Part shown: positions 1 through 64,000 of the stretch, piece by piece | Layout of the letters: each line of letters opens with the position of its first letter | Numbering within the stretch: position 1 is the first letter of the stretch | Assembly (NCBI GenBank): GCA_947504205.1 | Contig: CANNGL010000003.1 | Coordinates: forward strand, 682,001 to 746,000 | Source of the DNA: an uncultured Litoreibacter sp. | GTDB taxonomy: Bacteria; Pseudomonadota; Alphaproteobacteria; Rhodobacterales; Rhodobacteraceae | Reading direction: 5' to 3' | DNA length: 64,000 bases | The notes under the pieces: generated by a model | What the model was told of the DNA's origin: nothing | Databases searched by the model: none | Seen by the model: the letters and a program-made list of their open reading frames with translations, nothing else | Translations under genes and position numbers: made by a program

Positions 1-1578
1 TTGGGGCCGGTTCGGGATGACTACCCAGCCAAACCACATGATCCGGGCTCGGGCCTGTGGTTGCCACCCGCATTGCTGGTGGTTCTGGTCGTCGTCATCG
101 GGGTCGCGCCATTTTTGGCTGAACCCTTCGTTAAGCTGGTTACAGCGTCAGTACTGGGAGAGGCCGCCGAAGTTCCGAAGGCCTATTTCAAAATCTGGCA
201 CGGGCTGGTTCCGGCACTCTTCATGTCTGTCGCGGCCGTTGTGGGCGGGCTTTTGTTGATGATGGTCTACAATCCGGCATTGCGGCTCTGGGATGGCACT
301 CCGCGCCCCGAGGCCAAGACCATTTTTGATGCGATCATAGCTGTTGCGGTGCGCAGCGCCCGAAAGGTGATCCACGCTTTGCATGACGGCGCATTTTCCA
401 GATATGGCGCCATCATGGCCGTAACAGTGATTGGGGCGGGCTACTATGCTTGGGTCACCGGATCGGTAGGTGAGGCGACGCGCGAGATGCAAACGGCAAC
501 GCCAATTCAAATGGCGGGCTGGCTGATGCTTGTAGGGGCGACGGGCGGTCTGGTTTTCCTTCACCGGGATCGTCTGTTGTCTCTCATCCTGATCGGGATC
601 GTCGGCTTGATGGTCTCTATCGGTTTCGTGCTGTTTAGTGCGCCTGATTTGGCGATGACGCAGTTCACCGTGGAAGTCGTGACGATCATCCTGCTGCTTC
701 TGGCCCTCAACTTCCTGCCCAATGCGACGCCAGTTGAAAGCAGTGTCCTGCGCCGGACCCGAGACAGCGTGATCGCGATTGCAGGGGGGCTCGCCACGAT
801 GGCCTTGTCCTACCACTATCTGCTGCGTGACGCAGTTACCTCGCCCATCTCGGAATTCCATCTGGCCAATTCCTATAAGGGTGGCGGAGGCACCAACGTC
901 GTTAACGTGATCCTCGTCGATTTTCGTGGGTTTGATACCTACGGCGAGATTATCGTGCTTGGGATCGCGGCGCTGCTGATTTACGCCCTGACCGAAACGT
1001 TGCTGAACGGGCCGGTGCGCGCGCGCCTGTTGAACCGAAAACCAGACCAACCAAGGGCCGGCGATATGCATCCGACCATGATGGTGGTGTTGACGCGTGT
1101 TATCATGCCGGTGGTTCTGATGGTCGGCTTCTATATCTTCCTGCGTGGGCACAACGAGCCGGGCGGCGGTTTTATCGCCGGTTTGGTCGTCTCGATCGCG
1201 GTCGTTATGCAGTACATGGCCAGCGGGTTCGCCTGGGCGTCAGCGCGTCAGCGCTACCCGTATCATGGCATCATTGGCTGCGGCGTTTTGATCGCGGGCC
1301 TGACAGGTATTGGATCGTGGTTTTTCAGCAAGCCATTCCTGACCTCGGATTTTACCTACGTGCGCATTCCACCATTCGAGAAGTTCGAGTTGGCCACCGC
1401 CGCCCTTTTTGATGTCGGTGTCTTCCTGGCTGTCGTCGGAGCGGTGATGTTGTCTCTGGAAAGTTTCTCCAGACTGGCACGCCGCGCGCATGTTACCGAT
1501 AGTGAGCACCCGATGGATATTGATCCTTCACGGGAGAACCTCGTCGAAGCGCAAAAGCTCGCGCAGGAGGGGCAGTAA
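1..1578 (+). CDS. mrpAB: Mrp Na+/H+ antiporter subunit A/B fusion, 3' part (5' end outside window)
   Basis: C-terminal part of the large MrpA subunit fused to MrpB, in the membrane complex that exchanges cytoplasmic Na+ for external protons. The open frame begins at base 1 without a credible start, so the gene continues upstream. Residues 1 to about 345 hold many hydrophobic helices of the MrpA C-terminal region, including the charged helix with SAPDLAMTQFTVEVVT. From about residue 356 (MHPTMMVVLTR) the sequence is a complete MrpB domain with NEPGGGFIAGLV. Fusion of A and B is common in alphaproteobacteria. The stop lies one base before mrpC, so all Mrp genes are probably one transcript. Confidence 0.95.
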   Translation: MGPVRDDYPAKPHDPGSGLWLPPALLVVLVVVIGVAPFLAEPFVKLVTASVLGEAAEVPKAYFKIWHGLVPALFMSVAAVVGGLLLMMVYNPALRLWDGTPRPEAKTIFDAIIAVAVRSARKVIHALHDGAFSRYGAIMAVTVIGAGYYAWVTGSVGEATREMQTATPIQMAGWLMLVGATGGLVFLHRDRLLSLILIGIVGLMVSIGFVLFSAPDLAMTQFTVEVVTIILLLLALNFLPNATPVESSVLRRTRDSVIAIAGGLATMALSYHYLLRDAVTSPISEFHLANSYKGGGGTNVVNVILVDFRGFDTYGEIIVLGIAALLIYALTETLLNGPVRARLLNRKPDQPRAGDMHPTMMVVLTRVIMPVVLMVGFYIFLRGHNEPGGGFIAGLVVSIAVVMQYMASGFAWASARQRYPYHGIIGCGVLIAGLTGIGSWFFSKPFLTSDFTYVRIPPFEKFELATAALFDVGVFLAVVGAVMLSLESFSRLARRAHVTDSEHPMDIDPSRENLVEAQKLAQEGQ

Positions 1579-1579
1579 C

Positions 1580-1936
1580 ATGGAACTTCTCGTTGCTTCT
1601 GCCATTGGCATCTTAACCGCCGCCGGTCTCTACCTGGTGATGCGTTTGCGCACTTTCCCGGTGATCCTTGGCGTCTCGCTGCTGACATATGCCGTGAATG
1701 TTTTTCTGTTCGCGTCTGGCCGTTTGGTGGTCGGTGCACCACCTATCCTGCGTGATGGCGTGAGCACCTATACTGATCCCTTGCCTCAGGCGTTGGTTCT
1801 GACGGCAATCGTGATTTCGTTCGGTATGACGGCCGTAGTCGTCATGATCGCTCTGGGCGCCTATCTGGGTTCCAATGATGATCGGATTGATGATCCCGTT
1901 CCGATGGATGAAGTCATCCCGGAGGATCCGTCATGA
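1580..1936 (+). CDS. mrpC: Mrp antiporter subunit C (NuoK-like)
   Basis: Small membrane subunit of the Mrp Na+/H+ antiporter, homologous to NuoK of complex I. The ATG at 1580 follows the mrpAB stop by one base and has a GGAGG-like site inside the mrpAB end; the track's longer start at 1490 would overlap mrpAB and is not needed. The 118-residue product has three hydrophobic helices and the family segment with TDPLPQALVLTAIVI. The 3' end overlaps mrpD by four bases (ATGA), which suggests translational coupling. Confidence 0.94.
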   Translation: MELLVASAIGILTAAGLYLVMRLRTFPVILGVSLLTYAVNVFLFASGRLVVGAPPILRDGVSTYTDPLPQALVLTAIVISFGMTAVVVMIALGAYLGSNDDRIDDPVPMDEVIPEDPS

Positions 1937-3474
1937 CCCATTGGATTGTCTTGCCCGTCATTCTGCCGGCCATCGTCGCCCCCTTTATCATCCTCGCTGC
2001 GCGGTATCATATCGGTATCCAGCGCGTGTTCTCGATTGTTGGTGTTCTGGCGTTGATCGGGATAGCTGCGGGCCTTGCGTGGCAAGCCTCTGACGGCACG
2101 ATAACGCTCTACCAGCTTGGAGATTGGGCAGCCCCTTTTGGCATTGTCCTGGTTGGGGACCGCTTGTCGACAGTGATGGTCCTGCTGACAGCGGTGCTCG
2201 CGCTCTTTGTCCTGCTATACGCAATCGGATCGGGCTGGGACGAACGCGGGCGACACTTTCACGCGCTTTATCAGTTCCAGTTGATGGGGATCATGGGGGC
2301 TTTCCTGACAGGAGACCTGTTCAACCTGTTTGTGTTCTTTGAAGTGCTGTTGATTGCGTCCTATGGCCTGATGATCCATGCTGGTGGGAACGAAAGACTT
2401 CGTGCAGGCGTGCAGTACGTCCTGTTCAATCTCTTGGGCTCAACGCTGTTTCTGTTCGCGCTAGGAGCGATCTATGCCGAAGCGGGCACGCTCAACATGG
2501 CCGACCTCGCTGTGCGTGTTCAGTCCATAGATGTTGGCGAAAGCGTTGGCATACGGGTTGCGGCGGTTCTGCTGATCTTGGTGTTTGCGATCAAAGCCGC
2601 GCTGGTCCCGCTGCACTTCTGGTTGCCCTCCAGCTATGCCGAAGCTCCGGCCCCTGTTGCCGCGCTGTTCGCTATCATGACCAAGGTCGGCGCCTATGCG
2701 ATTATCCGGGTCTACACGATTGTTTTCCCGCCCGACCTCGAGGTCACAGCGGGGCTGCACACAACATGGCTGCTTCCGGCCGCGCTTGTCTCGCTTGCGA
2801 TCGGCATGGTGGGCGTATTAGGGGCGAAGAAGCTGGATCGTCTGGTTGCTTTTGCTGTGATCGGATCGATGGGAATGGTGATGATCGCCATCTCGTTGTT
2901 CACGCCCGGCAGCATTGCGGCGGCACTCTATTACATCATCCATTCGACACTCTCGGCGGCCGCGTTGTTTTTGATCGTTGATCTGGTCCGCACCAGTCGC
3001 GCGCATCTTGGTCTAACGCTCGAACCTCCGGTGTCCGGTACGGTCCTGATTGCTGCACTGTTTTTCCTTGCCGCAATTGCCATGGCGGGCCTGCCACCGC
3101 TTTCGGGTTTTGTCGGAAAACTGCTGATCATGGATGCGGCCTTTTCGACCTCATCCATGGCGTGGATCTGGAGCGTTATCCTGATTTCGAGCCTGATCAG
3201 CGTTGTTGGTTTCTCGCGCGCGGGCAGTATCCTGTTCTGGAAAGCCCAAAGCGTGGAGCCAACTGACGAGGCCGAGGTTGTGGCGGGACCGGGGGCGCTA
3301 TCTTACATTGCGGTTGGCGGATTGCTGGTGCTTTTGACCGCGCATACGGTTTTTGCCGGGATTGGGCATCGATATATGCAAGCGACAGCGGCACAACTAT
3401 TTTCTCCTGAGCCCTACATATCGACCGTGATCGAGACGGCCGGTAAGCTCAGTGAACCAAAGGAGGGATATTAA
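1933..3474 (+). CDS. mrpD: Mrp antiporter subunit D (NuoL/M/N-like)
   Basis: Large polytopic subunit of the Mrp antiporter, related to the proton-pumping NuoL/NuoM/NuoN subunits of complex I. The 513-residue length is normal, with about 14 predicted membrane helices. Family motifs are visible, including GDLFNLFVFFEVLLIASYGL (the helix carrying a key glutamate) and the lysine helix before PLHFWLPSSYAEAPAPVAAL. It overlaps mrpC by four bases and ends one base before mrpE. Confidence 0.95.
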   Translation: MTHWIVLPVILPAIVAPFIILAARYHIGIQRVFSIVGVLALIGIAAGLAWQASDGTITLYQLGDWAAPFGIVLVGDRLSTVMVLLTAVLALFVLLYAIGSGWDERGRHFHALYQFQLMGIMGAFLTGDLFNLFVFFEVLLIASYGLMIHAGGNERLRAGVQYVLFNLLGSTLFLFALGAIYAEAGTLNMADLAVRVQSIDVGESVGIRVAAVLLILVFAIKAALVPLHFWLPSSYAEAPAPVAALFAIMTKVGAYAIIRVYTIVFPPDLEVTAGLHTTWLLPAALVSLAIGMVGVLGAKKLDRLVAFAVIGSMGMVMIAISLFTPGSIAAALYYIIHSTLSAAALFLIVDLVRTSRAHLGLTLEPPVSGTVLIAALFFLAAIAMAGLPPLSGFVGKLLIMDAAFSTSSMAWIWSVILISSLISVVGFSRAGSILFWKAQSVEPTDEAEVVAGPGALSYIAVGGLLVLLTAHTVFAGIGHRYMQATAAQLFSPEPYISTVIETAGKLSEPKEGY

Positions 3475-3475
3475 C

Positions 3476-3976
3476 ATGGCCAATGCTTTGCGATGGCTCA
3501 TGCCACACCCGCTTTTGACGCTGATCCTCGCTGTTGTCTGGGTGTTGCTCCAGAACGAAGTGTCTGCGGGCATGGTCGTGTTTGGCATTATCTTGGGCAT
3601 CATCATCCCGATGATCACATCAGCCTGGTGGCCAGACACGCCCAACAGCTTCCACATGGGACGGATGATTTCGTATAGCGTCGTGGTCCTTTGGGATATC
3701 TTGGTCGCGAATGTCCAGGTTGCTTGGATCGTTTTGACCAAACCCAACTCACAACTGCGTCCGGCTTGGATTGTGGTGCCGCTGGATCTTGTGCAGCCCG
3801 AAGCCATCACTATCCTTGCAGGCACCATAACGCTGACGCCCGGAACTGTGTCGGCGGACCTTTCCGACGAGGGCCACAGCCTGCTTGTGCATGTTCTGCA
3901 CACCGACGATCCTGATGGCGTCCGTGATGAGATCAAGTCGCGCTATGAAGCCCGCTTGAAGGAGGTGTTCGTATGA
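3476..3976 (+). CDS. mrpE: Mrp antiporter subunit E
   Basis: Mrp subunit E, 166 residues, with N-terminal membrane helices and a soluble C-terminal domain carrying the family signature LTPGTVSAD. I chose the ATG at 3476, one base after the mrpD stop and eight bases after GGAGG; the track start at 3452 would lie inside mrpD. The 3' end overlaps mrpF by four bases (ATGA). Confidence 0.94.
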   Translation: MANALRWLMPHPLLTLILAVVWVLLQNEVSAGMVVFGIILGIIIPMITSAWWPDTPNSFHMGRMISYSVVVLWDILVANVQVAWIVLTKPNSQLRPAWIVVPLDLVQPEAITILAGTITLTPGTVSADLSDEGHSLLVHVLHTDDPDGVRDEIKSRYEARLKEVFV

Positions 3977-4260
3977 GCATGGCTGAAGACTTCTTGAACT
4001 GGGCGCTGATCATAGCGTTCGTGTCGGTCGCACTGGCGCAGATCATGGCGATGATCCGACTTTGGATTGGACCAAGTACGGGCGATCGCATTCTGGCGCT
4101 TGATACCATGGTCGTGAATGCAATCGGCCTGATCGTGCTGCTGGGCATCGCGCAAGGTATGCGGATTTACTTCGAAGTGTCACTTCTGGTCGCCATGTTG
4201 GGGTTCGTCTCGACCGTGGCCTATGCGCGCTTCGTACTCAGAGGGGACATCATCGAATGA
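3973..4260 (+). CDS. mrpF: Mrp antiporter subunit F
   Basis: Small three-helix membrane subunit (95 residues) of the Mrp antiporter. The motif MIRLWIGPSTGDRILALD followed by a second helix is typical of MrpF/MnhF. It is coupled to both neighbours by four-base ATGA overlaps. Confidence 0.94.
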   Translation: MSMAEDFLNWALIIAFVSVALAQIMAMIRLWIGPSTGDRILALDTMVVNAIGLIVLLGIAQGMRIYFEVSLLVAMLGFVSTVAYARFVLRGDIIE

Positions 4261-4658
4261 GCTTTGCAGAAATCGGTGCCTTCGTTGTCGGAATTTGCCT
4301 GTTGATCGGGGCCTTCTTCGCGCTTGTGGGCTCCATAGGCCTGCTGAAATTCAATGACTCCATGACGCGACTTCATGCACCGACGAAAGTCGGAACGATT
4401 GGTGTCGGCATGTTGCTTCTCGCGTCGATGATCTATTCTTGGGTTTTCGGTGAAGGTTGGTCGATGCATGAACTTCTGATCATGTCGTTCCTGTTTGTGA
4501 CGGCTCCGATATCGGCGAACTTCATGGCTAAGGTGAACATTCACCGCCGTGCATGCGACACGCCACCGTCGCCGCCACGAGACGAGACATGGTCGACCCT
4601 GAACGTGCCGGAAGCAGATCGGGATATCGAAGAGACCGTGGAAACACCGGTCAATTGA
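4257..4658 (+). CDS. mrpG: Mrp antiporter subunit G
   Basis: Last Mrp subunit, 133 residues, with three membrane helices and the MrpG signature LLKFNDSMTRLHAPTK. It has a hydrophilic C-terminal tail of about 35 residues. Its stop overlaps the stop of the convergent gene at 4651 within the octamer tcaattga, so there is no room for a separate terminator. Confidence 0.94.
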   Translation: MSFAEIGAFVVGICLLIGAFFALVGSIGLLKFNDSMTRLHAPTKVGTIGVGMLLLASMIYSWVFGEGWSMHELLIMSFLFVTAPISANFMAKVNIHRRACDTPPSPPRDETWSTLNVPEADRDIEETVETPVN

Positions 4659-5100
4659 TCTGGATCTGCTGGCGCGTATAGCTTGCAGTTGCTGTGGTTC
4701 CGTCGTCGAAGAGAAGCTCCACATCAATGGTTTGAAGACTATCGAGCGGGGCCACTGCATACGGCAGATGCGTCTCAAGCTTCAGAGCATTTGGCTGCGC
4801 CTCCTCCCGCCAGCACGGCTCTGCCTGCCACACCTGCATCGGGCCACCGTTATAGGCGAAACGGATCTCTGAGATGCCGCAGCGATACGCCAGAATTGTC
4901 GTGAAATAGAGCAAGTCCTGACCTTCATAAGGTCGAATGGCGGCCCATTGTCCCTTAATCATCTCCAGAATTGGTTTGACCTCAGCAGAGGTTGTGAACG
5001 GCTTGGCGTTACCACCAATGATAACGGTCGGACTGGAGGTTTGCGCAGTAGCGGTTCCAAGAAGGGCACCAGACAGGATGAGGGCAATCGTGAATTTCAT
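4651..5100 (-). CDS. exported hypothetical protein
   Basis: Unrecognised exported protein of 149 residues. I place the start at the ATG at 5100 (MKFTIALILSGALLGTATAQ) because it gives a clean Sec signal peptide and is preceded by CAAAGGAGC at good spacing; the track start at 5151 adds 17 residues ahead of the signal. The mature part has two cysteines (YRCGISEI and EPCWREE) that could form a disulfide, and an aromatic-rich centre. I see no catalytic motif. It is convergent with mrpG, overlapping it by eight bases. Confidence 0.75.
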   Translation of the reverse strand: MKFTIALILSGALLGTATAQTSSPTVIIGGNAKPFTTSAEVKPILEMIKGQWAAIRPYEGQDLLYFTTILAYRCGISEIRFAYNGGPMQVWQAEPCWREEAQPNALKLETHLPYAVAPLDSLQTIDVELLFDDGTTATASYTRQQIQIN

Positions 5101-5232
5101 AAAACAGCTCCTTTGTGCGAAATTATCAGGGCAAATGTCCTGCAAAGGCAATGGTCGTGGAAATTTAGGACAGGTGGACTGTTTTGCCGCGGTGTTTCGG
5201 ATTAGAAAGGCTTAACAACAGCAGAGGCTTTA

Positions 5233-6303
5233 ATGGCAGCCCGCAAATCGAGCAAACCCAAGGTGCCGGCAAAACCAAAGGCACGCGCGAAGCGAAAGGC
5301 CGCTACGCCGCCAATGATGACCGACACATTCAATCTGATGGTTGTTGGTCAAAACGGGCGGCTGTCATTTGAGGCATTGTTGCTTGTGGCGTCTCTGCGT
5401 CATAGCTGCCCGGATTTCAAAGGCCGCGTCATCGTGGCGGAACCCCAGAAAAATGCTCGATGGGATGTCGATCCGACGATCCGGAATTCGGATGTTCGTG
5501 ATGCACTCGCAATGCTTGGGGCCGAAATCCTGCCGTTTGAAAACAAGGTGTTCGGCGGTGGATATCCGTACGGAAACAAGATCGAGGGCCTGCAGGTTCT
5601 GCCGGAAGGAGAGCCATTTCTGTTTCTCGACACCGACACGCTGATAACCGGAGACCTTGCAGCAGTTCCCTTTGATTTCGAGCGACCTACAGCGTCTATG
5701 AAACGAGAAAACACCTGGCCGCAGCTAGAACTTTACGGCCCCGGATATGCGCAAATTTGGGGGTCGCTTTACGACAAATTCGGCCTTGATTTCGAAAGTT
5801 CGCAGGACAGCAGCGCGCCCCACGAATACTGGCGCCGTTATCTCTATTTCAACGCCGGGTTCTTCTATTACAAATGCCCCAAGTTATTCGGGCAACGGTT
5901 TCTCGATTATGCCAAGGCGATCCGCGACGACCCACCTGTAGAGTTGGTTTGTCAGGAGATGCGTCCGTGGCTCGATCAGGTGGCCCTGCCACTGGTCGTT
6001 CATTCCTTTGGCGGAGGTCGCGTGGCGGAGGTTAGCGATCTCATGGACCACCAGACCACCTGCCACTATCGAGTGTTGCCTCTGCTCTATGCGCGTGAGC
6101 CAGACCGCGTGGTTGAGCTGTTGGAGACTGTCGCTGCGCCCAACAAGCTCAAGAAAGTTCTCAAGCAATATGAGCCAATGAAGCGCATGATCTTTCAGAA
6201 GCGCGGGCACAAAGTACGCGATATGTTTGATCGTGACGCGCTGCCCCGCAAGGAGCAGGCCATTCGCAACAAGATCAAGCGTGCGAACTTGTGGATGCGG
6301 TAG
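5233..6303 (+). CDS. glycosyltransferase-like protein with basic N-terminal tail
   Basis: Protein of 356 residues. The first 30 residues are Lys/Ala/Pro-rich and probably disordered. A globular domain then begins at about TFNLMVVGQNGRLSFEALLL. FLFLDTDTLITGDLAAVPFD at about residues 130-150 resembles the DxD nucleotide-sugar and metal-binding motif of GT8-like glycosyltransferases, and FNAGFFYYKCPKLFG resembles their acceptor-side loop. There is no signal peptide or membrane helix, so it is probably cytosolic. AGAGG lies a few bases before the ATG. No polysaccharide genes are adjacent, so the acceptor is unknown. Confidence 0.7.
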   Translation: MAARKSSKPKVPAKPKARAKRKAATPPMMTDTFNLMVVGQNGRLSFEALLLVASLRHSCPDFKGRVIVAEPQKNARWDVDPTIRNSDVRDALAMLGAEILPFENKVFGGGYPYGNKIEGLQVLPEGEPFLFLDTDTLITGDLAAVPFDFERPTASMKRENTWPQLELYGPGYAQIWGSLYDKFGLDFESSQDSSAPHEYWRRYLYFNAGFFYYKCPKLFGQRFLDYAKAIRDDPPVELVCQEMRPWLDQVALPLVVHSFGGGRVAEVSDLMDHQTTCHYRVLPLLYAREPDRVVELLETVAAPNKLKKVLKQYEPMKRMIFQKRGHKVRDMFDRDALPRKEQAIRNKIKRANLWMR

Positions 6304-6343
6304 CCAAACGGAGCGCTGCCGCGCATTCTTGATGCTCGGGACG

Positions 6344-6652
6344 TCAGCGCGCGGCTTTTTCTGCCAGACCTGATTGACCTTGGCGGCGTTCAAGCTCTAC
6401 CTCAACATCAGCCAAGCTGATGTCACGCGAAGCAAGCATGACCAGCAGATGGTAGAGCACATCGGCGGCTTCCGAGGTCAGGCGAGCCTGATCGCCTTTG
6501 GTGGCCTCGATAATGGCCTCAATAGCCTCTTCACCAAATTTTTCGGCGCATTTCTCTGGACCCTTCTGCAGCAGTTTGGCGGTCCATGATTCATCCGGAT
6601 CGGCGTTTTTGCGTGCCGCAATCGTGTTTGCGAGTTCGTACAGGATACTCAT
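6344..6652 (-). CDS. hisE: phosphoribosyl-ATP diphosphatase
   Basis: Second enzyme of histidine synthesis: hydrolyses phosphoribosyl-ATP to phosphoribosyl-AMP and pyrophosphate. The 102-residue length is normal for free-standing HisE. The MazG-like motif [14 protein letters not shown] and the following [12 protein letters not shown] supply the acidic metal ligands. It overlaps the upstream hisF stop by four bases and is the last gene of the minus-strand his cluster. Confidence 0.96.
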
Positions 6653-7413
6653 GCGTCCAACCTCATGTTGAGGCCTGCTGCGGCCATATGGGCCTTCGCC
6701 TCGGCTATGGTGAAATCACCAAAATGGAAAATGGAGGCCGCCAGAACCGCATCGGCCCCGCCCTTGGTCACGCCTTCGACAAGGTGGTCGAGCGTGCCGA
6801 CGCCGCCTGAGGCAATAACCGGAACAGAAACGGTATCGGAGATGGCTCTGGTCAGCGGCAGATTGAAGCCCGCGCGGGTGCCGTCACGGTCCATAGAGGT
6901 CAAAAGAATTTCGCCTGCCCCCTTTGCAACAACCGTTTCAGCAAACTCGATTGCGTCGATACCCGTGGGTTTGCGTCCGCCGTGGGTGAAGATTTCCCAC
7001 TTGCCGGGGCTCGTCGTTTTGGCATCGATAGCGACAACGATGCATTGGGATCCAAACCGATCAGCCGCATCGCGCACCACATCCGGATCAGCGACAGCGG
7101 CAGAGTTGAAACTGACCTTGTCGGCCCCGGCCAGAAGCAGTTTGCGCACATCGTCATGTGTTCTAACGCCGCCGCCAACGGTCAGCGGGATGTAACATGC
7201 CTCAGCCGTTCGTGTGACGACGTCAAACATGGTGCCGCGGTTCTCATGGGTCGCGTTTATGTCGAGAAAGCAGAGTTCATCCGCGCCAGCCGCGTCATAG
7301 GCTTTTGCCGCCTCCACGGGATCGCCAGCGTCGATCAGGTCGACGAAATTGACGCCTTTGACAACGCGGCCGTCTTTCACGTCGAGACAAGGTATGATGC
7401 GCGTTTTCAACAT
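6649..7413 (-). CDS. hisF: imidazole glycerol phosphate synthase, cyclase subunit
   Basis: Cyclase half of imidazole glycerol phosphate synthase, which uses ammonia from HisH to close the imidazole ring and release AICAR. The 254-residue (beta/alpha)8 barrel shows the N-terminal catalytic Asp in [18 protein letters not shown] and the second Asp region in [14 protein letters not shown], with two phosphate-binding half-barrel repeats. It lies between the DUF302 gene on the opposite strand and hisE, which it overlaps. Confidence 0.97.
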
Positions 7414-7532
7414 AAGCGTTTGATCCTTTGGCGGCGGTTTAGCGCCATTCCGGCGTCGATGCCAGAGAAGTGACTGGAACCCGGGTGAACTTCGCGTGTT
7501 AATCTGAGTAATGAATTAGAGGAGACTTTACG

Positions 7533-7979
7533 ATGCGCCGACTGCTTCTTTCCGCGTTTGTTTTAATAGGATTTGCGATACCCGCCATGGCCACTGATCT
7601 GATTAAGGTTAAAACTGATAAATCTGTAGCTGAGGCGATGGATGCGCTGGAGGCGGCGGTCGGAAATGCCGGGGCCACTGTGTTCGCACGTATTGATCAT
7701 CGCAAAGGCGCTGAGAGTGCCGGTTTGGAGATGGACTTCGCGGAAACTCTGATCTTTGGAAACCCCAAACTTGGCACACCTGCGATGAATGCCGATATTC
7801 GCGCGTCGCTCTATCTTCCTCTGAAGGTTGCAGCTTACGCAGCACCTGAAGGTGGTGTTGTCCTGACATATGAGGACCCGGCGGAGATGTTTGACGATCT
7901 GGAAATCCCTGCAGATGCTGAATTCGTAGCCAAGATGCAGGGCGCTCTAAAGAAGCTGACAGAAGCGGCTGCGAATTAG
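7533..7979 (+). CDS. exported DUF302 domain protein
   Basis: Exported 148-residue protein with a signal peptide (MRRLLLSAFVLIGFAIPAMA) and one DUF302 domain: an alternating beta/alpha fold with HRKGAESAGLEM and the central IFGNPKLGTPAM motif, which is diagnostic of the family. The function of DUF302 is not established. AGAGGAG precedes the ATG at good spacing. It sits on the plus strand between hisF and the DUF2867 gene and ends two bases before that gene's stop. Confidence 0.9.
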   Translation: MRRLLLSAFVLIGFAIPAMATDLIKVKTDKSVAEAMDALEAAVGNAGATVFARIDHRKGAESAGLEMDFAETLIFGNPKLGTPAMNADIRASLYLPLKVAAYAAPEGGVVLTYEDPAEMFDDLEIPADAEFVAKMQGALKKLTEAAAN

Positions 7980-7981
7980 GT

Positions 7982-8461
7982 TCACGCTGCGATCTGGCCC
8001 GGGGTGGCGTCGGCCACACGGGCCAGAGCATTTCTGGCAATCAGAATGTGAAACGGCATGATGGCGGCCAGATAGGCGCGCCCGGCGATGTTGTGCGGGT
8101 GTACCCATGTCGCCAGCGAGACTTGACCATGCTCTGACAATACCGAAACCCGGAAATTCAGATGGCTGTCATCGAAACCGGCGATCAGCTCTTGCTCGGT
8201 TTCGCTTTCGACCGGAAAAATCCCAACGATGTCATCTGCTTCGGGGGGATCGTTGCGCAGCCCGAACGGTGTGGTCAAGAGGCGTCGCAAAGCGACAAGC
8301 CCCTGCGCCCAACCTGGGAAATCTGTTATGATTTCAGCGGCCTGTCGGGGTGGCAGATCCGATGCGACGGCATAGCAGTCAAGAAAATCGCCAGTCATCT
8401 TACGCGCGTGCAACGCGCTGGAGTTGGGAAGGTCAATGGCTCGAACGCGTGATAGGCGCAT
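7982..8461 (-). CDS. DUF2867 domain protein
   Basis: Cytosolic-looking protein of 159 residues belonging to the DUF2867 family. It shows the segment around FPGWAQGLVALRRLLTTPFG and the C-terminal HPHNIAGRAYLAAIMPFHIL with an aromatic turn. Function is unknown. It lies immediately downstream of hisA (four bases apart, same strand) and is probably co-transcribed with it, but nothing in it suggests a role in histidine synthesis. Confidence 0.85.
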   Translation of the reverse strand: MRLSRVRAIDLPNSSALHARKMTGDFLDCYAVASDLPPRQAAEIITDFPGWAQGLVALRRLLTTPFGLRNDPPEADDIVGIFPVESETEQELIAGFDDSHLNFRVSVLSEHGQVSLATWVHPHNIAGRAYLAAIMPFHILIARNALARVADATPGQIAA

Positions 8462-8465
8462 TGGA

Positions 8466-9188
8466 CTAGCTCCTGAGGGTTGTGAGGGCCTCGCTGAGAT
8501 CTATCGCCCCATCGTAGAGCGCACGTCCGGAAATGGCACCATCAAGCGGTGCGCCACAATCGCGCAGGGCGATCAGATCATCCAGCGATGACACGCCGCC
8601 AGAGGCGATCACCGGGATCGAAACCGCGTTTGCCAAAGCGGCCGTGGCCTCGATATTTGGGCCTTGCATCGCCCCGTCGCGATTGATGTCCGTGTAAATG
8701 ATTGCCGCAATGCCCGCGTCCTCGAATTGGCGCGCTAAGGCGGTGACTTCGACGTCGGTCTCTTCCGCCCAGCCTTTCGTGGCGACCATGCCGTTGCGCG
8801 CGTCGATGCCCACAGCCACATGTCCTGGAAAGCTTCGGGCGGCCTCGCGCACCAAATCCGGGTTTTCGACGGCAACCGTGCCAAGGATGACCCGTTCCAG
8901 ACCTTTGTCCAACCAGCCTTCGATGGTGGCCATATCGCGTATGCCACCACCTAGCTGGGCCGGTATTTTGGTGGCCTTGAGGATGGTTTCAACAGGAGCT
9001 GCATTTACCGGCTCACCTGCAAAAGCGCCATTGAGATCAACAAGATGCAGCCATTCGCACCCGGCCTCCACAAATGCCAGAGCTTGAGCCGCCGGGTCAT
9101 CATTGAAGACTGTCGCTTGCTCCATTTCGCCCTTGTACAAGCGAACGCATTGTCCGTCCTTGAGGTCGATTGCGGGGTAAAGGATCAT
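8466..9188 (-). CDS. hisA: phosphoribosylformimino-AICAR phosphate isomerase
   Basis: Isomerase of histidine biosynthesis converting ProFAR to PRFAR. I set the start at 9188 ([20 protein letters not shown]), giving 240 residues, the usual length; the track's start at 9362 adds 58 unrelated residues and overlaps the opposite gene. The barrel has the catalytic Asp in AIDLKDG and the second acid region in [15 protein letters not shown]. Part of the minus-strand his cluster with DUF2867 just downstream. Confidence 0.96.
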
Positions 9189-9333
9189 GGTGCGCCCTGT
9201 TCTGAATGTCCCAGTTTTGAGTTCTATTCCATGATTTTCCCCGTGACGAAAGAGGGCAATGGACCCCACGTCATGGTTGATTGCAAAGCGCGACCTCCGC
9301 AAAACTGATTGCAGATAAAGGGAGGAAAAACCT

Positions 9334-9726
9334 GTGAAACTTACGATTATCGCAACCGGCATTGCGCTGGCACTTGCTGCACCGGCATTCGCGGCTGATC
9401 CGCTGGAAGGTCAATGGCGCACCGCTAAAGACGACAATGGCAATTCGGGCATCATCAAAGTCGCTCCTTGTGGCGACGCGCTATGCGGAAAGCTTGTGCA
9501 ATCATTTGATAAGGCGGGCAAAGCATTCAAATCTGAAAATCAGGGTCGCAATATTATCTCCGCGACCAAGCCCTCGGGCAACGGACAATACAAAGGAAAG
9601 GTCTATTCGCCGGATCGCGGCAAGACCTACAATTCCAAGCTTAAACTTTCCGGTAACAAGTTGAAGGTATCGGGATGTGTGTTGGGGATCTGCCGGGACG
9701 GCGGAACCTGGACACGGGTAAAATAG
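9334..9726 (+). CDS. exported DUF2147 domain protein
   Basis: Exported 130-residue protein with a signal peptide ([20 protein letters not shown]) and a DUF2147 domain: [13 protein letters not shown] at the start of the beta-barrel, paired cysteines in [12 protein letters not shown] and [12 protein letters not shown], and the closing GTWTRVK. The start is a GTG preceded by GGGAGGAAAA. DUF2147 proteins are periplasmic; their role is unknown. It is transcribed against hisA and hisH, and a good intrinsic terminator follows the stop. Confidence 0.9.
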
Positions 9727-9748
9727 CCACTCACGCTAGACGGAAAAG

Positions 9749-9779
9749 GGTCGGTGCAGGGACGCACCGGCCTTTTTTT
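9749..9779 (+). terminator. intrinsic terminator after DUF2147 gene
   Basis: A nine-base-pair GC-rich stem (left arm ggtcggtgc, one G-U pair) with a six-base loop is followed by seven T residues. It begins 22 bases after the stop of the DUF2147 gene. On the minus strand the same stem is followed by only four T, so it may weakly terminate hisH transcripts as well. Confidence 0.85.
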
Positions 9780-9782
9780 GTT

Positions 9783-10424
9783 TCAGGGTGCCCATTTCAG
9801 GAAGTTGGCAATCATCCTTAGGCCTGTCGTTTGGCTTTTCTCTGGGTGAAATTGTGTGCCGATCATAGTATCGCGGCCGACGATTGCAGTGATTTCGCCA
9901 CCATAGTCGACATAGGCAAGCCGTTGGGCCGGATCATCGACCTCAAAGTGGTAAGAGTGCACGAAATAAGCGTGTTGGCCGCTGGAGATACCGTCAAGCA
10001 CCGGATGTGTCGCGGTAAGAACCAGATCGTTCCACCCCATATGCGGGACCTTCAAACTTGGATCGCCGGGTGCGATTTCGACAACAGTGCCTGTGATCCA
10101 GTCAAAGCCGGGCGTGTCCTCATATTCCCGACCGAGACTCGCCATCATCTGCATCCCGATACAAATCCCCATGAATGGGCGCGCGCGCGTGGTGGCCGCC
10201 TCGACAATGGCCTCGTAAAGCGCCGCATGATCGCGGGTCAGGGCATTACGGCAAGCTGGGAATGCGCCATCGCCGGGCAGCACGACCCGATCAGCGCGGG
10301 CAATATCATCGGCGCATGAGGTGACAATCACCTCACCCCCGCCGACTTCCTGCGCCATACGCTGAAACGCCTTTTCGGCAGAGTGCAGGTTGCCGCTGTC
10401 ATAATCGACAAGGGCTGTCAGCAT
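9783..10424 (-). CDS. hisH: imidazole glycerol phosphate synthase, glutaminase subunit
   Basis: Class I glutamine amidotransferase that feeds ammonia to HisF. Start set at 10424 (MLTALVDYDSGNLHSAEKAF), one base after the hisB stop; this gives 213 residues, a normal HisH, whereas the track start runs back into hisB. The catalytic Cys is in FMGICIGMQMMA and the His/Glu pair in GTQFHPEKSQ. Confidence 0.96.
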   Translation of the reverse strand: MLTALVDYDSGNLHSAEKAFQRMAQEVGGGEVIVTSCADDIARADRVVLPGDGAFPACRNALTRDHAALYEAIVEAATTRARPFMGICIGMQMMASLGREYEDTPGFDWITGTVVEIAPGDPSLKVPHMGWNDLVLTATHPVLDGISSGQHAYFVHSYHFEVDDPAQRLAYVDYGGEITAIVGRDTMIGTQFHPEKSQTTGLRMIANFLKWAP

Positions 10425-10425
10425 G

Positions 10426-11013
10426 TCAGAGCGATCCCTTGGTTGATGGAATTGCATCGGCCTTGCGCGGGTCCGTCTCAACCGCTTCGCGAAGGGCGCG
10501 GGCAACTGCTTTGAAGGCGGCTTCGACGATGTGGTGGCTATTGAAACCGTGCAGTTGATCAATATGCAGCGTTATACCGCCATGGGTTGAAAACGCTTGG
10601 AAGAACTCCCGCACCAGCTCTGTGTCGAAGGTGCCGATCTTTGCCGTAGGGATATCGACATTGAAGATCAGAAAAGGCCGTCCGGACAGGTCGAGTGCCG
10701 CACGGATCTGCGCGTCATCCATCGGAAGCAGGCAACTGCCATATCGACGTATGCCTTTTTTGTTTTCCAGAGCTTTTGCCAATGCCTGACCCAAAGCGAT
10801 GCCCGTGTCTTCAACGGTGTGATGATCGTCGATATGCAGATCACCTGATGCGCGGATTGTCATGTCGATCAACGCGTGACGAGAGAGCTGATCCAACATG
10901 TGATCGAAGAACCCAACGCCCGTCTGGTTGTCGTAAGCGCCTGTTCCATCGAGATTTATCTCGACAGAAATATCTGTTTCCGCGGTTTTTCGCATAATCT
11001 TGGCGCTGCGCAT
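10426..11013 (-). CDS. hisB: imidazoleglycerol-phosphate dehydratase
   Basis: Dehydratase making imidazole acetol phosphate in histidine synthesis. The 195-residue monofunctional form has both metal-binding His clusters: [16 protein letters not shown] with [12 protein letters not shown], and [20 protein letters not shown]. It is the first gene of the minus-strand his group; a GGAG site lies before the ATG. Confidence 0.97.
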
Positions 11014-11040
11014 GTGTGATCTCCAACTCTGCGACTGCGC

Positions 11041-11068
11041 TTATAGTGAGAGCCACATGGAAGGCCAA
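11041..11068 (-). promoter_or_regulatory. candidate sigma-70-type promoter for hisB-hisH
   Basis: Read on the minus strand, TTGGCC and CTATAA are separated by 16 bases, with the -10 element about 28 bases before the hisB start codon. The -10 is good and the -35 moderate. This is a pattern match only. Confidence 0.4.
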
Positions 11069-11221
11069 GCAATTCGCACATGATGCTTCAAATCTGTTGG
11101 CAGTTGTCGCCTATCAGGCGCGCTCTCATTCTTTTGCCTTATTCTTTCAAGGAAAGGGCCAAGGTGGGACATATTTCTGCCGCCTCAATCCTCTTTTTCG
11201 GGCGCCGGGGAAAAGGACATC

Positions 11222-12880
11222 ATGGCGGCACTCAACGCAGATACCAGCGCAACAGCTGAAACAATGGCTGGTGAAATCCTAGGTTCGGGATTCACCATCA
11301 ATTCGGCGACCTATTCTGGCGATCCAAACTCGTCTGGCACGTACACCGATGGTGATACGACCAATCCGGATGTTCTACCGTCAGACACTGGTGTTATCCT
11401 GTCGACGGGCAACGTCGCGGATTTTGCCAACGCGACCGGTGCGAACAACCAGTCAGGCGGCACATCCAGCAATACAAGCGGCACAGATGGTGTCTCCCAG
11501 TTTGATACGGCCGCCGGTACCGGTACTTTTGATGCCTCCTATCTGGAGATCAATTTCACCCCTGAGCCCGGACAGACGTCGCTCAATATCGAATTCCGGT
11601 TCTATTCCGAGGAATACAACGAATACGTCTATTCGAACTTCAACGACATTGCGTTGGTGCAGCTTGATGGCGTCACGCAACCGATCTCGGTCGGCTCGGG
11701 TGAAATCTCGGTTAATGGGATCAACAATGCCGGTGCTGTTAACCCAACCAACGGCTCCGAGGCCAATGACCCTAATCCCGGCAACGGACAGTTCGATAGT
11801 GCCAACCCCAACCTTTATGTCGACAACGCCGGGGGCACCTATGCGACCGAGATGGATGGCTTCACCGTCACGCTGTCATTAGACATTCCCGTGGTGCCGG
11901 GTGTGCCACAAACCCTGTTCATTGGTATCGCCGATGTCGGCGACAGCGCCTGGGACAGCTCAATCGTGATCGCGTCCAACAATTCAGACGCCACCGATAC
12001 TGATCCTATCGCGACCGATGACATGGGGATCGAAACCTTTGGGGCAAATCCAAAGACGGTTGACGTGTTGGCGAACGACACCGATCCGAACGGGCAGACC
12101 CTGACAATCACCGAGATCAACGGTGTCTCCGTCGTTGCGGGCGATACCGTTACCTTGGCGACCGGTCAGGAAGTCACGCTGAACGCGAATGGCACGATAA
12201 CGCTGGTCAATGTCGGCGGGGCTACGGGGCCAGCATCATTCAGCTACACGATTTCCGACACGGACGGGAATACTGACAGTGCATTTGTCAGCTTCGACGC
12301 GCAGCCGATCTGTTTTGTCGAAGGCATGCGAATTGCGACACCTCATGGTCAGCGTTTGATCGAAGATATTGTCCCGGGGGACCGCGTCTTGACTCGTGAT
12401 CATGGGGTTCAGACTGTGCGCTGGCATGGCATCAGAACATTGGCAGGTGGCCCGAAGGTCAATCCGATTGAAATCGCGCCGGGTAAGTTCGGTAACGATC
12501 GCCCACTGCTGTTGTCGCCCCAACATCGTATTTTGGTCGGCGACATGCGCACACAACTCTATTTCGGCGAAGAAGAAGTGCTGATCGCAGCGAAACATCT
12601 GGTCGATGGCCATTTGGTTCGGATACGCGAGGTGGCTGAGGTCACGTACCACCATATCCTCTTTGATCAGCACGAAATCGTGTTTTCCGAGGGCGTGCCA
12701 ACGGAAAGCTTCCATCCCGGTCACTATTCTCTTCCGGGCCTGGACAGTCGTTCACGGCAGGAATTGTTCGAACTTTTCCCGCAGCTTCGCTCGGACCCCG
12801 TTGGTTTCGGGCCCTCTGCACGGATGAGCGTCAAAGCTGCCATGGCCGGTGTCCTGCTTGAGCCGCAGCCTTGTCACTGA
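11222..12880 (+). CDS. secreted choice-of-anchor-L / Ig-like / Hint domain protein
   Basis: Protein of 552 residues with three regions. Residues 1 to about 250 match the choice-of-anchor-L type, with STGNVADFANA and YSEEYNEYVYSNFNDI. Residues about 258-355 look like a VCBS/cadherin-like Ig module (DTDPIATDD, VLANDTDPNGQTLTI). From Cys364 there is a Hint (hedgehog/intein) domain: CFVEGMRIATPHGQRLIEDI, VTRD-like turn LTRDHGVQTVRWHG and LLLSPQHRILVGDM. No Sec signal peptide is visible; related proteins are type I secretion substrates with an uncleaved signal. No secretion genes lie nearby. AAAGGA precedes the ATG. The Hint Cys suggests possible autocleavage, which is inference. Confidence 0.85.
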   Translation: MAALNADTSATAETMAGEILGSGFTINSATYSGDPNSSGTYTDGDTTNPDVLPSDTGVILSTGNVADFANATGANNQSGGTSSNTSGTDGVSQFDTAAGTGTFDASYLEINFTPEPGQTSLNIEFRFYSEEYNEYVYSNFNDIALVQLDGVTQPISVGSGEISVNGINNAGAVNPTNGSEANDPNPGNGQFDSANPNLYVDNAGGTYATEMDGFTVTLSLDIPVVPGVPQTLFIGIADVGDSAWDSSIVIASNNSDATDTDPIATDDMGIETFGANPKTVDVLANDTDPNGQTLTITEINGVSVVAGDTVTLATGQEVTLNANGTITLVNVGGATGPASFSYTISDTDGNTDSAFVSFDAQPICFVEGMRIATPHGQRLIEDIVPGDRVLTRDHGVQTVRWHGIRTLAGGPKVNPIEIAPGKFGNDRPLLLSPQHRILVGDMRTQLYFGEEEVLIAAKHLVDGHLVRIREVAEVTYHHILFDQHEIVFSEGVPTESFHPGHYSLPGLDSRSRQELFELFPQLRSDPVGFGPSARMSVKAAMAGVLLEPQPCH

Positions 12881-12991
12881 ATTCCTTTTGAGACGCCACG
12901 TCGCGCCGAGTTGATGCCAGAACGGCTCGTCAGCTGGCGTGTTCAGACTATGTAACCGCTGTCGGCCTATATCGGCCTATGCCAGTTTCTG

Positions 12992-13045
12992 TATTGCAAC
13001 TAATTCGCAATATCACTTGACAGTTGCGAACGATTTGCATCTACA
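12992..13045 (+). promoter_or_regulatory. candidate Mur/Fur-type operators and promoter of the sit operon
   Basis: TATTGC and GCAATA form a perfect six-base inverted repeat around a nine-base centre (12992-13012). A second, less perfect site with TTGC and TGCAT arms lies at 13024-13040. Between them TTGACA (13017-13022) is a consensus -35, with a weak TCTACA 17 bases downstream. The A/T-flanked TTGC...GCAA layout resembles manganese-responsive Mur boxes known upstream of sit operons in alphaproteobacteria; the identification is inference from position and pattern. Confidence 0.5.
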
Positions 13046-13076
13046 GATTGGGCTGAAAGCCTTAATGGAGGTTCAT

Positions 13077-13979
13077 GTGATTGCTAGATTGCTGAAAATT
13101 TCTTTGATCGCCGCTGTCGGCGCCGGGTTGAGCACCAGTCTCCACGCGGCCGACAAAATGAAAGTGGTGACCACCTTCACAGTGATCGCGGATATGGCGG
13201 CGAACGTGGCGGGCGAGGCGGCAGAGGTCGTATCGATCACCAAGCCCGGTGCCGAAATCCATGGCTATGAACCAACCCCGCGCGATATTGTCAGGGCCTA
13301 TGACGCCGACTTGATCCTGTGGAACGGCATGAATCTCGAACTTTGGTTCGAGCAGTTTCTGTCCAATTTGAAGGATGTCCCGTCGGTGACCCTCACAGAG
13401 GGCATCGATCCAATCCCGATTGCGTCCGGCAGCTATGAGGGCAAGCCAAACCCGCACGCCTGGATGGGTTTGGATAACGCATTGACCTACATCGATAATA
13501 TTGCAGCCGCATTCGCGGAGTACGACCCGGAGAATGCGCAGACCTATGCCGACAACGCGGCGGTCTACAAAGAAGAGCTGCGCGCCACCATCGAACCGTT
13601 GAGGCAAGCTGTTCTGGCGATCCCCGAGGATCAGCGTTGGCTGGTTACCTGCGAAGGGGCCTTCAGCTATCTGGCACGCGACTTTGCAATGAAGGAGCTC
13701 TACCTCTGGCCGATGAATGCCGATCAGGTCGGTACGCCGCAACAAGTCAGGTCGGTGATTGATGGTGTGCGGGAAAATGACATCCCTGTCGTATTTTGCG
13801 AAAGCACGGTCAGTTCGGCACCGGCCAAACAAGTTGCCCGCGAAACGGGTGCCGAGTTTGGCGGTGTGCTGTATGTTGACTCGCTCAGCGAGGCTGGCGG
13901 TAAGGTTCCAACCTACCTCGATCTGCTGCGCGTGACGTCATCTACTATTGCCAATGGGTTGGGCTCTGCCATCAATTGA
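13077..13979 (+). CDS. sitA: Mn/Zn ABC transporter substrate-binding protein
   Basis: Periplasmic metal-binding receptor of the cluster 9 (ZnuA/SitA) family, 300 residues. I chose GTG at 13077: GGAGG lies five bases upstream and it gives a clean signal peptide (IARLLKISLIAAVGAGL); the track start would add 46 residues. The four expected metal ligands are visible: His in GAEIHGYEPTPRD, His in NPHAWMGLDNAL, Glu in TCEGAFSYLARDF and Asp in LYVDSLSEAGG. The set with the third ligand Glu, and no His-rich loop, favours Mn over Zn. First gene of the sitABCD operon. Confidence 0.9.
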   Translation: MIARLLKISLIAAVGAGLSTSLHAADKMKVVTTFTVIADMAANVAGEAAEVVSITKPGAEIHGYEPTPRDIVRAYDADLILWNGMNLELWFEQFLSNLKDVPSVTLTEGIDPIPIASGSYEGKPNPHAWMGLDNALTYIDNIAAAFAEYDPENAQTYADNAAVYKEELRATIEPLRQAVLAIPEDQRWLVTCEGAFSYLARDFAMKELYLWPMNADQVGTPQQVRSVIDGVRENDIPVVFCESTVSSAPAKQVARETGAEFGGVLYVDSLSEAGGKVPTYLDLLRVTSSTIANGLGSAIN

Positions 13980-14008
13980 GTGTCAGCACGGCCTCGTAGG
14001 ACTTAGAA

Positions 14009-14902
14009 ATGCATCACGACCCGATATCGCCACCAAGCCAAGACAATGATCCAGGCGCGGGCATCGCGGCGCAGGATGTCACAGTCACATATCGCAACGG
14101 TCATACAGCCTTGTGGAACGCCAGTTTTGATATTCCTCGGGGTACGGTGACGGCCTTGGTAGGCGTCAACGGCGCGGGCAAGTCGACGCTTTTCAAGGCG
14201 ATCATGGGGTTTGTTCCGGCGGCCAGCGGCCAGATCAAGATTCTCGGGCTGAGCGTTCGTGAAGCATTGGCGCGAAACCTTGTCGCCTATGTTCCGCAAT
14301 CCGAAGAGGTCGACTGGGCGTTTCCGGTTCTGGTCGAAGACGTTGTGATGATGGGTCGCTACGGCCATATGGGTTTTTTGCGCCGTCCAAGCGCTGCTGA
14401 CCGGGCCGCAGTGGATCAGGCGCTCATGCGTGTGAATATGCAGGATTTCCGACATCGCCAGATCGGAGAACTGTCCGGTGGTCAACGGAAACGCGTTTTT
14501 CTGGCACGATCCATCGCGCAAGACGGGCAGGTGATCTTGTTGGATGAGCCCTTCACCGGTGTGGATGTTAAAACGGAAGAACAAATCGTCGCTCTGTTGG
14601 GAGAGTTGCGGGATGAAGGGCGGGTCATGCTGGTCTCGACCCACAATTTGGGCTCGGTGCCGGAGTTTTGCGATCGTACGATCCTCGTGAAAGGTACTGT
14701 CCTTAGCCACGGTCCCACCGAGACGACGTTCACGCGCGAAAATCTTGAACAGGCGTTCGGCGGCGTACTGCGTCACTTCACGCTCGGCGGTACCACGCTG
14801 CACGATGACGAAGACGCACGTCAGGTCACGATCCTGACGGATGATGAACGTCCCTTCGTTCAATATGGCGAGAAGACCCAACGCTCCGAGAAAAAGCCAT
14901 GA
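14009..14902 (+). CDS. sitB: Mn/Zn ABC transporter ATPase
   Basis: ATPase of the SitABCD metal importer, 297 residues. Walker A is GVNGAGKST, the signature [16 protein letters not shown] and Walker [15 protein letters not shown]-terminal tail of about 35 charged residues follows the core domain. It begins 29 bases after sitA and overlaps sitC by four bases (ATGA). Confidence 0.93.
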
Positions 14903-15783
14903 TCGAAACGCTGCTCGAACCATTTGGCTACGGGTACATGACCAACGCGATGTGGGTGTCCGCGCTGGTCGGCGGCGTGTGCGCGTTCCTTTCGGCCTAC
15001 CTCACCCTGAAAGGCTGGTCATTGATCGGCGACGCGCTGTCCCACTCGGTTGTTCCGGGTGTCGCTGTCGCTTACATTTTGGGCTTGCCCTTCGCGTTGG
15101 GGGCGTTTCTTGCCGGGGGACTGGCCGCAGGCGCCATGCTCTTTCTTTCGGAGCGGTCTGGCCTGAAAGTGGACGTGGTGATTGGCCTGATCTTCACATC
15201 CTTCTTTGGATTGGGCCTGTTCATCGTGTCGATTAACCCGATTTCAGTGTCGATCCAAACCATCACGATGGGCAATATTCTCGCCATTACGCCGGAAGAT
15301 ACACTGCAATTGGTGATCATTGGATTGGTGTCCCTGACCGTGCTTCTGATTAAGTGGAAAGACCTGATGGTCACCTTCTTCGACGAGAACCATGCCCGGA
15401 CAATCGGTCTTCGTCCGGGTTTTCTGAAAGCCCTTTTCTTTACCCTCTTGTCAGCATCGGTTGTTGCGGCGATGCAGACGGTGGGCGCTTTCCTGGTGAT
15501 CGCTATGGTGGTGACCCCCGGCGCCACGGCCTATCTGCTGTGCGATCGGTTTCCCCGGCTTATCGCGACGTCGGTGGTGATTGGGGCAACCACGAGTTTT
15601 CTGGGGGCCTATGTCAGCTACTTTCTGGATGGTGCAACCGGCGGGGTCATCGTGACGTTTCAGACGCTGATCTTTCTTCTAGCTTTCGTCTTTGCGCCGA
15701 AACATGGCGTATTGGCCGCCCGTCGCAAAGCGCGTGAGGCCTTGATGGACAGGCAAGGCATACTTGCCTCGGAGGTCAGTTGA
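14899..15783 (+). CDS. sitC: Mn/Zn ABC transporter permease (first)
   Basis: Inner-membrane permease of the ABC-3 family, 294 residues with about eight or nine helices. The motif [19 protein letters not shown] near the N-terminus is characteristic. The SitC/SitD pair indicates a heterodimeric channel. It overlaps sitB by four bases and shares its stop with the start of sitD (TGATG). Confidence 0.93.
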
Positions 15784-16637
15784 TGGATCTCGAAACGCTT
15801 CTGATGCCGTTCAACTTCGCCTTCATGCAGAAGGCGTTCCTGATTTCGATCATCGTCTCCGTGCCCACGGCTCTTCTGTCGTGTTTCCTTGTGATGAAAG
15901 GCTGGGCCCTGATGGGCGATGCCGTCAGCCACTCCGTCCTACCGGGGATTGTCCTCGCTTACATCGTGGGCATCCCTCTGATCGTCGGGGCGTTTGCGGC
16001 GGGGATGCTATGTGCAGTGCTGACCGGCTATTTGTCGAACAATAGCCGCGTGAAGCAAGACACTGTCATGGGCGTGGTCTTTTCGGGCATGTTTGGGATC
16101 GGGATCGTCTTGTACGTCTCGATCGAAACCAATGCGCATCTCGATCATATCCTATTTGGCAACATGCTCGGTGTTGAAACAGATGAGCTTTGGACCGCTG
16201 GCGTAATCTCCGTTGTTGTTGGCGCGTCACTGGTTCTGAAGTGGCGCGATTGGTTGCTCCACAGTTTTGACCCGGCACAGGCTCAGGCCTCGGGGTTATG
16301 GGTCAACTGGCTTCACTACGGTCTGCTGGCTGCTCTGTCTTTGACCATCGTCGCAACCCTTTCCGCGGCAGGTCTTATCCTTGCAATTGGTCTGTTGATC
16401 GCACCGGGCGCCATAGCGTTTCTAATAGTGCGAAAGTTCTCGACCATGCTGTGGGTCTCGGTGCTGGTCTGCATGGTATCGATGGTGCTGGGCACCTATG
16501 CGAGCTTCTTTTTGGATAGTGCGCCAGCTCCGACAATCATCTTGATCTTAACGGCCCTGTTTATCGCGGCATTTCTGCGCCGCCAGATCCTGACCCGACG
16601 CGCCTCTGCACAGCGGGTAGTTCAAACCAACCCATGA
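15783..16637 (+). CDS. sitD: Mn/Zn ABC transporter permease (second)
   Basis: Second ABC-3 family permease, 284 residues, clearly paralogous to sitC (GDAVSHSVLPGIVLAYIVG). The ATG at 15783 overlaps the sitC stop and follows GGAGG by seven bases; the track's TTG at 15780 adds one residue and is less likely. It ends six bases before the stop of the convergent frcR gene. Confidence 0.93.
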   Translation: MDLETLLMPFNFAFMQKAFLISIIVSVPTALLSCFLVMKGWALMGDAVSHSVLPGIVLAYIVGIPLIVGAFAAGMLCAVLTGYLSNNSRVKQDTVMGVVFSGMFGIGIVLYVSIETNAHLDHILFGNMLGVETDELWTAGVISVVVGASLVLKWRDWLLHSFDPAQAQASGLWVNWLHYGLLAALSLTIVATLSAAGLILAIGLLIAPGAIAFLIVRKFSTMLWVSVLVCMVSMVLGTYASFFLDSAPAPTIILILTALFIAAFLRRQILTRRASAQRVVQTNP

Positions 16638-16643
16638 GTTACG

Positions 16644-17843
16644 CTATGCTGCCGATCTCGGGTTCGCGCTGAGGAAATACTGCGCGAACACAGGCGCGCA
16701 TCCTGCACCAATCACTCGGGCCTGACCGCCGATGGTGCCTTGCGCAATCTTGGGAAGGATCAATCCTCTGCTGTCTTCGAGGGGCAAAGCCTTTTGAATG
16801 GCCGTCACAAGGCGTTGCCGGATATCGGCTGGAAACGCCCCGTCGATGAGGATGGCTTCAAAGTCGATGACGGCGCAGGCTGACAGGCAAGCCCTTGCGA
16901 TTTCCGGGGCCGTGGCTGCAATCCAGTCGCTCACAAGATCGTCGAAGGGGGACCAGTCCTGCGGCTGGTGCCACAAGGCCTGTGGGTCCAGACCGGCCAA
17001 TTTCATCTTGGCCTCCAGCAGGTGGATAGAAGCGCAATCAATCAATTGCCGTGTGCGTCCTTCCGCGTCGCCCACACGCAGTGATCCAAGCGAGCCAGCG
17101 TTGCCCTGCGTGCCTTCATAGACGGATTGATTGATGACAATCCCGCCGCCGATGAAAGTCGAGACAAAGAAATAGGCGTAATCGCTGAACTCTTTCCCGC
17201 GCCCGTAGACATGCTCGGCCCAACACGCGCCTGTCGCGTCGTTGACCATATAGACTGGCAGTCGCGTAAACTTGGCAACCTCGGCTTTGAAATCCACATC
17301 CTTCCACGACAGAAACTCATCGGGCGCTGGCTTTCCCGAAATATCCCATTTCCAGATCTCGAACGGTAGCGCGATCCCGATACCACAAAGCTTTCGTGTC
17401 ACCGTTTCATCGAACGTGGCCATCACAGTCTCAAAGCTCGTTTCGAGAAATCGAAAGATGTCCTTTGGCAGGGCAACTTCGTAGTTCACTTGCTTCTCGA
17501 AAAGAATATCGCCGCTGAGATTGGTCAAGCACATCTCGCTGCTACGACGCCCGATCTTGTAGCCGATCGCGTAGGCGCCATTCGAATTCAGGGCGATCGG
17601 AACCGAGGGCTTGCCGACTTTACCCCTCTTCGGTGCGCCTTTGGTCAACAGGCCGTCTTGGTCCAGTTTACGCAGAATAACCGAGACCGTCTGGGCGGAC
17701 AAACGCGTGTGGCGCGCGATATCACTGCCCGGCAAATCGCCGTGGCGCAACAGGGTCGACAGAATGAGGCGCTCGTTGTGGTCACGTACACCCTTTTGGT
17801 TAAACCCGTTGCTCAAGGCCCGTATTTCCGAGGTCTCGTTCAT
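16644..17843 (-). CDS. frcR: ROK family transcriptional regulator (FrcR-like)
   Basis: Regulator of 399 residues: an N-terminal winged helix (LPGSDIARHTRLSAQTVSVI) followed by a ROK sugar-binding domain. The cysteine cluster that binds zinc in ROK kinases is not visible (QGNAGSLGSLRVGDAEGRT lies in its place) and the kinase Asp motif is altered to VNDATGA, so this is a regulator rather than a kinase. It is divergent from the frcBCAK transport genes, as in the known frc cluster of Sinorhizobium, and probably controls them through the palindrome at 17888-17912. Confidence 0.88.
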   Translation of the reverse strand: MNETSEIRALSNGFNQKGVRDHNERLILSTLLRHGDLPGSDIARHTRLSAQTVSVILRKLDQDGLLTKGAPKRGKVGKPSVPIALNSNGAYAIGYKIGRRSSEMCLTNLSGDILFEKQVNYEVALPKDIFRFLETSFETVMATFDETVTRKLCGIGIALPFEIWKWDISGKPAPDEFLSWKDVDFKAEVAKFTRLPVYMVNDATGACWAEHVYGRGKEFSDYAYFFVSTFIGGGIVINQSVYEGTQGNAGSLGSLRVGDAEGRTRQLIDCASIHLLEAKMKLAGLDPQALWHQPQDWSPFDDLVSDWIAATAPEIARACLSACAVIDFEAILIDGAFPADIRQRLVTAIQKALPLEDSRGLILPKIAQGTIGGQARVIGAGCAPVFAQYFLSANPRSAA

Positions 17844-17887
17844 CTTGTCCTTTTGTTTGAAAGCGTTCGCAACCTGCGCCGGATCGA

Positions 17888-17912
17888 TTATTAAATCAAG
17901 TTTATTTATTAA
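17888..17912. promoter_or_regulatory. near-perfect 25-bp palindrome, candidate FrcR operator
   Basis: An AT-rich 25-base palindrome with arms TTATTAAATCAA and TTTATTTATTAA around a central G. Only two symmetric position pairs fail to match. It stands out in GC-rich surroundings, lies between frcR and frcB, and abuts a TTGACT -35-like element at 17913-17918 pointing toward frcB. ROK regulators bind AT-rich palindromes of this kind; the assignment to FrcR rests on position. Confidence 0.65.
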
Positions 17913-17944
17913 TTGACTTCGCGTCAGAATCGCCCAATTTTAAA
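17913..17944 (+). promoter_or_regulatory. candidate frcB promoter
   Basis: TTGACT at 17913-17918 is a good -35 and directly follows the palindromic operator. The -10 is less clear: the AT-rich run AATTTTAAA at 17936-17944 gives a spacer of 17 to 19 bases. Transcription would start about 50 bases before the frcB ATG. Confidence 0.4.
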
Positions 17945-17999
17945 GCCATTAGCCGCCTGGGATTGCTGGGCGGTGTTTGTTTTCTTTTGGGAGGAAATC

Positions 18000-19019
18000 A
18001 TGAAAAAACTTATCGCAAGTACCGCGCTGGCTCTCGTCGCGATGGCGAGCACTGCGGCTGCTGATGGCCACGCTGTCTCGGCTTGTTTGATCACCAAAAC
18101 TGATACGAACCCGTTTTTTGTGAAGATGCGCGAAGGTGCTCTGGCCAAGGCTGAAGAGCTTGGCGTGACGCTCAATACCTATGCAGGCAAGGTGGACGGC
18201 GATCACGAAACCCAGGTTGCGGCCATCGAAACCTGCATCGCCAATGGGGCGAAAGGTATTTTGCTGACGGCGTCAGATACGGCCTCGATTGTACCGGTGG
18301 TGCAGCAAGCCCGTGACGCAGGCCTTTTGGTTATCGCTCTGGATACACCACTTGAGCCCCTTGATGCCGCTGACATGACTTTTGCGACCGACAACTTTTT
18401 GGCGGGTAAGCTGATTGGCCAATGGGCCCGCGCAGCGCTGGGCGATGAGGCAGAAAATGCTCGCATCGCGACGCTTGACCTGAACGTGAGCCAGCCAACC
18501 GTTGACGTTCTGCGCAACCAGGGCTTCCTGGAAGGCTTTGGCATTGATCTGGCAGACCCTAACGTCATTGGCGATGAAAGCGATCCACGCATTGTCGGCA
18601 GTGACGTCACCGATGGGAACGAGGAAGGCGGCCGTCGTGCGATGGAAAACCTGCTCGCCAAGGATCCAACTATCAACGTGGTTCACACCATCAACGAGCC
18701 TGCTGCCGCCGGTGCCTATGAGGCGCTCAAAGCCATCGGTCGTGAGAATGATGTGCTGATCGTATCTGTTGATGGTGGCTGCCCCGGCATCGCCAATGTG
18801 AAAGACGGCGTGATCGGTGCTACATCTCAGCAATACCCGCTGTTGATGGCGTCCCTCGGCATCGAGGCTATCGCAGCCTGGGCCAAAGATGGCACCAAAC
18901 CGGCGGCGTCAGAAGGTAAGGACTTCTTTGACACAGGCGTATCTCTGGTCACGGACCAAGCCGTTGATGGCGTCGAGTCGATCGATACCACCAAGGGCAC
19001 CGAGCTTTGCTGGGGTTGA
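18000..19019 (+). CDS. frcB: sugar ABC transporter substrate-binding protein
   Basis: Periplasmic receptor of 339 residues for a monosaccharide (fructose/ribose type, CUT2 class). The start at 18000 is preceded by GGGAGGAAATC and gives the signal peptide [20 protein letters not shown]; the track start at 17913 lies upstream of any signal. Features of the type I periplasmic-binding fold are visible: [19 protein letters not shown], the [14 protein letters not shown] loop and [11 protein letters not shown]. Gene order frcR-frcB-frcC-frcA-frcK supports fructose, but the exact sugar cannot be read from sequence alone. Confidence 0.9.
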
Positions 19020-19053
19020 TTTGAACCAGTGCGCAACGCACAGTAATTGAAGG

Positions 19054-19078
19054 GGGCGGGCGTCGGCCCGCCCTTTTT
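19054..19078 (+). terminator. intrinsic terminator/attenuator between frcB and frcC
   Basis: An eight-base-pair GC stem (GGGCGGGC with GCCCGCCC), a gtcg loop and five T residues lie 35 bases after frcB and 46 bases before frcC. Such a partial terminator commonly makes the receptor transcript more abundant than the permease and ATPase transcripts. Confidence 0.85.
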
Positions 19079-19123
19079 CTACCCTCAGTCCCGTAAGCTG
19101 AGGGAGACCACGGGAAGAAGCAC

Positions 19124-20185
19124 ATGTCCAAAGACTACGATGCCGCCGTCGCCGAGGCTGACACGTCTGTCGCGCAATTTGATGACCATAACAAAGGTCT
19201 GCTCGGCAAGTTCCATCACGCGCTGCATACAACACCTGCTCTGGTTCCGTTGATTGTTCTGGTGGCCTCCATCGCAGTGTTCGGGATGCTTCTCGGGTCC
19301 AAGTTTTTCTCGCCCTTTGCACTTACACTGATCCTGCAACAGGTTCAGATTGTCGGAGTGCTGGCCGCCGCGCAAAGTCTCATCATCCTGACAGCAGGTA
19401 TTGATCTCAGCGTCGGCGCAATTGCTGTGCTCAGCTCGGTGATTATGGGGCAGGCAACATTTCGGTACGGATTGCCTGTTCAGCTTTCCATTCCGCTGGG
19501 CCTGTTGGCAGGCACACTGATCGGCGCCTGCAGCGGTTGGCTGGTCGCTCGGATCAAACTGCCGCCGTTTATCGTCACGTTGGGGATGTGGCAGATCGTG
19601 CTGGCGGCGAACTATATCTTCTCTGCCAATGAGACGATCCGCAGTCAGGATATCGCGGCTGAAGCACCTTTGCTGCAGTTCTTCGGGACGCAGATCAAGA
19701 TCGCCGGGGCAACCTTCACCTATGGCGTGATCTTCATGATCTTGCTGGTTTTGGTGCTGGCCTATGTGCTTAGGCACACGGCGTGGGGACGGCATGTCTA
19801 CGCGATTGGTGATGACCCCGAAGCCGCGCAGTTGGCGGGTGTCAATGTCGGACGCACTCTTATTCAGGTCTACGCGCTTGTTGGGCTGATCTGCGCCTTT
19901 GCGGCGTGGGTGATGATCGGGCGGTTTGGTTCCGTATCACCCTCTGCTACGACGGGTGTGATTGGCAATATTCAAGCCATCACCGCCGTGGTGATCGGGG
20001 GCATTTCACTATTTGGTGGGCGCGGCTCAATCATGGGGGCGCTGTTCGGCGCCTTGATCGTGGGCGTTTTCGAACTTGGCTTGCGCATGTATGGCGCAGA
20101 TCCCCAGTGGACCTTCATGTTCATCGGCGTGTTGATCATCGCAGCGACAACTGTCGATCAATGGATCAGAAAGGTGGCGGCATAA
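19124..20185 (+). CDS. frcC: sugar ABC transporter permease
   Basis: Inner-membrane permease of the RbsC/FrcC (CUT2) family, 353 residues with about ten helices. The family segment LIILTAGIDLSVGAIAVLSS and the EAA-like loop GDDPEAAQLAGVNVGRT are present. A hydrophilic N-terminal extension of about 30 residues precedes the first helix. Its stop overlaps the frcA start (TAATG). Confidence 0.93.
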   Translation: MSKDYDAAVAEADTSVAQFDDHNKGLLGKFHHALHTTPALVPLIVLVASIAVFGMLLGSKFFSPFALTLILQQVQIVGVLAAAQSLIILTAGIDLSVGAIAVLSSVIMGQATFRYGLPVQLSIPLGLLAGTLIGACSGWLVARIKLPPFIVTLGMWQIVLAANYIFSANETIRSQDIAAEAPLLQFFGTQIKIAGATFTYGVIFMILLVLVLAYVLRHTAWGRHVYAIGDDPEAAQLAGVNVGRTLIQVYALVGLICAFAAWVMIGRFGSVSPSATTGVIGNIQAITAVVIGGISLFGGRGSIMGALFGALIVGVFELGLRMYGADPQWTFMFIGVLIIAATTVDQWIRKVAA

Positions 20186-20955
20186 TGGAACCTATTCTGA
20201 AAGCCACCGGCCTGACCAAACGCTTTGGACGCGTCACCGCCTTGGACAATTGCGACTTTGAACTGATGCCGGGAGAAATCCTCGCTGTGATTGGCGATAA
20301 CGGTGCGGGTAAAAGTACGTTGATCAAAGCTATCTCGGGCGCGGTTATTCCAGACGCTGGAACCGTCACGCTCGAAGGCAAGGAGATACGGTTTACTTCT
20401 CCTATGGAAGCGCGCGATGCTGGTATCGAGACCGTATATCAAACACTGGCGATGTCTCCGGCACTTTCGATTACGGACAATATGTTCATGGGGCGTGAGA
20501 TTCGAAAATCCGGGTTGCGCGGCAGCCTGCTGCGTCAACTGGATCGCAAAAAGATGGAAGATATCGCGCGTGCGAAGCTTTCCGATCTGGGCCTGATGAC
20601 GATCCAGAACATCAATCAGGCCGTCGAAACACTGTCGGGTGGGCAGCGCCAAGGGGTCGCTGTGGCCCGTGCTGCGGCCTTCGGATCGAAAGTCATTATT
20701 CTTGATGAACCCACGGCTGCACTGGGCGTGAAAGAAAGCCGTCGGGTTTTGGAGCTGATTCTTGACGTCAAAAGTCGCGGAATTCCGATTATCCTGATCA
20801 GTCACAACATGCCGCATGTGTTCGAGGTTGCTGACCGTATTCACGTGCACCGCTTGGGCAAGCGTCTGTGTGTTATCGATCCGAAAGACCACACGATGTC
20901 TGACGCCGTCGCATTGATGACCGGCGCCAAGGACCCGAACGCGGCGGCTGCTTAG
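20185..20955 (+). CDS. frcA: sugar ABC transporter ATPase (single cassette)
   Basis: ATPase of the sugar importer, 256 residues with one nucleotide-binding domain, unlike the double cassette of RbsA. Walker A is GDNGAGKST, the signature LSGGQRQGVAVARAA and Walker B VIILDEPTAALG. The ATG at 20185 overlaps the frcC stop; the track's longer frame from 19906 runs inside frcC. Confidence 0.93.
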   Translation: MEPILKATGLTKRFGRVTALDNCDFELMPGEILAVIGDNGAGKSTLIKAISGAVIPDAGTVTLEGKEIRFTSPMEARDAGIETVYQTLAMSPALSITDNMFMGREIRKSGLRGSLLRQLDRKKMEDIARAKLSDLGLMTIQNINQAVETLSGGQRQGVAVARAAAFGSKVIILDEPTAALGVKESRRVLELILDVKSRGIPIILISHNMPHVFEVADRIHVHRLGKRLCVIDPKDHTMSDAVALMTGAKDPNAAAA

Positions 20956-20965
20956 GATCAGGCCA

Positions 20966-21577
20966 ATGACACTCGACGAGCTTGTCGTTGAAATCGAACG
21001 AACACCCTATTCCGGCCTGAGACGTGTTGTGGCGTTGGTGGGGTCCCCTGCTAGCGGTAAATCCAGCTTGGCGGATAAGCTGGTTACGAAAATTGACGCC
21101 AGTTGCGTTGTGCCCATGGATGGTTTCCATCTCGACAACGGGCTTTTGTTGCAGCGCGATCTGATCGAGCGCAAAGGCGCGCCGCAGACCTTCGATGTTG
21201 CCGGGTTTGTGCATATTGTGGGTCGGCTGAAGCAGGAGCGGGAGATCGTCTATCCCGTTTTTGACCGGACATTGGATAAAGCCATCGCGGGCGCAGGCTG
21301 TGTAGCCGAGGATATCAAGACCGTCATCGTCGAAGGGAATTATCTTCTTCTGGATCAACCGGGATGGCGTGAATTGAGCTCGATCTGGGATCTCTCCATC
21401 ACCTTGGCGGTTTCTCGAGATGTTTTGTGCGACAGGTTGATCCGTCGCTGGCTCGATCACGGGTTTTCAGAGGAAGATGCCCGAAAAAAGGCCGAAGGCA
21501 ACGATCTCAAAAACGCTGATCAGATCGAGCAAGGGTCATTGCCTGCCGATATCGTGCTGGAGGGCATTGCGATCTAA
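20966..21577 (+). CDS. frcK: FrcK-like P-loop kinase
   Basis: P-loop kinase of 203 residues related to the uridine kinase/phosphoribulokinase family. Walker A is [18 protein letters not shown] is the substrate-loop motif of this group, and a lid follows with RRWLDHGFSEEDA. In the rhizobial frc cluster the equivalent gene is called frcK and is thought to act on the imported sugar; substrate here is inferred from that context. It follows frcA by ten bases. Confidence 0.82.
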   Translation: MTLDELVVEIERTPYSGLRRVVALVGSPASGKSSLADKLVTKIDASCVVPMDGFHLDNGLLLQRDLIERKGAPQTFDVAGFVHIVGRLKQEREIVYPVFDRTLDKAIAGAGCVAEDIKTVIVEGNYLLLDQPGWRELSSIWDLSITLAVSRDVLCDRLIRRWLDHGFSEEDARKKAEGNDLKNADQIEQGSLPADIVLEGIAI

Positions 21578-21603
21578 GGCGTGTGGCATGCGACGCTGAC
21601 GTC

Positions 21604-22968
21604 TCAGTTTGCGAGGTGACCCCAAAGGTCGTATTCGCCAGCCTCATCAACAACAACCTCGACCAGATCGCCTACGGAAAGCTGCTCGAAGCCTTCATCG
21701 ATGAACAGGTTCCCGTCGATCTCGGGCGCATCGGCCATCGTCCGACATGTCGCGGCTTCCGCATCCAACTCGTCCACGAGCACGGACATGCGTTGCCCGA
21801 CCTTGGCCGCAAGTTTCGCCTCCGAGATGGCCTGAGCCTTTTCCATAAAGCGCTCCCAACGGTCCTGTTTGATCTCGGCGGGAACGTGATCCGGCAAGCT
21901 GTTTGATCGTGCACCATCCACGTTTTCGTATTGAAAACAGCCCACCCGGTCGAGTTGCGCTTCGTCCATCCAGTCAAGCAAGTGCTGAAACTCTGCGTCG
22001 GTCTCGCCGGGATATCCAACGATGAAAGTCGACCGCAAAGTGATGTCTGGGCAGTCGCTGCGCCACGCTGCGATTTCGTCCAGTGTCCGCGATGCGGCGG
22101 CCGGGCGGGCCATGCGCCGCAATGTGTCGGGGTGCGCGTGCTGAAAGGGAATATCCAGATAAGGCAGAATGCCGTTTGACGGATCCGCCATCAAAGGGAT
22201 CATCTCGCGGACATGGGGATAAGGGTAGACATAATGCAACCGCACCCAAGCGCCCAAACCGCCCAGATCGCGTGCGAGCGCCGTAATGGGCGCCTTTGTT
22301 TCGCGATCCTTCCAGTCGGTACCGTAGGCGGATGTATCTTGTGAGATAACCAGCAACTCTTTCACGCCGGCTTCGACAAGTTTTTCAGCTTCTCGCATGA
22401 CGGCCTTTTGCGGACGCGAGGTCAGGCGACCGCGCATATCAGGGATGATGCAGAACTTGCATTTGTGGTTACAGCCCTCGGAAATCTTGAGGTAGCTGTA
22501 ATGGCGAGGGGTCAGCTTAACGCCCGCAGCTGGCAAGAGGTCGATAAATGGATCGGGGGCAGGGGGCACGGCGGTATGGACGGCGTCCAGCACCTGCTCG
22601 TATTGGTGGGGACCCGTGACGGCCAGCACCGAGGGATGCGTCCCACGGATGTAGTCCTCTTCCGCACCCAGACAGCCCGTGACGATCACCCGCCCGTTTT
22701 CGGTCAACGCCTCACCAATCGCATCCAGACTCTCGGCCTTGGCACTATCGAGAAACCCACAGGTGTTCACGATCACCGCTTCTGCGCCAGCGTAATCAGG
22801 CGAGATCGCATAGCCCTCCGCTCTGAGCCGTGTCAGAATGCGCTCGCTATCGACCAATGCCTTGGGGCATCCCAGCGAAACCATCCCGATTTTCGGCTGG
22901 TTGCTGCGCAGTTCAGGCACCTGGGCATTGGCAAGATCAGGGCGGAGATCGGGTGGGTTCTGTGACAT
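21604..22968 (-). CDS. rimO: ribosomal protein S12 methylthiotransferase
   Basis: Radical-SAM enzyme that adds a methylthio group to Asp88 of ribosomal protein S12. The 454 residues show the three domains: UPF0004 with Cys residues in [27 protein letters not shown] and VTGCLGAEE; the radical-SAM motif [13 protein letters not shown]; and a C-terminal TRAM domain. Divergent from the AsmA-family gene. Confidence 0.96.
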
Positions 22969-22975
22969 GGCGCTG

Positions 22976-23038
22976 ATCTAGGCTTTTTCGCCCGCAAACA
23001 AAAGCCTTGCTTGTGCGAACGCAGGCTGCGGCCTAGAT
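22976..23038. promoter_or_regulatory. divergent promoter pair of rimO and the AsmA gene
   Basis: The octamer GCCTAGAT occurs on both strands as an inverted pair (22976-22983 and 23031-23038). In each direction it could be the -10 element: on the plus strand TTGTGC lies 16 bases upstream of CTAGAT; on the minus strand the -35 match is poor. The symmetry suggests two facing transcription starts about 50 bases apart. Confidence 0.35.
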
Positions 23039-23066
23039 TCAAAAGAAAAAGAGCAGGAGGCGCTTG

Positions 23067-25070
23067 ATGCGCTGGATACTTCGAATTGCCCTGACTTTGC
23101 TCACGCTTCTGGTGGTTGCGGTGGCCGCGTTGTTTTTGATCCCAACGGATCGCATCGCCCGCATCGCCGAAGCTGAATTTGAGAAGACCACCGGGCGCCA
23201 GCTTTCCCTGTCAGGCGATGTACAGCCGCAAGTGTTCCCGCGTCTCGGCGTGGTGCTCAATGACGTGGCTATCGCAAACGCCCCTTGGGCCGATGGAGAA
23301 CCAATGCTGCAAGCCGAGCGGCTGGAAGTTGGTGTCACACTGTCTGCGCTTCTGGGTGGGGAGATCAATGTCGAGGCCTTCACAATCGATAGTCCGGTAA
23401 TTCGCCTGATCCGCAACAATGATGGTCAAACCAACTGGGACTTCATCGCCGAGATCGGTGGAGGCCCGGATGAGGCCAGCAGCGAGACCCCCAGCGTCTC
23501 CCTGCCAAAAGGAACGATCACCAACGCAGTCCTGTCTTATGTGGACAAACAAGCTGGTACCTCCGAAGCCTTAACCGAACTCGACGCTGATTTGGGTTTG
23601 CCCGATCTGCAAGGCGAGGCAACGTTTTCGATATCGGCCCGTCGTGCAGGGCAGCCTTTTGCGGTTTCGGGCGCGCTTGATGGCTTGCAACAATTTCTCG
23701 ACGGCGGGCAACGTACTGTCTCGGTCGCGTTTGAAACCGGGGGATCGACGGCCTCTTTTGACGGGCTCGCGCAATTGGAACCGTTGCAGGCCAAGGGTCG
23801 TGTGAACGCGGATATCGCAGATCAACCGGCAATATTCGCGCTGTTGGGCAGCACTCCGCCCCGCATTCCCGAAGGTATGGGGCAGCACACTCAACTCAAG
23901 GCCGATCTGACCTTCACCTCTGACAATCAGCTCTTTCTTCGGAACACGACGCTGCAATTGGATCAGAACGTCTTTAACGGCAATATCGACGTGGCGCTAC
24001 GGGACAAACCCGTGGTGACGGCAAGCTTGTCCGCAGATCGCATCGATTTCTCCGCGATGAGCACGGACACCTCCGATGGGGATGGCGCCGCGAACGCCGG
24101 TGCGGGAGGCTGGTCAGATGCCCGTATCGATGTCAGCGGTCTCTCCGCAGTTGATGGTGAGTTTTCATTGACGGCGAACGCGATCGATTTGGGGTCTTTG
24201 CAACTTGCCAAAACGGATCTGCGTGGCCGCCTGAACAATTCGCGCCTCGTGCTTGATCTCAGGGAGATCGGCGTCTTTGACGGGCGTGTTGCTGGCCAGT
24301 TTGTCGTCAATGGGCGCGGTGGCTTGTCCGTTCGTGGCGATTTGAATGCGGCCAATGTAGCGATGCAGCGCGTCCTGAATGATTTTGCGGGCTATGATCG
24401 GCTTGTTGCGGATGGGGCGATGTCCCTGCAGTTTCTGGGCGTCGGAGATACGATGGACGAGCTTATGAAAGGGCTCGAAGGCAGCGGGGCCATTGATGTC
24501 GGTGCCGGTGAAATTCTGGGCCTCGACATTGCGGGTATGATCAAAAACCTCGACACGTCCTTCCGCGGCGATGGTTCGAAGACCGTCTTCGATGATATCA
24601 CCGCAAGTTTTGCGATTACGGGTGGCGTCTTGCGCAACTCTGACCTCAACTTTGTAGCGCCTTTGTTGACGGCGACCGGTGAAGGGCAAGTTGACCTCGG
24701 TGGCCAGACCATCAACTACCGTCTCGATCCAACTGCATTGTCCAGCCAGCTGGAGAAAGGCATCCGCGTTCCCATCCTGATCGAAGGCCCATGGTCGAAC
24801 ATCAAGTTCCGTCCCGATCTCAAGGCATTGATCGATACAGAGCTTGAGGCGGAAAAAGAGAAACTCAAGCAGCAAGCGAAGGCGAAAGAGGATGAATTGC
24901 GCGCCAAGGCCCAAGCCAAAGAAGCAGAGCTGAAGGCCCAAGCCGCCGAGAAGCTGCAACAAGAGCTGGGCGTCACTCGCGAGGACGGACAAAGCGTTGA
25001 AGACGCCTTGAAGGACGGGCTGGAAAATAAGCTGAAAGAGGGGCTGGGGCGGCTGCTTGGTGGCAATTGA
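23067..25070 (+). CDS. AsmA family protein
   Basis: Protein of 667 residues with one N-terminal membrane anchor (ILRIALTLLTLLVVAVAALF) and a long periplasmic beta-rich AsmA domain. The start region matches the family: FEKTTGRQLSLSGDVQPQVF and LGVVLNDVAIANAPWA. The C-terminal DUF3971/AsmA-C portion includes DDITASFAITGGVLRNSDL. The last 80 residues are Lys/Glu/Ala-rich and probably a helical tail. AsmA-like proteins are linked to outer-membrane assembly and lipid transport between membranes. The ATG at 23067 follows AGGAGG by six bases; the track's TTG adds one residue. Confidence 0.9.
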   Translation: MRWILRIALTLLTLLVVAVAALFLIPTDRIARIAEAEFEKTTGRQLSLSGDVQPQVFPRLGVVLNDVAIANAPWADGEPMLQAERLEVGVTLSALLGGEINVEAFTIDSPVIRLIRNNDGQTNWDFIAEIGGGPDEASSETPSVSLPKGTITNAVLSYVDKQAGTSEALTELDADLGLPDLQGEATFSISARRAGQPFAVSGALDGLQQFLDGGQRTVSVAFETGGSTASFDGLAQLEPLQAKGRVNADIADQPAIFALLGSTPPRIPEGMGQHTQLKADLTFTSDNQLFLRNTTLQLDQNVFNGNIDVALRDKPVVTASLSADRIDFSAMSTDTSDGDGAANAGAGGWSDARIDVSGLSAVDGEFSLTANAIDLGSLQLAKTDLRGRLNNSRLVLDLREIGVFDGRVAGQFVVNGRGGLSVRGDLNAANVAMQRVLNDFAGYDRLVADGAMSLQFLGVGDTMDELMKGLEGSGAIDVGAGEILGLDIAGMIKNLDTSFRGDGSKTVFDDITASFAITGGVLRNSDLNFVAPLLTATGEGQVDLGGQTINYRLDPTALSSQLEKGIRVPILIEGPWSNIKFRPDLKALIDTELEAEKEKLKQQAKAKEDELRAKAQAKEAELKAQAAEKLQQELGVTREDGQSVEDALKDGLENKLKEGLGRLLGGN

Positions 25071-25186
25071 AGCTGGAAAATCGTTCTGAAAAGACCCCCT
25101 ATTTGCGGGGTGACAGGTGGAATTTCGATTGTTAGGCTCCGACCGTTAAAGCGCGGAAACACTGCGCTACGAAATGGGAGGACTTC

Positions 25187-26167
25187 ATGACAACACGTCT
25201 ATTCAAGGCGCTTCTTACGAGTGCCGTGGTGGCTGTTTCCGCCACTGGTGCAACAACCTTCGCCACATCTGCTGCGGAATGTATCGCTCCGGCAAACCCG
25301 GGCGGTGGTTGGGACTTCACCTGCCGCCAGATCGGCAAAATCCTGTTCGACATCGGCGCGGTCGATAAGCCCGTTCAAGTCACAAACATGCCCGGCGCTG
25401 GTGGTGGCCTGGCCTATAACACCGTTGTAAGCGAGCGCGGCTCCGATGAAGATCTGATCGTTGCTGCATCCTCTGCGACAACCACACGACTGGCGCAAAA
25501 TGCATATGCTGGCATGACCGCTGATCAGGTGCGCTTCGTGGGTGCAATCGGTGCCGACCCCGGCGTTATCGTCGTTGCTGCAGACAGCCCCCATCAGTCA
25601 CTTGGTGATCTTGTTGAGGCGATCAAAGCCGATCCCGGCTCGGTTGCCTTCGCTGGCGGTTCTGCCGTTGGTGGCTTTGACCATCTGAAGCCACTGATGA
25701 TCCTCAAAGAGGGCGGTTTCACCGACATCACCAAGGTGAAATATATTGGTGTCGATGGCGGCGCGGATGCGATCACACAAACCGTTGGTGGCTTCACGCA
25801 GGCGATGACAGGCGACATGTCCGAAGTCGTGTCGTTCCTTGCCAATGGCGACATTCGCGTGATTGCCGTGCTGACGGATGAGCGCGTGCCGGGCTTTGAC
25901 GATATCCCGACTGCGAAAGAGCAGGGCTATGATGTCGTCGCGGTGAACTGGCGCGGTCTGTATGTGCCAAAAGGCATCTCAGACGCCAAGTTTGACGAAT
26001 GGGCCGGAAAGCTTCAGCAAGTTGCTGATAGCGCTGAATGGGCTCAGGCGATGAAAGACAACGGTCTTGCTCCATTCACCAAGGTTGGCGGAGACTTCCA
26101 GTCTTACGTCGATGGTCTGGTAACCGAGATCAACGCCATGTCCAAAGAGCTGGGGGTTCTCCAGTAA
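25187..26167 (+). CDS. tctC: tripartite tricarboxylate transporter substrate-binding protein
   Basis: Periplasmic receptor of a tripartite tricarboxylate transporter (TTT), 326 residues, with a signal peptide over the first 28 residues. Family motifs include ECIAPANPGGGWDFTCRQIG, NMPGAGGGLAYNTV and the phosphate-like-loop segment FAGGSAVGGFDHL. GGGAGG precedes the ATG. The substrate is an organic acid that cannot be named from sequence; the downstream AtuA/DUF4387 genes suggest uptake for degradation. Confidence 0.92.
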   Translation: MTTRLFKALLTSAVVAVSATGATTFATSAAECIAPANPGGGWDFTCRQIGKILFDIGAVDKPVQVTNMPGAGGGLAYNTVVSERGSDEDLIVAASSATTTRLAQNAYAGMTADQVRFVGAIGADPGVIVVAADSPHQSLGDLVEAIKADPGSVAFAGGSAVGGFDHLKPLMILKEGGFTDITKVKYIGVDGGADAITQTVGGFTQAMTGDMSEVVSFLANGDIRVIAVLTDERVPGFDDIPTAKEQGYDVVAVNWRGLYVPKGISDAKFDEWAGKLQQVADSAEWAQAMKDNGLAPFTKVGGDFQSYVDGLVTEINAMSKELGVLQ

Positions 26168-26655
26168 TGGCATCAGACCGTATTTTCGGTCTGATCACTT
26201 TGATTACGGCGGTCGCATATATTGCGGCCGCCACTCAAATTCAGACGAACTTTTTCTCCGGGGAATTTCTGCCCAAACTGTTCCCGCTCCTGATCGGTGG
26301 CGTCGCGGCTCTGTGCTCGCTGACAATCCTGTTCAAACCGGACCCCGATCCAGACTGGCCCATCGGCCACACGTGGCTGGCCATGGCGATCGCCGTTCTG
26401 GTTCTTGCGATCTACGCCGTGCTTCTGACGCCCATGGGTTTTCTCATTCCGACGGCATTCGCTGCAGGTATCCTGAGCTATCAGATTTCGCCCCGCGCCA
26501 TACCTGCGATCCTGTCAGGTATTGGTCTATCGCTTGGGTTGTTCGTCTTGTTCAAATACGCACTTGGTCTGGGCAATATCGTGGCCTACCGAATTCCGAC
26601 GGCAGCAAAGCTCTGGGATGCGTTGACCATTCTTATTCCGTTTGTGGGGCATTGA
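26167..26655 (+). CDS. tctB: tripartite tricarboxylate transporter TctB family subunit
   Basis: Small membrane subunit of the TTT importer, 162 residues with four hydrophobic helices and the motif FFSGEFLPKLFPLLIGGVA typical of TctB. The ATG at 26167 overlaps the tctC stop (TAATG); the track's longer frame from 26038 lies inside tctC. Confidence 0.9.
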   Translation: MASDRIFGLITLITAVAYIAAATQIQTNFFSGEFLPKLFPLLIGGVAALCSLTILFKPDPDPDWPIGHTWLAMAIAVLVLAIYAVLLTPMGFLIPTAFAAGILSYQISPRAIPAILSGIGLSLGLFVLFKYALGLGNIVAYRIPTAAKLWDALTILIPFVGH

Positions 26656-26656
26656 T

Positions 26657-28162
26657 ATGGATATTCTCGCAAACCTTGCTCTTGGCTTCGGCGTAGCGCT
26701 TTCGCCCTATACCTTGTTCTTAGCGATTTGCGGTTGTTTTCTGGGCACAATAATCGGCGCGTTGCCGGGGCTTGGTCCGTCAAACGGCGTCGCAATTCTG
26801 ATCCCGATCACCTTCACACTCGGCCTTGATGCGACATCGGCCTTGGTGCTGATGACAAGCGTTTACTATGGCGCGATGTATGGGGGACGGATCAGTTCGA
26901 TCCTGCTCAACATCCCCGGTGACGAGCCTGCGCTGATGACAACACTTGATGGCTATCCAATGGCCAAGCAAGGCCGCGCGGGCGACGCGCTCGTTCTGTC
27001 AGGTGTTGCGTCTTTCGTGGGCGCTTTTCTTGCAACCGTCGGTCTGATGCTGCTGGCTCCGACCCTGGCGCGCGTAGCATTCTTCTTCGGCCCGGCGGAG
27101 TATTTCGCACTCTATCTTCTGGCGTTCTGTACACTGGGCGGCATGGCTTCGAACAATCAGGCCAAAGCAGCGCTTGCGGCCTGCATTGGTCTTGGCATCG
27201 CGATGATCGGCGTTGATTCATCATCCGGCCTGCCTCGCCTGACCGGGGGCAATCTGCACCTTTACGACGGGATAGACTTCCTTGTTGCGATTGTGGGGCT
27301 GTTTGCCATCGCTGAAGTCTTCTTCTTCATCGAGAGCCACGGGAAAGGCTCGTCCATTGGTGTGAAACTCGACAAAGTTCGCATTCCTTGGAAGGACATC
27401 GTTTCGACCAAATGGACCATGCTGCGCGCCTCTGGCGTCGGCTTCGTTGCTGGTATCCTGCCCGGTGCCGGGGCCTCACTTGGATCATTTCTTGCCTATA
27501 TGTCCGAAAAGTCATTCGCGGGTGAGAAAGGCGGCTTTGGCACTGGTGTTCCCAAAGGCGTCGCCGCACCCGAGGCCGGCAATAATGCAGCCGCTGGCGG
27601 CGCGCTCGTGCCGATGCTGACACTTGGCGTGCCCGGATCAGGTACGACGGCGGTTTTGCTGGCCCTGCTGATGACACTGAACATCACGCCAGGGCCTACG
27701 CTCTTTACCGAGCGGCCCGAGGTCGTCTGGGGCCTGATCGCATCACTTCTCATCGCGAATGTCGTTCTGCTGCTGATGAACGTGCCGATGGTGAAAATCT
27801 TTGTCAAAGTGCTGATGGTTCCCGCTTGGATTTTGCTGCCGGGTGTCACGATGATCTCATTTGTCGGTATCTATTCCCTGTCGGGCAGCTATTTTGATCT
27901 TCTTCTCATGGTCGCTTTCGGCATCCTTGGCTATTTCCTGCGTAAGCTCGATGTGCCAACAGTGCCGGTTATTCTGGGTATCTTGCTTGGGGGTAATATG
28001 GAGGATGCGCTGCGCCGTGCCATGACCCTGTCAGATGGTGATGTGACCTATCTGTTCTCTAGCCCAATTGCCGTTGGCCTTTGGATTGCCGCCATTGCGG
28101 GTTTTGTGGCGCCGATGTTCTTGCGCGGCGTTCTGAAAAAACCACCGGCAGTGACAGACTGA
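26657..28162 (+). CDS. tctA: tripartite tricarboxylate transporter permease
   Basis: Large TTT permease, 501 residues and about eleven helices. The two glycine-rich family motifs are present: GALPGLGPSNGVAILIPITF near the N-terminus and GILPGAGASLGSFLAYMSEK in the second half. Start ATG at 26657 is one base after the tctB stop. Its stop overlaps the AtuA-family start (TGATG). Confidence 0.94.
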   Translation: MDILANLALGFGVALSPYTLFLAICGCFLGTIIGALPGLGPSNGVAILIPITFTLGLDATSALVLMTSVYYGAMYGGRISSILLNIPGDEPALMTTLDGYPMAKQGRAGDALVLSGVASFVGAFLATVGLMLLAPTLARVAFFFGPAEYFALYLLAFCTLGGMASNNQAKAALAACIGLGIAMIGVDSSSGLPRLTGGNLHLYDGIDFLVAIVGLFAIAEVFFFIESHGKGSSIGVKLDKVRIPWKDIVSTKWTMLRASGVGFVAGILPGAGASLGSFLAYMSEKSFAGEKGGFGTGVPKGVAAPEAGNNAAAGGALVPMLTLGVPGSGTTAVLLALLMTLNITPGPTLFTERPEVVWGLIASLLIANVVLLLMNVPMVKIFVKVLMVPAWILLPGVTMISFVGIYSLSGSYFDLLLMVAFGILGYFLRKLDVPTVPVILGILLGGNMEDALRRAMTLSDGDVTYLFSSPIAVGLWIAAIAGFVAPMFLRGVLKKPPAVTD

Positions 28163-29517
28163 TGACACGCGTCCTCGTTCCATCCGGCGCGCTCGGCCTC
28201 AACTACGACAAAGAGGCCCTGCGTCGTGGCATTGCGGCCAAGCCGGACATTATAGCCATTGATGGCGGGTCGACCGATAGCGGCCCGTCTTATCTGGGCA
28301 GAGGTGTCTCGAAATACGCACGCAGCTCAACCAAGATCGAATGGGCCGGGTTGATGGAGGCGCGGGCGGAGGCCGGTTGCCCTCTTGTCATCGGCACTGC
28401 GGGCACGTGCGGGGCCGACAGCGCGGTCGATTGGATGCTCGATATCACGCGCGAGATTGCCTCCGAGCAGGGCCGTCCGCTGAAGGTAGCGGTACTGCGT
28501 AGCTCACAAAGCCCGGTCGATGTGGCTCAAGCCTTTCTGGAGGCAAAGGTGGCACCCTTGGCCAATGCGCCTGAGATCAGCGCAGATCTGATCCGGAACT
28601 GTACCAATATCGTGGCTCTTGCCGGCGCGGAGCAGATCGACGCAGCACTTGCCACTGGCGCAGATATCGTGATTGCGGGGCGCACCACTGACACGGCCAT
28701 CATTGCTGCCTTGCCCTTGCGTGAAGGATGCCATGTCGGCGGGGCATGGCATGGGGCCAAAATAGGGGAGTGCGGCGCGCTTTGTGCCAGCAATCCCCAA
28801 TCCGGTGTGATCCTTGTGGATTTCGACAAAGACGGGTTCACCGTCACCCCGCTTGCAGATGGTGCCCATGCGACGCCCCACACGGTGTCTGCACATATGC
28901 TTTACGAGAATTCGGATCCCTTCATTCTCTACGAACCCGGCGGTTATCTGGACGTCACCGACGCCACATATGATGCCGTTGATCAGACCAGCGTGCGCGT
29001 GAGTGGTTCAAAATGGGTCCCCTCGGATCAGTATTCCGTGAAGCTCGAAGGTGCCCGACCTGCCGGGTTTCAGACCGTTTTGATGGCTTTGTTGCGCGAT
29101 CAGCATTACGTGGCGAACGCACAGCGCTGGGCGGATGATATTGTCGAGAAATGCTCGGCCAAGGCGCGGGATCGTCTGAATCTGACTGCGGCGGACTTCC
29201 AGATAGAGATACGCCTGATCGGCCAAACCGCGAGCTTTGGTGACTTGGAAAGCAATCAGACCACACCGCCTGAAGTCGGGGCAATTGGGATCGTCACGGC
29301 CAAATCGGAAGCCCTGTCACAGGAAATCGGCCAGCTTCTCAATCCTTATCTGCTTCATCACCCGCTGACGGCCGAGGAGGAGCAACCGACCTTCGCATTC
29401 CTCTTTTCTCCGGCAGAGATGTATCGGGGCCAAACCTACGAGTTTGCATTGAACCATGTATTGCACCTGAGCGATCCCATGGAAGCCTTCAAGCTGGAGG
29501 TACATGAGATTGGCTAG
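28162..29517 (+). CDS. AtuA-family (DUF1446) protein
   Basis: Cytosolic protein of 451 residues in the AtuA/DUF1446 family, named from acyclic terpene utilisation in Pseudomonas. The N-terminal domain has AIDGGSTDSGPSYLGRG and GTAGTCGADSAVDWM, and DIVIAGRTTDTAIIAALPL lies in the centre. The enzymatic activity of the family has not been settled. The start at 28162 overlaps the tctA stop; the track start at 28081 is inside tctA. Tight coupling to a TTT importer and to a DUF4387 gene suggests it acts on the imported acid or its CoA derivative. Confidence 0.88.
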   Translation: MTRVLVPSGALGLNYDKEALRRGIAAKPDIIAIDGGSTDSGPSYLGRGVSKYARSSTKIEWAGLMEARAEAGCPLVIGTAGTCGADSAVDWMLDITREIASEQGRPLKVAVLRSSQSPVDVAQAFLEAKVAPLANAPEISADLIRNCTNIVALAGAEQIDAALATGADIVIAGRTTDTAIIAALPLREGCHVGGAWHGAKIGECGALCASNPQSGVILVDFDKDGFTVTPLADGAHATPHTVSAHMLYENSDPFILYEPGGYLDVTDATYDAVDQTSVRVSGSKWVPSDQYSVKLEGARPAGFQTVLMALLRDQHYVANAQRWADDIVEKCSAKARDRLNLTAADFQIEIRLIGQTASFGDLESNQTTPPEVGAIGIVTAKSEALSQEIGQLLNPYLLHHPLTAEEEQPTFAFLFSPAEMYRGQTYEFALNHVLHLSDPMEAFKLEVHEIG

Positions 29518-29809
29518 GCTAGGGGATCAGGTTCAGAAAATACGCAGCAAAAATGCCGGGCCGTTCTGGCTCACGATTGATATCTTTTGCGGCTCGCAGG
29601 AGGCCTACGAGGCGATCGTCGCAACCTTGCCGACAAGCCGCGTGGCTCAGACGTTCGGCACAAGCCTTCAGAACATCAAGCGGTTCGATATTTCGCAGCT
29701 TCATGTCGTCAAATTCAGTTTGCCGCGACCCACAGTGCAGGGCGCGCCGAATGACAGGGATATGCATGGTGCCTCATGGGCGGCGCTTTTATCTGACATC
29801 GACTTGTGA
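29504..29809 (+). CDS. DUF4387 domain protein
   Basis: Small protein of 101 residues matching DUF4387: LGDQVQKIRSKNAGPFWLTI, DIFCGSQEAYEAI and HVVKFSLPRPTVQG. DUF4387 genes usually sit next to, or are fused with, AtuA-family genes and probably encode a partner subunit. It overlaps the AtuA gene by 14 bases and has GGAGG three bases before its ATG. Confidence 0.88.
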   Translation: MRLARLGDQVQKIRSKNAGPFWLTIDIFCGSQEAYEAIVATLPTSRVAQTFGTSLQNIKRFDISQLHVVKFSLPRPTVQGAPNDRDMHGASWAALLSDIDL

Positions 29810-29830
29810 GGTCTCAAGGCGCATTCAGAC

Positions 29831-30406
29831 CTAGGCGCGACCACCATCAGCGGACAGAACCAATGGGTTGATGCCCATGCTTTCCAGCGCACCCTGCCAC
29901 TTGGCATTGTTGTCCTCGCCGAAAACCAGGTCCTGTATCGCATCGCAGATCAACCAGCCATTTGCGGCGATCTCATCTTCCAACTGCCCCGGTCCCCAGC
30001 CTGCATACCCCATCGCCAACAGGCTTCGCGTCGGCCCCGCGCCTTGGGAGATATCCTCCAGGATATCCAGCGTGCCGGTCATGCCATACTCGCTGCCCAC
30101 GGTCAGCGTGGAGTTGTTCTCGTTATAGTCAGAGGAATGTAGAACGAAGCCGCGCCCGTATTCTACGGGGCCGCCGAAATGGACCTTGATTGGGCGCACC
30201 TCTGGGTCCGGCTCGATGTTCAACTGCGCCAGAAGATCTTTGAATTTGAGGTCTGGTGCAGGCTTGTTGATGATCAACCCCATCGCGCCCTCTGTCGAAT
30301 GCGAGCAGAGGAAAATCACGCTGTGATCGAAGCGGGGATCACCCATTCCGGGCATCGCGATCAGAAGTTTGCCGTTGAGGTCAACGGAATCAGTATCAGC
30401 CACCAT
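29831..30406 (-). CDS. yqgE: YqgE/AlgH family protein
   Basis: Conserved protein of 191 residues of the YqgE/AlgH family. It shows LNGKLLIAMPGMGDPRFDHS, GAMGLIINKPAP and the central FGGPVEYGRGFVLHSSDY, followed by MGYAGWGPGQLEDEIAANGW. Function is not established despite its broad occurrence. Convergent with the DUF4387 gene, 21 bases apart. Confidence 0.93.
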   Translation of the reverse strand: MVADTDSVDLNGKLLIAMPGMGDPRFDHSVIFLCSHSTEGAMGLIINKPAPDLKFKDLLAQLNIEPDPEVRPIKVHFGGPVEYGRGFVLHSSDYNENNSTLTVGSEYGMTGTLDILEDISQGAGPTRSLLAMGYAGWGPGQLEDEIAANGWLICDAIQDLVFGEDNNAKWQGALESMGINPLVLSADGGRA

Positions 30407-30517
30407 GGGAGATATGGTGGGGCTTTGGGCGGTTTAGTTCAACCGTTGCAAAATACCCATCGACACAATCTATCGCTCAAACGTGATTTCCTCGAGCGGG
30501 ATGACGTGCTTATCTAG

Positions 30518-31351
30518 GTGGCCGTGAGCAAACGTATTCTCATAGCCGCCGCTTTGGCTTGCGCCTCTGCAACTCTTGGTCCGCCTGACACCCTTCAGGC
30601 GGGGGCTCAGGATATGCCCGACAGCTTGTCTGATGTTGTGCGGGTAGAGTTTCTCCCGGGCTGGAAAATGGAGGATGGGACCCGAATGGCCGGGCTGTCC
30701 TTTGATCTGGCGCCGGGCTGGAAAACCTATTGGCGCAGCCCGGGTGACGGCGGATTGCCGACCTATATCGGAACAAGAGGCTCGATGAACCTCCAGAGCA
30801 TGGCAATCCTCTGGCCTCGCCCGGAGGTGTTTCGGACGGGCAATCTTCGGTCGATCGGTTACCGCGACGCTGTTGTTTTGCCGCTCCATCTGGTGCCCAA
30901 TAATGACGGTCCGATGAACGTCAATCTCAGCGTCAAATTCGGAATTTGCGAGGATGTCTGCATCCCGGTGCATATGCGGTTTGACCATCAGTTCACCAGC
31001 ACCTCCGGTGCTGGTGCAGAACTGATTGCTGATGCGCTTGAGGAACGTCCACGCATGGCCTCCGGTCCTGTGAAGTGTAGTTTTGAGCGGATATCCAATG
31101 GCGTTGCTGTAACCGTTGGTCTTCACTCGGAGGCTCTTGCCGGAAAGGGCGAGGCGTTGGTTATCGAAACGCCCAACCCTCGTATCTGGATAAGTGAACC
31201 CAGTGTTTCACGCGATGGCGATTATGTCAGAGGTGCCGCCGAGTTTATTTCGGAAGATATTGAGCCGATCCGCATCAATCCCGCCGATATTGAGTTCACG
31301 TTGATCAGTTCGCGCGACGCGGTAAGCTTTTCGGGCTGCGAGCGCCAGTAA
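30518..31351 (+). CDS. periplasmic DsbD N-terminal-like domain protein
   Basis: Exported protein of about 277 residues resembling the N-terminal periplasmic domain of DsbD. WKTYWRSPGDGGLPTYIGTR and FGICEDVCIPVHMRF are characteristic, with the C-x3-C pair in the latter. There are no membrane helices and no thioredoxin domain, so it is not a full DsbD. The start is uncertain: an in-frame TAG precedes GTG 30518 directly, so either that GTG or GTG 30524 is used, both giving a signal peptide (KRILIAAALACASATL). Its 3' end overlaps the convergent RND permease gene by 47 bases. Confidence 0.8.
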   Translation: MAVSKRILIAAALACASATLGPPDTLQAGAQDMPDSLSDVVRVEFLPGWKMEDGTRMAGLSFDLAPGWKTYWRSPGDGGLPTYIGTRGSMNLQSMAILWPRPEVFRTGNLRSIGYRDAVVLPLHLVPNNDGPMNVNLSVKFGICEDVCIPVHMRFDHQFTSTSGAGAELIADALEERPRMASGPVKCSFERISNGVAVTVGLHSEALAGKGEALVIETPNPRIWISEPSVSRDGDYVRGAAEFISEDIEPIRINPADIEFTLISSRDAVSFSGCERQ

Positions 31352-34300
31352 CGGCGTGCAGCGCTACAGCGGCAATCCAAGCCACAATGAGCAAGACCAC
31401 CACAAGACATATGAACAGCCCCAGTGCCGTGGCCATCGCAGGTGCTTCGGACAGGACCGGCATCGGCTGAAGCAGGTAGCTTGGAAGGGACCCATTAAGG
31501 ATTGTCGTACCCAGGGTCGCGGCGAACAGGGCGAGGCAGGCCAGAACAAGACCGGCTAACCCAACGCGCGCGGGCCAAGCAACGGATTGCCCGAGGATCA
31601 TGCGCCGCACAGCCGTTGTTTGCCGTTTTACATCTGCCTGCATCGCCATAAGCGATGGCACGACCAACAGCACCAAAAACAGCCCGACGCCCAAGCCGTA
31701 ACAGAGGGTGATCACAGTTGGTTTCAGGAACTGGGCGTGGCGCGATCCTTCAAACAACAGAGGTGCCAGCCCCAGCACCGTTGTCAAAGTCGTCAGCAAT
31801 ACGGGTCGCAGACGGTCAGATGCTCCGTCGATGATAGCGGGGATCAGACCGCGATCTTTTGCGTAGTCGTCCACCGTCGAGACCAGCACAATGGAGTCAT
31901 TGATAATGATCCCGGTCATGCCGATCAGACCGACCACGGTAAACATGGACAGTGGTACCTCCCATGCATAGTGCCCGTAGATCGTGCCGATCAATCCGAA
32001 GGGGATGATCAGCATGATGACGATGGGCCGTGTCCAGCTTGAAAAGACCCAGGCCAAAGCGATGTAGATGCCGATCAGGCAGAGTATGAAGCCCAATGCG
32101 GCATCTGTAAGGAACTCGCGTTCCTGCTCGGCCAGCCCCGAAAGTTGCGATGAGACGCCCAGCGTTTGTTCGATCTCCGGCAGGATCACCTCTTTGACAT
32201 TGGTCATGATTTCTTCGGCACGCGCTGGATCATCTTCGGAAATATCGCCGGTGACAGATATGACCCGAAGCCCGTTTTCACGCCTCACGGTCGAGAAGCC
32301 GCTTTGAGACGTGACCGCAACCACATCCGTCAGGGGTATATAGTCGCCCGTCGCGCTGCGCAGGAAGGTTCTTTCCAGAAAATCCGCGGTCAACTCGCCA
32401 CGTGGAAGCTCAACCCGGATGGTTGCGGATCTGGGGCCGTCGGGGAAGGTTGCCGCCTCGATACCGTTGAGCCGGTTGCGTAACACTCGGCCCAGTTCGT
32501 CGATGGTGAAGCCAAGAGCCTGCCCCTGCGCTGTCAGATCAAGGATCAGCTCTTCCTTGTCATAAGCCAGATTGTCCTCGACCGCTGACACTTCTCCAAA
32601 CTGCGCCAAGGCTGTCTTCAAGGCTTCGGAAGCGGCCTTGAGGGTCTCCGCCTCTGCCCCGTAGAACTGCACATCCAGACTGTCGCCGCCTGGCCCAGAC
32701 CGCCACCCGCGGAAAGAGACGGTTTCCAGCAGTGGATGCCTGCGCACGGCATCCTGCAGATCAGCGACGAACTTGAAACTTGAATAGGGGCGCAAATCAG
32801 CATCTATCAACTCGATGGCGATGGAGCCCAGTTGATCAGTGTCCTTAGTGTCCGACCCCGCCAGCCCGCGCCCACTTGATCCACCGATCTGGGTCAGCAC
32901 GAAGTCCAGTGGATTGCGACCATGTTCTGCCTCATAGGTCGCCGCCACTTCGGCTGTTGCGCGTTGCATCTCGCGCATCATCTCTAACGTATCGTCGCGG
33001 CTGGCGCCCGGCAGCATAGCGAAGTTGCCGGTGACCGACCCCCGTTCAGGGGCGTTGAAGAAGCGCCATGTCACATCCCCTCGGATGAAGAATGAGGACA
33101 TGGCAACAAGGGCGAGGACTGCCATTGCGAAGACGGGGTAACGCGCCCAGATGACATAGGTGATGAAGCGGCGGAAAACAGTTTCGCGGAACCAGTCGAA
33201 CCCTTTGGTCACGGTGCGCGACGGCCAGTCATACCAGTGTCGTTTTCCTGATGCCATCAATGCATGGGACATATGGTGCGGCAGGATCAGGAAGCACTCG
33301 ATCAACGAGGCCAGAAGAACCACGATAACGGTGAACGGGATATCAGCAATCAGATCACCAAATCGGCCTCCGACTGCGACCAGCCCAAAAAAGGCGATGA
33401 TCGTGGTGATTGTTGCGGAAAAAACCGGGGCCGACATGCGCTTGGCGGCGTTTTCAGCGGCGGTCACAGGATCTTCGCCAAGCCGTGTATGCCTGAAATC
33501 GGCGTGCTCCCCTACGACAATGGCGTCATCGACGACAATGCCCAAGGTAATGATCAGGGCAAACAGCGACACCATATTGATGGTCAGGCCAGCCAGATAC
33601 ATCAGCGCGATGGCGCCCAACATCGCAACGGGAATGCCAGCGGCGACCCAAAAAGCTGTGCGCGCATTGAGAAACAGGAACAGCAGCAAAACCACAAGCC
33701 CAAGGCCAACAAGTCCGTTATCGAGAAGGATATCCAAGCGCCCCGTGATCGCTTCAGAGCGGGTCCTGATCAATTCGACGGAAGTGCCTTCGGGCAGGCT
33801 GAGCTCCAACTCGGCGGCTACCTCCTGGACCTGCGCTTGAATATCAATCGCGTCGCCTTGGTTGGATCGATCCACCCTGATGGAGATGGCAGGATTGTCA
33901 TCAACGAAGAACGCCCGCTCCCGATCCGTCCCTTCAACCAGCACACGCGCCACATCACCGATGGTCAGCTTCGATCCATCATCGTTAGAGCGTAAAACGA
34001 TGGCCGCGATCTGATCTGCCGAACGTTTCGCAACCCCAGTTCTGACTCGCGCGTTTGCTCCGGTGACGTCCCCGGCAGGGTCCGTCGATGCCTCTCCGCG
34101 GATCGCCTCGGCAATCTCGGCCATGGTCAGATCATTGCGGATCAGCTCAAGCGACGGAACTTCAATCACCGTTTCAGGCGCGGCAACCCCACGGATCGTC
34201 GTGCGAGTGACGCCCGCCGCAAAAAGCCGCGTGATGAACTCGTCGGCGAACCGTCCAAGCTGGTCCACTCCCACGGGGCCGCTAATGACCACATCGGTCA

Positions 34301-34733
34301 CGCGGTCATGCCAAGCGCCCCGCCTCACAACAGGTTCTTCGACATCTTCAGGCAGGTTGTTGATCTGATCTACTGCGACCTGCACCTCGTCAGTCGCGCG
34401 TGACATGTCCCATCCGGGTTCAAATTCCAGATTGAGCGTGGCGCGCCCTTCACGACTGTCGGAGGTGGAGCTTTCCACGCCCTCAACAGACAGCAGAGCC
34501 GGCTCAAGAAGCTGGACAATCGCACGGTCAACATCATCGGCGCCCGCGCCTTCCCAGACGACATTGACCGAAACGCTGTCGATGATCACATCTGGAAAGA
34601 ACTGCGCCCGCATTTTGGGAAGCGCCGCGACGCCCAAGGCTATCAGAACCAGCAACAGAAGATTGGCAGCGGTTTTGTGCCGCGTGAAGTAGCTCAGAAA
34701 GCCACCCGTGCTATCGCGAATGGCGTCCCGCAT
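31305..34733 (-). CDS. RND efflux transporter permease (AcrB/HAE1 family)
   Basis: Inner-membrane RND pump of 1142 residues with the standard arrangement of 12 helices and two large periplasmic loops. The proton-relay aspartates are in ITLGIVVDDAIVVGEHAD and the matching helix in the second half reads GMTGIIINDSIVLVSTVDD. It is somewhat longer than AcrB, with about 90 extra residues at the C-terminus including added hydrophobic segments. The start is immediately after the adaptor stop (no spacing). No outer-membrane TolC gene is adjacent, so an unlinked one is probably shared. Confidence 0.93.
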   Translation of the reverse strand: MRDAIRDSTGGFLSYFTRHKTAANLLLLVLIALGVAALPKMRAQFFPDVIIDSVSVNVVWEGAGADDVDRAIVQLLEPALLSVEGVESSTSDSREGRATLNLEFEPGWDMSRATDEVQVAVDQINNLPEDVEEPVVRRGAWHDRVTDVVISGPVGVDQLGRFADEFITRLFAAGVTRTTIRGVAAPETVIEVPSLELIRNDLTMAEIAEAIRGEASTDPAGDVTGANARVRTGVAKRSADQIAAIVLRSNDDGSKLTIGDVARVLVEGTDRERAFFVDDNPAISIRVDRSNQGDAIDIQAQVQEVAAELELSLPEGTSVELIRTRSEAITGRLDILLDNGLVGLGLVVLLLFLFLNARTAFWVAAGIPVAMLGAIALMYLAGLTINMVSLFALIITLGIVVDDAIVVGEHADFRHTRLGEDPVTAAENAAKRMSAPVFSATITTIIAFFGLVAVGGRFGDLIADIPFTVIVVLLASLIECFLILPHHMSHALMASGKRHWYDWPSRTVTKGFDWFRETVFRRFITYVIWARYPVFAMAVLALVAMSSFFIRGDVTWRFFNAPERGSVTGNFAMLPGASRDDTLEMMREMQRATAEVAATYEAEHGRNPLDFVLTQIGGSSGRGLAGSDTKDTDQLGSIAIELIDADLRPYSSFKFVADLQDAVRRHPLLETVSFRGWRSGPGGDSLDVQFYGAEAETLKAASEALKTALAQFGEVSAVEDNLAYDKEELILDLTAQGQALGFTIDELGRVLRNRLNGIEAATFPDGPRSATIRVELPRGELTADFLERTFLRSATGDYIPLTDVVAVTSQSGFSTVRRENGLRVISVTGDISEDDPARAEEIMTNVKEVILPEIEQTLGVSSQLSGLAEQEREFLTDAALGFILCLIGIYIALAWVFSSWTRPIVIMLIIPFGLIGTIYGHYAWEVPLSMFTVVGLIGMTGIIINDSIVLVSTVDDYAKDRGLIPAIIDGASDRLRPVLLTTLTTVLGLAPLLFEGSRHAQFLKPTVITLCYGLGVGLFLVLLVVPSLMAMQADVKRQTTAVRRMILGQSVAWPARVGLAGLVLACLALFAATLGTTILNGSLPSYLLQPMPVLSEAPAMATALGLFICLVVVLLIVAWIAAVALHAVTGARSPKSLPRRAN

Positions 34734-36191
34734 CTAGCTGCCCATGCGGCTTTCAAGCCGCTGAATGACGTCCGCGGGCACCTTTGGTTCCGCGAGCCGT
34801 GCCAAAAGCCGTTCTCGAACCTCGGCTGGCATCCGGTTGTTTTGCTCGACAAAGGCGATCAGTTTGGCGCGCCGTGCGTCGTCAAGTTCAACCAGCTCGG
34901 GCTCGGGTGCTGCATTCGGCTCACCAGACCGCAGGGGGCGCACTTTGATGCCAGGCCCCAGTAATGCGGAGCGTTCCGCTACGATTTCACGTCCGCGCAG
35001 TTCGGGCGCGCGGATCAGAACATCGTCGCCCTGACGCCGCATCAGTTGCACTGGCGCTTCCTCAAGCCTGTCATCCTCCGCAAGCGCCAAAACCGATCCA
35101 GCGGCACTGACTGCGGTTGCCGGTACGCGCGCAACTCGCTCCAATGTCGGCTCTTCGATCGACAGGGTCACAAAATCACCGGGCCGCAACCCTTTTGGAT
35201 TTTCCAGCGAGGCAAACAACAGTCGCCCCGTTGTGCCTGCAACCACGGCCGCACTTTCGCGAACCAATCGACCCTCGGTCACAAGATCCACGCCAAATGC
35301 GTCAAGCGTTACTCGGACCGGGGCCCCGATAAGCCCGCCTTCGCTGTCGAGCAATCGGCCATATTGGGCGGTTGAGACCCGAAACGAGACCTCCAGCGCA
35401 GTTGGATCAACAAGTTGGCCCAGCTTTTCATTTGGCGCGACAAGCCCGCCCGCAGTCGCCGTGACGTCCGAGAGGCGACCAGTGAACGCTGCGAATATCT
35501 CTGTGTCTGCCAGAAGGCGTTCAGCATCTTCGAGGGTGATTTGCCGTCTGTTGATCAAAGTTTCGGCCTGGGTAATCCGCGTTTCGACCTGTTGTTCAGC
35601 CTGTCGGCGCGAGAGCACCGCTTGGGTGGCGGAGGACAAAGCAAGCTCTGCCGTTTCGACCGCTGCTTCTGTTCCCACGCCTCTCGATTTCAGGTCGCGT
35701 TGTCTTGCGAGCGCCCGCGCACGCAACTCTTCCTGCGCTTTTGCGGCTGCCAGTTCATCGCTCGCAAGCGTCAACGCCTTCTTGGCATCGCGCAGATCGT
35801 CCTGCGCTTCCTGAAAATCAGTGCGGGCCACGTCCACCGCTGTCTGCGCCTCGGCAGGGTCGAGCCGTGCCAGGAACTGGCCTTCGCGCACGACACCACC
35901 CTCTTGAACATCTGGTGACAACTCGATTACGCGGCCCGCCACGGGCGAGCGTAAATCAAGTGTTCGCCTCGACCGGATCTCCCCGAAGCTGACCAACAGG
36001 GGGGCCACATCTTTTGGCTCGATTGCGATCACATTGACTGCGAAGACACGTTCGCGCGCAGGGCGCGGGCTTGTGTCATCTGCCCATCGCGTCTGCAACG
36101 CCGAATAAAGCGTCTGACCCGTGATCGCCAACAGGCCGATTGTGACTGCCAACAGAAACAATCCGACAAGGCTGCGTCGAAAAAACCGCAT
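34734..36191 (-). CDS. RND efflux periplasmic adaptor subunit
   Basis: Membrane-fusion protein of 485 residues with one N-terminal anchor (RRSLVGLFLLAVTIGLLAI), a lipoyl-like barrel (RSPVAGRVIELSPDVQEGG, LADTEIFAAFTGRLSD), a long alpha-hairpin between them, and a beta-barrel domain. The C-terminal tail of about 90 residues is unusual, with PELVELDDARRAKLIAFVEQ. First gene of the two-gene efflux operon. Confidence 0.92.
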   Translation of the reverse strand: MRFFRRSLVGLFLLAVTIGLLAITGQTLYSALQTRWADDTSPRPARERVFAVNVIAIEPKDVAPLLVSFGEIRSRRTLDLRSPVAGRVIELSPDVQEGGVVREGQFLARLDPAEAQTAVDVARTDFQEAQDDLRDAKKALTLASDELAAAKAQEELRARALARQRDLKSRGVGTEAAVETAELALSSATQAVLSRRQAEQQVETRITQAETLINRRQITLEDAERLLADTEIFAAFTGRLSDVTATAGGLVAPNEKLGQLVDPTALEVSFRVSTAQYGRLLDSEGGLIGAPVRVTLDAFGVDLVTEGRLVRESAAVVAGTTGRLLFASLENPKGLRPGDFVTLSIEEPTLERVARVPATAVSAAGSVLALAEDDRLEEAPVQLMRRQGDDVLIRAPELRGREIVAERSALLGPGIKVRPLRSGEPNAAPEPELVELDDARRAKLIAFVEQNNRMPAEVRERLLARLAEPKVPADVIQRLESRMGS

Positions 36192-36220
36192 GTGGTTATG
36201 TACTCCGGAACACGACGTAT

Positions 36221-36250
36221 AATGTAGGGTCAGTCAGTAGGATCGTCCAA
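36221..36250 (-). promoter_or_regulatory. candidate promoter of the RND efflux operon
   Basis: On the minus strand TTGGAC and TACATT are separated by 18 bases, ending about 30 bases before the adaptor ATG. The region is AT-richer than the surrounding genes. No clear TetR-type palindrome was found here. Confidence 0.4.
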
Positions 36251-36277
36251 CTCTACTTTATCACACGCATGAGAGGT

Positions 36278-36820
36278 CTATTTCCGGCGCTTATGCTCAT
36301 CAAGTCTCGGAAAAATCTCGACGAAATTGCAAGGTTGGTGGCGATAATCCAATTGTTTTACCAGAATTTCGTCCCACGCGTCCTTGCAGGCGCCCGTAGA
36401 GCCGGGCAGCGCAAACAAATAGGTTCCGTTGGAGACACCGCCGGTTGCGCGGGACTGAACGGCTGATGTTCCGATCTTGGCCATCGAGACATGAGTGAAA
36501 ACTGTCCCAAACGCCTCGATTTCCTTCTCATAGACATCGCGATGTGCCTCGACCGTAACGTCACGTCCTGTCAGGCCGGTGCCGCCAGTGGATATGATCA
36601 CATCAACGTCGGGATCTGCGCACCAGCTGCGCAGTTGTTCGGCAATCTCTGACCGTTCATCACGCAAAACGGCGCGGTGGGCCAGAACATGCCCCGCCGC
36701 TTCAAGTCGCTCGACCAGAATTTGACCGGAGCGGTCCTGCTCGATGCTGCGTGTGTCGCTGACTGCGAGGATCGCGATGCGGACAGGTATAAACTCGCGG
36801 CTGGTATCGATGTTGCTCAT
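36278..36820 (-). CDS. moaB: molybdenum cofactor biosynthesis protein B
   Basis: MoaB family protein of 180 residues, of the MogA/MoaB fold that binds molybdopterin (adenylylation step in some organisms). Motifs ILAVSDTRSIEQDRSGQIL, IISTGGTGLTGRDVT and FALPGSTGACKDAWDEIL are present. I chose the start at 36820 because it forms an ATGA overlap with the LysE gene; the track start at 36838 is possible. moaD and moaE lie 11 kb away. Confidence 0.92.
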   Translation of the reverse strand: MSNIDTSREFIPVRIAILAVSDTRSIEQDRSGQILVERLEAAGHVLAHRAVLRDERSEIAEQLRSWCADPDVDVIISTGGTGLTGRDVTVEAHRDVYEKEIEAFGTVFTHVSMAKIGTSAVQSRATGGVSNGTYLFALPGSTGACKDAWDEILVKQLDYRHQPCNFVEIFPRLDEHKRRK

Positions 36821-37443
36821 GTGTTCTGGGTGTCCCATGCCAACTTCAGGGCCAAAGCCCCGAAAACGGATGCTGTGGTAATGCGCAGACCTCTCTCGAC
36901 CCGCGCGTTGTTCGTCATCGTGCGTCCCAGACTGCCAGCGAAATATCCTACAGCACCGTTGATGAAGAACCCGCCGAACGCCAGAACGCCGCCATATAGC
37001 AAAAACTGCGGCAGAACGGGCAAAGACGGGTTCACGAATTGCGGGATAAAGGCGAGAATGAACAGGATAACCTTAGGGTTGGAGAGGTTGACGATGAACC
37101 CGTCGCGAAACGCGCGCGAAGGTCTGACGTCAGGCGTATCTGTTGCGTTCAACGGGCTGCGCAGTGTCTTTATTGCCAGCCAGATCAGATAGGCGACGCC
37201 CAGATATCTTATCGTTCCGAACAGCCATGGCTCGGATGCAACCACAGCCCCAAGACCCAGCCCGGCCAGAGCCGTGTTGACCAATGATCCGGCGGAAATT
37301 CCGGCGGAGGCCGCAAACGCAGGACGTGCCCCGCCGCGAACACCTTGTGCCAGACAAAACAACATATCTGCACCGGGCGTCAGGTTCAGTGCCAATGCTG
37401 CGGGTATGAAAGCCAGCAGCAGGATCGGATCGACGGGCATCAT
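36817..37443 (-). CDS. LysE family translocator
   Basis: Membrane exporter of 208 residues with six helices. The LysE/RhtB signature LNLTPGADMLFCLAQGVRGG and the segment FRDGFIVNLSNPKVILFILA are visible. Family members export amino acids or related metabolites; the substrate here is unknown. It is translationally coupled on both sides: ATGA overlap with the uracil-DNA glycosylase gene upstream and with moaB downstream. Confidence 0.9.
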   Translation of the reverse strand: MMPVDPILLLAFIPAALALNLTPGADMLFCLAQGVRGGARPAFAASAGISAGSLVNTALAGLGLGAVVASEPWLFGTIRYLGVAYLIWLAIKTLRSPLNATDTPDVRPSRAFRDGFIVNLSNPKVILFILAFIPQFVNPSLPVLPQFLLYGGVLAFGGFFINGAVGYFAGSLGRTMTNNARVERGLRITTASVFGALALKLAWDTQNT

Positions 37444-38207
37444 GCGCGCAACTTTTCCTGCACCATCAACAGGTCATGCCAAGCTTCTCGCTTGGCTGCC
37501 GGATTGCGCAACAGATAGGCCGGATGGAACATTGGCATTGCAGGTTTGCCCAAGACCTCAACCCATTTGCCGCGCAATCGCGTGATCCCTTTCCGACCCA
37601 TCAGGGCAAGGCAGGAGATATTGCCCATCAGGATCAACAGATCCGGCTTTGCGAGTTCCACATGGCGCTCTACGAAAGGCATCATCATCGCGATTTCTTC
37701 TGGTTTCGGGTCGCGATTTTGGGGCGGGCGCCATGGCAGGATATTCGTGATGTACACGGGTCTTTCCGCACCCGCCCGATCATGGTCAATCGCAGCCATC
37801 ATCTGATCCAGAAGCTGCCCGGCCCGCCCGACAAACGGCTTGCCTTGCAGGTCCTCATCGCGTCCGGGTGCTTCGCCGATCACCATGATCCGCGCGCCGG
37901 GCTGTCCGTCCGAGAACACGAAATTCCGCGCGCCCTGCTTTAGATCGCAATGGGAATAGGCAGCCTGTGCTTCGGCCAGCGCCTCAAGTGTGTCAGCGCC
38001 CGCCGCGAGGGCTTGTGCGTCGGCAACCGGGTCTGGACCGGCAACCTTCTCCAGCGGCGCGGCCTCTGCCTTCGGTTTGGGTTTTGGCGCTGTTTTGGGG
38101 ACCTCATAGCGGTTGATTGGCGTCTCACAGATCGCCTCTGTCGCGCCCATCTCGATCTGCCATTCGAGCAGCGCCTTTGCGCTATGAAAATCCAGGTCCG
38201 ATTCCAT
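37440..38207 (-). CDS. type-4-like uracil-DNA glycosylase lacking most Fe-S cysteines
   Basis: Uracil-DNA glycosylase superfamily protein of 255 residues. The first 80 residues are Ala/Pro/Lys-rich and probably disordered. The catalytic domain has the family-4 motif 1 ([11 protein letters not shown]), [13 protein letters not shown] and the C-terminal motif [10 protein letters not shown]. Of the four cysteines that hold the 4Fe-4S cluster in family 4, only Cys87 is evident: Tyr84 replaces the first, Trp159 (NILPWRPP) the third, and the fourth falls in EEIAMMMPF. It probably removes uracil from DNA without a cluster. First gene of a coupled operon with lysE-like and moaB. Confidence 0.85.
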
Positions 38208-38247
38208 GTCGCAAGGCTAAGCCTCCGGGGAAGCGAGGTAAATGGTC

Positions 38248-38284
38248 CGACAACGCTTGTCGCGGGCGAATGCAGTTTCTATAA
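38248..38284 (+). promoter_or_regulatory. candidate pyrB promoter with overlapping inverted repeat
   Basis: CGACAA and TTGTCG form a six-base inverted repeat with a three-base gap (38248-38262). Its right arm TTGTCG is also a plausible -35, with CTATAA as -10 after a 16-base spacer, ending 27 bases before the pyrB ATG. A repressor binding the repeat would block the promoter; no regulator is known for it. Confidence 0.4.
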
Positions 38285-38311
38285 GGCGCAAGGTCGAAAT
38301 CGGGAGAACCT

Positions 38312-39262
38312 ATGTCATTCCGCGCAAAGCATCTGCTTGGGATTGAGCATCTTGCCCCCGATGAAATTACCGCTTTGCTGGATCTGGCTGATCAATATGT
38401 CGACCTGAACCGCCGGGATGTGAAGCATTCCGAAGTGCTGGCGGGCCTGACCCAGATCAACATGTTCTTTGAAAATTCCACGCGTACCCAAGCCTCGTTC
38501 GAGCTTGCGGGCAAACGTTTGGGGATGGATGTGATGAGCATGGCGATGCAGGCCTCATCGGTGAAGAAAGGGGAGACCCTGATCGACACCGCGCTGACGC
38601 TGAACGCGATGCATCCCGATCTGCTTGTCGTGCGGCACCCGCATTCGGGGGCGGTAAATCTGCTGGCTGAAAAGGTGAATTGCGCCGTTCTCAACGCGGG
38701 GGACGGACGGCATGAGCATCCGACGCAAGCGCTTCTGGACGCCCTGACCATCCGGCGCGCGAAAGGACGATTGCACCGCTTGTCTGTCGCCATTTGCGGT
38801 GACATAGCGCATTCACGGGTTGCTCGATCCAACATTCTGCTGCTGGGCAAAATGGAAAACCGGGTCCGGCTTGTCGGTCCGGCCACGCTGATGCCCTCAG
38901 GCATCGCCGAGTTCGGCGTGGAAGTCTTTGAAGACATGCGAGAGGGCCTTGAAGACGTCGATGTCGTGATGATGTTGAGGTTGCAGAAAGAACGCATGGA
39001 TGGTGGCTTCATCCCGTCTGAACGCGAATATTATCACCGCTATGGCCTCGATCCGGAGAAGCTGAGCTTTGCCAAAGACGACGCGATCGTCATGCACCCC
39101 GGGCCGATGAACCGCGGGGTCGAAATTGACGGAACTTTGGCCGATGACATCAATCGCTCCGTCATTCAGGAGCAGGTCGAGATGGGGGTGGCAGTGCGCA
39201 TGGCCGCGATGGAACTGCTTGTTCGCGCCCGACGTTCCTCCCCCAGGGAGGTACTTGCATGA
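38312..39262 (+). CDS. pyrB: aspartate carbamoyltransferase catalytic subunit
   Basis: Transfers the carbamoyl group to aspartate in de novo pyrimidine synthesis. The 316 residues show the carbamoyl-phosphate motif [20 protein letters not shown], the mobile-loop residues in [13 protein letters not shown], and [17 protein letters not shown] plus [21 protein letters not shown] precedes the ATG. It overlaps the next gene by four bases and heads the pyrB-orf-pyrC'-plsY run. No pyrI regulatory-chain gene is adjacent, as expected for the class that assembles with a PyrC-like protein. Confidence 0.96.
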
Positions 39263-39816
39263 CCAAGAAAATAGCAATTCGATCCGGTGAGCACGGTGTT
39301 GTCCGGGTGTTCCATCTTTCTGAAAACCTGGCCGAAGGAATTGATCCATCTGACGGATCACGCACGCTGGCCGCGGCCCTTGGTGTGCAGAATCTTGGCA
39401 CGCAGGATGTCCAGATAGTCGAGCTTGACGCAATTGCGGAGATGGGGCTGACCGATTTCCTGAGAGCAGGCTACGACATTGACGATGTGGAGATTGAACC
39501 GGGACGCGGGCGGCTTGATACATGGAAAGGGGTCATTGCGGTGATACGATCCACTGCCTTTGGTGGGCAGGCGGTCGAGTTGTCCCTGAGTGAAGACATC
39601 AGTCTGATCGGCACCTATCACGAGCAAAATGCACCACCTGCAAGCTTCGGTGATCTCAACGAGTTGCAGAGTGACGCGGCCAAAGGAACCATTGCTGCAG
39701 CCGGTGCCGACGAAAGCCGTCCCCGACCACGGGGCCAGAGCTGGCTCGTCTGGATCGGATATGCCTTTGTCCTGGCCGTGATCCTCTTTATTTTTCGCAT
39801 CTTCTACGGGAGTTGA
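39259..39816 (+). CDS. tail-anchored protein between pyrB and pyrC'
   Basis: Unrecognised protein of 185 residues. The first 130 residues look soluble and beta-rich ([20 protein letters not shown]); an Ala/Ser/Arg/Pro linker follows, then a single C-terminal membrane helix ([20 protein letters not shown]) with only a few residues after it. This makes it a likely tail-anchored protein facing the cytoplasm. It overlaps pyrB by four bases and is probably co-translated, which hints at a structural or localising role for the pyrimidine enzymes; that is inference only. Confidence 0.8.
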
Positions 39817-39821
39817 CGCAG

Positions 39822-41093
39822 GTGCTGCTTTTCACCAATGCCCGATTGATTGACCCCGATACGGGGCGCGATGAGAGCGGCGCACTTCTTGTCGAAAACG
39901 GGCAGATCAAAGAGCTGTTCTATGGCGGCAACCCTGATCTTGGCGTGAAAACATATGATTGTGGGGGCAACTGCCTTGCGCCCGGCATCGTCGATATTGG
40001 TGTGAAGGTTTGTGAGCCCGGCGAACGCCACAAGGAAAGCTTTCGAACGGCCGGACTGGCGGCGGCAGCTGGCGGCGTGACGACAATGGTCACACGACCC
40101 GACACGATCCCGACAGTCGATACACCGGAGACGCTGGAATTTGCTAAAGCACGTGGCGCAGAGATGTCAGTGGTGCGCATCGCGCAAATGGCGTCTTTGA
40201 CCAAAGCCCGCGCCGGGCGCGAGATGGTCGAGATGGGCTTTCTGAAAGACGCGGGCGCTGTGGCGTTCAGTGATGGTGACAACGTCGTCGCCGACACCAA
40301 AGTACTGGGCCGCGCAATGACCTATGCGCGGTCGCTCGGAGCGCTTGTCATGGGGCACCCGCAAGAGGCGAACATGTCCAATGGGGCGGCGGTGACATCA
40401 GGAAAGTTCGCCTCCCTGCGCGGATTGCCCGGAGTGTCGACCATGGCGGAACGCATGGGGCTGGAGCGCGATCTGGCCCTGGTTGAGATGACAGGAGTGG
40501 CCTACCACGCTGATCAGATCAGCTGTGCTGCGGCTTTGCCGGCGCTGAGGCGGGCGAAAGATGCGGGCCTTGATGTGACGGCCGGCGTCTCGATCCATCA
40601 CCTGACGCTCAACGCACTGGATGTTGGCGACTACAGGACGTTCTTCAAAGTCAAACCGCCACTGAGGGACGAAGATGACCGTCTTGCGATGGTGGAAGCG
40701 GTGGCGGAAGGTTTGATTGACATCATCTGTTCCATGCACACGCCACAGGATGAAGAGAGCAAACGACTTCCCTTTGAAGAAGCCGCGTCCGGTGCGGTGG
40801 GGCTCGAAACCGTGTTGCCTGCCGCAATGCGCCTCTATCACGCAGGTGCATTGGATATGCCAACGCTCTGGCGGGCGATGTCGCTCAACCCGGCGCAGCG
40901 CTTGGGGCTGCCGGGTGGTCGGTTGGGCGAGGGGGATCCGGCCGATCTGGTGCTGTTTGATCCCGATGCGCCGTTTGTGCTGGACCGCTGGTCTTTGAAG
41001 TCAAAATCCAAGAATACGCCCTTTGACGGGCAGCGCCTGCAAGGCCGGGTCCTGAAAACCTATGTGGGTGGGCGCGAGGTTTATTCACTCTGA
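39822..41093 (+). CDS. pyrC': dihydroorotase-like protein, probably non-catalytic (PyrC'/PyrX type)
   Basis: Amidohydrolase-fold protein of 423 residues downstream of pyrB. The fold is clear (LAPGIVDIGVKVCEPG, FKVKPPLRDEDDRLAM, GAVGLETVLPAAM), but catalytic residues are gone: the HxH metal pair becomes G60-V-K62, the following Arg becomes Cys, and the catalytic Asp motif DHAPH reads SMHTPQ. In pseudomonads a similar inactive PyrC' is needed to assemble aspartate carbamoyltransferase; this is the likely role here, and an active dihydroorotase should exist elsewhere. I chose GTG at 39822 because GGGAG lies nine bases upstream; the track's TTG at 39813 abuts that site. Confidence 0.88.
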   Translation: MLLFTNARLIDPDTGRDESGALLVENGQIKELFYGGNPDLGVKTYDCGGNCLAPGIVDIGVKVCEPGERHKESFRTAGLAAAAGGVTTMVTRPDTIPTVDTPETLEFAKARGAEMSVVRIAQMASLTKARAGREMVEMGFLKDAGAVAFSDGDNVVADTKVLGRAMTYARSLGALVMGHPQEANMSNGAAVTSGKFASLRGLPGVSTMAERMGLERDLALVEMTGVAYHADQISCAAALPALRRAKDAGLDVTAGVSIHHLTLNALDVGDYRTFFKVKPPLRDEDDRLAMVEAVAEGLIDIICSMHTPQDEESKRLPFEEAASGAVGLETVLPAAMRLYHAGALDMPTLWRAMSLNPAQRLGLPGGRLGEGDPADLVLFDPDAPFVLDRWSLKSKSKNTPFDGQRLQGRVLKTYVGGREVYSL

Positions 41094-41704
41094 TGCCTGA
41101 GCTTATCACGCCTTTTCCGCTCATGCTTGTTACGGCTGTTCTTGCGTACCTGCTTGGCGCCGTGCCGTTCGGCATCGTCATGGCCCGCCTGTTCGGGTTG
41201 GGCGATCTGCGCAGCGTGGGTTCCGGAAATATTGGCGCGACAAATGTTTTGCGAACGGGCAACAAGCTGGCGGCATTTCTGACGCTGCTGCTTGATTCCG
41301 GCAAAGGCGCGATAGCTGTTCTGTTGGCATGGGGGCTGGTTGGCCCGGATGCTGCCCAATTGGCAGGGCTCGCCGCCTTTATTGGTCATTGCTTCCCGAT
41401 CTATCTGGGCTTCAAGGGTGGCAAGGGTGTCGCCACATATCTTGGCACGATACTTGCCTTGTCCTTTATCACCGGGTTCGCGGCCTGCATGACCTGGCTG
41501 GTGATCGCTTTGCTTTTCAGGTTCTCATCACTTGCCGCACTGATCACTGCCGTGATGGTCCCCGCGTGGGCGTGGAGCTTGGGGCGCCCGGATCTCATTG
41601 TCTTAACGGCTTGTCTGGGCCTGCTCGTCTGGGTGCGGCATCGCGCCAATATCGAACGCCTGCTCAGCGGTCAGGAAACCCGGATCAACCTCAAAAAAGG
41701 CTGA
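41093..41704 (+). CDS. plsY: glycerol-3-phosphate acyltransferase PlsY
   Basis: Membrane acyltransferase of 203 residues using acyl-phosphate to acylate glycerol-3-phosphate, the first step of phospholipid synthesis. Conserved loops are visible: GAVPFGIVMARLFGL, RSVGSGNIGATNVLRTGNK and FKGGKGVATYLG. Five helices. The start overlaps the pyrC' stop (TGATG). Confidence 0.95.
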   Translation: MPELITPFPLMLVTAVLAYLLGAVPFGIVMARLFGLGDLRSVGSGNIGATNVLRTGNKLAAFLTLLLDSGKGAIAVLLAWGLVGPDAAQLAGLAAFIGHCFPIYLGFKGGKGVATYLGTILALSFITGFAACMTWLVIALLFRFSSLAALITAVMVPAWAWSLGRPDLIVLTACLGLLVWVRHRANIERLLSGQETRINLKKG

Positions 41705-41757
41705 TGCTGCTCCAGTTGGCGAAGGGGGGTCGCCCTGTTTGCGCAGGAGCGATTCGG

Positions 41758-41784
41758 CTGGAAGCGGGCCAAGCCCTCTTCCAG
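41758..41784. terminator. strong hairpin between convergent plsY and gshA
   Basis: CTGGAAG pairs with CTTCCAG, then after one mismatch GGGC pairs with GCCC around a CAA loop, giving eleven base pairs. It sits between the two convergent stop codons (41704 and 41808). There is no T run on either side, so it may act as a bidirectional 3'-end stabiliser or a Rho-dependent boundary rather than a classic terminator. Confidence 0.5.
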
Positions 41785-41807
41785 TGCCAGGAGACCTCAA
41801 TCAAACG

Positions 41808-43178
41808 TCAGTAACTGTATTCGGCGTAGATGCGGCTCAGATCGCCGTCCCAGTCCCCATGATATCTTGTCAGAAGCTCGTCGGCCGGGGTTTTACCGCT
41901 TTCAAGACTGTCTTTGAGCGCATTCAGAAAATGCGTCTCATCCGGGACCAGACCGCCAGCACCGGGCTTGGCGCGCGCTTTCAGACCCGCCTCTGCGATT
42001 GCCACGGTTTCCCGCGCGATGTCATGCATCGATTGGCCATTTACTGTGGCTTGCAGACCGTCAACTGAGGCGGCCACACGCCAAGCCTCTCGCGTGTCAG
42101 CGTCCCAGCCTTTGGCCAGATCCCAAGCTGCATCGAGTGCGGTTTGGTCGTAGCACAGGCCAACCCAGAATGCCGGCAGGGCGCATAGCCTGCGCCACGG
42201 ACCACCATCCGCCCCACGCATTTCGATGAATTTCTTCAAGCGCGCTTCGGGGAAGATTGTGGTGAGGTGATCTGCCCAATCTGAAAGAGTTGGTTTCTCC
42301 CCCGGCAGGGCAGGAAGTTCACCTTTGAGGAAATCCCGGAACGACATACCGAGCGCGTCCACATAGACGCCATCGCGATAGACGAAGTACATTGGTACAT
42401 CGAGAGCGTATTCTGCATACGCCTCGAACCCGAAACCGTCTTCAAAGACAAAGGGCAGCGTCCCGGTGCGATCAGCATCCAGATCGCGCCAGATGCGGGA
42501 GCGCCAGCTTTTGTGTCCGTTTGGCTTTCCTTCGAAGAACGGCGAGTTGGCAAAAAGAGCCGTCGCGACAGGCTGCAGGGCCAGCGCCACGCGCATCTTC
42601 TGGATCATATCCGTTTCAGAACCGAAATCGAGATTCACCTGCACCGTACAGGTGCGGCGCATCATCGAGGTGCCCATAGTGCCGACGCGTTCCATATAGT
42701 CGTTCATGAGCTTGTAGCGGCCCTTGGGCATAAGGGGCATTTGCTCGTGGAACCATTCCGGTGCTGCACCCAGGCCGATGAATTTAACACCGATCTCATC
42801 AGAGACGGACTTGACCTCTTCGAGATGGATATTCACCTCGTCACAGGTCTGATGCACGGTTTCCAGGGGCGCACCCGACAGCTCCAAGGCGCCACCCGGT
42901 TCCAGCGAAACATTCGCGCCGTCTTTTTCCAGCCCAATAATCAGGCCGCCTTCTTCTACCGGGGTCCAGCCGAAGCGGTCCCGCAGGCCTTCGAGAACGG
43001 CCCGGATCGAGCGTTCGCCGTCGTAAGGCAGGGGGTTGTGCGTATCCTGACAATAGCCGAATTTTTCGTGCTCCGTGCCAATGCGCCAGTCATCCTTGGG
43101 CTTGCATCCGTCTTCAAGATAGGCCGCCAATTGTGCGTGGTCGGTGATCGGGCCTCCGCCAGATTGAGGAATTGACAT
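41808..43178 (-). CDS. gshA: glutamate-cysteine ligase (plant/proteobacterial type)
   Basis: First enzyme of glutathione synthesis, joining glutamate and cysteine. The 456-residue form belongs to the GCS2 type shared by alphaproteobacteria and plants. Visible motifs are IGTEHEKFGY near the N-terminus, VSLEPGGALELSGAP, TCTVQVNLDFGSE and MRGADGGPWRRLCALPAFWV. A GGAG site precedes the ATG. It is the third gene of the rsmE-orf-gshA run, 60 bases after the orphan membrane protein. Confidence 0.95.
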   Translation of the reverse strand: MSIPQSGGGPITDHAQLAAYLEDGCKPKDDWRIGTEHEKFGYCQDTHNPLPYDGERSIRAVLEGLRDRFGWTPVEEGGLIIGLEKDGANVSLEPGGALELSGAPLETVHQTCDEVNIHLEEVKSVSDEIGVKFIGLGAAPEWFHEQMPLMPKGRYKLMNDYMERVGTMGTSMMRRTCTVQVNLDFGSETDMIQKMRVALALQPVATALFANSPFFEGKPNGHKSWRSRIWRDLDADRTGTLPFVFEDGFGFEAYAEYALDVPMYFVYRDGVYVDALGMSFRDFLKGELPALPGEKPTLSDWADHLTTIFPEARLKKFIEMRGADGGPWRRLCALPAFWVGLCYDQTALDAAWDLAKGWDADTREAWRVAASVDGLQATVNGQSMHDIARETVAIAEAGLKARAKPGAGGLVPDETHFLNALKDSLESGKTPADELLTRYHGDWDGDLSRIYAEYSY

Positions 43179-43238
43179 GATGGGACTCCGATCGTGACGA
43201 CATTCAGATGTCAGGGGTGCCGGGAGTTTTGGGCGAAG

Positions 43239-43766
43239 TCAATGCAATGCATCCAAGGGTTTGGTCCAGATCACGAAGCTGTCAGAGCCTCGGCTGGCTA
43301 ACGCTTTCTGCGCATTGGAATAATTCACGTCCGGCAGGGCGGCAAAGGCATCAAACAGAAGTTGTGCGCCGGACGCGGCGTTGGGAATGGACAAGGTGAC
43401 GCCGCCATCTTCCTCCAGAACCCAAAGCAGGTCATCGGGACCACCGCCCTTTGCAGGTGCAATGGCTGAGACCCGCGCGAGTTGGTCAATCGAAATCACA
43501 CCGCCTTCGTAGGCTGCAAAATAACTGATTTGGCGTTCGTCCACCTCAACCAGCCCGGGACCGGTCCTCGTAGAGGCAAACCCGATGCGTCGCCAACCGG
43601 CAAAGGCCAGTCCCAAGCCAATCAAGACAATAATCCCACCCAGAACCTGCCAGAACACACCGATCCGGGTGGCGAACCAAACCCCGAGGATGCCGACTGC
43701 CAGACCTGCCAAAACTTCTGACCAACGCATCAGCAGCGATTGAACTTCGGGGCGCACTAGGGTCAT
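43239..43766 (-). CDS. hypothetical two-helix membrane protein
   Basis: Unrecognised protein of 175 residues with two adjacent N-terminal membrane helices (VLAGLAVGILGVWFATRI and VLGGIIVLIGLGLAFAGW) and a beta-rich cytosolic domain containing PGLVEVDERQISYFAAYEGG, reminiscent of bacterial PH-like domains. I set the start at 43766, which forms an ATGA overlap with rsmE; the track start is nine residues further upstream. Probably co-transcribed with rsmE and gshA. Confidence 0.8.
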   Translation of the reverse strand: MTLVRPEVQSLLMRWSEVLAGLAVGILGVWFATRIGVFWQVLGGIIVLIGLGLAFAGWRRIGFASTRTGPGLVEVDERQISYFAAYEGGVISIDQLARVSAIAPAKGGGPDDLLWVLEEDGGVTLSIPNAASGAQLLFDAFAALPDVNYSNAQKALASRGSDSFVIWTKPLDALH

Positions 43767-44488
43767 GCCCAATCTCCAAACTGGTTTTGCCACAGGGCCA
43801 AAGCCGCAACCGCAGCTGTATCGGCCCGCAAGATACGGGGGCCAAGCCGTATTGGTACCGATTGGGGCAGCGCCCTCAGTTTTTCGCGCTCGCGCTCGGA
43901 AAAGCCGCCTTCCGGGCCAATGATGATAGCGGCTCGCCCGGTATCGTCCGGCAGTTTTGGTGCCTGCGCTTCCGCAAGCGTTTCATCGCAGAACCATAAT
44001 TGCCGATCCTCCGGCCACTCAGCCAGCACCTGATCGAGCTTGGCCAGATTTGCAACTTCAGGCACATATGTGCCGCCGCATTGCTCAGCCGCTTCTACGG
44101 CATGAGCTTGCAGGCGATCTTGCCGAATACGGTCTGCATTTGTGAAGTCAGTTTGTACTGGACAAATCCGCCTTGCGCCCATTTCAGCAGCCTTTTCAAC
44201 GATGAAATCAGTGCGCGTTTTCTTGATCGGAGCGAACAACAGCCACAGATCAGGCGGCTCCTGCAAAGGTTTTGTCAGCTCCAGAACCTCTGCCGTTCCT
44301 GCGCGTTTTCCGGCCTCTCCGATTTCTGCCAGAAACTCTCCGTCACGCCCATTGATCAGCAACAGCCGGTCCCCCCGCTGCAATCGCATCACATTGAACA
44401 GGTAATTTGCCGCATCGCGATTGAACGCGACCGGTTTGCCCCGCTCAAGGGGCTGATCTACAAAGAGCCTGATCTTCGCATCCGCCAT
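43763..44488 (-). CDS. rsmE: 16S rRNA m3U1498 methyltransferase
   Basis: SPOUT-class methyltransferase for U1498 of 16S rRNA. Start set at 44488 (MADAKIRLFVDQPLERGK), giving 241 residues. An N-terminal PUA-like domain is followed by the knotted catalytic domain with AAIIIGPEGGFSEREREKL and RLGPRILRADTAAVAALAL, the family signature. It begins only 13 bases from the divergent ubiA start I prefer. Confidence 0.95.
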   Translation of the reverse strand: MADAKIRLFVDQPLERGKPVAFNRDAANYLFNVMRLQRGDRLLLINGRDGEFLAEIGEAGKRAGTAEVLELTKPLQEPPDLWLLFAPIKKTRTDFIVEKAAEMGARRICPVQTDFTNADRIRQDRLQAHAVEAAEQCGGTYVPEVANLAKLDQVLAEWPEDRQLWFCDETLAEAQAPKLPDDTGRAAIIIGPEGGFSEREREKLRALPQSVPIRLGPRILRADTAAVAALALWQNQFGDWA

Positions 44489-44501
44489 GAGGCCAGAGCT
44501 T

Positions 44502-45464
44502 ATGACCGACACCGAGCAAACGCCAGTGCAAGGACAGGTGGCAGACGCAGTGCCGCAGAATTGGGTGGACAGGTTTGCGCCAGATTGGTCGCGGCCCTAT
44601 TTGAGGCTGTCGCGGGCGGACCGTCCAATCGGCACGTGGTTGCTGCTTTTGCCGTGCTGGTGGGGCGTGCTTTTGGCCGCAACTGCCGATGCGCCACGCT
44701 TGTTTGATCTGTGGATCATGGCGGGGTGTGCCATTGGCGCTTTTCTGATGCGAGGGGCCGGATGCACATGGAACGACATCACTGATCGCGACATTGACGC
44801 ACAGGTTGCGCGCACTCGCTCTCGCCCGATCCCGTCTGGGCAGGTCAGTGTAAAGGGCGCGCTGCTCTGGATGATCGTGCAGGCGTTGATCTCATTCGGG
44901 ATTTTGCTGACGTTCAATCTGGCCGCAATTGCCTTGGGCATCTTGGCTTTGCTGCCGGTCGCGATCTACCCGTTCGCCAAACGCTTCACGTGGTGGCCGC
45001 AGGTGTTCTTGGGGCTGGCTTTCAATTGGGGCGCGCTTCTGGCTTGGACAGCTCATACGGGACGTCTGAGCCTCGCCCCCGTCATGCTCTATCTGGCGGG
45101 CATTGCATGGACCCTGTTTTACGACACGATCTATGCCCATCAGGACAAGGAGGATGACGCGCTGATCGGTGTGAAATCGACAGCACGGCTTTTTGGCGAT
45201 AACTCCATCCTCTGGTTGCGCAGCTTTCTGATCAGCGCCGTGGTTCTTATGGCCATCGCGATGATCGTAGCCCTTGTGCCAAATGCGAATGTCCTGTCGC
45301 TTACACTCGCCCTGGCCGGGGTCTGGGCGTTTGGATGGCATATGGTCTGGCAACTCAGACGTCTCGATATTGATGATGCGCAGAATTGCCTGCGCCTGTT
45401 CCGCTCCAACAGAGATGCGGGCCTCATCCCTGTGCTATTTCTTGCCATTGCTGCATTGCTTTGA
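44502..45464 (+). CDS. ubiA: 4-hydroxybenzoate polyprenyltransferase
   Basis: Membrane prenyltransferase attaching the polyprenyl tail to 4-hydroxybenzoate in ubiquinone synthesis. About 320 residues and eight or nine helices. Both Asp-rich motifs are present: GCTWNDITDRDIDAQVARTR and DTIYAHQDKEDDALIGVKST. I prefer the ATG at 44502, nine bases after GAGG; the ATG at 44487 adds five residues and would overlap the rsmE start. Confidence 0.94.
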   Translation: MTDTEQTPVQGQVADAVPQNWVDRFAPDWSRPYLRLSRADRPIGTWLLLLPCWWGVLLAATADAPRLFDLWIMAGCAIGAFLMRGAGCTWNDITDRDIDAQVARTRSRPIPSGQVSVKGALLWMIVQALISFGILLTFNLAAIALGILALLPVAIYPFAKRFTWWPQVFLGLAFNWGALLAWTAHTGRLSLAPVMLYLAGIAWTLFYDTIYAHQDKEDDALIGVKSTARLFGDNSILWLRSFLISAVVLMAIAMIVALVPNANVLSLTLALAGVWAFGWHMVWQLRRLDIDDAQNCLRLFRSNRDAGLIPVLFLAIAALL

Positions 45465-45475
45465 TTGAAACTCCA

Positions 45476-45513
45476 TCCCACAGGCTTTAAACCGCCTTGG
45501 GCAAGCTGTGGGA
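45476..45513 (+). terminator. long hairpin between ubiA and the OmpA-family gene
   Basis: TCCCACAG pairs perfectly with CTGTGGGA and the stem continues as CTT/AAG after one bulged G, giving about eleven base pairs and a 15-base loop. It lies 12 bases after ubiA and 13 bases before the OmpA-family ATG. No T run follows, so it could be a leader structure controlling the downstream gene as well as a 3'-end hairpin. Confidence 0.4.
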
Positions 45514-45526
45514 ACCTGGCGCATAC

Positions 45527-47416
45527 ATGAAGCTTAAAACTATCGCTGCATTCGTCATTGCCGGTGTGGGATCGGTCGCTGGCGCTTATCTGACTGCTGG
45601 TTGGGTTGAAGCGCGGTCGGCTCAGGTCGTGCGATCCGAATTGATTGATGCGCAGCTTGATTGGGCCGAAGTGTCTACTCAAGGGCTGCAGGTCATACTC
45701 GAAGGCGAAGCACCGGACGAGGCGAAGCGGTTCTCAGCCGTCACAGCCGTGGGGCGTGTGGTGGATCCCGACCGGATCGTCGACCTGCTCGATGTTGCAG
45801 CGAGTGAGGCGATTGAAGCGCCCCGTTTCTCGGTTGAAATGTTGCGGAACGCATCAGGTATTTCACTGATTGGTCTGGTGCCTGCCGATGTGGGTGTCGA
45901 AGAGCTATCCTCGTCAGTTGGTGCGCTCGCAGATGCCAGCCAGATTACCAATCTTGTAGAAATAGCTGACTATCCCGTTCCGGAGGGCTGGAACTCGGCT
46001 GTGGGTTTTGCTGTCGCCGCGCTGGCAGATCTGCCGCGCTCAAAAATATCGGTGTCTGCAGATGCTGTTGATATCACTGCGATCAGCGATAGCCCGCAGG
46101 AAAAGCGTAGCATCGAGGCGGATCTTGCGCGCCGTGCGCCTGATAGTATTCGGCTCGCGCTGAATATCTCGGCACCACGTCCCGTGATCACTCCGTTTAC
46201 ATTGCGCATGACGTTGAGCGGTGAATCGGCCAAATTTGATGCCTGTTCTGCTGAAAATGCGGCCAGCAAGGCGCGTATCCTGCGGGCCGCGACGGCTGTC
46301 GGCGTTTCAGGCAAGGCACCTTGTGCTATCGGGCTTGGCGTGCCCAGCCCGCGATGGGCGGAAGCAGTCGAAACAGCGATTGCCGGTCTGAAAGAGATTG
46401 GTGGCGGCTCGCTGACTTTTTCTGATGCGGATGTCACCTTGGTCGCGCTCGATTCAACGCCGCAAGGGGTTTTTGACCGTGTTGTCGGCGAGTTGGATGC
46501 CAATTTGCCTGAAGCCTTCTCTCTTCATGCGGTTCTGCCAGAAAAGGTGGTTGTGGACGGCACCGGCGCGCCCGAAGTTGTGGAATTTGTCGCCACCCAC
46601 AGCCCCGAGGGTCTGGTTCAGTTGCGTGGACGGCTCACGAATGATGGTGTCGAAGAAATCGTAGGCAGTTTCGCGCGCGCGCAATTTGGCAGCGGAAATG
46701 TCTATCTGGCGACCCGCGACGATCCTGATCTGCCGTCGAACTGGCCGGTTCGGGTGCTCGCCGCCCTGGAGGCGCTGGGTGAGTTGGAGAACGGCAGCGT
46801 TGTCGTACAGGAAGATTACGTCGAGGTGCGCGGCGTCAGCGGGCGCAAGGATGCGTCCGATGAGATTTCCCGACTTCTCGCAGATAAGCTGGGCGAGTCG
46901 GAGAATTTCGAGCTTTCCATCCGCTATGACGAGCTGCTTGACCCGACCTTGAATATTCCGACGCCCGAAGAATGCGTGCTGAAGATCAACAAGATCCTCA
47001 ATGCCAACAAGATCGTCTTTGCGCCGTCCTCGGCCGAGATCCCCGAAGATGCCTCTGACACGATGGATCAGATTGCGGAGCTGGTTACCCTCTGCAAGCG
47101 TGCGAAGATGGAAATTGGCGGACATACCGACAGTCAGGGACGTGAGATCATGAATCTAGATCTCAGCCAGCAACGCGCCGATGCTGTTCTGGCGGCGCTA
47201 CAGGCGCGCCGGGTCCTCACCCGCAATCTGACTGCGAAAGGCTATGGTGAAACCGTACCGATTGCCGATAACAGTACGGAAGAGGGACGGGATGCGAACC
47301 GCAGGATCGAAGTGAAGCTTTTGACCGACCCTCAAACCGCTGAGACTGAGCCACAACCAGATGCAGAGACCGCCACGGATGATGGCGGCACAGGGGATCA
47401 AAGTGAACAGAACTGA
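45527..47416 (+). CDS. OmpA family protein with tandem periplasmic repeats
   Basis: Protein of 629 residues with an N-terminal anchor or signal (LKTIAAFVIAGVGSVAGAYL) and a C-terminal OmpA peptidoglycan-binding domain (KIVFAPSSAEIPEDASDTMD, EIGGHTDSQGREIMNLDLSQ, GYGETVPIADN). Between them three BON-like units of about 125 residues begin near residues 153, 276 and 405 with a Trp and an Ala-Leu helix (GWNSAVGFAVAALADLP, RWAEAVETAIAGLKEIG, NWPVRVLAALEALGELE). A Gln/Thr/Glu/Asp-rich tail ends the protein. It probably links the envelope to peptidoglycan. The ATG at 45527 is preferred because the signal starts there. Confidence 0.88.
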   Translation: MKLKTIAAFVIAGVGSVAGAYLTAGWVEARSAQVVRSELIDAQLDWAEVSTQGLQVILEGEAPDEAKRFSAVTAVGRVVDPDRIVDLLDVAASEAIEAPRFSVEMLRNASGISLIGLVPADVGVEELSSSVGALADASQITNLVEIADYPVPEGWNSAVGFAVAALADLPRSKISVSADAVDITAISDSPQEKRSIEADLARRAPDSIRLALNISAPRPVITPFTLRMTLSGESAKFDACSAENAASKARILRAATAVGVSGKAPCAIGLGVPSPRWAEAVETAIAGLKEIGGGSLTFSDADVTLVALDSTPQGVFDRVVGELDANLPEAFSLHAVLPEKVVVDGTGAPEVVEFVATHSPEGLVQLRGRLTNDGVEEIVGSFARAQFGSGNVYLATRDDPDLPSNWPVRVLAALEALGELENGSVVVQEDYVEVRGVSGRKDASDEISRLLADKLGESENFELSIRYDELLDPTLNIPTPEECVLKINKILNANKIVFAPSSAEIPEDASDTMDQIAELVTLCKRAKMEIGGHTDSQGREIMNLDLSQQRADAVLAALQARRVLTRNLTAKGYGETVPIADNSTEEGRDANRRIEVKLLTDPQTAETEPQPDAETATDDGGTGDQSEQN

Positions 47417-47729
47417 GTTCATCGTAGCGACGGCGATTGTGCTGTTTGTGGCCTTTGCCGTCGGGTTTGTGACCTGCTGGCTCATCCAACGGTTCTCGCG
47501 CGTCAGTACGGCAGATGTGGCTGAGCTCGACGATATGGCCAAAGCGCTGCATGACGCTGAAGAGACACGAGATCAGGCAATCACCTATCTGCAACAGCGC
47601 GAAGCGGAGCTGACCAACCAGTTGAGCCAGACAGAGGCAGAATTGCGCGCCGCGATGGATGGATTGCGCGATGCCCGGCATGAGGCTGAAGAGTTGCGCG
47701 GCTATATTGAGCGGTCAAACCAAGGCTGA
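47403..47729 (+). CDS. small membrane protein with coiled coil
   Basis: Unrecognised protein of 108 residues: one N-terminal membrane helix (IVATAIVLFVAFAVGFVTCW) followed by a heptad-rich coiled coil over the rest (EAELTNQLSQTEAELRAAMD). I prefer GTG at 47403 with GGGGA upstream, so it overlaps the end of the OmpA-family gene by 14 bases. The pairing suggests an envelope role; function unknown. Confidence 0.78.
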   Translation: MNRTEFIVATAIVLFVAFAVGFVTCWLIQRFSRVSTADVAELDDMAKALHDAEETRDQAITYLQQREAELTNQLSQTEAELRAAMDGLRDARHEAEELRGYIERSNQG

Positions 47730-47797
47730 CGGTCAGCCCGGTGTGGCGACCTGCTCATTCTCGGTATTTTTGAAACAGTGATAGACGCTTCGCAGTC

Positions 47798-48244
47798 TTA
47801 GTCCTGCCAGCGGGTCAGGGCGTCTTCGTCAATATCCTTGGCATCGACCCAAGACGCGCCCTCCCGGGTTACTTCTTTCTTCCAGAACGGTGCCCGTGAT
47901 TTCAGATAATCCATCAGAAATTGGGCGGCGTCGAATGCAGCCACCCGGTGGCGGGCCGCGGTGGCAACCATCATGATCTCTTCCTGCGCCTTCAGTCGGC
48001 CATGTCGGTGAATGATCAAGGCATCCTCCAGTGACCATCTGGTCATGGCATCGGTCGCAATCTGTTTCAGCGCCTTTTCGGTCATTCCGGGATAGCATTC
48101 GATTTCCATCGCCTGCAGTTCGCCGATGACGTCTCGGGTAATGCCTGTGAAGCTGACGGTCGCGCCGGAAGCTTTCAGCCCTTCGCTGAAGCGGTTCAGT
48201 TCAGCGCCCGGATCGAATCTTTCGGTTTGTACGACAACCCGCAT
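47798..48244 (-). CDS. moaE: molybdopterin synthase catalytic subunit
   Basis: Large subunit of molybdopterin synthase, 148 residues, converting precursor Z to molybdopterin using sulfur from MoaD. Motifs include GATVSFTGITRDVIGELQ, LEIECYPGM-like AMEIECYPGMTEKALKQI, HRHGRLKAQEEIMMVAT and the lysine segment APFWKKEVTREGASWVDA. It begins one base after the moaD stop. Confidence 0.95.
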   Translation of the reverse strand: MRVVVQTERFDPGAELNRFSEGLKASGATVSFTGITRDVIGELQAMEIECYPGMTEKALKQIATDAMTRWSLEDALIIHRHGRLKAQEEIMMVATAARHRVAAFDAAQFLMDYLKSRAPFWKKEVTREGASWVDAKDIDEDALTRWQD

Positions 48245-48493
48245 CTAGCCACCTGTCATCGGTGGAAAGAAGGCCACTTCCCGCGCGCCGGACAGCGGGG
48301 CGTCAAAATCGGTCAGGTCTTGGTCGACCGCGACGCGCATCGAGTTAAGGTCAGAGAAGGCCAGCGCATAGCGTTCCTCGCGGGACCGCAGCTCTTCGAC
48401 CAGTTCCATCACCGTGGAGGCTTTCGTGTCGACGGCTTCCTTCGGGACGCCAATGCGTTCCCGGACCCATGCGAAATAGAGGACATCAATCAT
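48245..48493 (-). CDS. moaD: molybdopterin synthase sulfur carrier subunit
   Basis: Ubiquitin-like sulfur carrier of 82 residues ending in the required double glycine (FFPPMTGG), whose C-terminus becomes a thiocarboxylate. The start at 48493 shares one base with the pgsA stop (TGATG); the track's longer frame is out-of-frame read of pgsA. Confidence 0.95.
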   Translation of the reverse strand: MIDVLYFAWVRERIGVPKEAVDTKASTVMELVEELRSREERYALAFSDLNSMRVAVDQDLTDFDAPLSGAREVAFFPPMTGG

Positions 48494-49158
48494 CAGGCTT
48501 CTTCTCGTAGATGGGGCATGGCTTTGCGCAGGTAGTCGCCCCCTGTGATCAAGGTAAGTAGGGCTGCGACCCAAAGGAGCAAAATCCCACCAAACCAACT
48601 GGCGTTCCATCCGGCGACTTTCCAACCCAGCCCAAGCGTGTCTTCTTCGTGACCGTCGATAATCGCCTCGATCAGGGCCGGGTCCATTCCAAAGGTTTCC
48701 ATACCGATGTAATGCTCGAACGCCCCGTTGGAAAAGAGCACGGCGATGGCGATCATCTGGGCTGTGGTTTTCCATTTCGCCAGTTGGGTGACTTTCAATG
48801 TGCCGGCGGTGTCGCCCAGAAACTCCCGCAGGCCGGATACAAAGACCTCGCGGAAGATGATCACAGTGGCGGGCAGCAAGATCCACGGGTTCATGCCGGA
48901 AAATCCGGTGATCACCAAAAGCGCGATCACGACCATAGCCTTGTCTGCAATAGGGTCGAGCATCGCTCCGAATTTCGATTCCTGTTTCCAGGTTCGGGCC
49001 AGATAGCCGTCAAACCAATCCGTTGCAGCGGCCGTCACGAACAACACCAACGCAAACCAATCTGCCCAAGGACGGGTAAAGTACAGGAACATGACAACCA
49101 CACCCGGGGCCGCCAAAAGACGCAAGAGCGTCAGGATATTGGGGATATTCCATGTCAT
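48493..49158 (-). CDS. pgsA: CDP-diacylglycerol-glycerol-3-phosphate 3-phosphatidyltransferase
   Basis: Membrane enzyme making phosphatidylglycerophosphate. The 221 residues carry the CDP-alcohol phosphotransferase signature in TDWFDGYLARTWKQESKFG followed by MLDPIADK. Start set at 49158 (MTWNIPNILTLLRLLAAPG), which matches the usual N-terminus; the track's 323-residue frame adds an implausible extension. Coupled to moaD and moaE downstream. Confidence 0.95.
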   Translation of the reverse strand: MTWNIPNILTLLRLLAAPGVVVMFLYFTRPWADWFALVLFVTAAATDWFDGYLARTWKQESKFGAMLDPIADKAMVVIALLVITGFSGMNPWILLPATVIIFREVFVSGLREFLGDTAGTLKVTQLAKWKTTAQMIAIAVLFSNGAFEHYIGMETFGMDPALIEAIIDGHEEDTLGLGWKVAGWNASWFGGILLLWVAALLTLITGGDYLRKAMPHLREEA

Positions 49159-49292
49159 GTGCTCAGGTGTATCGCAAGGCTTGCACGGGGGGAAGATGGC
49201 GCGACGCGTGCCTGCGCGCGACGCATTGGTGTCGGTTAAAGAAAAGACAGAAAGGCGATCCGTTGACCATCCTGATCTTGGGAGGCGGATCG

Positions 49293-50171
49293 ATGCTGGA
49301 AAGTTTGCAACTTCGGAACGGGCGGTTGGATACCGAGCTTCAGTCGCAATATTGGCGCGACGGATTTTTGTTTCCGTTGCCCGCCATATCGTCCGATGCC
49401 GCGCTGCGCGCGCACAAAGAGTTGGAGGGTATCGAGCACGACTGGCTTGATAATGGCCTGCCATTGCCGCTCAACACCTATAAACGCATCAACGCGCATG
49501 TGGTGATGCCCATGGTTGCCCGCGTGGCTCGCGATCCGAGCATTCTCGATGTGGTCGAAGGAATCCTGGGTCCTGACATAATGATCTTTTCAGGCGAGTT
49601 CTTTATCAAGGAGCCGCATACAACGCAGATCGTCTCGATGCATCAGGACCTGACCTATTGGGGCCTTGGGGCGATTGATGGCCTCGTGACGGCATGGATT
49701 CCCCTGTCGCCAGCGACGCGTGCATCAGGGTGCATGGATTTTGTCGCGGGGTCCCACAAAAACGAGATACTTGAGCACGAGGACACGTTTGATGCCAACA
49801 ACCTGCTCAGCCGCGGCCAGGAAGTGCAGGTTGATGTGCGCCCCGAAGACAAGGTGGCCATCGAGATACATCCCGGACAGATGAGCCTTCACCACGGGCT
49901 GACGATCCATGGTTCGGGTCCGAATACATCGGATGATCGGCGCATAGCTCTGGTGATCCGTTATATTCGCCCCGATATGGCACAACAGGTGGGCGACAAG
50001 GATTATGCCATGCTGGTGCGCGGTGAAGACCGTTTTGGCAATTTCACCCATGTTCCCGCACCAGGAACCAATTTCAGTGCGGAGGCGCTGGCGCTTTACG
50101 AAGAGATCCGCGTGGGTCAGGCCAAAGTGATGATGAAAGGCGCGAAGAAAACCACGGAAATGTATGGCTGA
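49293..50171 (+). CDS. phytanoyl-CoA dioxygenase (PhyH) family Fe(II)/2-oxoglutarate oxygenase
   Basis: Cytosolic oxygenase of 292 residues in the PhyH family, which hydroxylates a substrate using iron, oxygen and 2-oxoglutarate. The iron-binding HxD is in IVSMHQDLTYWG, the distal His in MSLHHGLTIHGSGPN, and the 2-oxoglutarate Arg region in DDRRIALVIRYI. GGAGG lies seven bases before the ATG at 49293; the track start would add 47 low-quality residues. No substrate can be assigned from sequence. A HD-domain oxygenase-like gene lies 2.2 kb downstream, which recalls PhnY/PhnZ phosphonate degradation. Confidence 0.87.
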   Translation: MLESLQLRNGRLDTELQSQYWRDGFLFPLPAISSDAALRAHKELEGIEHDWLDNGLPLPLNTYKRINAHVVMPMVARVARDPSILDVVEGILGPDIMIFSGEFFIKEPHTTQIVSMHQDLTYWGLGAIDGLVTAWIPLSPATRASGCMDFVAGSHKNEILEHEDTFDANNLLSRGQEVQVDVRPEDKVAIEIHPGQMSLHHGLTIHGSGPNTSDDRRIALVIRYIRPDMAQQVGDKDYAMLVRGEDRFGNFTHVPAPGTNFSAEALALYEEIRVGQAKVMMKGAKKTTEMYG

Positions 50172-50177
50172 TACCCA

Positions 50178-50195
50178 AGCCTCGGCAGCGAGGCT
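50178..50195 (+). terminator. hairpin after PhyH gene
   Basis: AGCCTCG and CGAGGCT form a perfect seven-base stem with a gcag loop, six bases after the PhyH stop. Only three T residues follow shortly after, so termination would be weak or factor-dependent. Confidence 0.4.
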
Positions 50196-50389
50196 GCGGT
50201 TTGAATTGAGAATGCCGCGGCGGCGTGATACATTTGGATATCAACCACGGAGATTTTATGGCCCGTTAATGCGGGGACGGTCAGTATCCCTCCCCAGTGA
50301 ACACGTCGCTGAGACCGCTCTGATTGGCCTCAAGCATATGTCACATTTGGCGCAGACATCTGTCTCGCCGGACCATGAAAGATAACTCC

Positions 50390-51451
50390 ATGACACGGGA
50401 CTATTCCCAATTTCTACCTCCTGTCGAGGCTCAGCATTCCACAGCTGTGGCACGTCTGACGTCTCTCGGCTGGCAACCTTTCTTCGCGCAGCAAACCAGT
50501 ATTGACGAGCTGACATCCACGCCGCCCGCGCGCGTGGTCACCGTACATCGCTCCGGGCTTCATGTACTTGGCGAAGATATGGATGTGCACCTCCCTCCAT
50601 CGGTCGAAGCAACCGTTGGGGATTGGTTGCTGATCGATGCCGATCATCCGCACAAATCACGGCTGTTGGACCGCAAAAGTCTGATCAAGCGACGCGCGCC
50701 GGGCCATGATCGCTCGGAGCAATTGATTGCAGCGAATATTGATACCGCGTTTATCACCACCTCTTGCAATTCAGACTTCAACGTCGCGCGGCTCGAGCGC
50801 TATATAGCGTTGGCGTTCGAGGCAGAGGTGACGCCTGTGATCGTGATCACCAAATCCGACCTCGCGGATCCCGCACCCTATGTCGAAAAAGCCAGCGCGA
50901 TTTCTGCCGCGGTGCAGGTGATCGCCGTTGACGCGAAGTCCGGCAATCCGCGCGACAGGCTCGCGCCATGGTGCAAGCCAGGTCAAACCGTTGCATTTCT
51001 CGGCTCGTCTGGGGTGGGGAAATCCACATTGGTGAATGCCTTGTCGGGTCACACCGAGATTGCAACGCAGTCCATTCGCGAAGACGACGCCAAAGGCCGC
51101 CATACCACAACACGCCGTGCGCTTTTTGTCATTCCGGGCGGATGCGCCGTGCTCGATACACCCGGCATGCGCGAATTGCAGCTGAGCGATGTGGCCGATG
51201 GTGTGGCCGAGCTTTTCGAGGATCTTACCGAGTTGTCGCATCGTTGTAAGTTCAACGATTGCGCACATGACACCGAACCTGGATGCGCGATCAAGAAAGC
51301 ATTGGAGACAGGCGATGTTGATCTGGCCCGCGTAACCCGTTGGAAAAAGCTCATGGCCGAGGATGCTTATAACTCCGCCTCGCTTGCGGAGCGCCGTGCC
51401 AAGGACAAGGCCTTTGGGAAAATGGTGCGCGAGATCACGAAAGGCAAATAA
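50390..51451 (+). CDS. rsgA: small ribosomal subunit biogenesis GTPase
   Basis: Circularly permuted GTPase that helps 30S subunit maturation, about 353 residues. An OB-fold N-terminus precedes the G domain with motifs in permuted order: ITKSDLAD, GSSGVGKSTLVNAL, KGRHTTTRRALF and DTPGMRELQL. The zinc finger follows as CKFNDCAHDTEPGCAI. The start could be ATG 50390 (MTRDYSQF) or ATG 50375; neither has a strong ribosome site. Confidence 0.94.
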   Translation: MTRDYSQFLPPVEAQHSTAVARLTSLGWQPFFAQQTSIDELTSTPPARVVTVHRSGLHVLGEDMDVHLPPSVEATVGDWLLIDADHPHKSRLLDRKSLIKRRAPGHDRSEQLIAANIDTAFITTSCNSDFNVARLERYIALAFEAEVTPVIVITKSDLADPAPYVEKASAISAAVQVIAVDAKSGNPRDRLAPWCKPGQTVAFLGSSGVGKSTLVNALSGHTEIATQSIREDDAKGRHTTTRRALFVIPGGCAVLDTPGMRELQLSDVADGVAELFEDLTELSHRCKFNDCAHDTEPGCAIKKALETGDVDLARVTRWKKLMAEDAYNSASLAERRAKDKAFGKMVREITKGK

Positions 51452-51461
51452 TACCGAACCT

Positions 51462-51495
51462 GCGGGGGATTGATCTCAAATGGTCAAACCCCCGC
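51462..51495 (+). terminator. strong hairpin after rsgA
   Basis: GCGGGGG pairs with CCCCCGC; after an A-A mismatch TTGATC pairs with GGTCAA, giving 13 base pairs around a six-base loop. It begins ten bases after the rsgA stop. No T tract follows, so the terminator function is uncertain, but it clearly separates rsgA from the next gene. Confidence 0.5.
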
Positions 51496-51558
51496 CATGA
51501 TACGGCCCCGTTCAGGGGCGAATATCGGGTATTCACGGTGTATTCGGTAAGGGTCGGT

Positions 51559-52320
51559 ATGGAAATCACGCTCGAGCAACGCCCCCTGTTTGTGGAGGTC
51601 GGGCATCACATTGCACGCGCCATGTGGCAGACCATCGGGCGTTCCGATCCGACCTACGAGACCGAAATGTATGACATGGCCATGTCTGTCTTTGAGCATG
51701 GCTGCGGTCTGATGCAGGATCTTGGTGTGTTCGAATGTACGACACCGGGATCATACAAATTCACCATGCCGCTTGAAAAGGTGCGCGCCTATCTCACAAC
51801 TCTGGAGCCGCAGAGCACCTATACCTTCGATGAGATGATCGGCAACTTCATCTGGGCGTGTTCGGAACATCAAACAGATATCTCGACTGAAAAAGACCCG
51901 TTCGAAGTCCCCGGCTACATGCAGGAGGCGATGTGGGCCTTCGTATCGTTGGGCTACGCCACCCGCGAACCCGCAGGCTTTCAATGGACGCCGCGCATGG
52001 CAACGATCATGATCGCGGAATATCTTTGGTCGAATGAGGGAGATAGCTACGCCACATTGGACAAGCAGCGCGATCTGGAATTTGCCCATCAGATTTGGAA
52101 AGCCGTTCCGATCTGGCGGCGCCACCTTTTGGCACGCTGGATCAAGGGCAAGAGCGAGATGGACGTGTTTTTGTACCTGTTCCGACGCTGGGACGGCAAA
52201 CGCATCCACCTCAAGGAGATCCCTGCGGCGAAGCGTGGCATGCTGCCGTCCGGATATCAGGTTGCAACGCGCGAGGTCGCTCAGAAGCTGATCGATATCA
52301 GGCGCTCCCATCCCTTCTGA
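51559..52320 (+). CDS. hypothetical protein (253 aa), rich in Trp and Met
   Basis: Unrecognised soluble protein of 253 residues, predicted mostly helical, with no signal peptide or membrane helix. Distinct segments include HHIARAMWQTIGRSDPTY, MIGNFIWACSEHQTDIS and FLYLFRRWDGKRIHLKEIPA. Trp, Met and Tyr are frequent. AAGGG lies five bases before the ATG at 51559, whereas the track's GTG at 51538 adds seven residues. It lies 71 bases ahead of the HD-domain gene on the same strand and may be co-transcribed with it. Confidence 0.78.
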   Translation: MEITLEQRPLFVEVGHHIARAMWQTIGRSDPTYETEMYDMAMSVFEHGCGLMQDLGVFECTTPGSYKFTMPLEKVRAYLTTLEPQSTYTFDEMIGNFIWACSEHQTDISTEKDPFEVPGYMQEAMWAFVSLGYATREPAGFQWTPRMATIMIAEYLWSNEGDSYATLDKQRDLEFAHQIWKAVPIWRRHLLARWIKGKSEMDVFLYLFRRWDGKRIHLKEIPAAKRGMLPSGYQVATREVAQKLIDIRRSHPF

Positions 52321-52391
52321 CGTTAGTTTTCTCTGGCAAAATGCACGCTCCTTGGGCAGGATTTCGACGGAAGCTGCAGGGAAGATGGGAA

Positions 52392-53000
52392 ATGGATCAA
52401 GTCAAATTCACCGCCATGAAAGACGGCGACAAGGAAGACTATGATTTCCTCCATCCGCTGGAGGTCGAATATGCCTCCGGCACTGCAGATCGTTTGCTTA
52501 AAGCGCTGGTAACGCTGGACGAAAGCATGAGCGGCTATCAGGTGACGCGGCTTGAACACTCCACCCAAAGCGCCACACGGGCTTATCGGGATGGGGCTGA
52601 TATCGACTGGGTCGTCTCGGCCTTGCTGCACGATATCGGGGATATCTTCGCGCCCTATAACCACGACGAATACGCAGCGACCATCCTCAAACCCTTCGTG
52701 CGGGAGCAATGCACATGGGTCGTCGAAAAGCATGGCGACTTTCAGATGCTCTATTACGGCCATCATGTGGGCGGCAATCAGCATAAGCGCGATGCCTATC
52801 AGGGGCACCCGTATTTCGACGATTGTGCAGAGTTCTGCGAGCGTTGGGATCAAAGCAGCTTTGATCCGGATTACGACAGCAAGCCCATCGAATTTTTTGC
52901 GCCCATGGTGCACGAGGTTTTCGCTCGAACGCCCTATGATCCAAAGGTGACGCGCCCCGGACAGCGTGAACCTCTCACCCGCCCGTCTCAGCCTGCTTAG
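52392..53000 (+). CDS. HD-domain protein, PhnZ/MIOX-like candidate oxygenase
   Basis: Protein of 202 residues with an HD domain. Candidate metal ligands are His56 (VTRLEHSTQSAT), His80-Asp81 (ALLHDIGD), a His in VVEKHGDFQMLYYGHH and Asp153 (ERWDQSSFDPDY). The layout and size resemble the diiron HD oxygenases PhnZ and TmpB more than HD phosphohydrolases. From memory, PhnZ has a Tyr and Glu ahead of the first ligand His; here those positions are Met and Tyr, so a different substrate is likely. The ATG at 52392 follows GGGAAGATGGGA; the track's longer frame runs inside the preceding gene. Confidence 0.8.
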   Translation: MDQVKFTAMKDGDKEDYDFLHPLEVEYASGTADRLLKALVTLDESMSGYQVTRLEHSTQSATRAYRDGADIDWVVSALLHDIGDIFAPYNHDEYAATILKPFVREQCTWVVEKHGDFQMLYYGHHVGGNQHKRDAYQGHPYFDDCAEFCERWDQSSFDPDYDSKPIEFFAPMVHEVFARTPYDPKVTRPGQREPLTRPSQPA

Positions 53001-53117
53001 GGTTAACGCGCGTCGCCCCGGCTTCTTTCTGCAAAAAATATGCAAATCCCACCATCGGGCCCGGGAGTGGCCTTTCCCTCTGCGCGCCCCTCCGGTATCT
53101 GAGGCGTCAAGCAAAGG

Positions 53118-56100
53118 ATGACCTCGACGATGGCACTGGAAAAGACATTCAACGCGGCTGAAGCCGAAGACCGCCTCTACAAGGCTTGGGAAGACGCAGG
53201 TTGCTTCAAAGCGGGCGCGAATGCGTCGCGAACCGAGACCTATTCGATCATGATCCCGCCGCCCAATGTGACGGGTTCTCTGCATATGGGTCATGCCTTC
53301 AACAATACGTTGCAGGACATCCTGATCCGCTGGCACCGAATGCGCGGCTTCGACACGCTCTGGCAGCCCGGCACTGACCATGCAGGCATCGCCACACAGA
53401 TGGTGACCGAACGCGAAATGGCCGCCAATCAGGAACCGTCGCGCGCAGAGATGGGTCGCGAGGAGTTCGAAAAGCGCGTCTGGCAGCAGAAGATCAAATC
53501 GCGCGGCACCATCATCGGCCAACTCAAGCGTCTTGGCGCGTCTTGCGACTGGTCTCGCGAAGCCTTCACCATGTCCGGCGCGCCGTCAGCGCCCGAAGGC
53601 GAAGAGGGCAACTTCCACGATGCCGTCATCAAGGTCTTTGTGGAGATGTACAACAAGGGTCTGATCTATCGCGGCAAGCGACTGGTCAATTGGGATCCGC
53701 ATTTCGAGACGGCCATTTCCGACCTTGAGGTCGAGAATATCGAGGTCGCAGGCCATATGTGGCACTTCAAGTATCCGCTCGCGGGTGGTGCGACCTACGA
53801 ATATGTCGAAAAGGACGAGGACGGGAATATCACGCTGAAAGAGCAGCGGGATTATATTTCCATCGCCACGACCCGGCCCGAAACCATGCTGGGCGACGGG
53901 GCCGTTGCCGTGCATCCCGATGATGAACGCTACGCGCCTATCGTTGGCAAGCTTTGCGAAATACCGGTTGGCCCGAAAGAGCACCGCCGCCTGATCCCGA
54001 TCATCACCGATCAGTATCCCGACCCCGACTTCGGCTCCGGCGCTGTGAAGATCACCGGCGCGCACGACTTTAACGACTACGAGGTCGCCAAGCGTGGCGG
54101 TATCCCGATGTATCGCCTGATGGACACGAAAGGTGCGATGCGCGCCGACGGTGCACCCTATGCGGAGATGGCAGACGTTGCCATGGCTGTTGCCAAGGGT
54201 GAGCGGGAGTTGAGCGAGGCCGAGGCCGACACGATCAACCTCGTCCCCGATGATTTGCGCGGGCTTGACCGATTCGAGGCGCGCAAGAAGGTGGTCGAGC
54301 AGATCACCTCCGAGGGTCTGGCCGTCATGGTCTCCGTTCCGGTCATCGATCCGGAAGACGGGCAGGAAAGCGCCCGCCTTGATCCTTTCGTTGAAAACAA
54401 ACCGATCATGCAGCCCTTTGGCGACCGCTCGAAGGTCGTGATTGAGCCGATGCTGACCGATCAGTGGTTCGTCGACACGGACCAGATCGTCGGCCCCGCG
54501 CTCGACGCAGTCAAAGATGGCACCGTCAAGATCCTGCCCGAGAGCGGGGAGAAGACCTATTACCACTGGCTGGAAAACATCGAGCCTTGGTGCATCTCCC
54601 GCCAGCTCTGGTGGGGGCATCAGATTCCGGTTTGGTATGGGCCTAAAATTTTGGATTCATCCAAACCCCATGGGGATTCAGCGCGTTATATTCAGAAGTC
54701 AAAACAAGCGGATGGCATCACGCTGCTTCATCAGGAGATCGAAGTATTTTGCGCTGCTAATGAGGACGATCTCCAGATCATCGCCAATGAGTATTATGGC
54801 ACTGATATTGTAATCGGAAACAAAGAAGAGATTTTTGCTCTTCCTGAGGTAGCCAATGCACCGACAAAGTTTATGGAAGGCGTCCAGCTTGGTGGGCCAA
54901 TCGCCCTCTATCGCGACCCCGACGTTCTCGACACATGGTTCTCCTCAGGCCTTTGGCCGATCGGCACGCTTGGCTGGCCCGAGCAAACCGAAGAACTCCA
55001 GAAATACTTCCCGACCTCCACGCTCGTCACCGGGCAGGACATTCTGTTCTTCTGGGTCGCCCGCATGATGATGATGCAATATGCCGTCGTCGGTGAACGG
55101 CCGTTCGATACCGTCTACCTCCACGGCCTCGTCCGCGACGCCAAAGGCAAGAAGATGTCGAAATCCACCGGCAACGTCATCGACCCGCTGGAGATCATCG
55201 ACGAATACGGCGCAGACGCCCTGCGGTTCTCGTCCGCAGCGATGGCGGCTCTTGGTGGCGTGCTGAAACTCGATATGGAGCGGATCAAAGGCTACCGGAA
55301 TTTCGGCACGAAGCTCTGGAACGCTGTCCGCTTCGCCGAGATGAACGAGGTTTACGCCAGTGCGCCGCCCACGGACACACCGGTTGCGCAGCAAACCGTG
55401 AACCGCTGGATCTTGGGCGAGACGGCGAAGGTGCGCGAAGTGGTCGATCAGGCGATGGACGCACATCGGTTCAACGATGCGGCCAATGCGCTCTACGCCT
55501 TTGTCTGGGGCAAGGTTTGTGATTGGTATGTCGAGTTTTCCAAGCCGCTGCTGATGGATGGCGCAGACGATGTGAAGCAGGAAACCCGCGCGACGATGGC
55601 ATGGGTGCTGGACCAATGCATGGTCCTGCTGCATCCGATCATGCCCTTCATCACCGAAGAACTGTGGCAGGTCACCGCCACCCGCGACAAGATGCTGGTA
55701 CATGCGGATTGGCCAACCTACGGCGCGGAGCTTGTCGAAGACGCCGCCGACCGCGAGATGAACTGGGTCATTTACCTGATCGAGGCCGTTCGCTCTGCGC
55801 GCGGCGAAATGCATGTGCCCGCCGGGTTGAAGGTGCCTTTGGTTCAGGTCGATCTCGATGACGCTGGCAAGGCGGCGTTCAAAGCGAACGAGGCGTTGAT
55901 CCTGAAGCTTGCCCGGATTGACTCTGTGTCAGAAGGCGAAGCGCCCAAAGGGTCGGTTTCGATTCCGGTTCCGGGTGGAAGCTTTGCCCTGCCATTGGCC
56001 GGGATCATCGATATCGACGAAGAAAAAGCCCGTCTGGAAAAGACCCTTGGGAAACTTGCCAAAGAGCTTGGTGGTCTGCGCGGCCGCCTCAACAATCCGA

Positions 56101-56219
56101 AATTCGTCGAAAGCGCACCTGCGGATGTGGTAGAAGAGGCCAAGGCCAATCTTGCCGCCCGCGAATCCGAAGAAGCGAAGATCGTGGCGGCTCTGGAGCG
56201 ACTGAAAGAGGTTTCATGA
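53118..56219 (+). CDS. valS: valyl-tRNA synthetase
   Basis: Class I aminoacyl-tRNA synthetase of 1033 residues. The HIGH motif is [20 protein letters not shown] is [11 protein letters not shown], and the catalytic [11 protein letters not shown] and [10 protein letters not shown] are present; the editing domain spans roughly residues 190-400, and a C-terminal coiled coil closes the protein. Between WYGP (about residue 507) and DPDVLDTWF (about 600) there is an unusually long, AT-richer insertion. ATG 53118 directly follows AAAGG; ATG 53130 (MALEKTF) is an alternative with better spacing. It overlaps the next gene by four bases. Confidence 0.96.
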
Positions 56220-56560
56220 TCCGTTTCGCCATCGCATTTCTGTTTGCGGCAACGCCGCTCTGGGCAACTGCTGACGGCCCGGATTTCTGGCAGGTGACGG
56301 GCGTTGCATCCAACGACGTCTTGAATATGCGGATGGGGCCGGGCGCGGATTACATGATCCTTGATGTGCTCGCCTATAACGAGCGTCGGATCAAAGCCGT
56401 TGTCTGTGTGCCAACACTAGATGATGGCGACTATTTTGCCTTGACGGAAGCGGAGCGCGCCGACATCACGAAACTGCCGCGCTGGTGCTACGTGCGGACA
56501 GAAGATTTGCGCGACGGCTGGGTCAATATGCGCTTCATGGAAGAAGATTCAGGCCTATAG
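56216..56560 (+). CDS. exported SH3-like domain protein
   Basis: Exported protein of 114 residues with a signal peptide ([18 protein letters not shown]) and a bacterial SH3 domain: [20 protein letters not shown] and [19 protein letters not shown]. Two cysteines (VVCVPT, RWCYV) may form a disulfide. Such domains often bind cell-wall peptides. The start overlaps the valS stop by four bases (ATGA), which is an odd partnership but indicates co-translation. Confidence 0.85.
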
Positions 56561-56581
56561 ATCGGCTTCACCGCCTCGGCT

Positions 56582-57349
56582 CTATTTTTTCGCCATACCA
56601 CGGGCAATCGCAGCCATCTGATCGGGTTTCCCTATCAGCGCTGCTTGCTCCTTGGCTTCGGCCATCAAAACCTCGGCACGCTCGGCGGTTTCCGCTGTTG
56701 CGATCAGGCGCTTGGCCGCCCGCATGGCGCTTGGGCTCTGTTCAGCGATTGTCTTGGCAAGCTCTTGTGCCCGCACCATAGGATCGTCAGCCATTTCGGT
56801 GATCAGGCCCGCGTTCATCGCATCCGGAGCCTCAAGCACCTCTGCCGTATAAATAATCCGGCGCAGCACATCGCTGCGGACAAGGTCAGGCAGAAGCACC
56901 ATGCCACCCATGTCTGGAACCAATCCCCATTTCATCTCCATCACGGATAGCTTTGTGTCTGGGGCGGCAATCCGGATATCGGCGCCCAAGGCAAGCTGCA
57001 TTCCCGCGCCGAAACAGACACCGTGCAAGGCCGCGATGACCGGCACCTCAAGCGCGCGCCACGCCAGCGAAAACTCCTGAAACCGGTTCGCATCCCCGTG
57101 GGTGCGTTTCACGATCAACTCATCTATGTCCTGACCGACCAGGCCTGACATGGCCATCAGATCAATGCCCGCGCAAAAGGCCCGACCCTCACCTGAGAGG
57201 AGCACGCAATTGATCTCGGCTCCACGCAACGCATGGGCGGCCGCAATAATGTCGTCAATCATCTCAAGTGAAATTGCATTCATCTTGTCCGGGCGGGACA
57301 GGGTGACATGGGCGATCTTGTCGGAGATTTCGGTGCGGATCAGGGTCAT
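56582..57349 (-). CDS. enoyl-CoA hydratase/crotonase family protein
   Basis: Crotonase-fold protein of 255 residues. The oxyanion-hole motif AFCAGIDLMAMSGL and AALHGVCFGAGMQLALGADI are present, and MKWGLVPDMGGMVLLP follows, with an Asp where many hydratases have a catalytic Glu. The exact acyl-CoA reaction cannot be fixed. The track's length and start (57349, ATG) suit the family. No fatty-acid genes are adjacent. Confidence 0.9.
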   Translation of the reverse strand: MTLIRTEISDKIAHVTLSRPDKMNAISLEMIDDIIAAAHALRGAEINCVLLSGEGRAFCAGIDLMAMSGLVGQDIDELIVKRTHGDANRFQEFSLAWRALEVPVIAALHGVCFGAGMQLALGADIRIAAPDTKLSVMEMKWGLVPDMGGMVLLPDLVRSDVLRRIIYTAEVLEAPDAMNAGLITEMADDPMVRAQELAKTIAEQSPSAMRAAKRLIATAETAERAEVLMAEAKEQAALIGKPDQMAAIARGMAKK

Positions 57350-57387
57350 ATCGACAGGCTAAGCACCGTACGTCGGTCTGACCAGCG

Positions 57388-57549
57388 TTACCTTACGACG
57401 CGTTCTACGGCGCGCATCATGCCAAGGCCCTTGTCGAAGACCAGTTCAAGGATCACCTTGGGCTTGGCCCGGGCGATCTGGGGCAGATGCCTGGCAGTTC
57501 CGGCGGCGATACTGGCCGCAATGAAGCCGCGGCGGGTAAGTTCCGGCAT
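57388..57549 (-). CDS. 53-residue protein with twin-arginine signal-like N-terminus
   Basis: Small gene absent from the ORF track. The product begins MPELTRRGFIAASIAAGTA, a convincing twin-arginine signal (RRGFIAAS plus a hydrophobic stretch), and ends with KVILELVFDKGLGMMRAVER. AAGGAGGG, close to the ideal ribosome site, stands six bases before the ATG on the minus strand. There is no room for a typical folded Tat substrate, so this may be a remnant, a microprotein, or an exported regulator. Its stop lies 38 bases before the crotonase gene on the same strand. Confidence 0.6.
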   Translation of the reverse strand: MPELTRRGFIAASIAAGTARHLPQIARAKPKVILELVFDKGLGMMRAVERVVR

Positions 57550-57646
57550 GCGGACCCTCCTTACTTGCGAATAGTTTTCATATGGGGTCGTAGACGCTTT
57601 CGATCAAGCCTTGCACCGGCGCAGCGCTTTGTCTTTGATGCGCAGC

Positions 57647-58759
57647 ATGACAAATCCTCGCCTGACCCCGCTCGCTGATACGCTGCCTGCCGCAGTTCCT
57701 TTCGTTGGTCCCGAAGCGCAGGAACGCGCGCGTGGGGCCGCGTTCGAGGCCCGGCTTGGGGCGAATGAAAGCGTCTTCGGGCCATCACCGAAGGTGATCG
57801 AGGCGATGTCCAAAGCGGCTGCAGATACATGGATGTATGGCGACCCTGAAAACCACGATCTGGTCCAGGCGCTTGCCAGCCATCATGGCGTGCTAGCCGA
57901 GAACATCATGGTAGGTGAGGGTATCGACGGCTTGTTGGGGTATGTGGTGCGGCTGTTTGTCGGTCCGGGTGATGCGGTGGTCACCTCTGACGGTGCTTAT
58001 CCGACCTTCAACTACCATGTGGCCGGGTATGGTGGCACGTTGCACAAAGTGCCTTATCGCAATGATATGGAAGATATCGAGGCCCTACTTGAAACTGCGA
58101 CCGACAGGCAGGCCAAGCTGATCTATCTGGCAAACCCAGACAATCCGATGGGAACATGGCACGAAGCGCGCGTCATCGAAGAGATGGTGACGCGGATACC
58201 CGACGGGACGCTATTGGTGTTGGACGAAGCCTATGTGGACACCGCGCCCGACGGCACGGCGCCCAATATCGCAATTGATCAGACCAATGTGCTGCGCATG
58301 CGCACCTTTTCGAAGGCTTACGGCATGGCGGGTGCCCGGGTGGGCTACGCGCTTGGCGCGGCAGAGTTGACGCAGGCCTTCAACAAAATCCGGAACCATT
58401 TCGGGATGAGCCGCGTGTCACAGGCCGGTGCGCTGGCGGCCCTCACCGATCAGGCTTATTTGAACAAGACCAAGGCAAAGATCGCAGCGGCGCGTGAAAG
58501 AATTTGTAAAATCGCGGAGGCCAATGGTTTGACGCCACTGCCATCGGCAACAAATTTCGTGACGATTGACTGTGGTCGGGACGGTGATTTTGCACGTGCT
58601 GTTCTGGCAGAGATGGTGGCGCTGGGGATTTTTGTTCGCATGCCCTTTGTCGCGCCGCAGGATCGCTGCATTCGGATAAGCTGTAGTGTGCCGTCCGATC
58701 TTGATCTCTTCGAGGAGGCTCTTCCAAAGGCGTTGGCTGCCGCCCGCGCGAAAAAGTAA
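57647..58759 (+). CDS. PLP-dependent aminotransferase (HisC-like, class I/II)
   Basis: Fold-type I aminotransferase of 370 residues related to histidinol-phosphate aminotransferase. The PLP lysine is in RMRTFSKAYGMAGARVGYAL, the Asp-Tyr pair in LVLDEAYVDTA, and NPDNPMGTW binds the cofactor phosphate side. It sits 47 kb from the his genes and its substrate could be another aromatic or imidazole amino acid. Start ATG 57647 (MTNPRLTPL) or ATG 57638; the track start at 57611 is less likely. Confidence 0.88.
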   Translation: MTNPRLTPLADTLPAAVPFVGPEAQERARGAAFEARLGANESVFGPSPKVIEAMSKAAADTWMYGDPENHDLVQALASHHGVLAENIMVGEGIDGLLGYVVRLFVGPGDAVVTSDGAYPTFNYHVAGYGGTLHKVPYRNDMEDIEALLETATDRQAKLIYLANPDNPMGTWHEARVIEEMVTRIPDGTLLVLDEAYVDTAPDGTAPNIAIDQTNVLRMRTFSKAYGMAGARVGYALGAAELTQAFNKIRNHFGMSRVSQAGALAALTDQAYLNKTKAKIAAARERICKIAEANGLTPLPSATNFVTIDCGRDGDFARAVLAEMVALGIFVRMPFVAPQDRCIRISCSVPSDLDLFEEALPKALAAARAKK

Positions 58760-58817
58760 CTGGCAATTTGGCATCTGCGCGTTACGCTTCTGGGCGATGT
58801 AACCAAAGCTGCCGCCC

Positions 58818-58994
58818 ATGCCAGACCCACACAGACGACAAGTGGAAGACTACACCAATCCGTTTCTTGTGATGGCGGGTGTAACGGTTTTTATTGGTTT
58901 GTTCTTACTCTGGGCGCCGTTTGGCTATCTGGCATCGATCGTGTCAGGCTACGCCCTCCACCTGCTCATCAACAGACTTCCACGTCGCAACTGA
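58818..58994 (+). CDS. 58-residue membrane protein
   Basis: Small ORF absent from the track. The product starts MPDPHRRQVEDYTNPF, has one or two hydrophobic segments (FLVMAGVTVFIGLFLLWAPF and YLASIVSGYALHLL) and ends with a basic tail (NRLPRRN). It has no strong ribosome site, but the amphipathic start, hydrophobic core and positive C-terminus look like a real small membrane protein. It lies between two aminotransferase genes on opposite strands. Confidence 0.55.
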   Translation: MPDPHRRQVEDYTNPFLVMAGVTVFIGLFLLWAPFGYLASIVSGYALHLLINRLPRRN

Positions 58995-59026
58995 CTTTCG
59001 CCTTCTTGGCGGAGCGTTCAGTCTTG

Positions 59027-60223
59027 TTATTCCGCGCAAATCTTGGCGGCGGCTGCAAGTGCGCCACTGCCATGCGGAATGTCCAACGCTGTCAGGCCTG
59101 CTTCGATAGCGCCAAGCGTGCCAAGCATCATATGTGTGTTCACATGCCCCATATGCCCAACCCGAAAGAAACCATCGGCGTTCGGATCGTCTTGGGTCGA
59201 CATGCCGAGACCTATGCCCAGCGTGACACCCGCCTCGTTTGTTAGCCAGTTGCGCAGGTTGACACCGTTGGGGGCTCCAATCCGAACTGCTGTTACCGCG
59301 TTTGAGCGATGCGCCCGTTCGACCATGTTCAGTTCAACTGGACCGTCCTCGGACCATGCCTCAAATGCCGCCCAAACCGCGCGGGCGAGCTGTGCATGAC
59401 GTGCCCAGACGGCTTCTAGGCCTTCTTCCTTCAGGATCATGTCGAGAGCAACGCGTAGACCGAAAATATGCTGGGTCGGCGCTGTGCCGCAGTGATACTG
59501 GTAATAGACCTCGGGATTGCTGCGCGGCTCCCAATCCCAGTAACTCGACACCCGCTCCACCTGAGAGCGGCGCTTCTGGGCGCGGTCATTGAAGAATACA
59601 AAACAGGTGCCCGCCGGAACCATCAGACCCTTCTGGCAGCCAGCCACCAGAATATCGACGCCCCAATCGTCCATCTGCATCTCGTCGCAGCCCAGACAGG
59701 CGATGGCGTCCACCATCAAAAGCGCCGGATGGCCAACGGCATCCAAGACTTTTCGCAAACCCGCGACATCGCTTTTGGCACTTGTGGCGGTATCCACCTG
59801 CACGGCCAATATGGCTTTTAGCTTGTGCTCTTTGTCGGCGCGTAACGCGGCTTCTACCTGATCAAGATCGATCGGGCTGCGGCGACCATGATCTATCACG
59901 TCGCAATCTACCCCGACGCGTCGCGCCATTTCGGCCCAGCCGTGGCTGAATTGCCCCGTGGCAGGCACCAGAACCCGATCACCTGGGTTCAGCACATTCA
60001 CCAGAGAGGCCTCCCATGCTGCATGACCATTGCCGATATACATCGCCAGATGCCCTTTGGTCCGCGCCACCGCTTTGAGGTCCGGGATCAGCGAGTGGGT
60101 CATCTCGATCAACTCGCCGGTATAGATATTGGGCGAGGGTCGGTGCATCGCCTGCAATACCCGCTCGGGCATCACGGAGGGACCGGGAATGGCGAGGGTA
60201 TGGCGGCCATTGGCAAGAGGCAT
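59027..60223 (-). CDS. class V PLP-dependent aminotransferase (alanine/serine-glyoxylate type)
   Basis: Aminotransferase class V protein of 398 residues. The PLP lysine is in LVAGCQKGLMVPAGTCFVFF and the Asp anchoring the ring in LLMVDAIACLGCDEM. The N-terminus (HTLAIPGPSVMPERVLQAM) and the Y(x)TG segment match the alanine/serine-glyoxylate aminotransferase group, used in glyoxylate or serine-cycle metabolism. AAGGA precedes the ATG at seven bases. No serine-cycle genes are adjacent, so the amino donor is not fixed. Confidence 0.88.
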   Translation of the reverse strand: MPLANGRHTLAIPGPSVMPERVLQAMHRPSPNIYTGELIEMTHSLIPDLKAVARTKGHLAMYIGNGHAAWEASLVNVLNPGDRVLVPATGQFSHGWAEMARRVGVDCDVIDHGRRSPIDLDQVEAALRADKEHKLKAILAVQVDTATSAKSDVAGLRKVLDAVGHPALLMVDAIACLGCDEMQMDDWGVDILVAGCQKGLMVPAGTCFVFFNDRAQKRRSQVERVSSYWDWEPRSNPEVYYQYHCGTAPTQHIFGLRVALDMILKEEGLEAVWARHAQLARAVWAAFEAWSEDGPVELNMVERAHRSNAVTAVRIGAPNGVNLRNWLTNEAGVTLGIGLGMSTQDDPNADGFFRVGHMGHVNTHMMLGTLGAIEAGLTALDIPHGSGALAAAAKICAE

Positions 60224-60303
60224 TGAACTGTCCTTAAAATCGTCCGCCCAGAGGTAGGCCGCGCCCGGCGGCAGGTCAATTCCACGCGCCGTGATGGATC
60301 AGT

Positions 60304-60993
60304 TCACGATTTTTGATAAGACCTGACCAGATCGTTTGGGTCGGCGCCCAGAAAGTAGCGCGCGAGTGTGAGCAGATTGCGGGCGCCCCGTCTGACCCAG
60401 CCCTGTTCGACATACTTGTCCGCACTTGTATTGGCGACCGAAGCGAGCATGGTAATTTTGCCTTTCAAGGCGCGGGCGATGGAGACATCCTCCATCAGAG
60501 GCTGGTCCGGGTAGCCTCCGATATCATCGTAAAGTGTGCGAGAGATGAGAAGCCCCTGATCGCCGTAGGGAAGATCGAAGAGGCGGGTGCGCAGGTTGGC
60601 CCAGCCCGAGACCAGCAGTGGCGCGATGCCTTTGGCCCGAAAGCTCAAGCGAAACACGGCGGCGTCCGTGCTGTTCTGGATATGGGCGGCCACAGCCCCC
60701 GGCCAGTCGGGCGACAGATATGTGTCGGCGTGCAGGAACAACAACCAATCACCGCGCGCGGCAATAGCTCCGCGGGCCAATTGCCCACCACGCCCGGCAG
60801 GCCCGGTGATGAGCTCGGCGCCAGCCGCGTCCGCGACTTTGGCTGTCTCGTCATCGCTGCCGCCATCACTGATCACCACGTCCCTGATCAATCCAATCTC
60901 GACACCCGGAAGCAGTGCGTTCAGCGCAGCGGGCAGAGTGTCTGCCGCATTTCGCGTCGGCATGATTATGGAGATACGGGGAGGTCTGGACAT
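60304..60993 (-). CDS. family 2 glycosyltransferase (TIGR04283-like)
   Basis: GT2-fold transferase of 229 residues: RISIIMPTRNAADTLPAAL starts the nucleotide-binding domain, FLHADTYLSPDW is the DxD region and YGDQGLLISRTLYDDIGGYP is the acceptor loop. It closely resembles the TIGR04283 group, which is named from arsenosugar biosynthesis, but no arsenic gene or the usual TIGR04282 partner is nearby, so that role should not be assumed. GAGGG precedes the ATG. Confidence 0.9.
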   Translation of the reverse strand: MSRPPRISIIMPTRNAADTLPAALNALLPGVEIGLIRDVVISDGGSDDETAKVADAAGAELITGPAGRGGQLARGAIAARGDWLLFLHADTYLSPDWPGAVAAHIQNSTDAAVFRLSFRAKGIAPLLVSGWANLRTRLFDLPYGDQGLLISRTLYDDIGGYPDQPLMEDVSIARALKGKITMLASVANTSADKYVEQGWVRRGARNLLTLARYFLGADPNDLVRSYQKS

Positions 60994-61059
60994 GGGCCCT
61001 CTATGATCCGGTCGCCCACCGTCCTATATGACGAGAAACGCTGTGGCGAGGGCCCTATC

Positions 61060-61809
61060 ATGACGCAGTCTCGAAGCATTATCCGGATCACGGGCGAGGA
61101 TCGTATCGAATTCCTTCAAGGTCTGGTGACCAATGATCTGAGCAAGCTTGATCGCGGTTTGGTTTATGCGGCTTTGCTGACGCCCCAAGGTAAATATCTC
61201 TCTGACTTTTTCCTGTTCACCGATCCTTCGAACTCCGCGGCCATTCTGCTTGATACACACAGCGATCTGGCACCGGGCCTGCTGAAACGTCTGGGCTTTT
61301 ATCGCCTGCGCGCCAAGGTTGCGCTTGAAGAGACGGATATAGCGGTCCGGCGCGGCGTCAGTGATCCACCTCCGGGTGCGCTACGCGACCCGCGTCATGC
61401 TGATTTGGGCTGGCGGCTCTACGGGGCTACTGGTGACGACGATGGCAGCGATTTTGATGCGGTCCGGGTCAAACACTGTATCCCAGAGGCCTTGCGGGAA
61501 CTGATCCCTGACCAGACTTTCATCCTTGAAGCCGGGTTCGAGCGGATCAACGGCGTCGATTTCAAGAAGGGCTGCTATGTCGGTCAGGAAGTGACCGCGC
61601 GGATGAAGCACAAAACCGAGTTGCGAAAAGGCTTCGTCCGGGTAGGGCTGTCCAATCCGGTCCCAGAGGGTACGGAAGTCTTGGCTGACGGCCGCGCAGC
61701 CGGGAGGGTTTGCACTGTCGTAGGTAAGGAGGCCATCGCCTATCTCAGGCTTGACCGCGCGAAGGGGTCCCTGCGCGCGGGCGATGAACTGGTTATCTAT
61801 CCAGCGTAA
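61060..61809 (+). CDS. ygfZ: YgfZ/GcvT family folate-binding protein
   Basis: Protein of 249 residues of the YgfZ (CAF17-like) group, which uses tetrahydrofolate to support iron-sulfur cluster enzymes. The signature KGCYVGQEVTARMKHKTELR is present, with the single conserved cysteine. Start set at ATG 61060 (MTQSRSIIRITGEDRIEFL); the track's open frame continues upstream through 747 bases antisense to the glycosyltransferase gene and is not coding there. Confidence 0.92.
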   Translation: MTQSRSIIRITGEDRIEFLQGLVTNDLSKLDRGLVYAALLTPQGKYLSDFFLFTDPSNSAAILLDTHSDLAPGLLKRLGFYRLRAKVALEETDIAVRRGVSDPPPGALRDPRHADLGWRLYGATGDDDGSDFDAVRVKHCIPEALRELIPDQTFILEAGFERINGVDFKKGCYVGQEVTARMKHKTELRKGFVRVGLSNPVPEGTEVLADGRAAGRVCTVVGKEAIAYLRLDRAKGSLRAGDELVIYPA

Positions 61810-61810
61810 T

Positions 61811-63070
61811 TTAGGCGGCTGCGCTCAGCTTTGCCTCACGCGCAGCGATCTCTTCAATCGGCGCTTTGGCAATGATGTCATCGACATTCTCGAAATTGCG
61901 TAGCAACGCGCCTTTGCGCGTGAAAGTGGCGTAGTAGGGTGTCTTGTTCACCAGCACCAGCCAGCTCGACATCTGTGTTTCCGGCTTTTGTGCCCCATCG
62001 ACAGGGCTGAGCCCGTCAAGCTTGGCATCGTCTCCCAGTTGGGACAGCAAATGCTGCAGGGCAACTGGAGCTTTCAGATCCGCCGCCAACCCCGCGATTT
62101 TCGCACAGGACTGAGTGCTGGCCTCGCCTAACTTCTCGCCCACGCTGGGCGATTTGAATTGAGCCATTCGCCCGTCTGCGATTGCCGCTGACATCCCTTC
62201 CGCGTCCGAAAGATCGGGCATCTCGGGATTGTCGGGTTGGATCAAATCACGAATTTCAACGCGATCATCCAGCGTAAATGCGAATTTCTGGCCCTTGGCT
62301 GTTGCGGCGCGGAAGGCCATCGCCTTTTCACCGTCAAGGTCTTCATAGCTTCCATTGCCTAAATTCATCAGGACATTCGTCTGCCCGTCGCTTGCCACGG
62401 CTGTTGCGATGCCCAGCCAAAGGGGATCGGACATGCGGTGCTTGATATGATCGACCTGACGTTTTTCCATTCGAATGTCGCGATGTTCATTCAGCTTGGC
62501 GGTCTCGTTCATCGCGGCGCCATATGCCTCGTCAGAGACGAGGCGCAGGCCCTGCCAGCTTTGGATCCAAGCCTTGTTCAGGTCGGCCATCGGCGTTTTG
62601 CCTTCTACCGCGTAGAATTCGCTATCGAGCTTGTCGAGGTATTCATCGCGCCCGCCGCTGAAACCTGTTTGAGCCGCTGCCTTCTTCGGGTTCTTCTTCA
62701 CCCATTTGATCATCTTGCGCAGCGTCGCCAAATGCTCGTCAGCCCCCATCGCTTCAAGGCCCAGTTCGGCATTGCGCACAGTGAGCGGATAGTTCTGGCC
62801 CAAGTTGTGAATGAACTGGCTGTGGCCCCCGTTATTGACCTGAGCCAGGTAATAATCCGCGTGATAGCTTTGCAGGGCATGTTCAGGCAGTTCGGTTGGG
62901 TAAAACAACCCGACGCGCTGGATATCATTTACGAAATCCACCACGGCTGAGACCGCGTGCCAGCTTTCGCTTGAGTCCATGGCGGATTGCCGCATGACCA
63001 CTGCTTGCAACCGCTCTGCGGGAGCGGTCTTCGTCACAGCTGCCTTCTTTCGTTTGAATATGTTGAACAT
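61811..63070 (-). CDS. DUF4375 domain protein
   Basis: Protein of 419 residues with a DUF4375 (DMP19-like) domain in the N-terminal half; the stretch YYLAQVNNGGHSQFIHNLGQ is the family's recognisable segment. A Lys-rich start (FNIFKRKKAAVTK) precedes it. The C-terminal half is unrecognised (VDDIIAKAPIEEIAAREAKL). The start at 63070 (MFNIF) or 63082 (MGLKM) cannot be decided. Its stop is one base after ygfZ ends on the other strand. Function unknown. Confidence 0.8.
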   Translation of the reverse strand: MFNIFKRKKAAVTKTAPAERLQAVVMRQSAMDSSESWHAVSAVVDFVNDIQRVGLFYPTELPEHALQSYHADYYLAQVNNGGHSQFIHNLGQNYPLTVRNAELGLEAMGADEHLATLRKMIKWVKKNPKKAAAQTGFSGGRDEYLDKLDSEFYAVEGKTPMADLNKAWIQSWQGLRLVSDEAYGAAMNETAKLNEHRDIRMEKRQVDHIKHRMSDPLWLGIATAVASDGQTNVLMNLGNGSYEDLDGEKAMAFRAATAKGQKFAFTLDDRVEIRDLIQPDNPEMPDLSDAEGMSAAIADGRMAQFKSPSVGEKLGEASTQSCAKIAGLAADLKAPVALQHLLSQLGDDAKLDGLSPVDGAQKPETQMSSWLVLVNKTPYYATFTRKGALLRNFENVDDIIAKAPIEEIAAREAKLSAAA

Positions 63071-63294
63071 TTTAAGCCCCATTCATCTAAACTTCATAAT
63101 TGGGTGCGGAGCGTTCACAGGATTTAGTTCGAATCTGAGGCCGGTTTTGGGCAGTGTTGTGGCAAGTGGCGAGAAAAGCACAGTTGCCGAGGGTCGAAAC
63201 TGTCGGGAATATGTGCGCAATTGGCGCAATCGGCTATCTGATTTTCTGAGGCCGTTCTAACATCGAAACATCCAGCTTCAGGAGGCTCCTTCAA

Positions 63295-64000
63295 TGAAAA
63301 ACGCCCGCAATTTTTATATCAACGGCGCGTGGGTTGCCCCAGTAGCGGCCCGTGATCTGGATGTGATTGATCCTTCAAGTGAAGAGGTGTGCGCGACGAT
63401 CTCGATTGGGGACGAGGCGGATACAAACGCGGCTGTCGCGTCCGCGCGCTCGGCTTTTGATACGTGGTCGCAGACCTCGAAGGCTGACAGACTGGCGCTG
63501 CTCAATCGCATTGCAGAGGTCTATACCGCGCATGAGGCTGACCTGATCGAGGCGATCAGTGTCGAGATGGGGGCGCCGACTTCTGTGTCGCAGGAAGATC
63601 AGTATGGCTCGGGCATCTGGCACATCGAAGGGATCACAAAGGCGCTCGAAGACTACGAATTTGAAGCGCCGCTGTCTGACGACGAAATGATCCTGCATGA
63701 ACCCATCGGCGTTTGCGCTCTGATCACGCCCTGGAACTGGCCAATGAACCAGATCGTGCTGAAAGTAATTGCCGCTCTTGCCGCAGGCTGCACGATGGTT
63801 CTGAAACCCTCTGAGATCGCGCCGCTTTCCGCGCTGGTCTTCACAAAGATCATGCACGAGGCCGGCGTGCCTGCGGGTGTCTACAATATGGTTAACGGCG
63901 ACGGGCCGGGCGTGGGCTCGCAGCTTTCGGCGCATCCCGATGTTGATATGGTTTCGTTTACCGGGTCCACCCGCGCGGGCATTCTGATTTCCAAAGCTGC
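63295..64000 (+). CDS. aldehyde dehydrogenase, N-terminal part (gene continues beyond window)
   Basis: Open frame that runs off the right edge and is therefore missing from the ORF track. The visible 235 residues are the NAD-binding half of an aldehyde dehydrogenase: NFYINGAWVAPVAARDLDVI at the start, the cofactor motif LITPWNWPMNQI, VLKPSEIAPLSA, and VSFTGSTRAG at the edge. The catalytic Cys lies beyond the window. AGGAGG precedes the ATG by nine bases. The substrate aldehyde cannot be inferred. Confidence 0.94.

What the first reader, a model, noticed from the sequence alone, without database searches (positions are those of the whole stretch)
49293..53000. PhyH-type 2OG oxygenase and PhnZ/MIOX-like HD protein in one short region
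Seen: a PhyH-family oxygenase (HxD in MHQD) and, 2.2 kb downstream on the same strand, a 202-residue HD protein with a set of possible diiron ligands. Known: PhnY/PhnZ and TmpA/TmpB are 2OG-oxygenase plus HD-oxygenase pairs that hydroxylate and then cleave organophosphonates, TmpAB being from a roseobacter. Inference: this could be a related two-step oxidative pathway for a different substrate, because the Tyr/Glu residues I remember ahead of the first HD ligand in PhnZ are Met/Tyr here. rsgA and an unknown gene lie in between, so linkage is loose, and no phosphonate transporter is present.
Basis: partly seen in the sequence, partly recalled or inferred. Interest (0 to 1): 0.65.

Follow-up and report, generated by a model that had tools for sequence, protein, structure and literature searches.

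The report
Oxygenase pair tied to carnitine breakdown
Two marine bacterial genes that usually overlap as a tight pair look like a hydroxylase plus an iron oxygenase working on carnitine-like nutrients, a cousin of a known phosphonate-degrading pair that seems to cut a different kind of bond.

Summary
In detail: a PhyH oxygenase (49293-50171) and a 202-aa HD protein (52392-53000), with rsgA and an orphan gene between. The loose linkage is peculiar to this genome. In 41 other loci the genes are adjacent on one strand, 34 of them overlapping by 1-7 bp. In 296 Rhodobacterales genomes 51 of 54 PhyH genomes have the HD gene. The HD model matches only PhnZ and TmpB structures. All six diiron ligands are kept in 144-145 of 145 relatives, but the PhnZ/TmpB substrate residues are replaced: YxxE Tyr by Leu/Met, Glu by Tyr, His62 by Asp, Lys108 by Gln. 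The genome carries a separate, genuine TmpAB locus, so this is not the phosphonate pathway. The same HD sits inside a carnitine/gamma-butyrobetaine operon in Mesorhizobium, Tabrizicola and others, and elsewhere pairs with a TmpA/gamma-butyrobetaine-hydroxylase-like enzyme beside choline or betaine genes. Carnitine dehydrogenase is present in 100 of 101 HD genomes. Best reading: a 2OG-oxygenase plus diiron-HD module in quaternary-amine catabolism, probably cleaving a C-C bond next to an installed hydroxyl and feeding glycine betaine. Exact substrate and catalysis are untested.

The parts
49293..50171 (+). PhyH-family Fe(II)/2-oxoglutarate oxygenase, 292 aa; putative hydroxylase of the pair
   Evidence: PF05721 6e-25; HxD/H/R motif invariant in relatives; closest solved structure ThoJ, 6zyk/6zyl
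52392..53000 (+). HD-domain protein, 202 aa; putative diiron oxygenase of a clade separate from PhnZ/TmpB
   Evidence: fold match only to PhnZ/TmpB; ligands H56 H80 D81 H91 H114 D153 conserved in 144-145 of 145
50390..51451 (+). rsgA (small-subunit-dependent GTPase A), lying between the pair in this genome; not part of the module
   Evidence: TIGR00157 140 bits, cut-off 100; not between the two genes in any of the 41 linked relatives
51559..52320 (+). orphan ORF, 253 aa, between rsgA and the HD gene; not part of the module
   Evidence: no Pfam, NCBIfam or significant PDB hit; not found in 10 other genomes of the genus
53118..56219 (+). valS; conserved downstream flank of the HD gene in many Rhodobacterales (site marker, not part of the module)
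   Evidence: gene maps

Best explanation
The two genes are a hydroxylase-oxygenase module of quaternary-ammonium (carnitine-type) catabolism. Shown: they form a conserved, usually overlapping gene pair. The HD protein keeps the fold and all six diiron ligands of PhnZ/TmpB but has a different, almost invariant substrate set. The same HD subfamily sits in carnitine, gamma-butyrobetaine, choline and betaine gene clusters of unrelated bacteria. Inferred: PhyH (or, elsewhere, a TmpA/gamma-butyrobetaine-hydroxylase-like enzyme, or the CoA-dependent hydration steps of the carnitine operon) puts a hydroxyl on a trimethylammonium compound. The HD diiron site then binds that hydroxyl and, with O2, cleaves the adjacent C-C bond as PhnZ/TmpB cleave C-P. 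That would turn (CH3)3N+-CH2-CH(OH)-X, with X a carbon group instead of phosphonate, into glycine betaine, which the neighbouring betaine and sarcosine genes would consume.
For: Pair: 41 linked loci, 34 overlapping 1-7 bp; Mantel r 0.88 between HD and PhyH distances in 40 pairs; 51 of 54 PhyH genomes have HD. Active site: six ligands in 144-145 of 145; E27->Y 143/145, H62->D and K108->Q 145/145. Fold: only PhnZ/TmpB at E<=0.001. Not TmpAB: the genome has a true TmpA (576 bits, cut-off 400) and TmpB (354, cut-off 300) elsewhere. Context: BKACE-HD-carnitine 3-dehydrogenase-ACAD-CoA ligase-CaiD-like operon in 28 loci; sister genomes G099 (HD inside that operon, no PhyH) and G106 (operon without HD; HD paired with PhyH); TmpA-like + HD + choline ABC protein + choline dehydrogenase on a Pseudomonas plasmid; TmpA-like + HD next to GbdR-like/BKACE/carnitine dehydrogenase (G588) and near GbcA-like/sarcosine-oxidase-like genes (G437); BCCT + TmpA-like + HD in a Lysobacterales MAG; soxB and GbdR-like near HD in G311; carnitine dehydrogenase in 100 of 101 HD genomes vs 125 of 195 others.
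Against: No activity, metal or substrate data. Neighbourhood is indirect evidence. Many HD homologues at 40-50% identity have no quaternary-amine neighbours. HD occurs without PhyH in about half of Rhodobacterales HD genomes and in most carnitine-operon genomes tested, so the hydroxylation step is not always by PhyH. Genomes with HD already have the normal carnitine route, so a second route needs a reason. Co-occurrence statistics are not corrected for phylogeny, and within the valS-site loci HD and PhyH distances correlate no better with each other than with ValS.
Confidence: 0.5

Rival explanations
1. Entry-step variant: the module shortens a longer betaine into the carnitine pathway. Examples are 3-hydroxy-trimethyllysine cleaved to gamma-butyrobetaine plus glyoxylate and ammonia, or alpha-hydroxylation and oxidative decarboxylation of delta-valerobetaine to gamma-butyrobetaine or of beta-alanine betaine to glycine betaine.
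For: Explains why HD almost never occurs without carnitine dehydrogenase (100 of 101) although the own genome already has the CoA route (CaiD-like). PhyH is classically an alpha-hydroxylase of carboxylic acids (family knowledge). A TmpA-like enzyme with a non-phosphonate HD would suit a carboxylate analogue of TmpA's substrate. Clusters with choline-dehydrogenase-like and aldehyde-dehydrogenase genes suit homocholine.
Against: Carnitine-operon HDs mostly have no PhyH in the genome, and G099 and G607 have neither PhyH nor a gamma-butyrobetaine-hydroxylase-like gene.
Confidence: 0.25
2. Salvage: HD removes a damaged by-product of carnitine oxidation, such as trimethylaminoacetone formed when 3-dehydrocarnitine loses CO2, after hydroxylation by PhyH or reduction.
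For: HD lies exactly between the enzyme that makes 3-dehydrocarnitine and the one that uses it (BKACE-HD-LcdH) and depends on their presence.
Against: Does not explain pairing with TmpA-like enzymes in clusters without carnitine dehydrogenase. The instability of dehydrocarnitine is from memory.
Confidence: 0.08
3. HD is not an oxygenase but a metal-dependent hydrolase or hydratase in the same quaternary-amine pathways, as most HD-domain proteins are hydrolases.
For: The HD superfamily is mostly hydrolytic (PMC8177086); one public record calls a relative a phosphohydrolase; the YxxE lid is missing.
Against: Nearest solved folds are only the oxygenases PhnZ and TmpB, not hydrolases; recurrent pairing with two unrelated 2OG oxygenase families mirrors PhnY/PhnZ and TmpA/TmpB; MIOX also lacks YxxE yet is an oxygenase.
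Confidence: 0.12
4. A phosphonate pathway like PhnY/PhnZ or TmpA/TmpB.
For: Same fold, same two-step gene logic; one partner (G588) passes the TmpA model cut-off (423 vs 400).
Against: Substrate residues replaced in all 145 relatives; true TmpAB present elsewhere in the genome; no phosphonate genes recognised near the examined copies; NCBIfam phosphonate HD models missed by wide margins.
Confidence: 0.04

Closest known systems
TmpA/TmpB (2-trimethylaminoethylphosphonate pathway, Leisingera caerulea)
   Same: 2OG oxygenase gene followed by HD diiron-type oxygenase gene; same HD fold and metal ligands; trimethylammonium context
   Different: HD lacks YxxE and the His and Lys of the substrate site; PhyH is not of the TauD/TmpA family; no phosphonate genes; the same genome has a separate true TmpAB
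PhnY*/PhnZ (2-aminoethylphosphonate pathway)
   Same: Two-step hydroxylase plus HD oxygenase logic; PhnZ is the best fold match (TM 0.61-0.63)
   Different: 22% identity; phosphonate-site residues replaced in all 145 relatives; context is carnitine/betaine
myo-inositol oxygenase (MIOX)
   Same: H...HD...H...H...D diiron oxygenase, no YxxE lid, cleaves C-C
   Different: Pfam MIOX below cut-off (22.2 vs 25 bits); no inositol genes seen; a public record nevertheless calls one copy inositol oxygenase family protein
Carnitine catabolic operon (GbdR/CdhR-like, BKACE, carnitine 3-dehydrogenase)
   Same: HD lies inside it in Mesorhizobium, Tabrizicola, Hoeflea and G099
   Different: The known steps need no HD oxygenase; in the window genome HD is about 27-29 kb away from BKACE and carnitine dehydrogenase
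ThoJ (thioholgamide beta-hydroxylase)
   Same: Closest solved structure to the PhyH protein, about 30% identity
   Different: RiPP tailoring enzyme (from memory); the PhyH here is paired with an HD gene instead

Membership tests
[quoted passage not shown]
   144-145 of 145 relatives
[quoted passage not shown]
   AlphaFold pLDDT 93.5; all 10 PDB matches with E<=0.001 are PhnZ or TmpB, TM 0.55-0.63
[quoted passage not shown]
   needs protein, EPR/Moessbauer and assays
PhnZ/TmpB phosphonate HD oxygenases | YxxE lid | tested here: not met
   Tyr position Leu in 129 of 145 (Met in the window), Glu position Tyr in 143 of 145; lid described in PMC8177086
PhnZ/TmpB phosphonate HD oxygenases | His62 and Lys108 at the substrate phosphonate (role from memory) | tested here: not met
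   Asp and Gln in 145 of 145; the genome's own TmpB keeps His and Lys
PhnZ/TmpB phosphonate HD oxygenases | Score above NCBIfam TIGR03276 / NF049941 / NF052439 cut-offs | tested here: not met
   34/29/26 bits vs 215/300/300; positive control TmpB 354
Two-step 2OG oxygenase + HD oxygenase modules | Adjacent, co-occurring 2OG oxygenase and HD genes | tested here: met
   41 linked loci, 34 overlapping; 51 of 54 PhyH genomes with HD
PhyH 2OG oxygenases | PF05721 above cut-off, HxD...H and 2OG Arg | tested here: met
   89 bits vs 22; invariant motif
MIOX | PF05153 above cut-off | tested here: not met
   22.2 vs 25 bits
Quaternary-amine (carnitine/betaine) catabolism genes | Location in or beside carnitine, choline or betaine gene clusters | tested here: met
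   carnitine operon in 28 loci and several other contexts; not for most homologues under 50% identity

The most novel reading that the evidence does not exclude
A widespread, undescribed family of HD diiron oxygenases that cleaves C-C rather than C-P bonds of hydroxylated trimethylammonium compounds, paired with whichever hydroxylase is at hand (PhyH, or a TmpA/gamma-butyrobetaine-hydroxylase-like enzyme). It would be an O2-dependent route into glycine betaine in marine and soil bacteria, parallel to the dehydrogenase/BKACE route.
Probability: 0.35. Interest if true: 0.8.

Novelty: new variant of a known kind. Interest (0 to 1): 0.62.

Why it matters
All 2OG-plus-HD oxygenase pairs described in the literature that could be read act on phosphonates (four versions listed in PMC10574752). 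A pair for quaternary amines would extend this logic to carbon substrates, link a family now annotated as phosphohydrolase, HD domain or inositol oxygenase to carnitine metabolism, and give a ready set of assays. It also bears on marine phosphorus ecology: published phnZ abundances disagree widely (about 7-20% against under 1% of cells, PMC10574752), and non-phosphonate HD relatives with six identical metal ligands could inflate the high counts (inference).

Tried and rejected
Phosphonate function: rejected by residues, model scores and the separate TmpAB locus. MIOX membership: below cut-off. Chance neighbours: rejected by 41 adjacent pairs. PhyH as a halogenase: rejected, HxD present. PhyH needed as the only gamma-butyrobetaine hydroxylase of this genome: unlikely, a CaiD-like gene is present. 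HD as a missing betainyl-CoA thioesterase: unlikely, operons with the longer dehydrogenase (484-485 aa, the length of the fused dehydrogenase-thioesterase model) also have HD. Laying the whole genome in the Python box was not available. Papers on PhnZ, TmpB and Sinorhizobium carnitine metabolism were not held, so published work on the carnitine operon could not be checked. No paper in the library holds carnitine, HD domain and butyrobetaine together, or phytanoyl-CoA dioxygenase, HD domain, operon and oxygenase together. The automatic gene caller failed on L238/L285 (G648), whose context was left out. The co-divergence test against ValS gave only a weak partial correlation (0.27, 18 loci).
Full report
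1. What is there. The window holds a PhyH-type 2OG oxygenase at 49293-50171 (+, 292 aa; PF05721 6e-25) and a 202-aa HD protein at 52392-53000 (+). Between them lie rsgA and an orphan ORF (51559-52320) with no Pfam, NCBIfam or significant PDB relative, which is absent from ten other genomes of the genus. The PhyH start at 49293 and the HD start at 52392 agree with relatives. The PhyH protein keeps the hydroxylase facial triad H117-x-D119/H206 and the 2OG arginine. Its model (pLDDT 85.7) is closest to ThoJ, TM 0.81.

2. The pair is real and the gap is local. In 296 Rhodobacterales genomes HD relatives occur in 101 and PhyH relatives (E<=1e-50) in 54. 51 of the 54 also have HD (Fisher 3.5e-25, not corrected for phylogeny), and 37 are linked. 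Thirty-six of those lie within 57 bp between match edges, and only the window pair is 2.2 kb apart. In 41 linked loci from two sources the coding regions overlap by 1-7 bp in 34, the pattern of translational coupling. The pair is kept in two HD subgroups that differ by about 43% and sit at different chromosomal sites. HD and PhyH distances correlate at r 0.88 over 40 pairs, but within the 18 valS-site loci the partial correlation given ValS is only 0.27, so fine co-divergence is not shown. The PhyH label needs 26 changes on the HD tree, which suggests repeated loss. At the valS site one finds pair, HD only or PhyH only.

3. What the HD protein is. The AlphaFold model (pLDDT 93.5) has ten PDB matches at E<=0.001, all PhnZ or TmpB. 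A profile of the family without any TmpB row also finds only PhnZ and TmpB. The six diiron ligands H56, H80, D81, H91, H114 and D153 are conserved in 144-145 of 145 relatives. The positions that define the phosphonate enzymes are not: PhnZ Tyr24 is Leu (129), E27 is Tyr (143), His62 is Asp (145), Lys108 is Gln (145). R53 and R133 are invariant. The YxxE lid of PhnZ and TmpB is described in PMC8177086, which also notes that MIOX lacks it; the role of His62 and Lys108 is from memory. Replacement of Glu by Tyr would suit a trimethylammonium group (inference).

4. It is not the phosphonate pathway of this organism. The same genome has a complete TmpA-TmpB locus with ABC and BCCT transporters elsewhere. 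TmpA scores 576 bits (cut-off 400) and TmpB 354 (cut-off 300), while the window HD scores 29 on the TmpB model.

5. Where relatives sit. In Mesorhizobium, Tabrizicola, Hoeflea and others, HD proteins 70-76% identical to the window's lie in an operon of a GbdR-like regulator, BKACE, HD, carnitine 3-dehydrogenase (595 bits, cut-off 592), acyl-CoA dehydrogenase, CoA ligase and crotonobetainyl-CoA-hydratase-like protein. These 28 HDs form one clade (95% SH-aLRT) inside the PhyH-linked subgroup, so one move into the carnitine operon is the simplest account. Two species of one genus illustrate it: G099 has HD inside the carnitine operon and no PhyH; G106 has the operon without HD, and its HD is paired with PhyH elsewhere.

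6. Other contexts. A Pseudomonas plasmid carries a TmpA-like oxygenase (347 bits) directly before HD (52% identical), followed by a choline ABC binding protein (458, cut-off 379), choline dehydrogenase (756, cut-off 605) and a betaine-aldehyde-dehydrogenase-like protein. G588 has a TmpA-like oxygenase (423, cut-off 400), HD and a choline-binding-like protein divergent from a GbdR-like regulator, BKACE, carnitine dehydrogenase and thioesterase. G437 has TmpA-like plus HD near GbcA-like and sarcosine-oxidase-like genes. A Lysobacterales MAG has a BCCT transporter, class II aldolase, TmpA-like and HD (68%). G311 has HD near GbdR-like and soxB. Rhizobium CB3060 and Mesorhizobium have amidohydrolase-Rieske-HD, in Rhizobium followed by choline-dehydrogenase-like, choline-binding and aldehyde dehydrogenase genes. 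Each is a separate neighbourhood; together they point to quaternary amines.

7. Genome-level association. Carnitine dehydrogenase is found in 100 of 101 HD genomes against 125 of 195 others (not phylogeny-corrected). In the window's own genome BKACE and carnitine dehydrogenase (782 bits, cut-off 592) lie about 27-29 kb downstream of HD, and a CaiD-like gene is on the same contig.

8. Mechanism, marked by status. Shown: gene pair, predicted fold, ligands, substrate-site change, genomic context. Inferred: diiron oxygenase chemistry; hydroxylation by PhyH; C-C cleavage. The common denominator of the contexts is an enzyme that adds a hydroxyl to a trimethylammonium compound (PhyH, TmpA-like, or the CoA-dependent hydration route) followed by HD. 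TmpB turns (CH3)3N+-CH2-CH(OH)-PO3 into glycine betaine and Pi (PMC10574752). The simplest extrapolation is the same cleavage with a carbon group in place of phosphorus. Close alternatives are entry steps from trimethyllysine, delta-valerobetaine or beta-alanine betaine, and salvage of a dehydrocarnitine breakdown product.

9. Limits. No assay exists. Homologues at 40-50% identity mostly lack quaternary-amine neighbours, so the inference is restricted to the closer subfamily and its TmpA-paired sisters. HD-only genomes show that the two genes are not strictly interdependent. Key papers were not readable here, so prior description of the HD gene in rhizobial carnitine operons cannot be excluded; no paper in the library holds the terms carnitine, HD domain and butyrobetaine together.

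10. Verdict. A sound observation and a sound first interpretation, improved by the finding that the pair is normally overlapping, is not for phosphonates, and belongs with carnitine and betaine catabolism. New variant of a known kind.

Noticed in passing
L004 (G000:C1:194000-211000), 7085-8886: Complete TmpA-TmpB locus with an upstream ABC transporter and a downstream BCCT transporter in the window's own genome
   Followed up: yes
window 51559-52320: 253-aa ORF with no Pfam, NCBIfam or significant PDB relative and no match in ten other genomes of the genus; with rsgA it separates the normally overlapping pair
   Followed up: partly
L198 (Phaeobacter inhibens plasmid pDOK1-1-2) 7001-7624: A plasmid copy of the HD gene, annotated inositol oxygenase family protein, beside LysR, a sterol-desaturase-like protein and a protein annotated 3-methyl-2-oxobutanoate hydroxymethyltransferase, with IS3 transposase genes within 7 kb on both sides
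   Followed up: no
L200, L202, L205, L252, L267, L269: More distant HD relatives (39-49% identity) recur near a class II aldolase/adducin-family gene, perhaps another functional partner
   Followed up: no
L128, L141, L157, L207, L261: Amidohydrolase and Rieske-ferredoxin genes directly before the HD gene; the Rieske protein could be an electron donor
   Followed up: partly
L092-L097, L116, L117: A third HD subgroup (43-47% identity) in Rhodobacterales, several copies with a divergent LysR gene; in one genus it coexists with a PhyH-only valS site on another contig
   Followed up: partly
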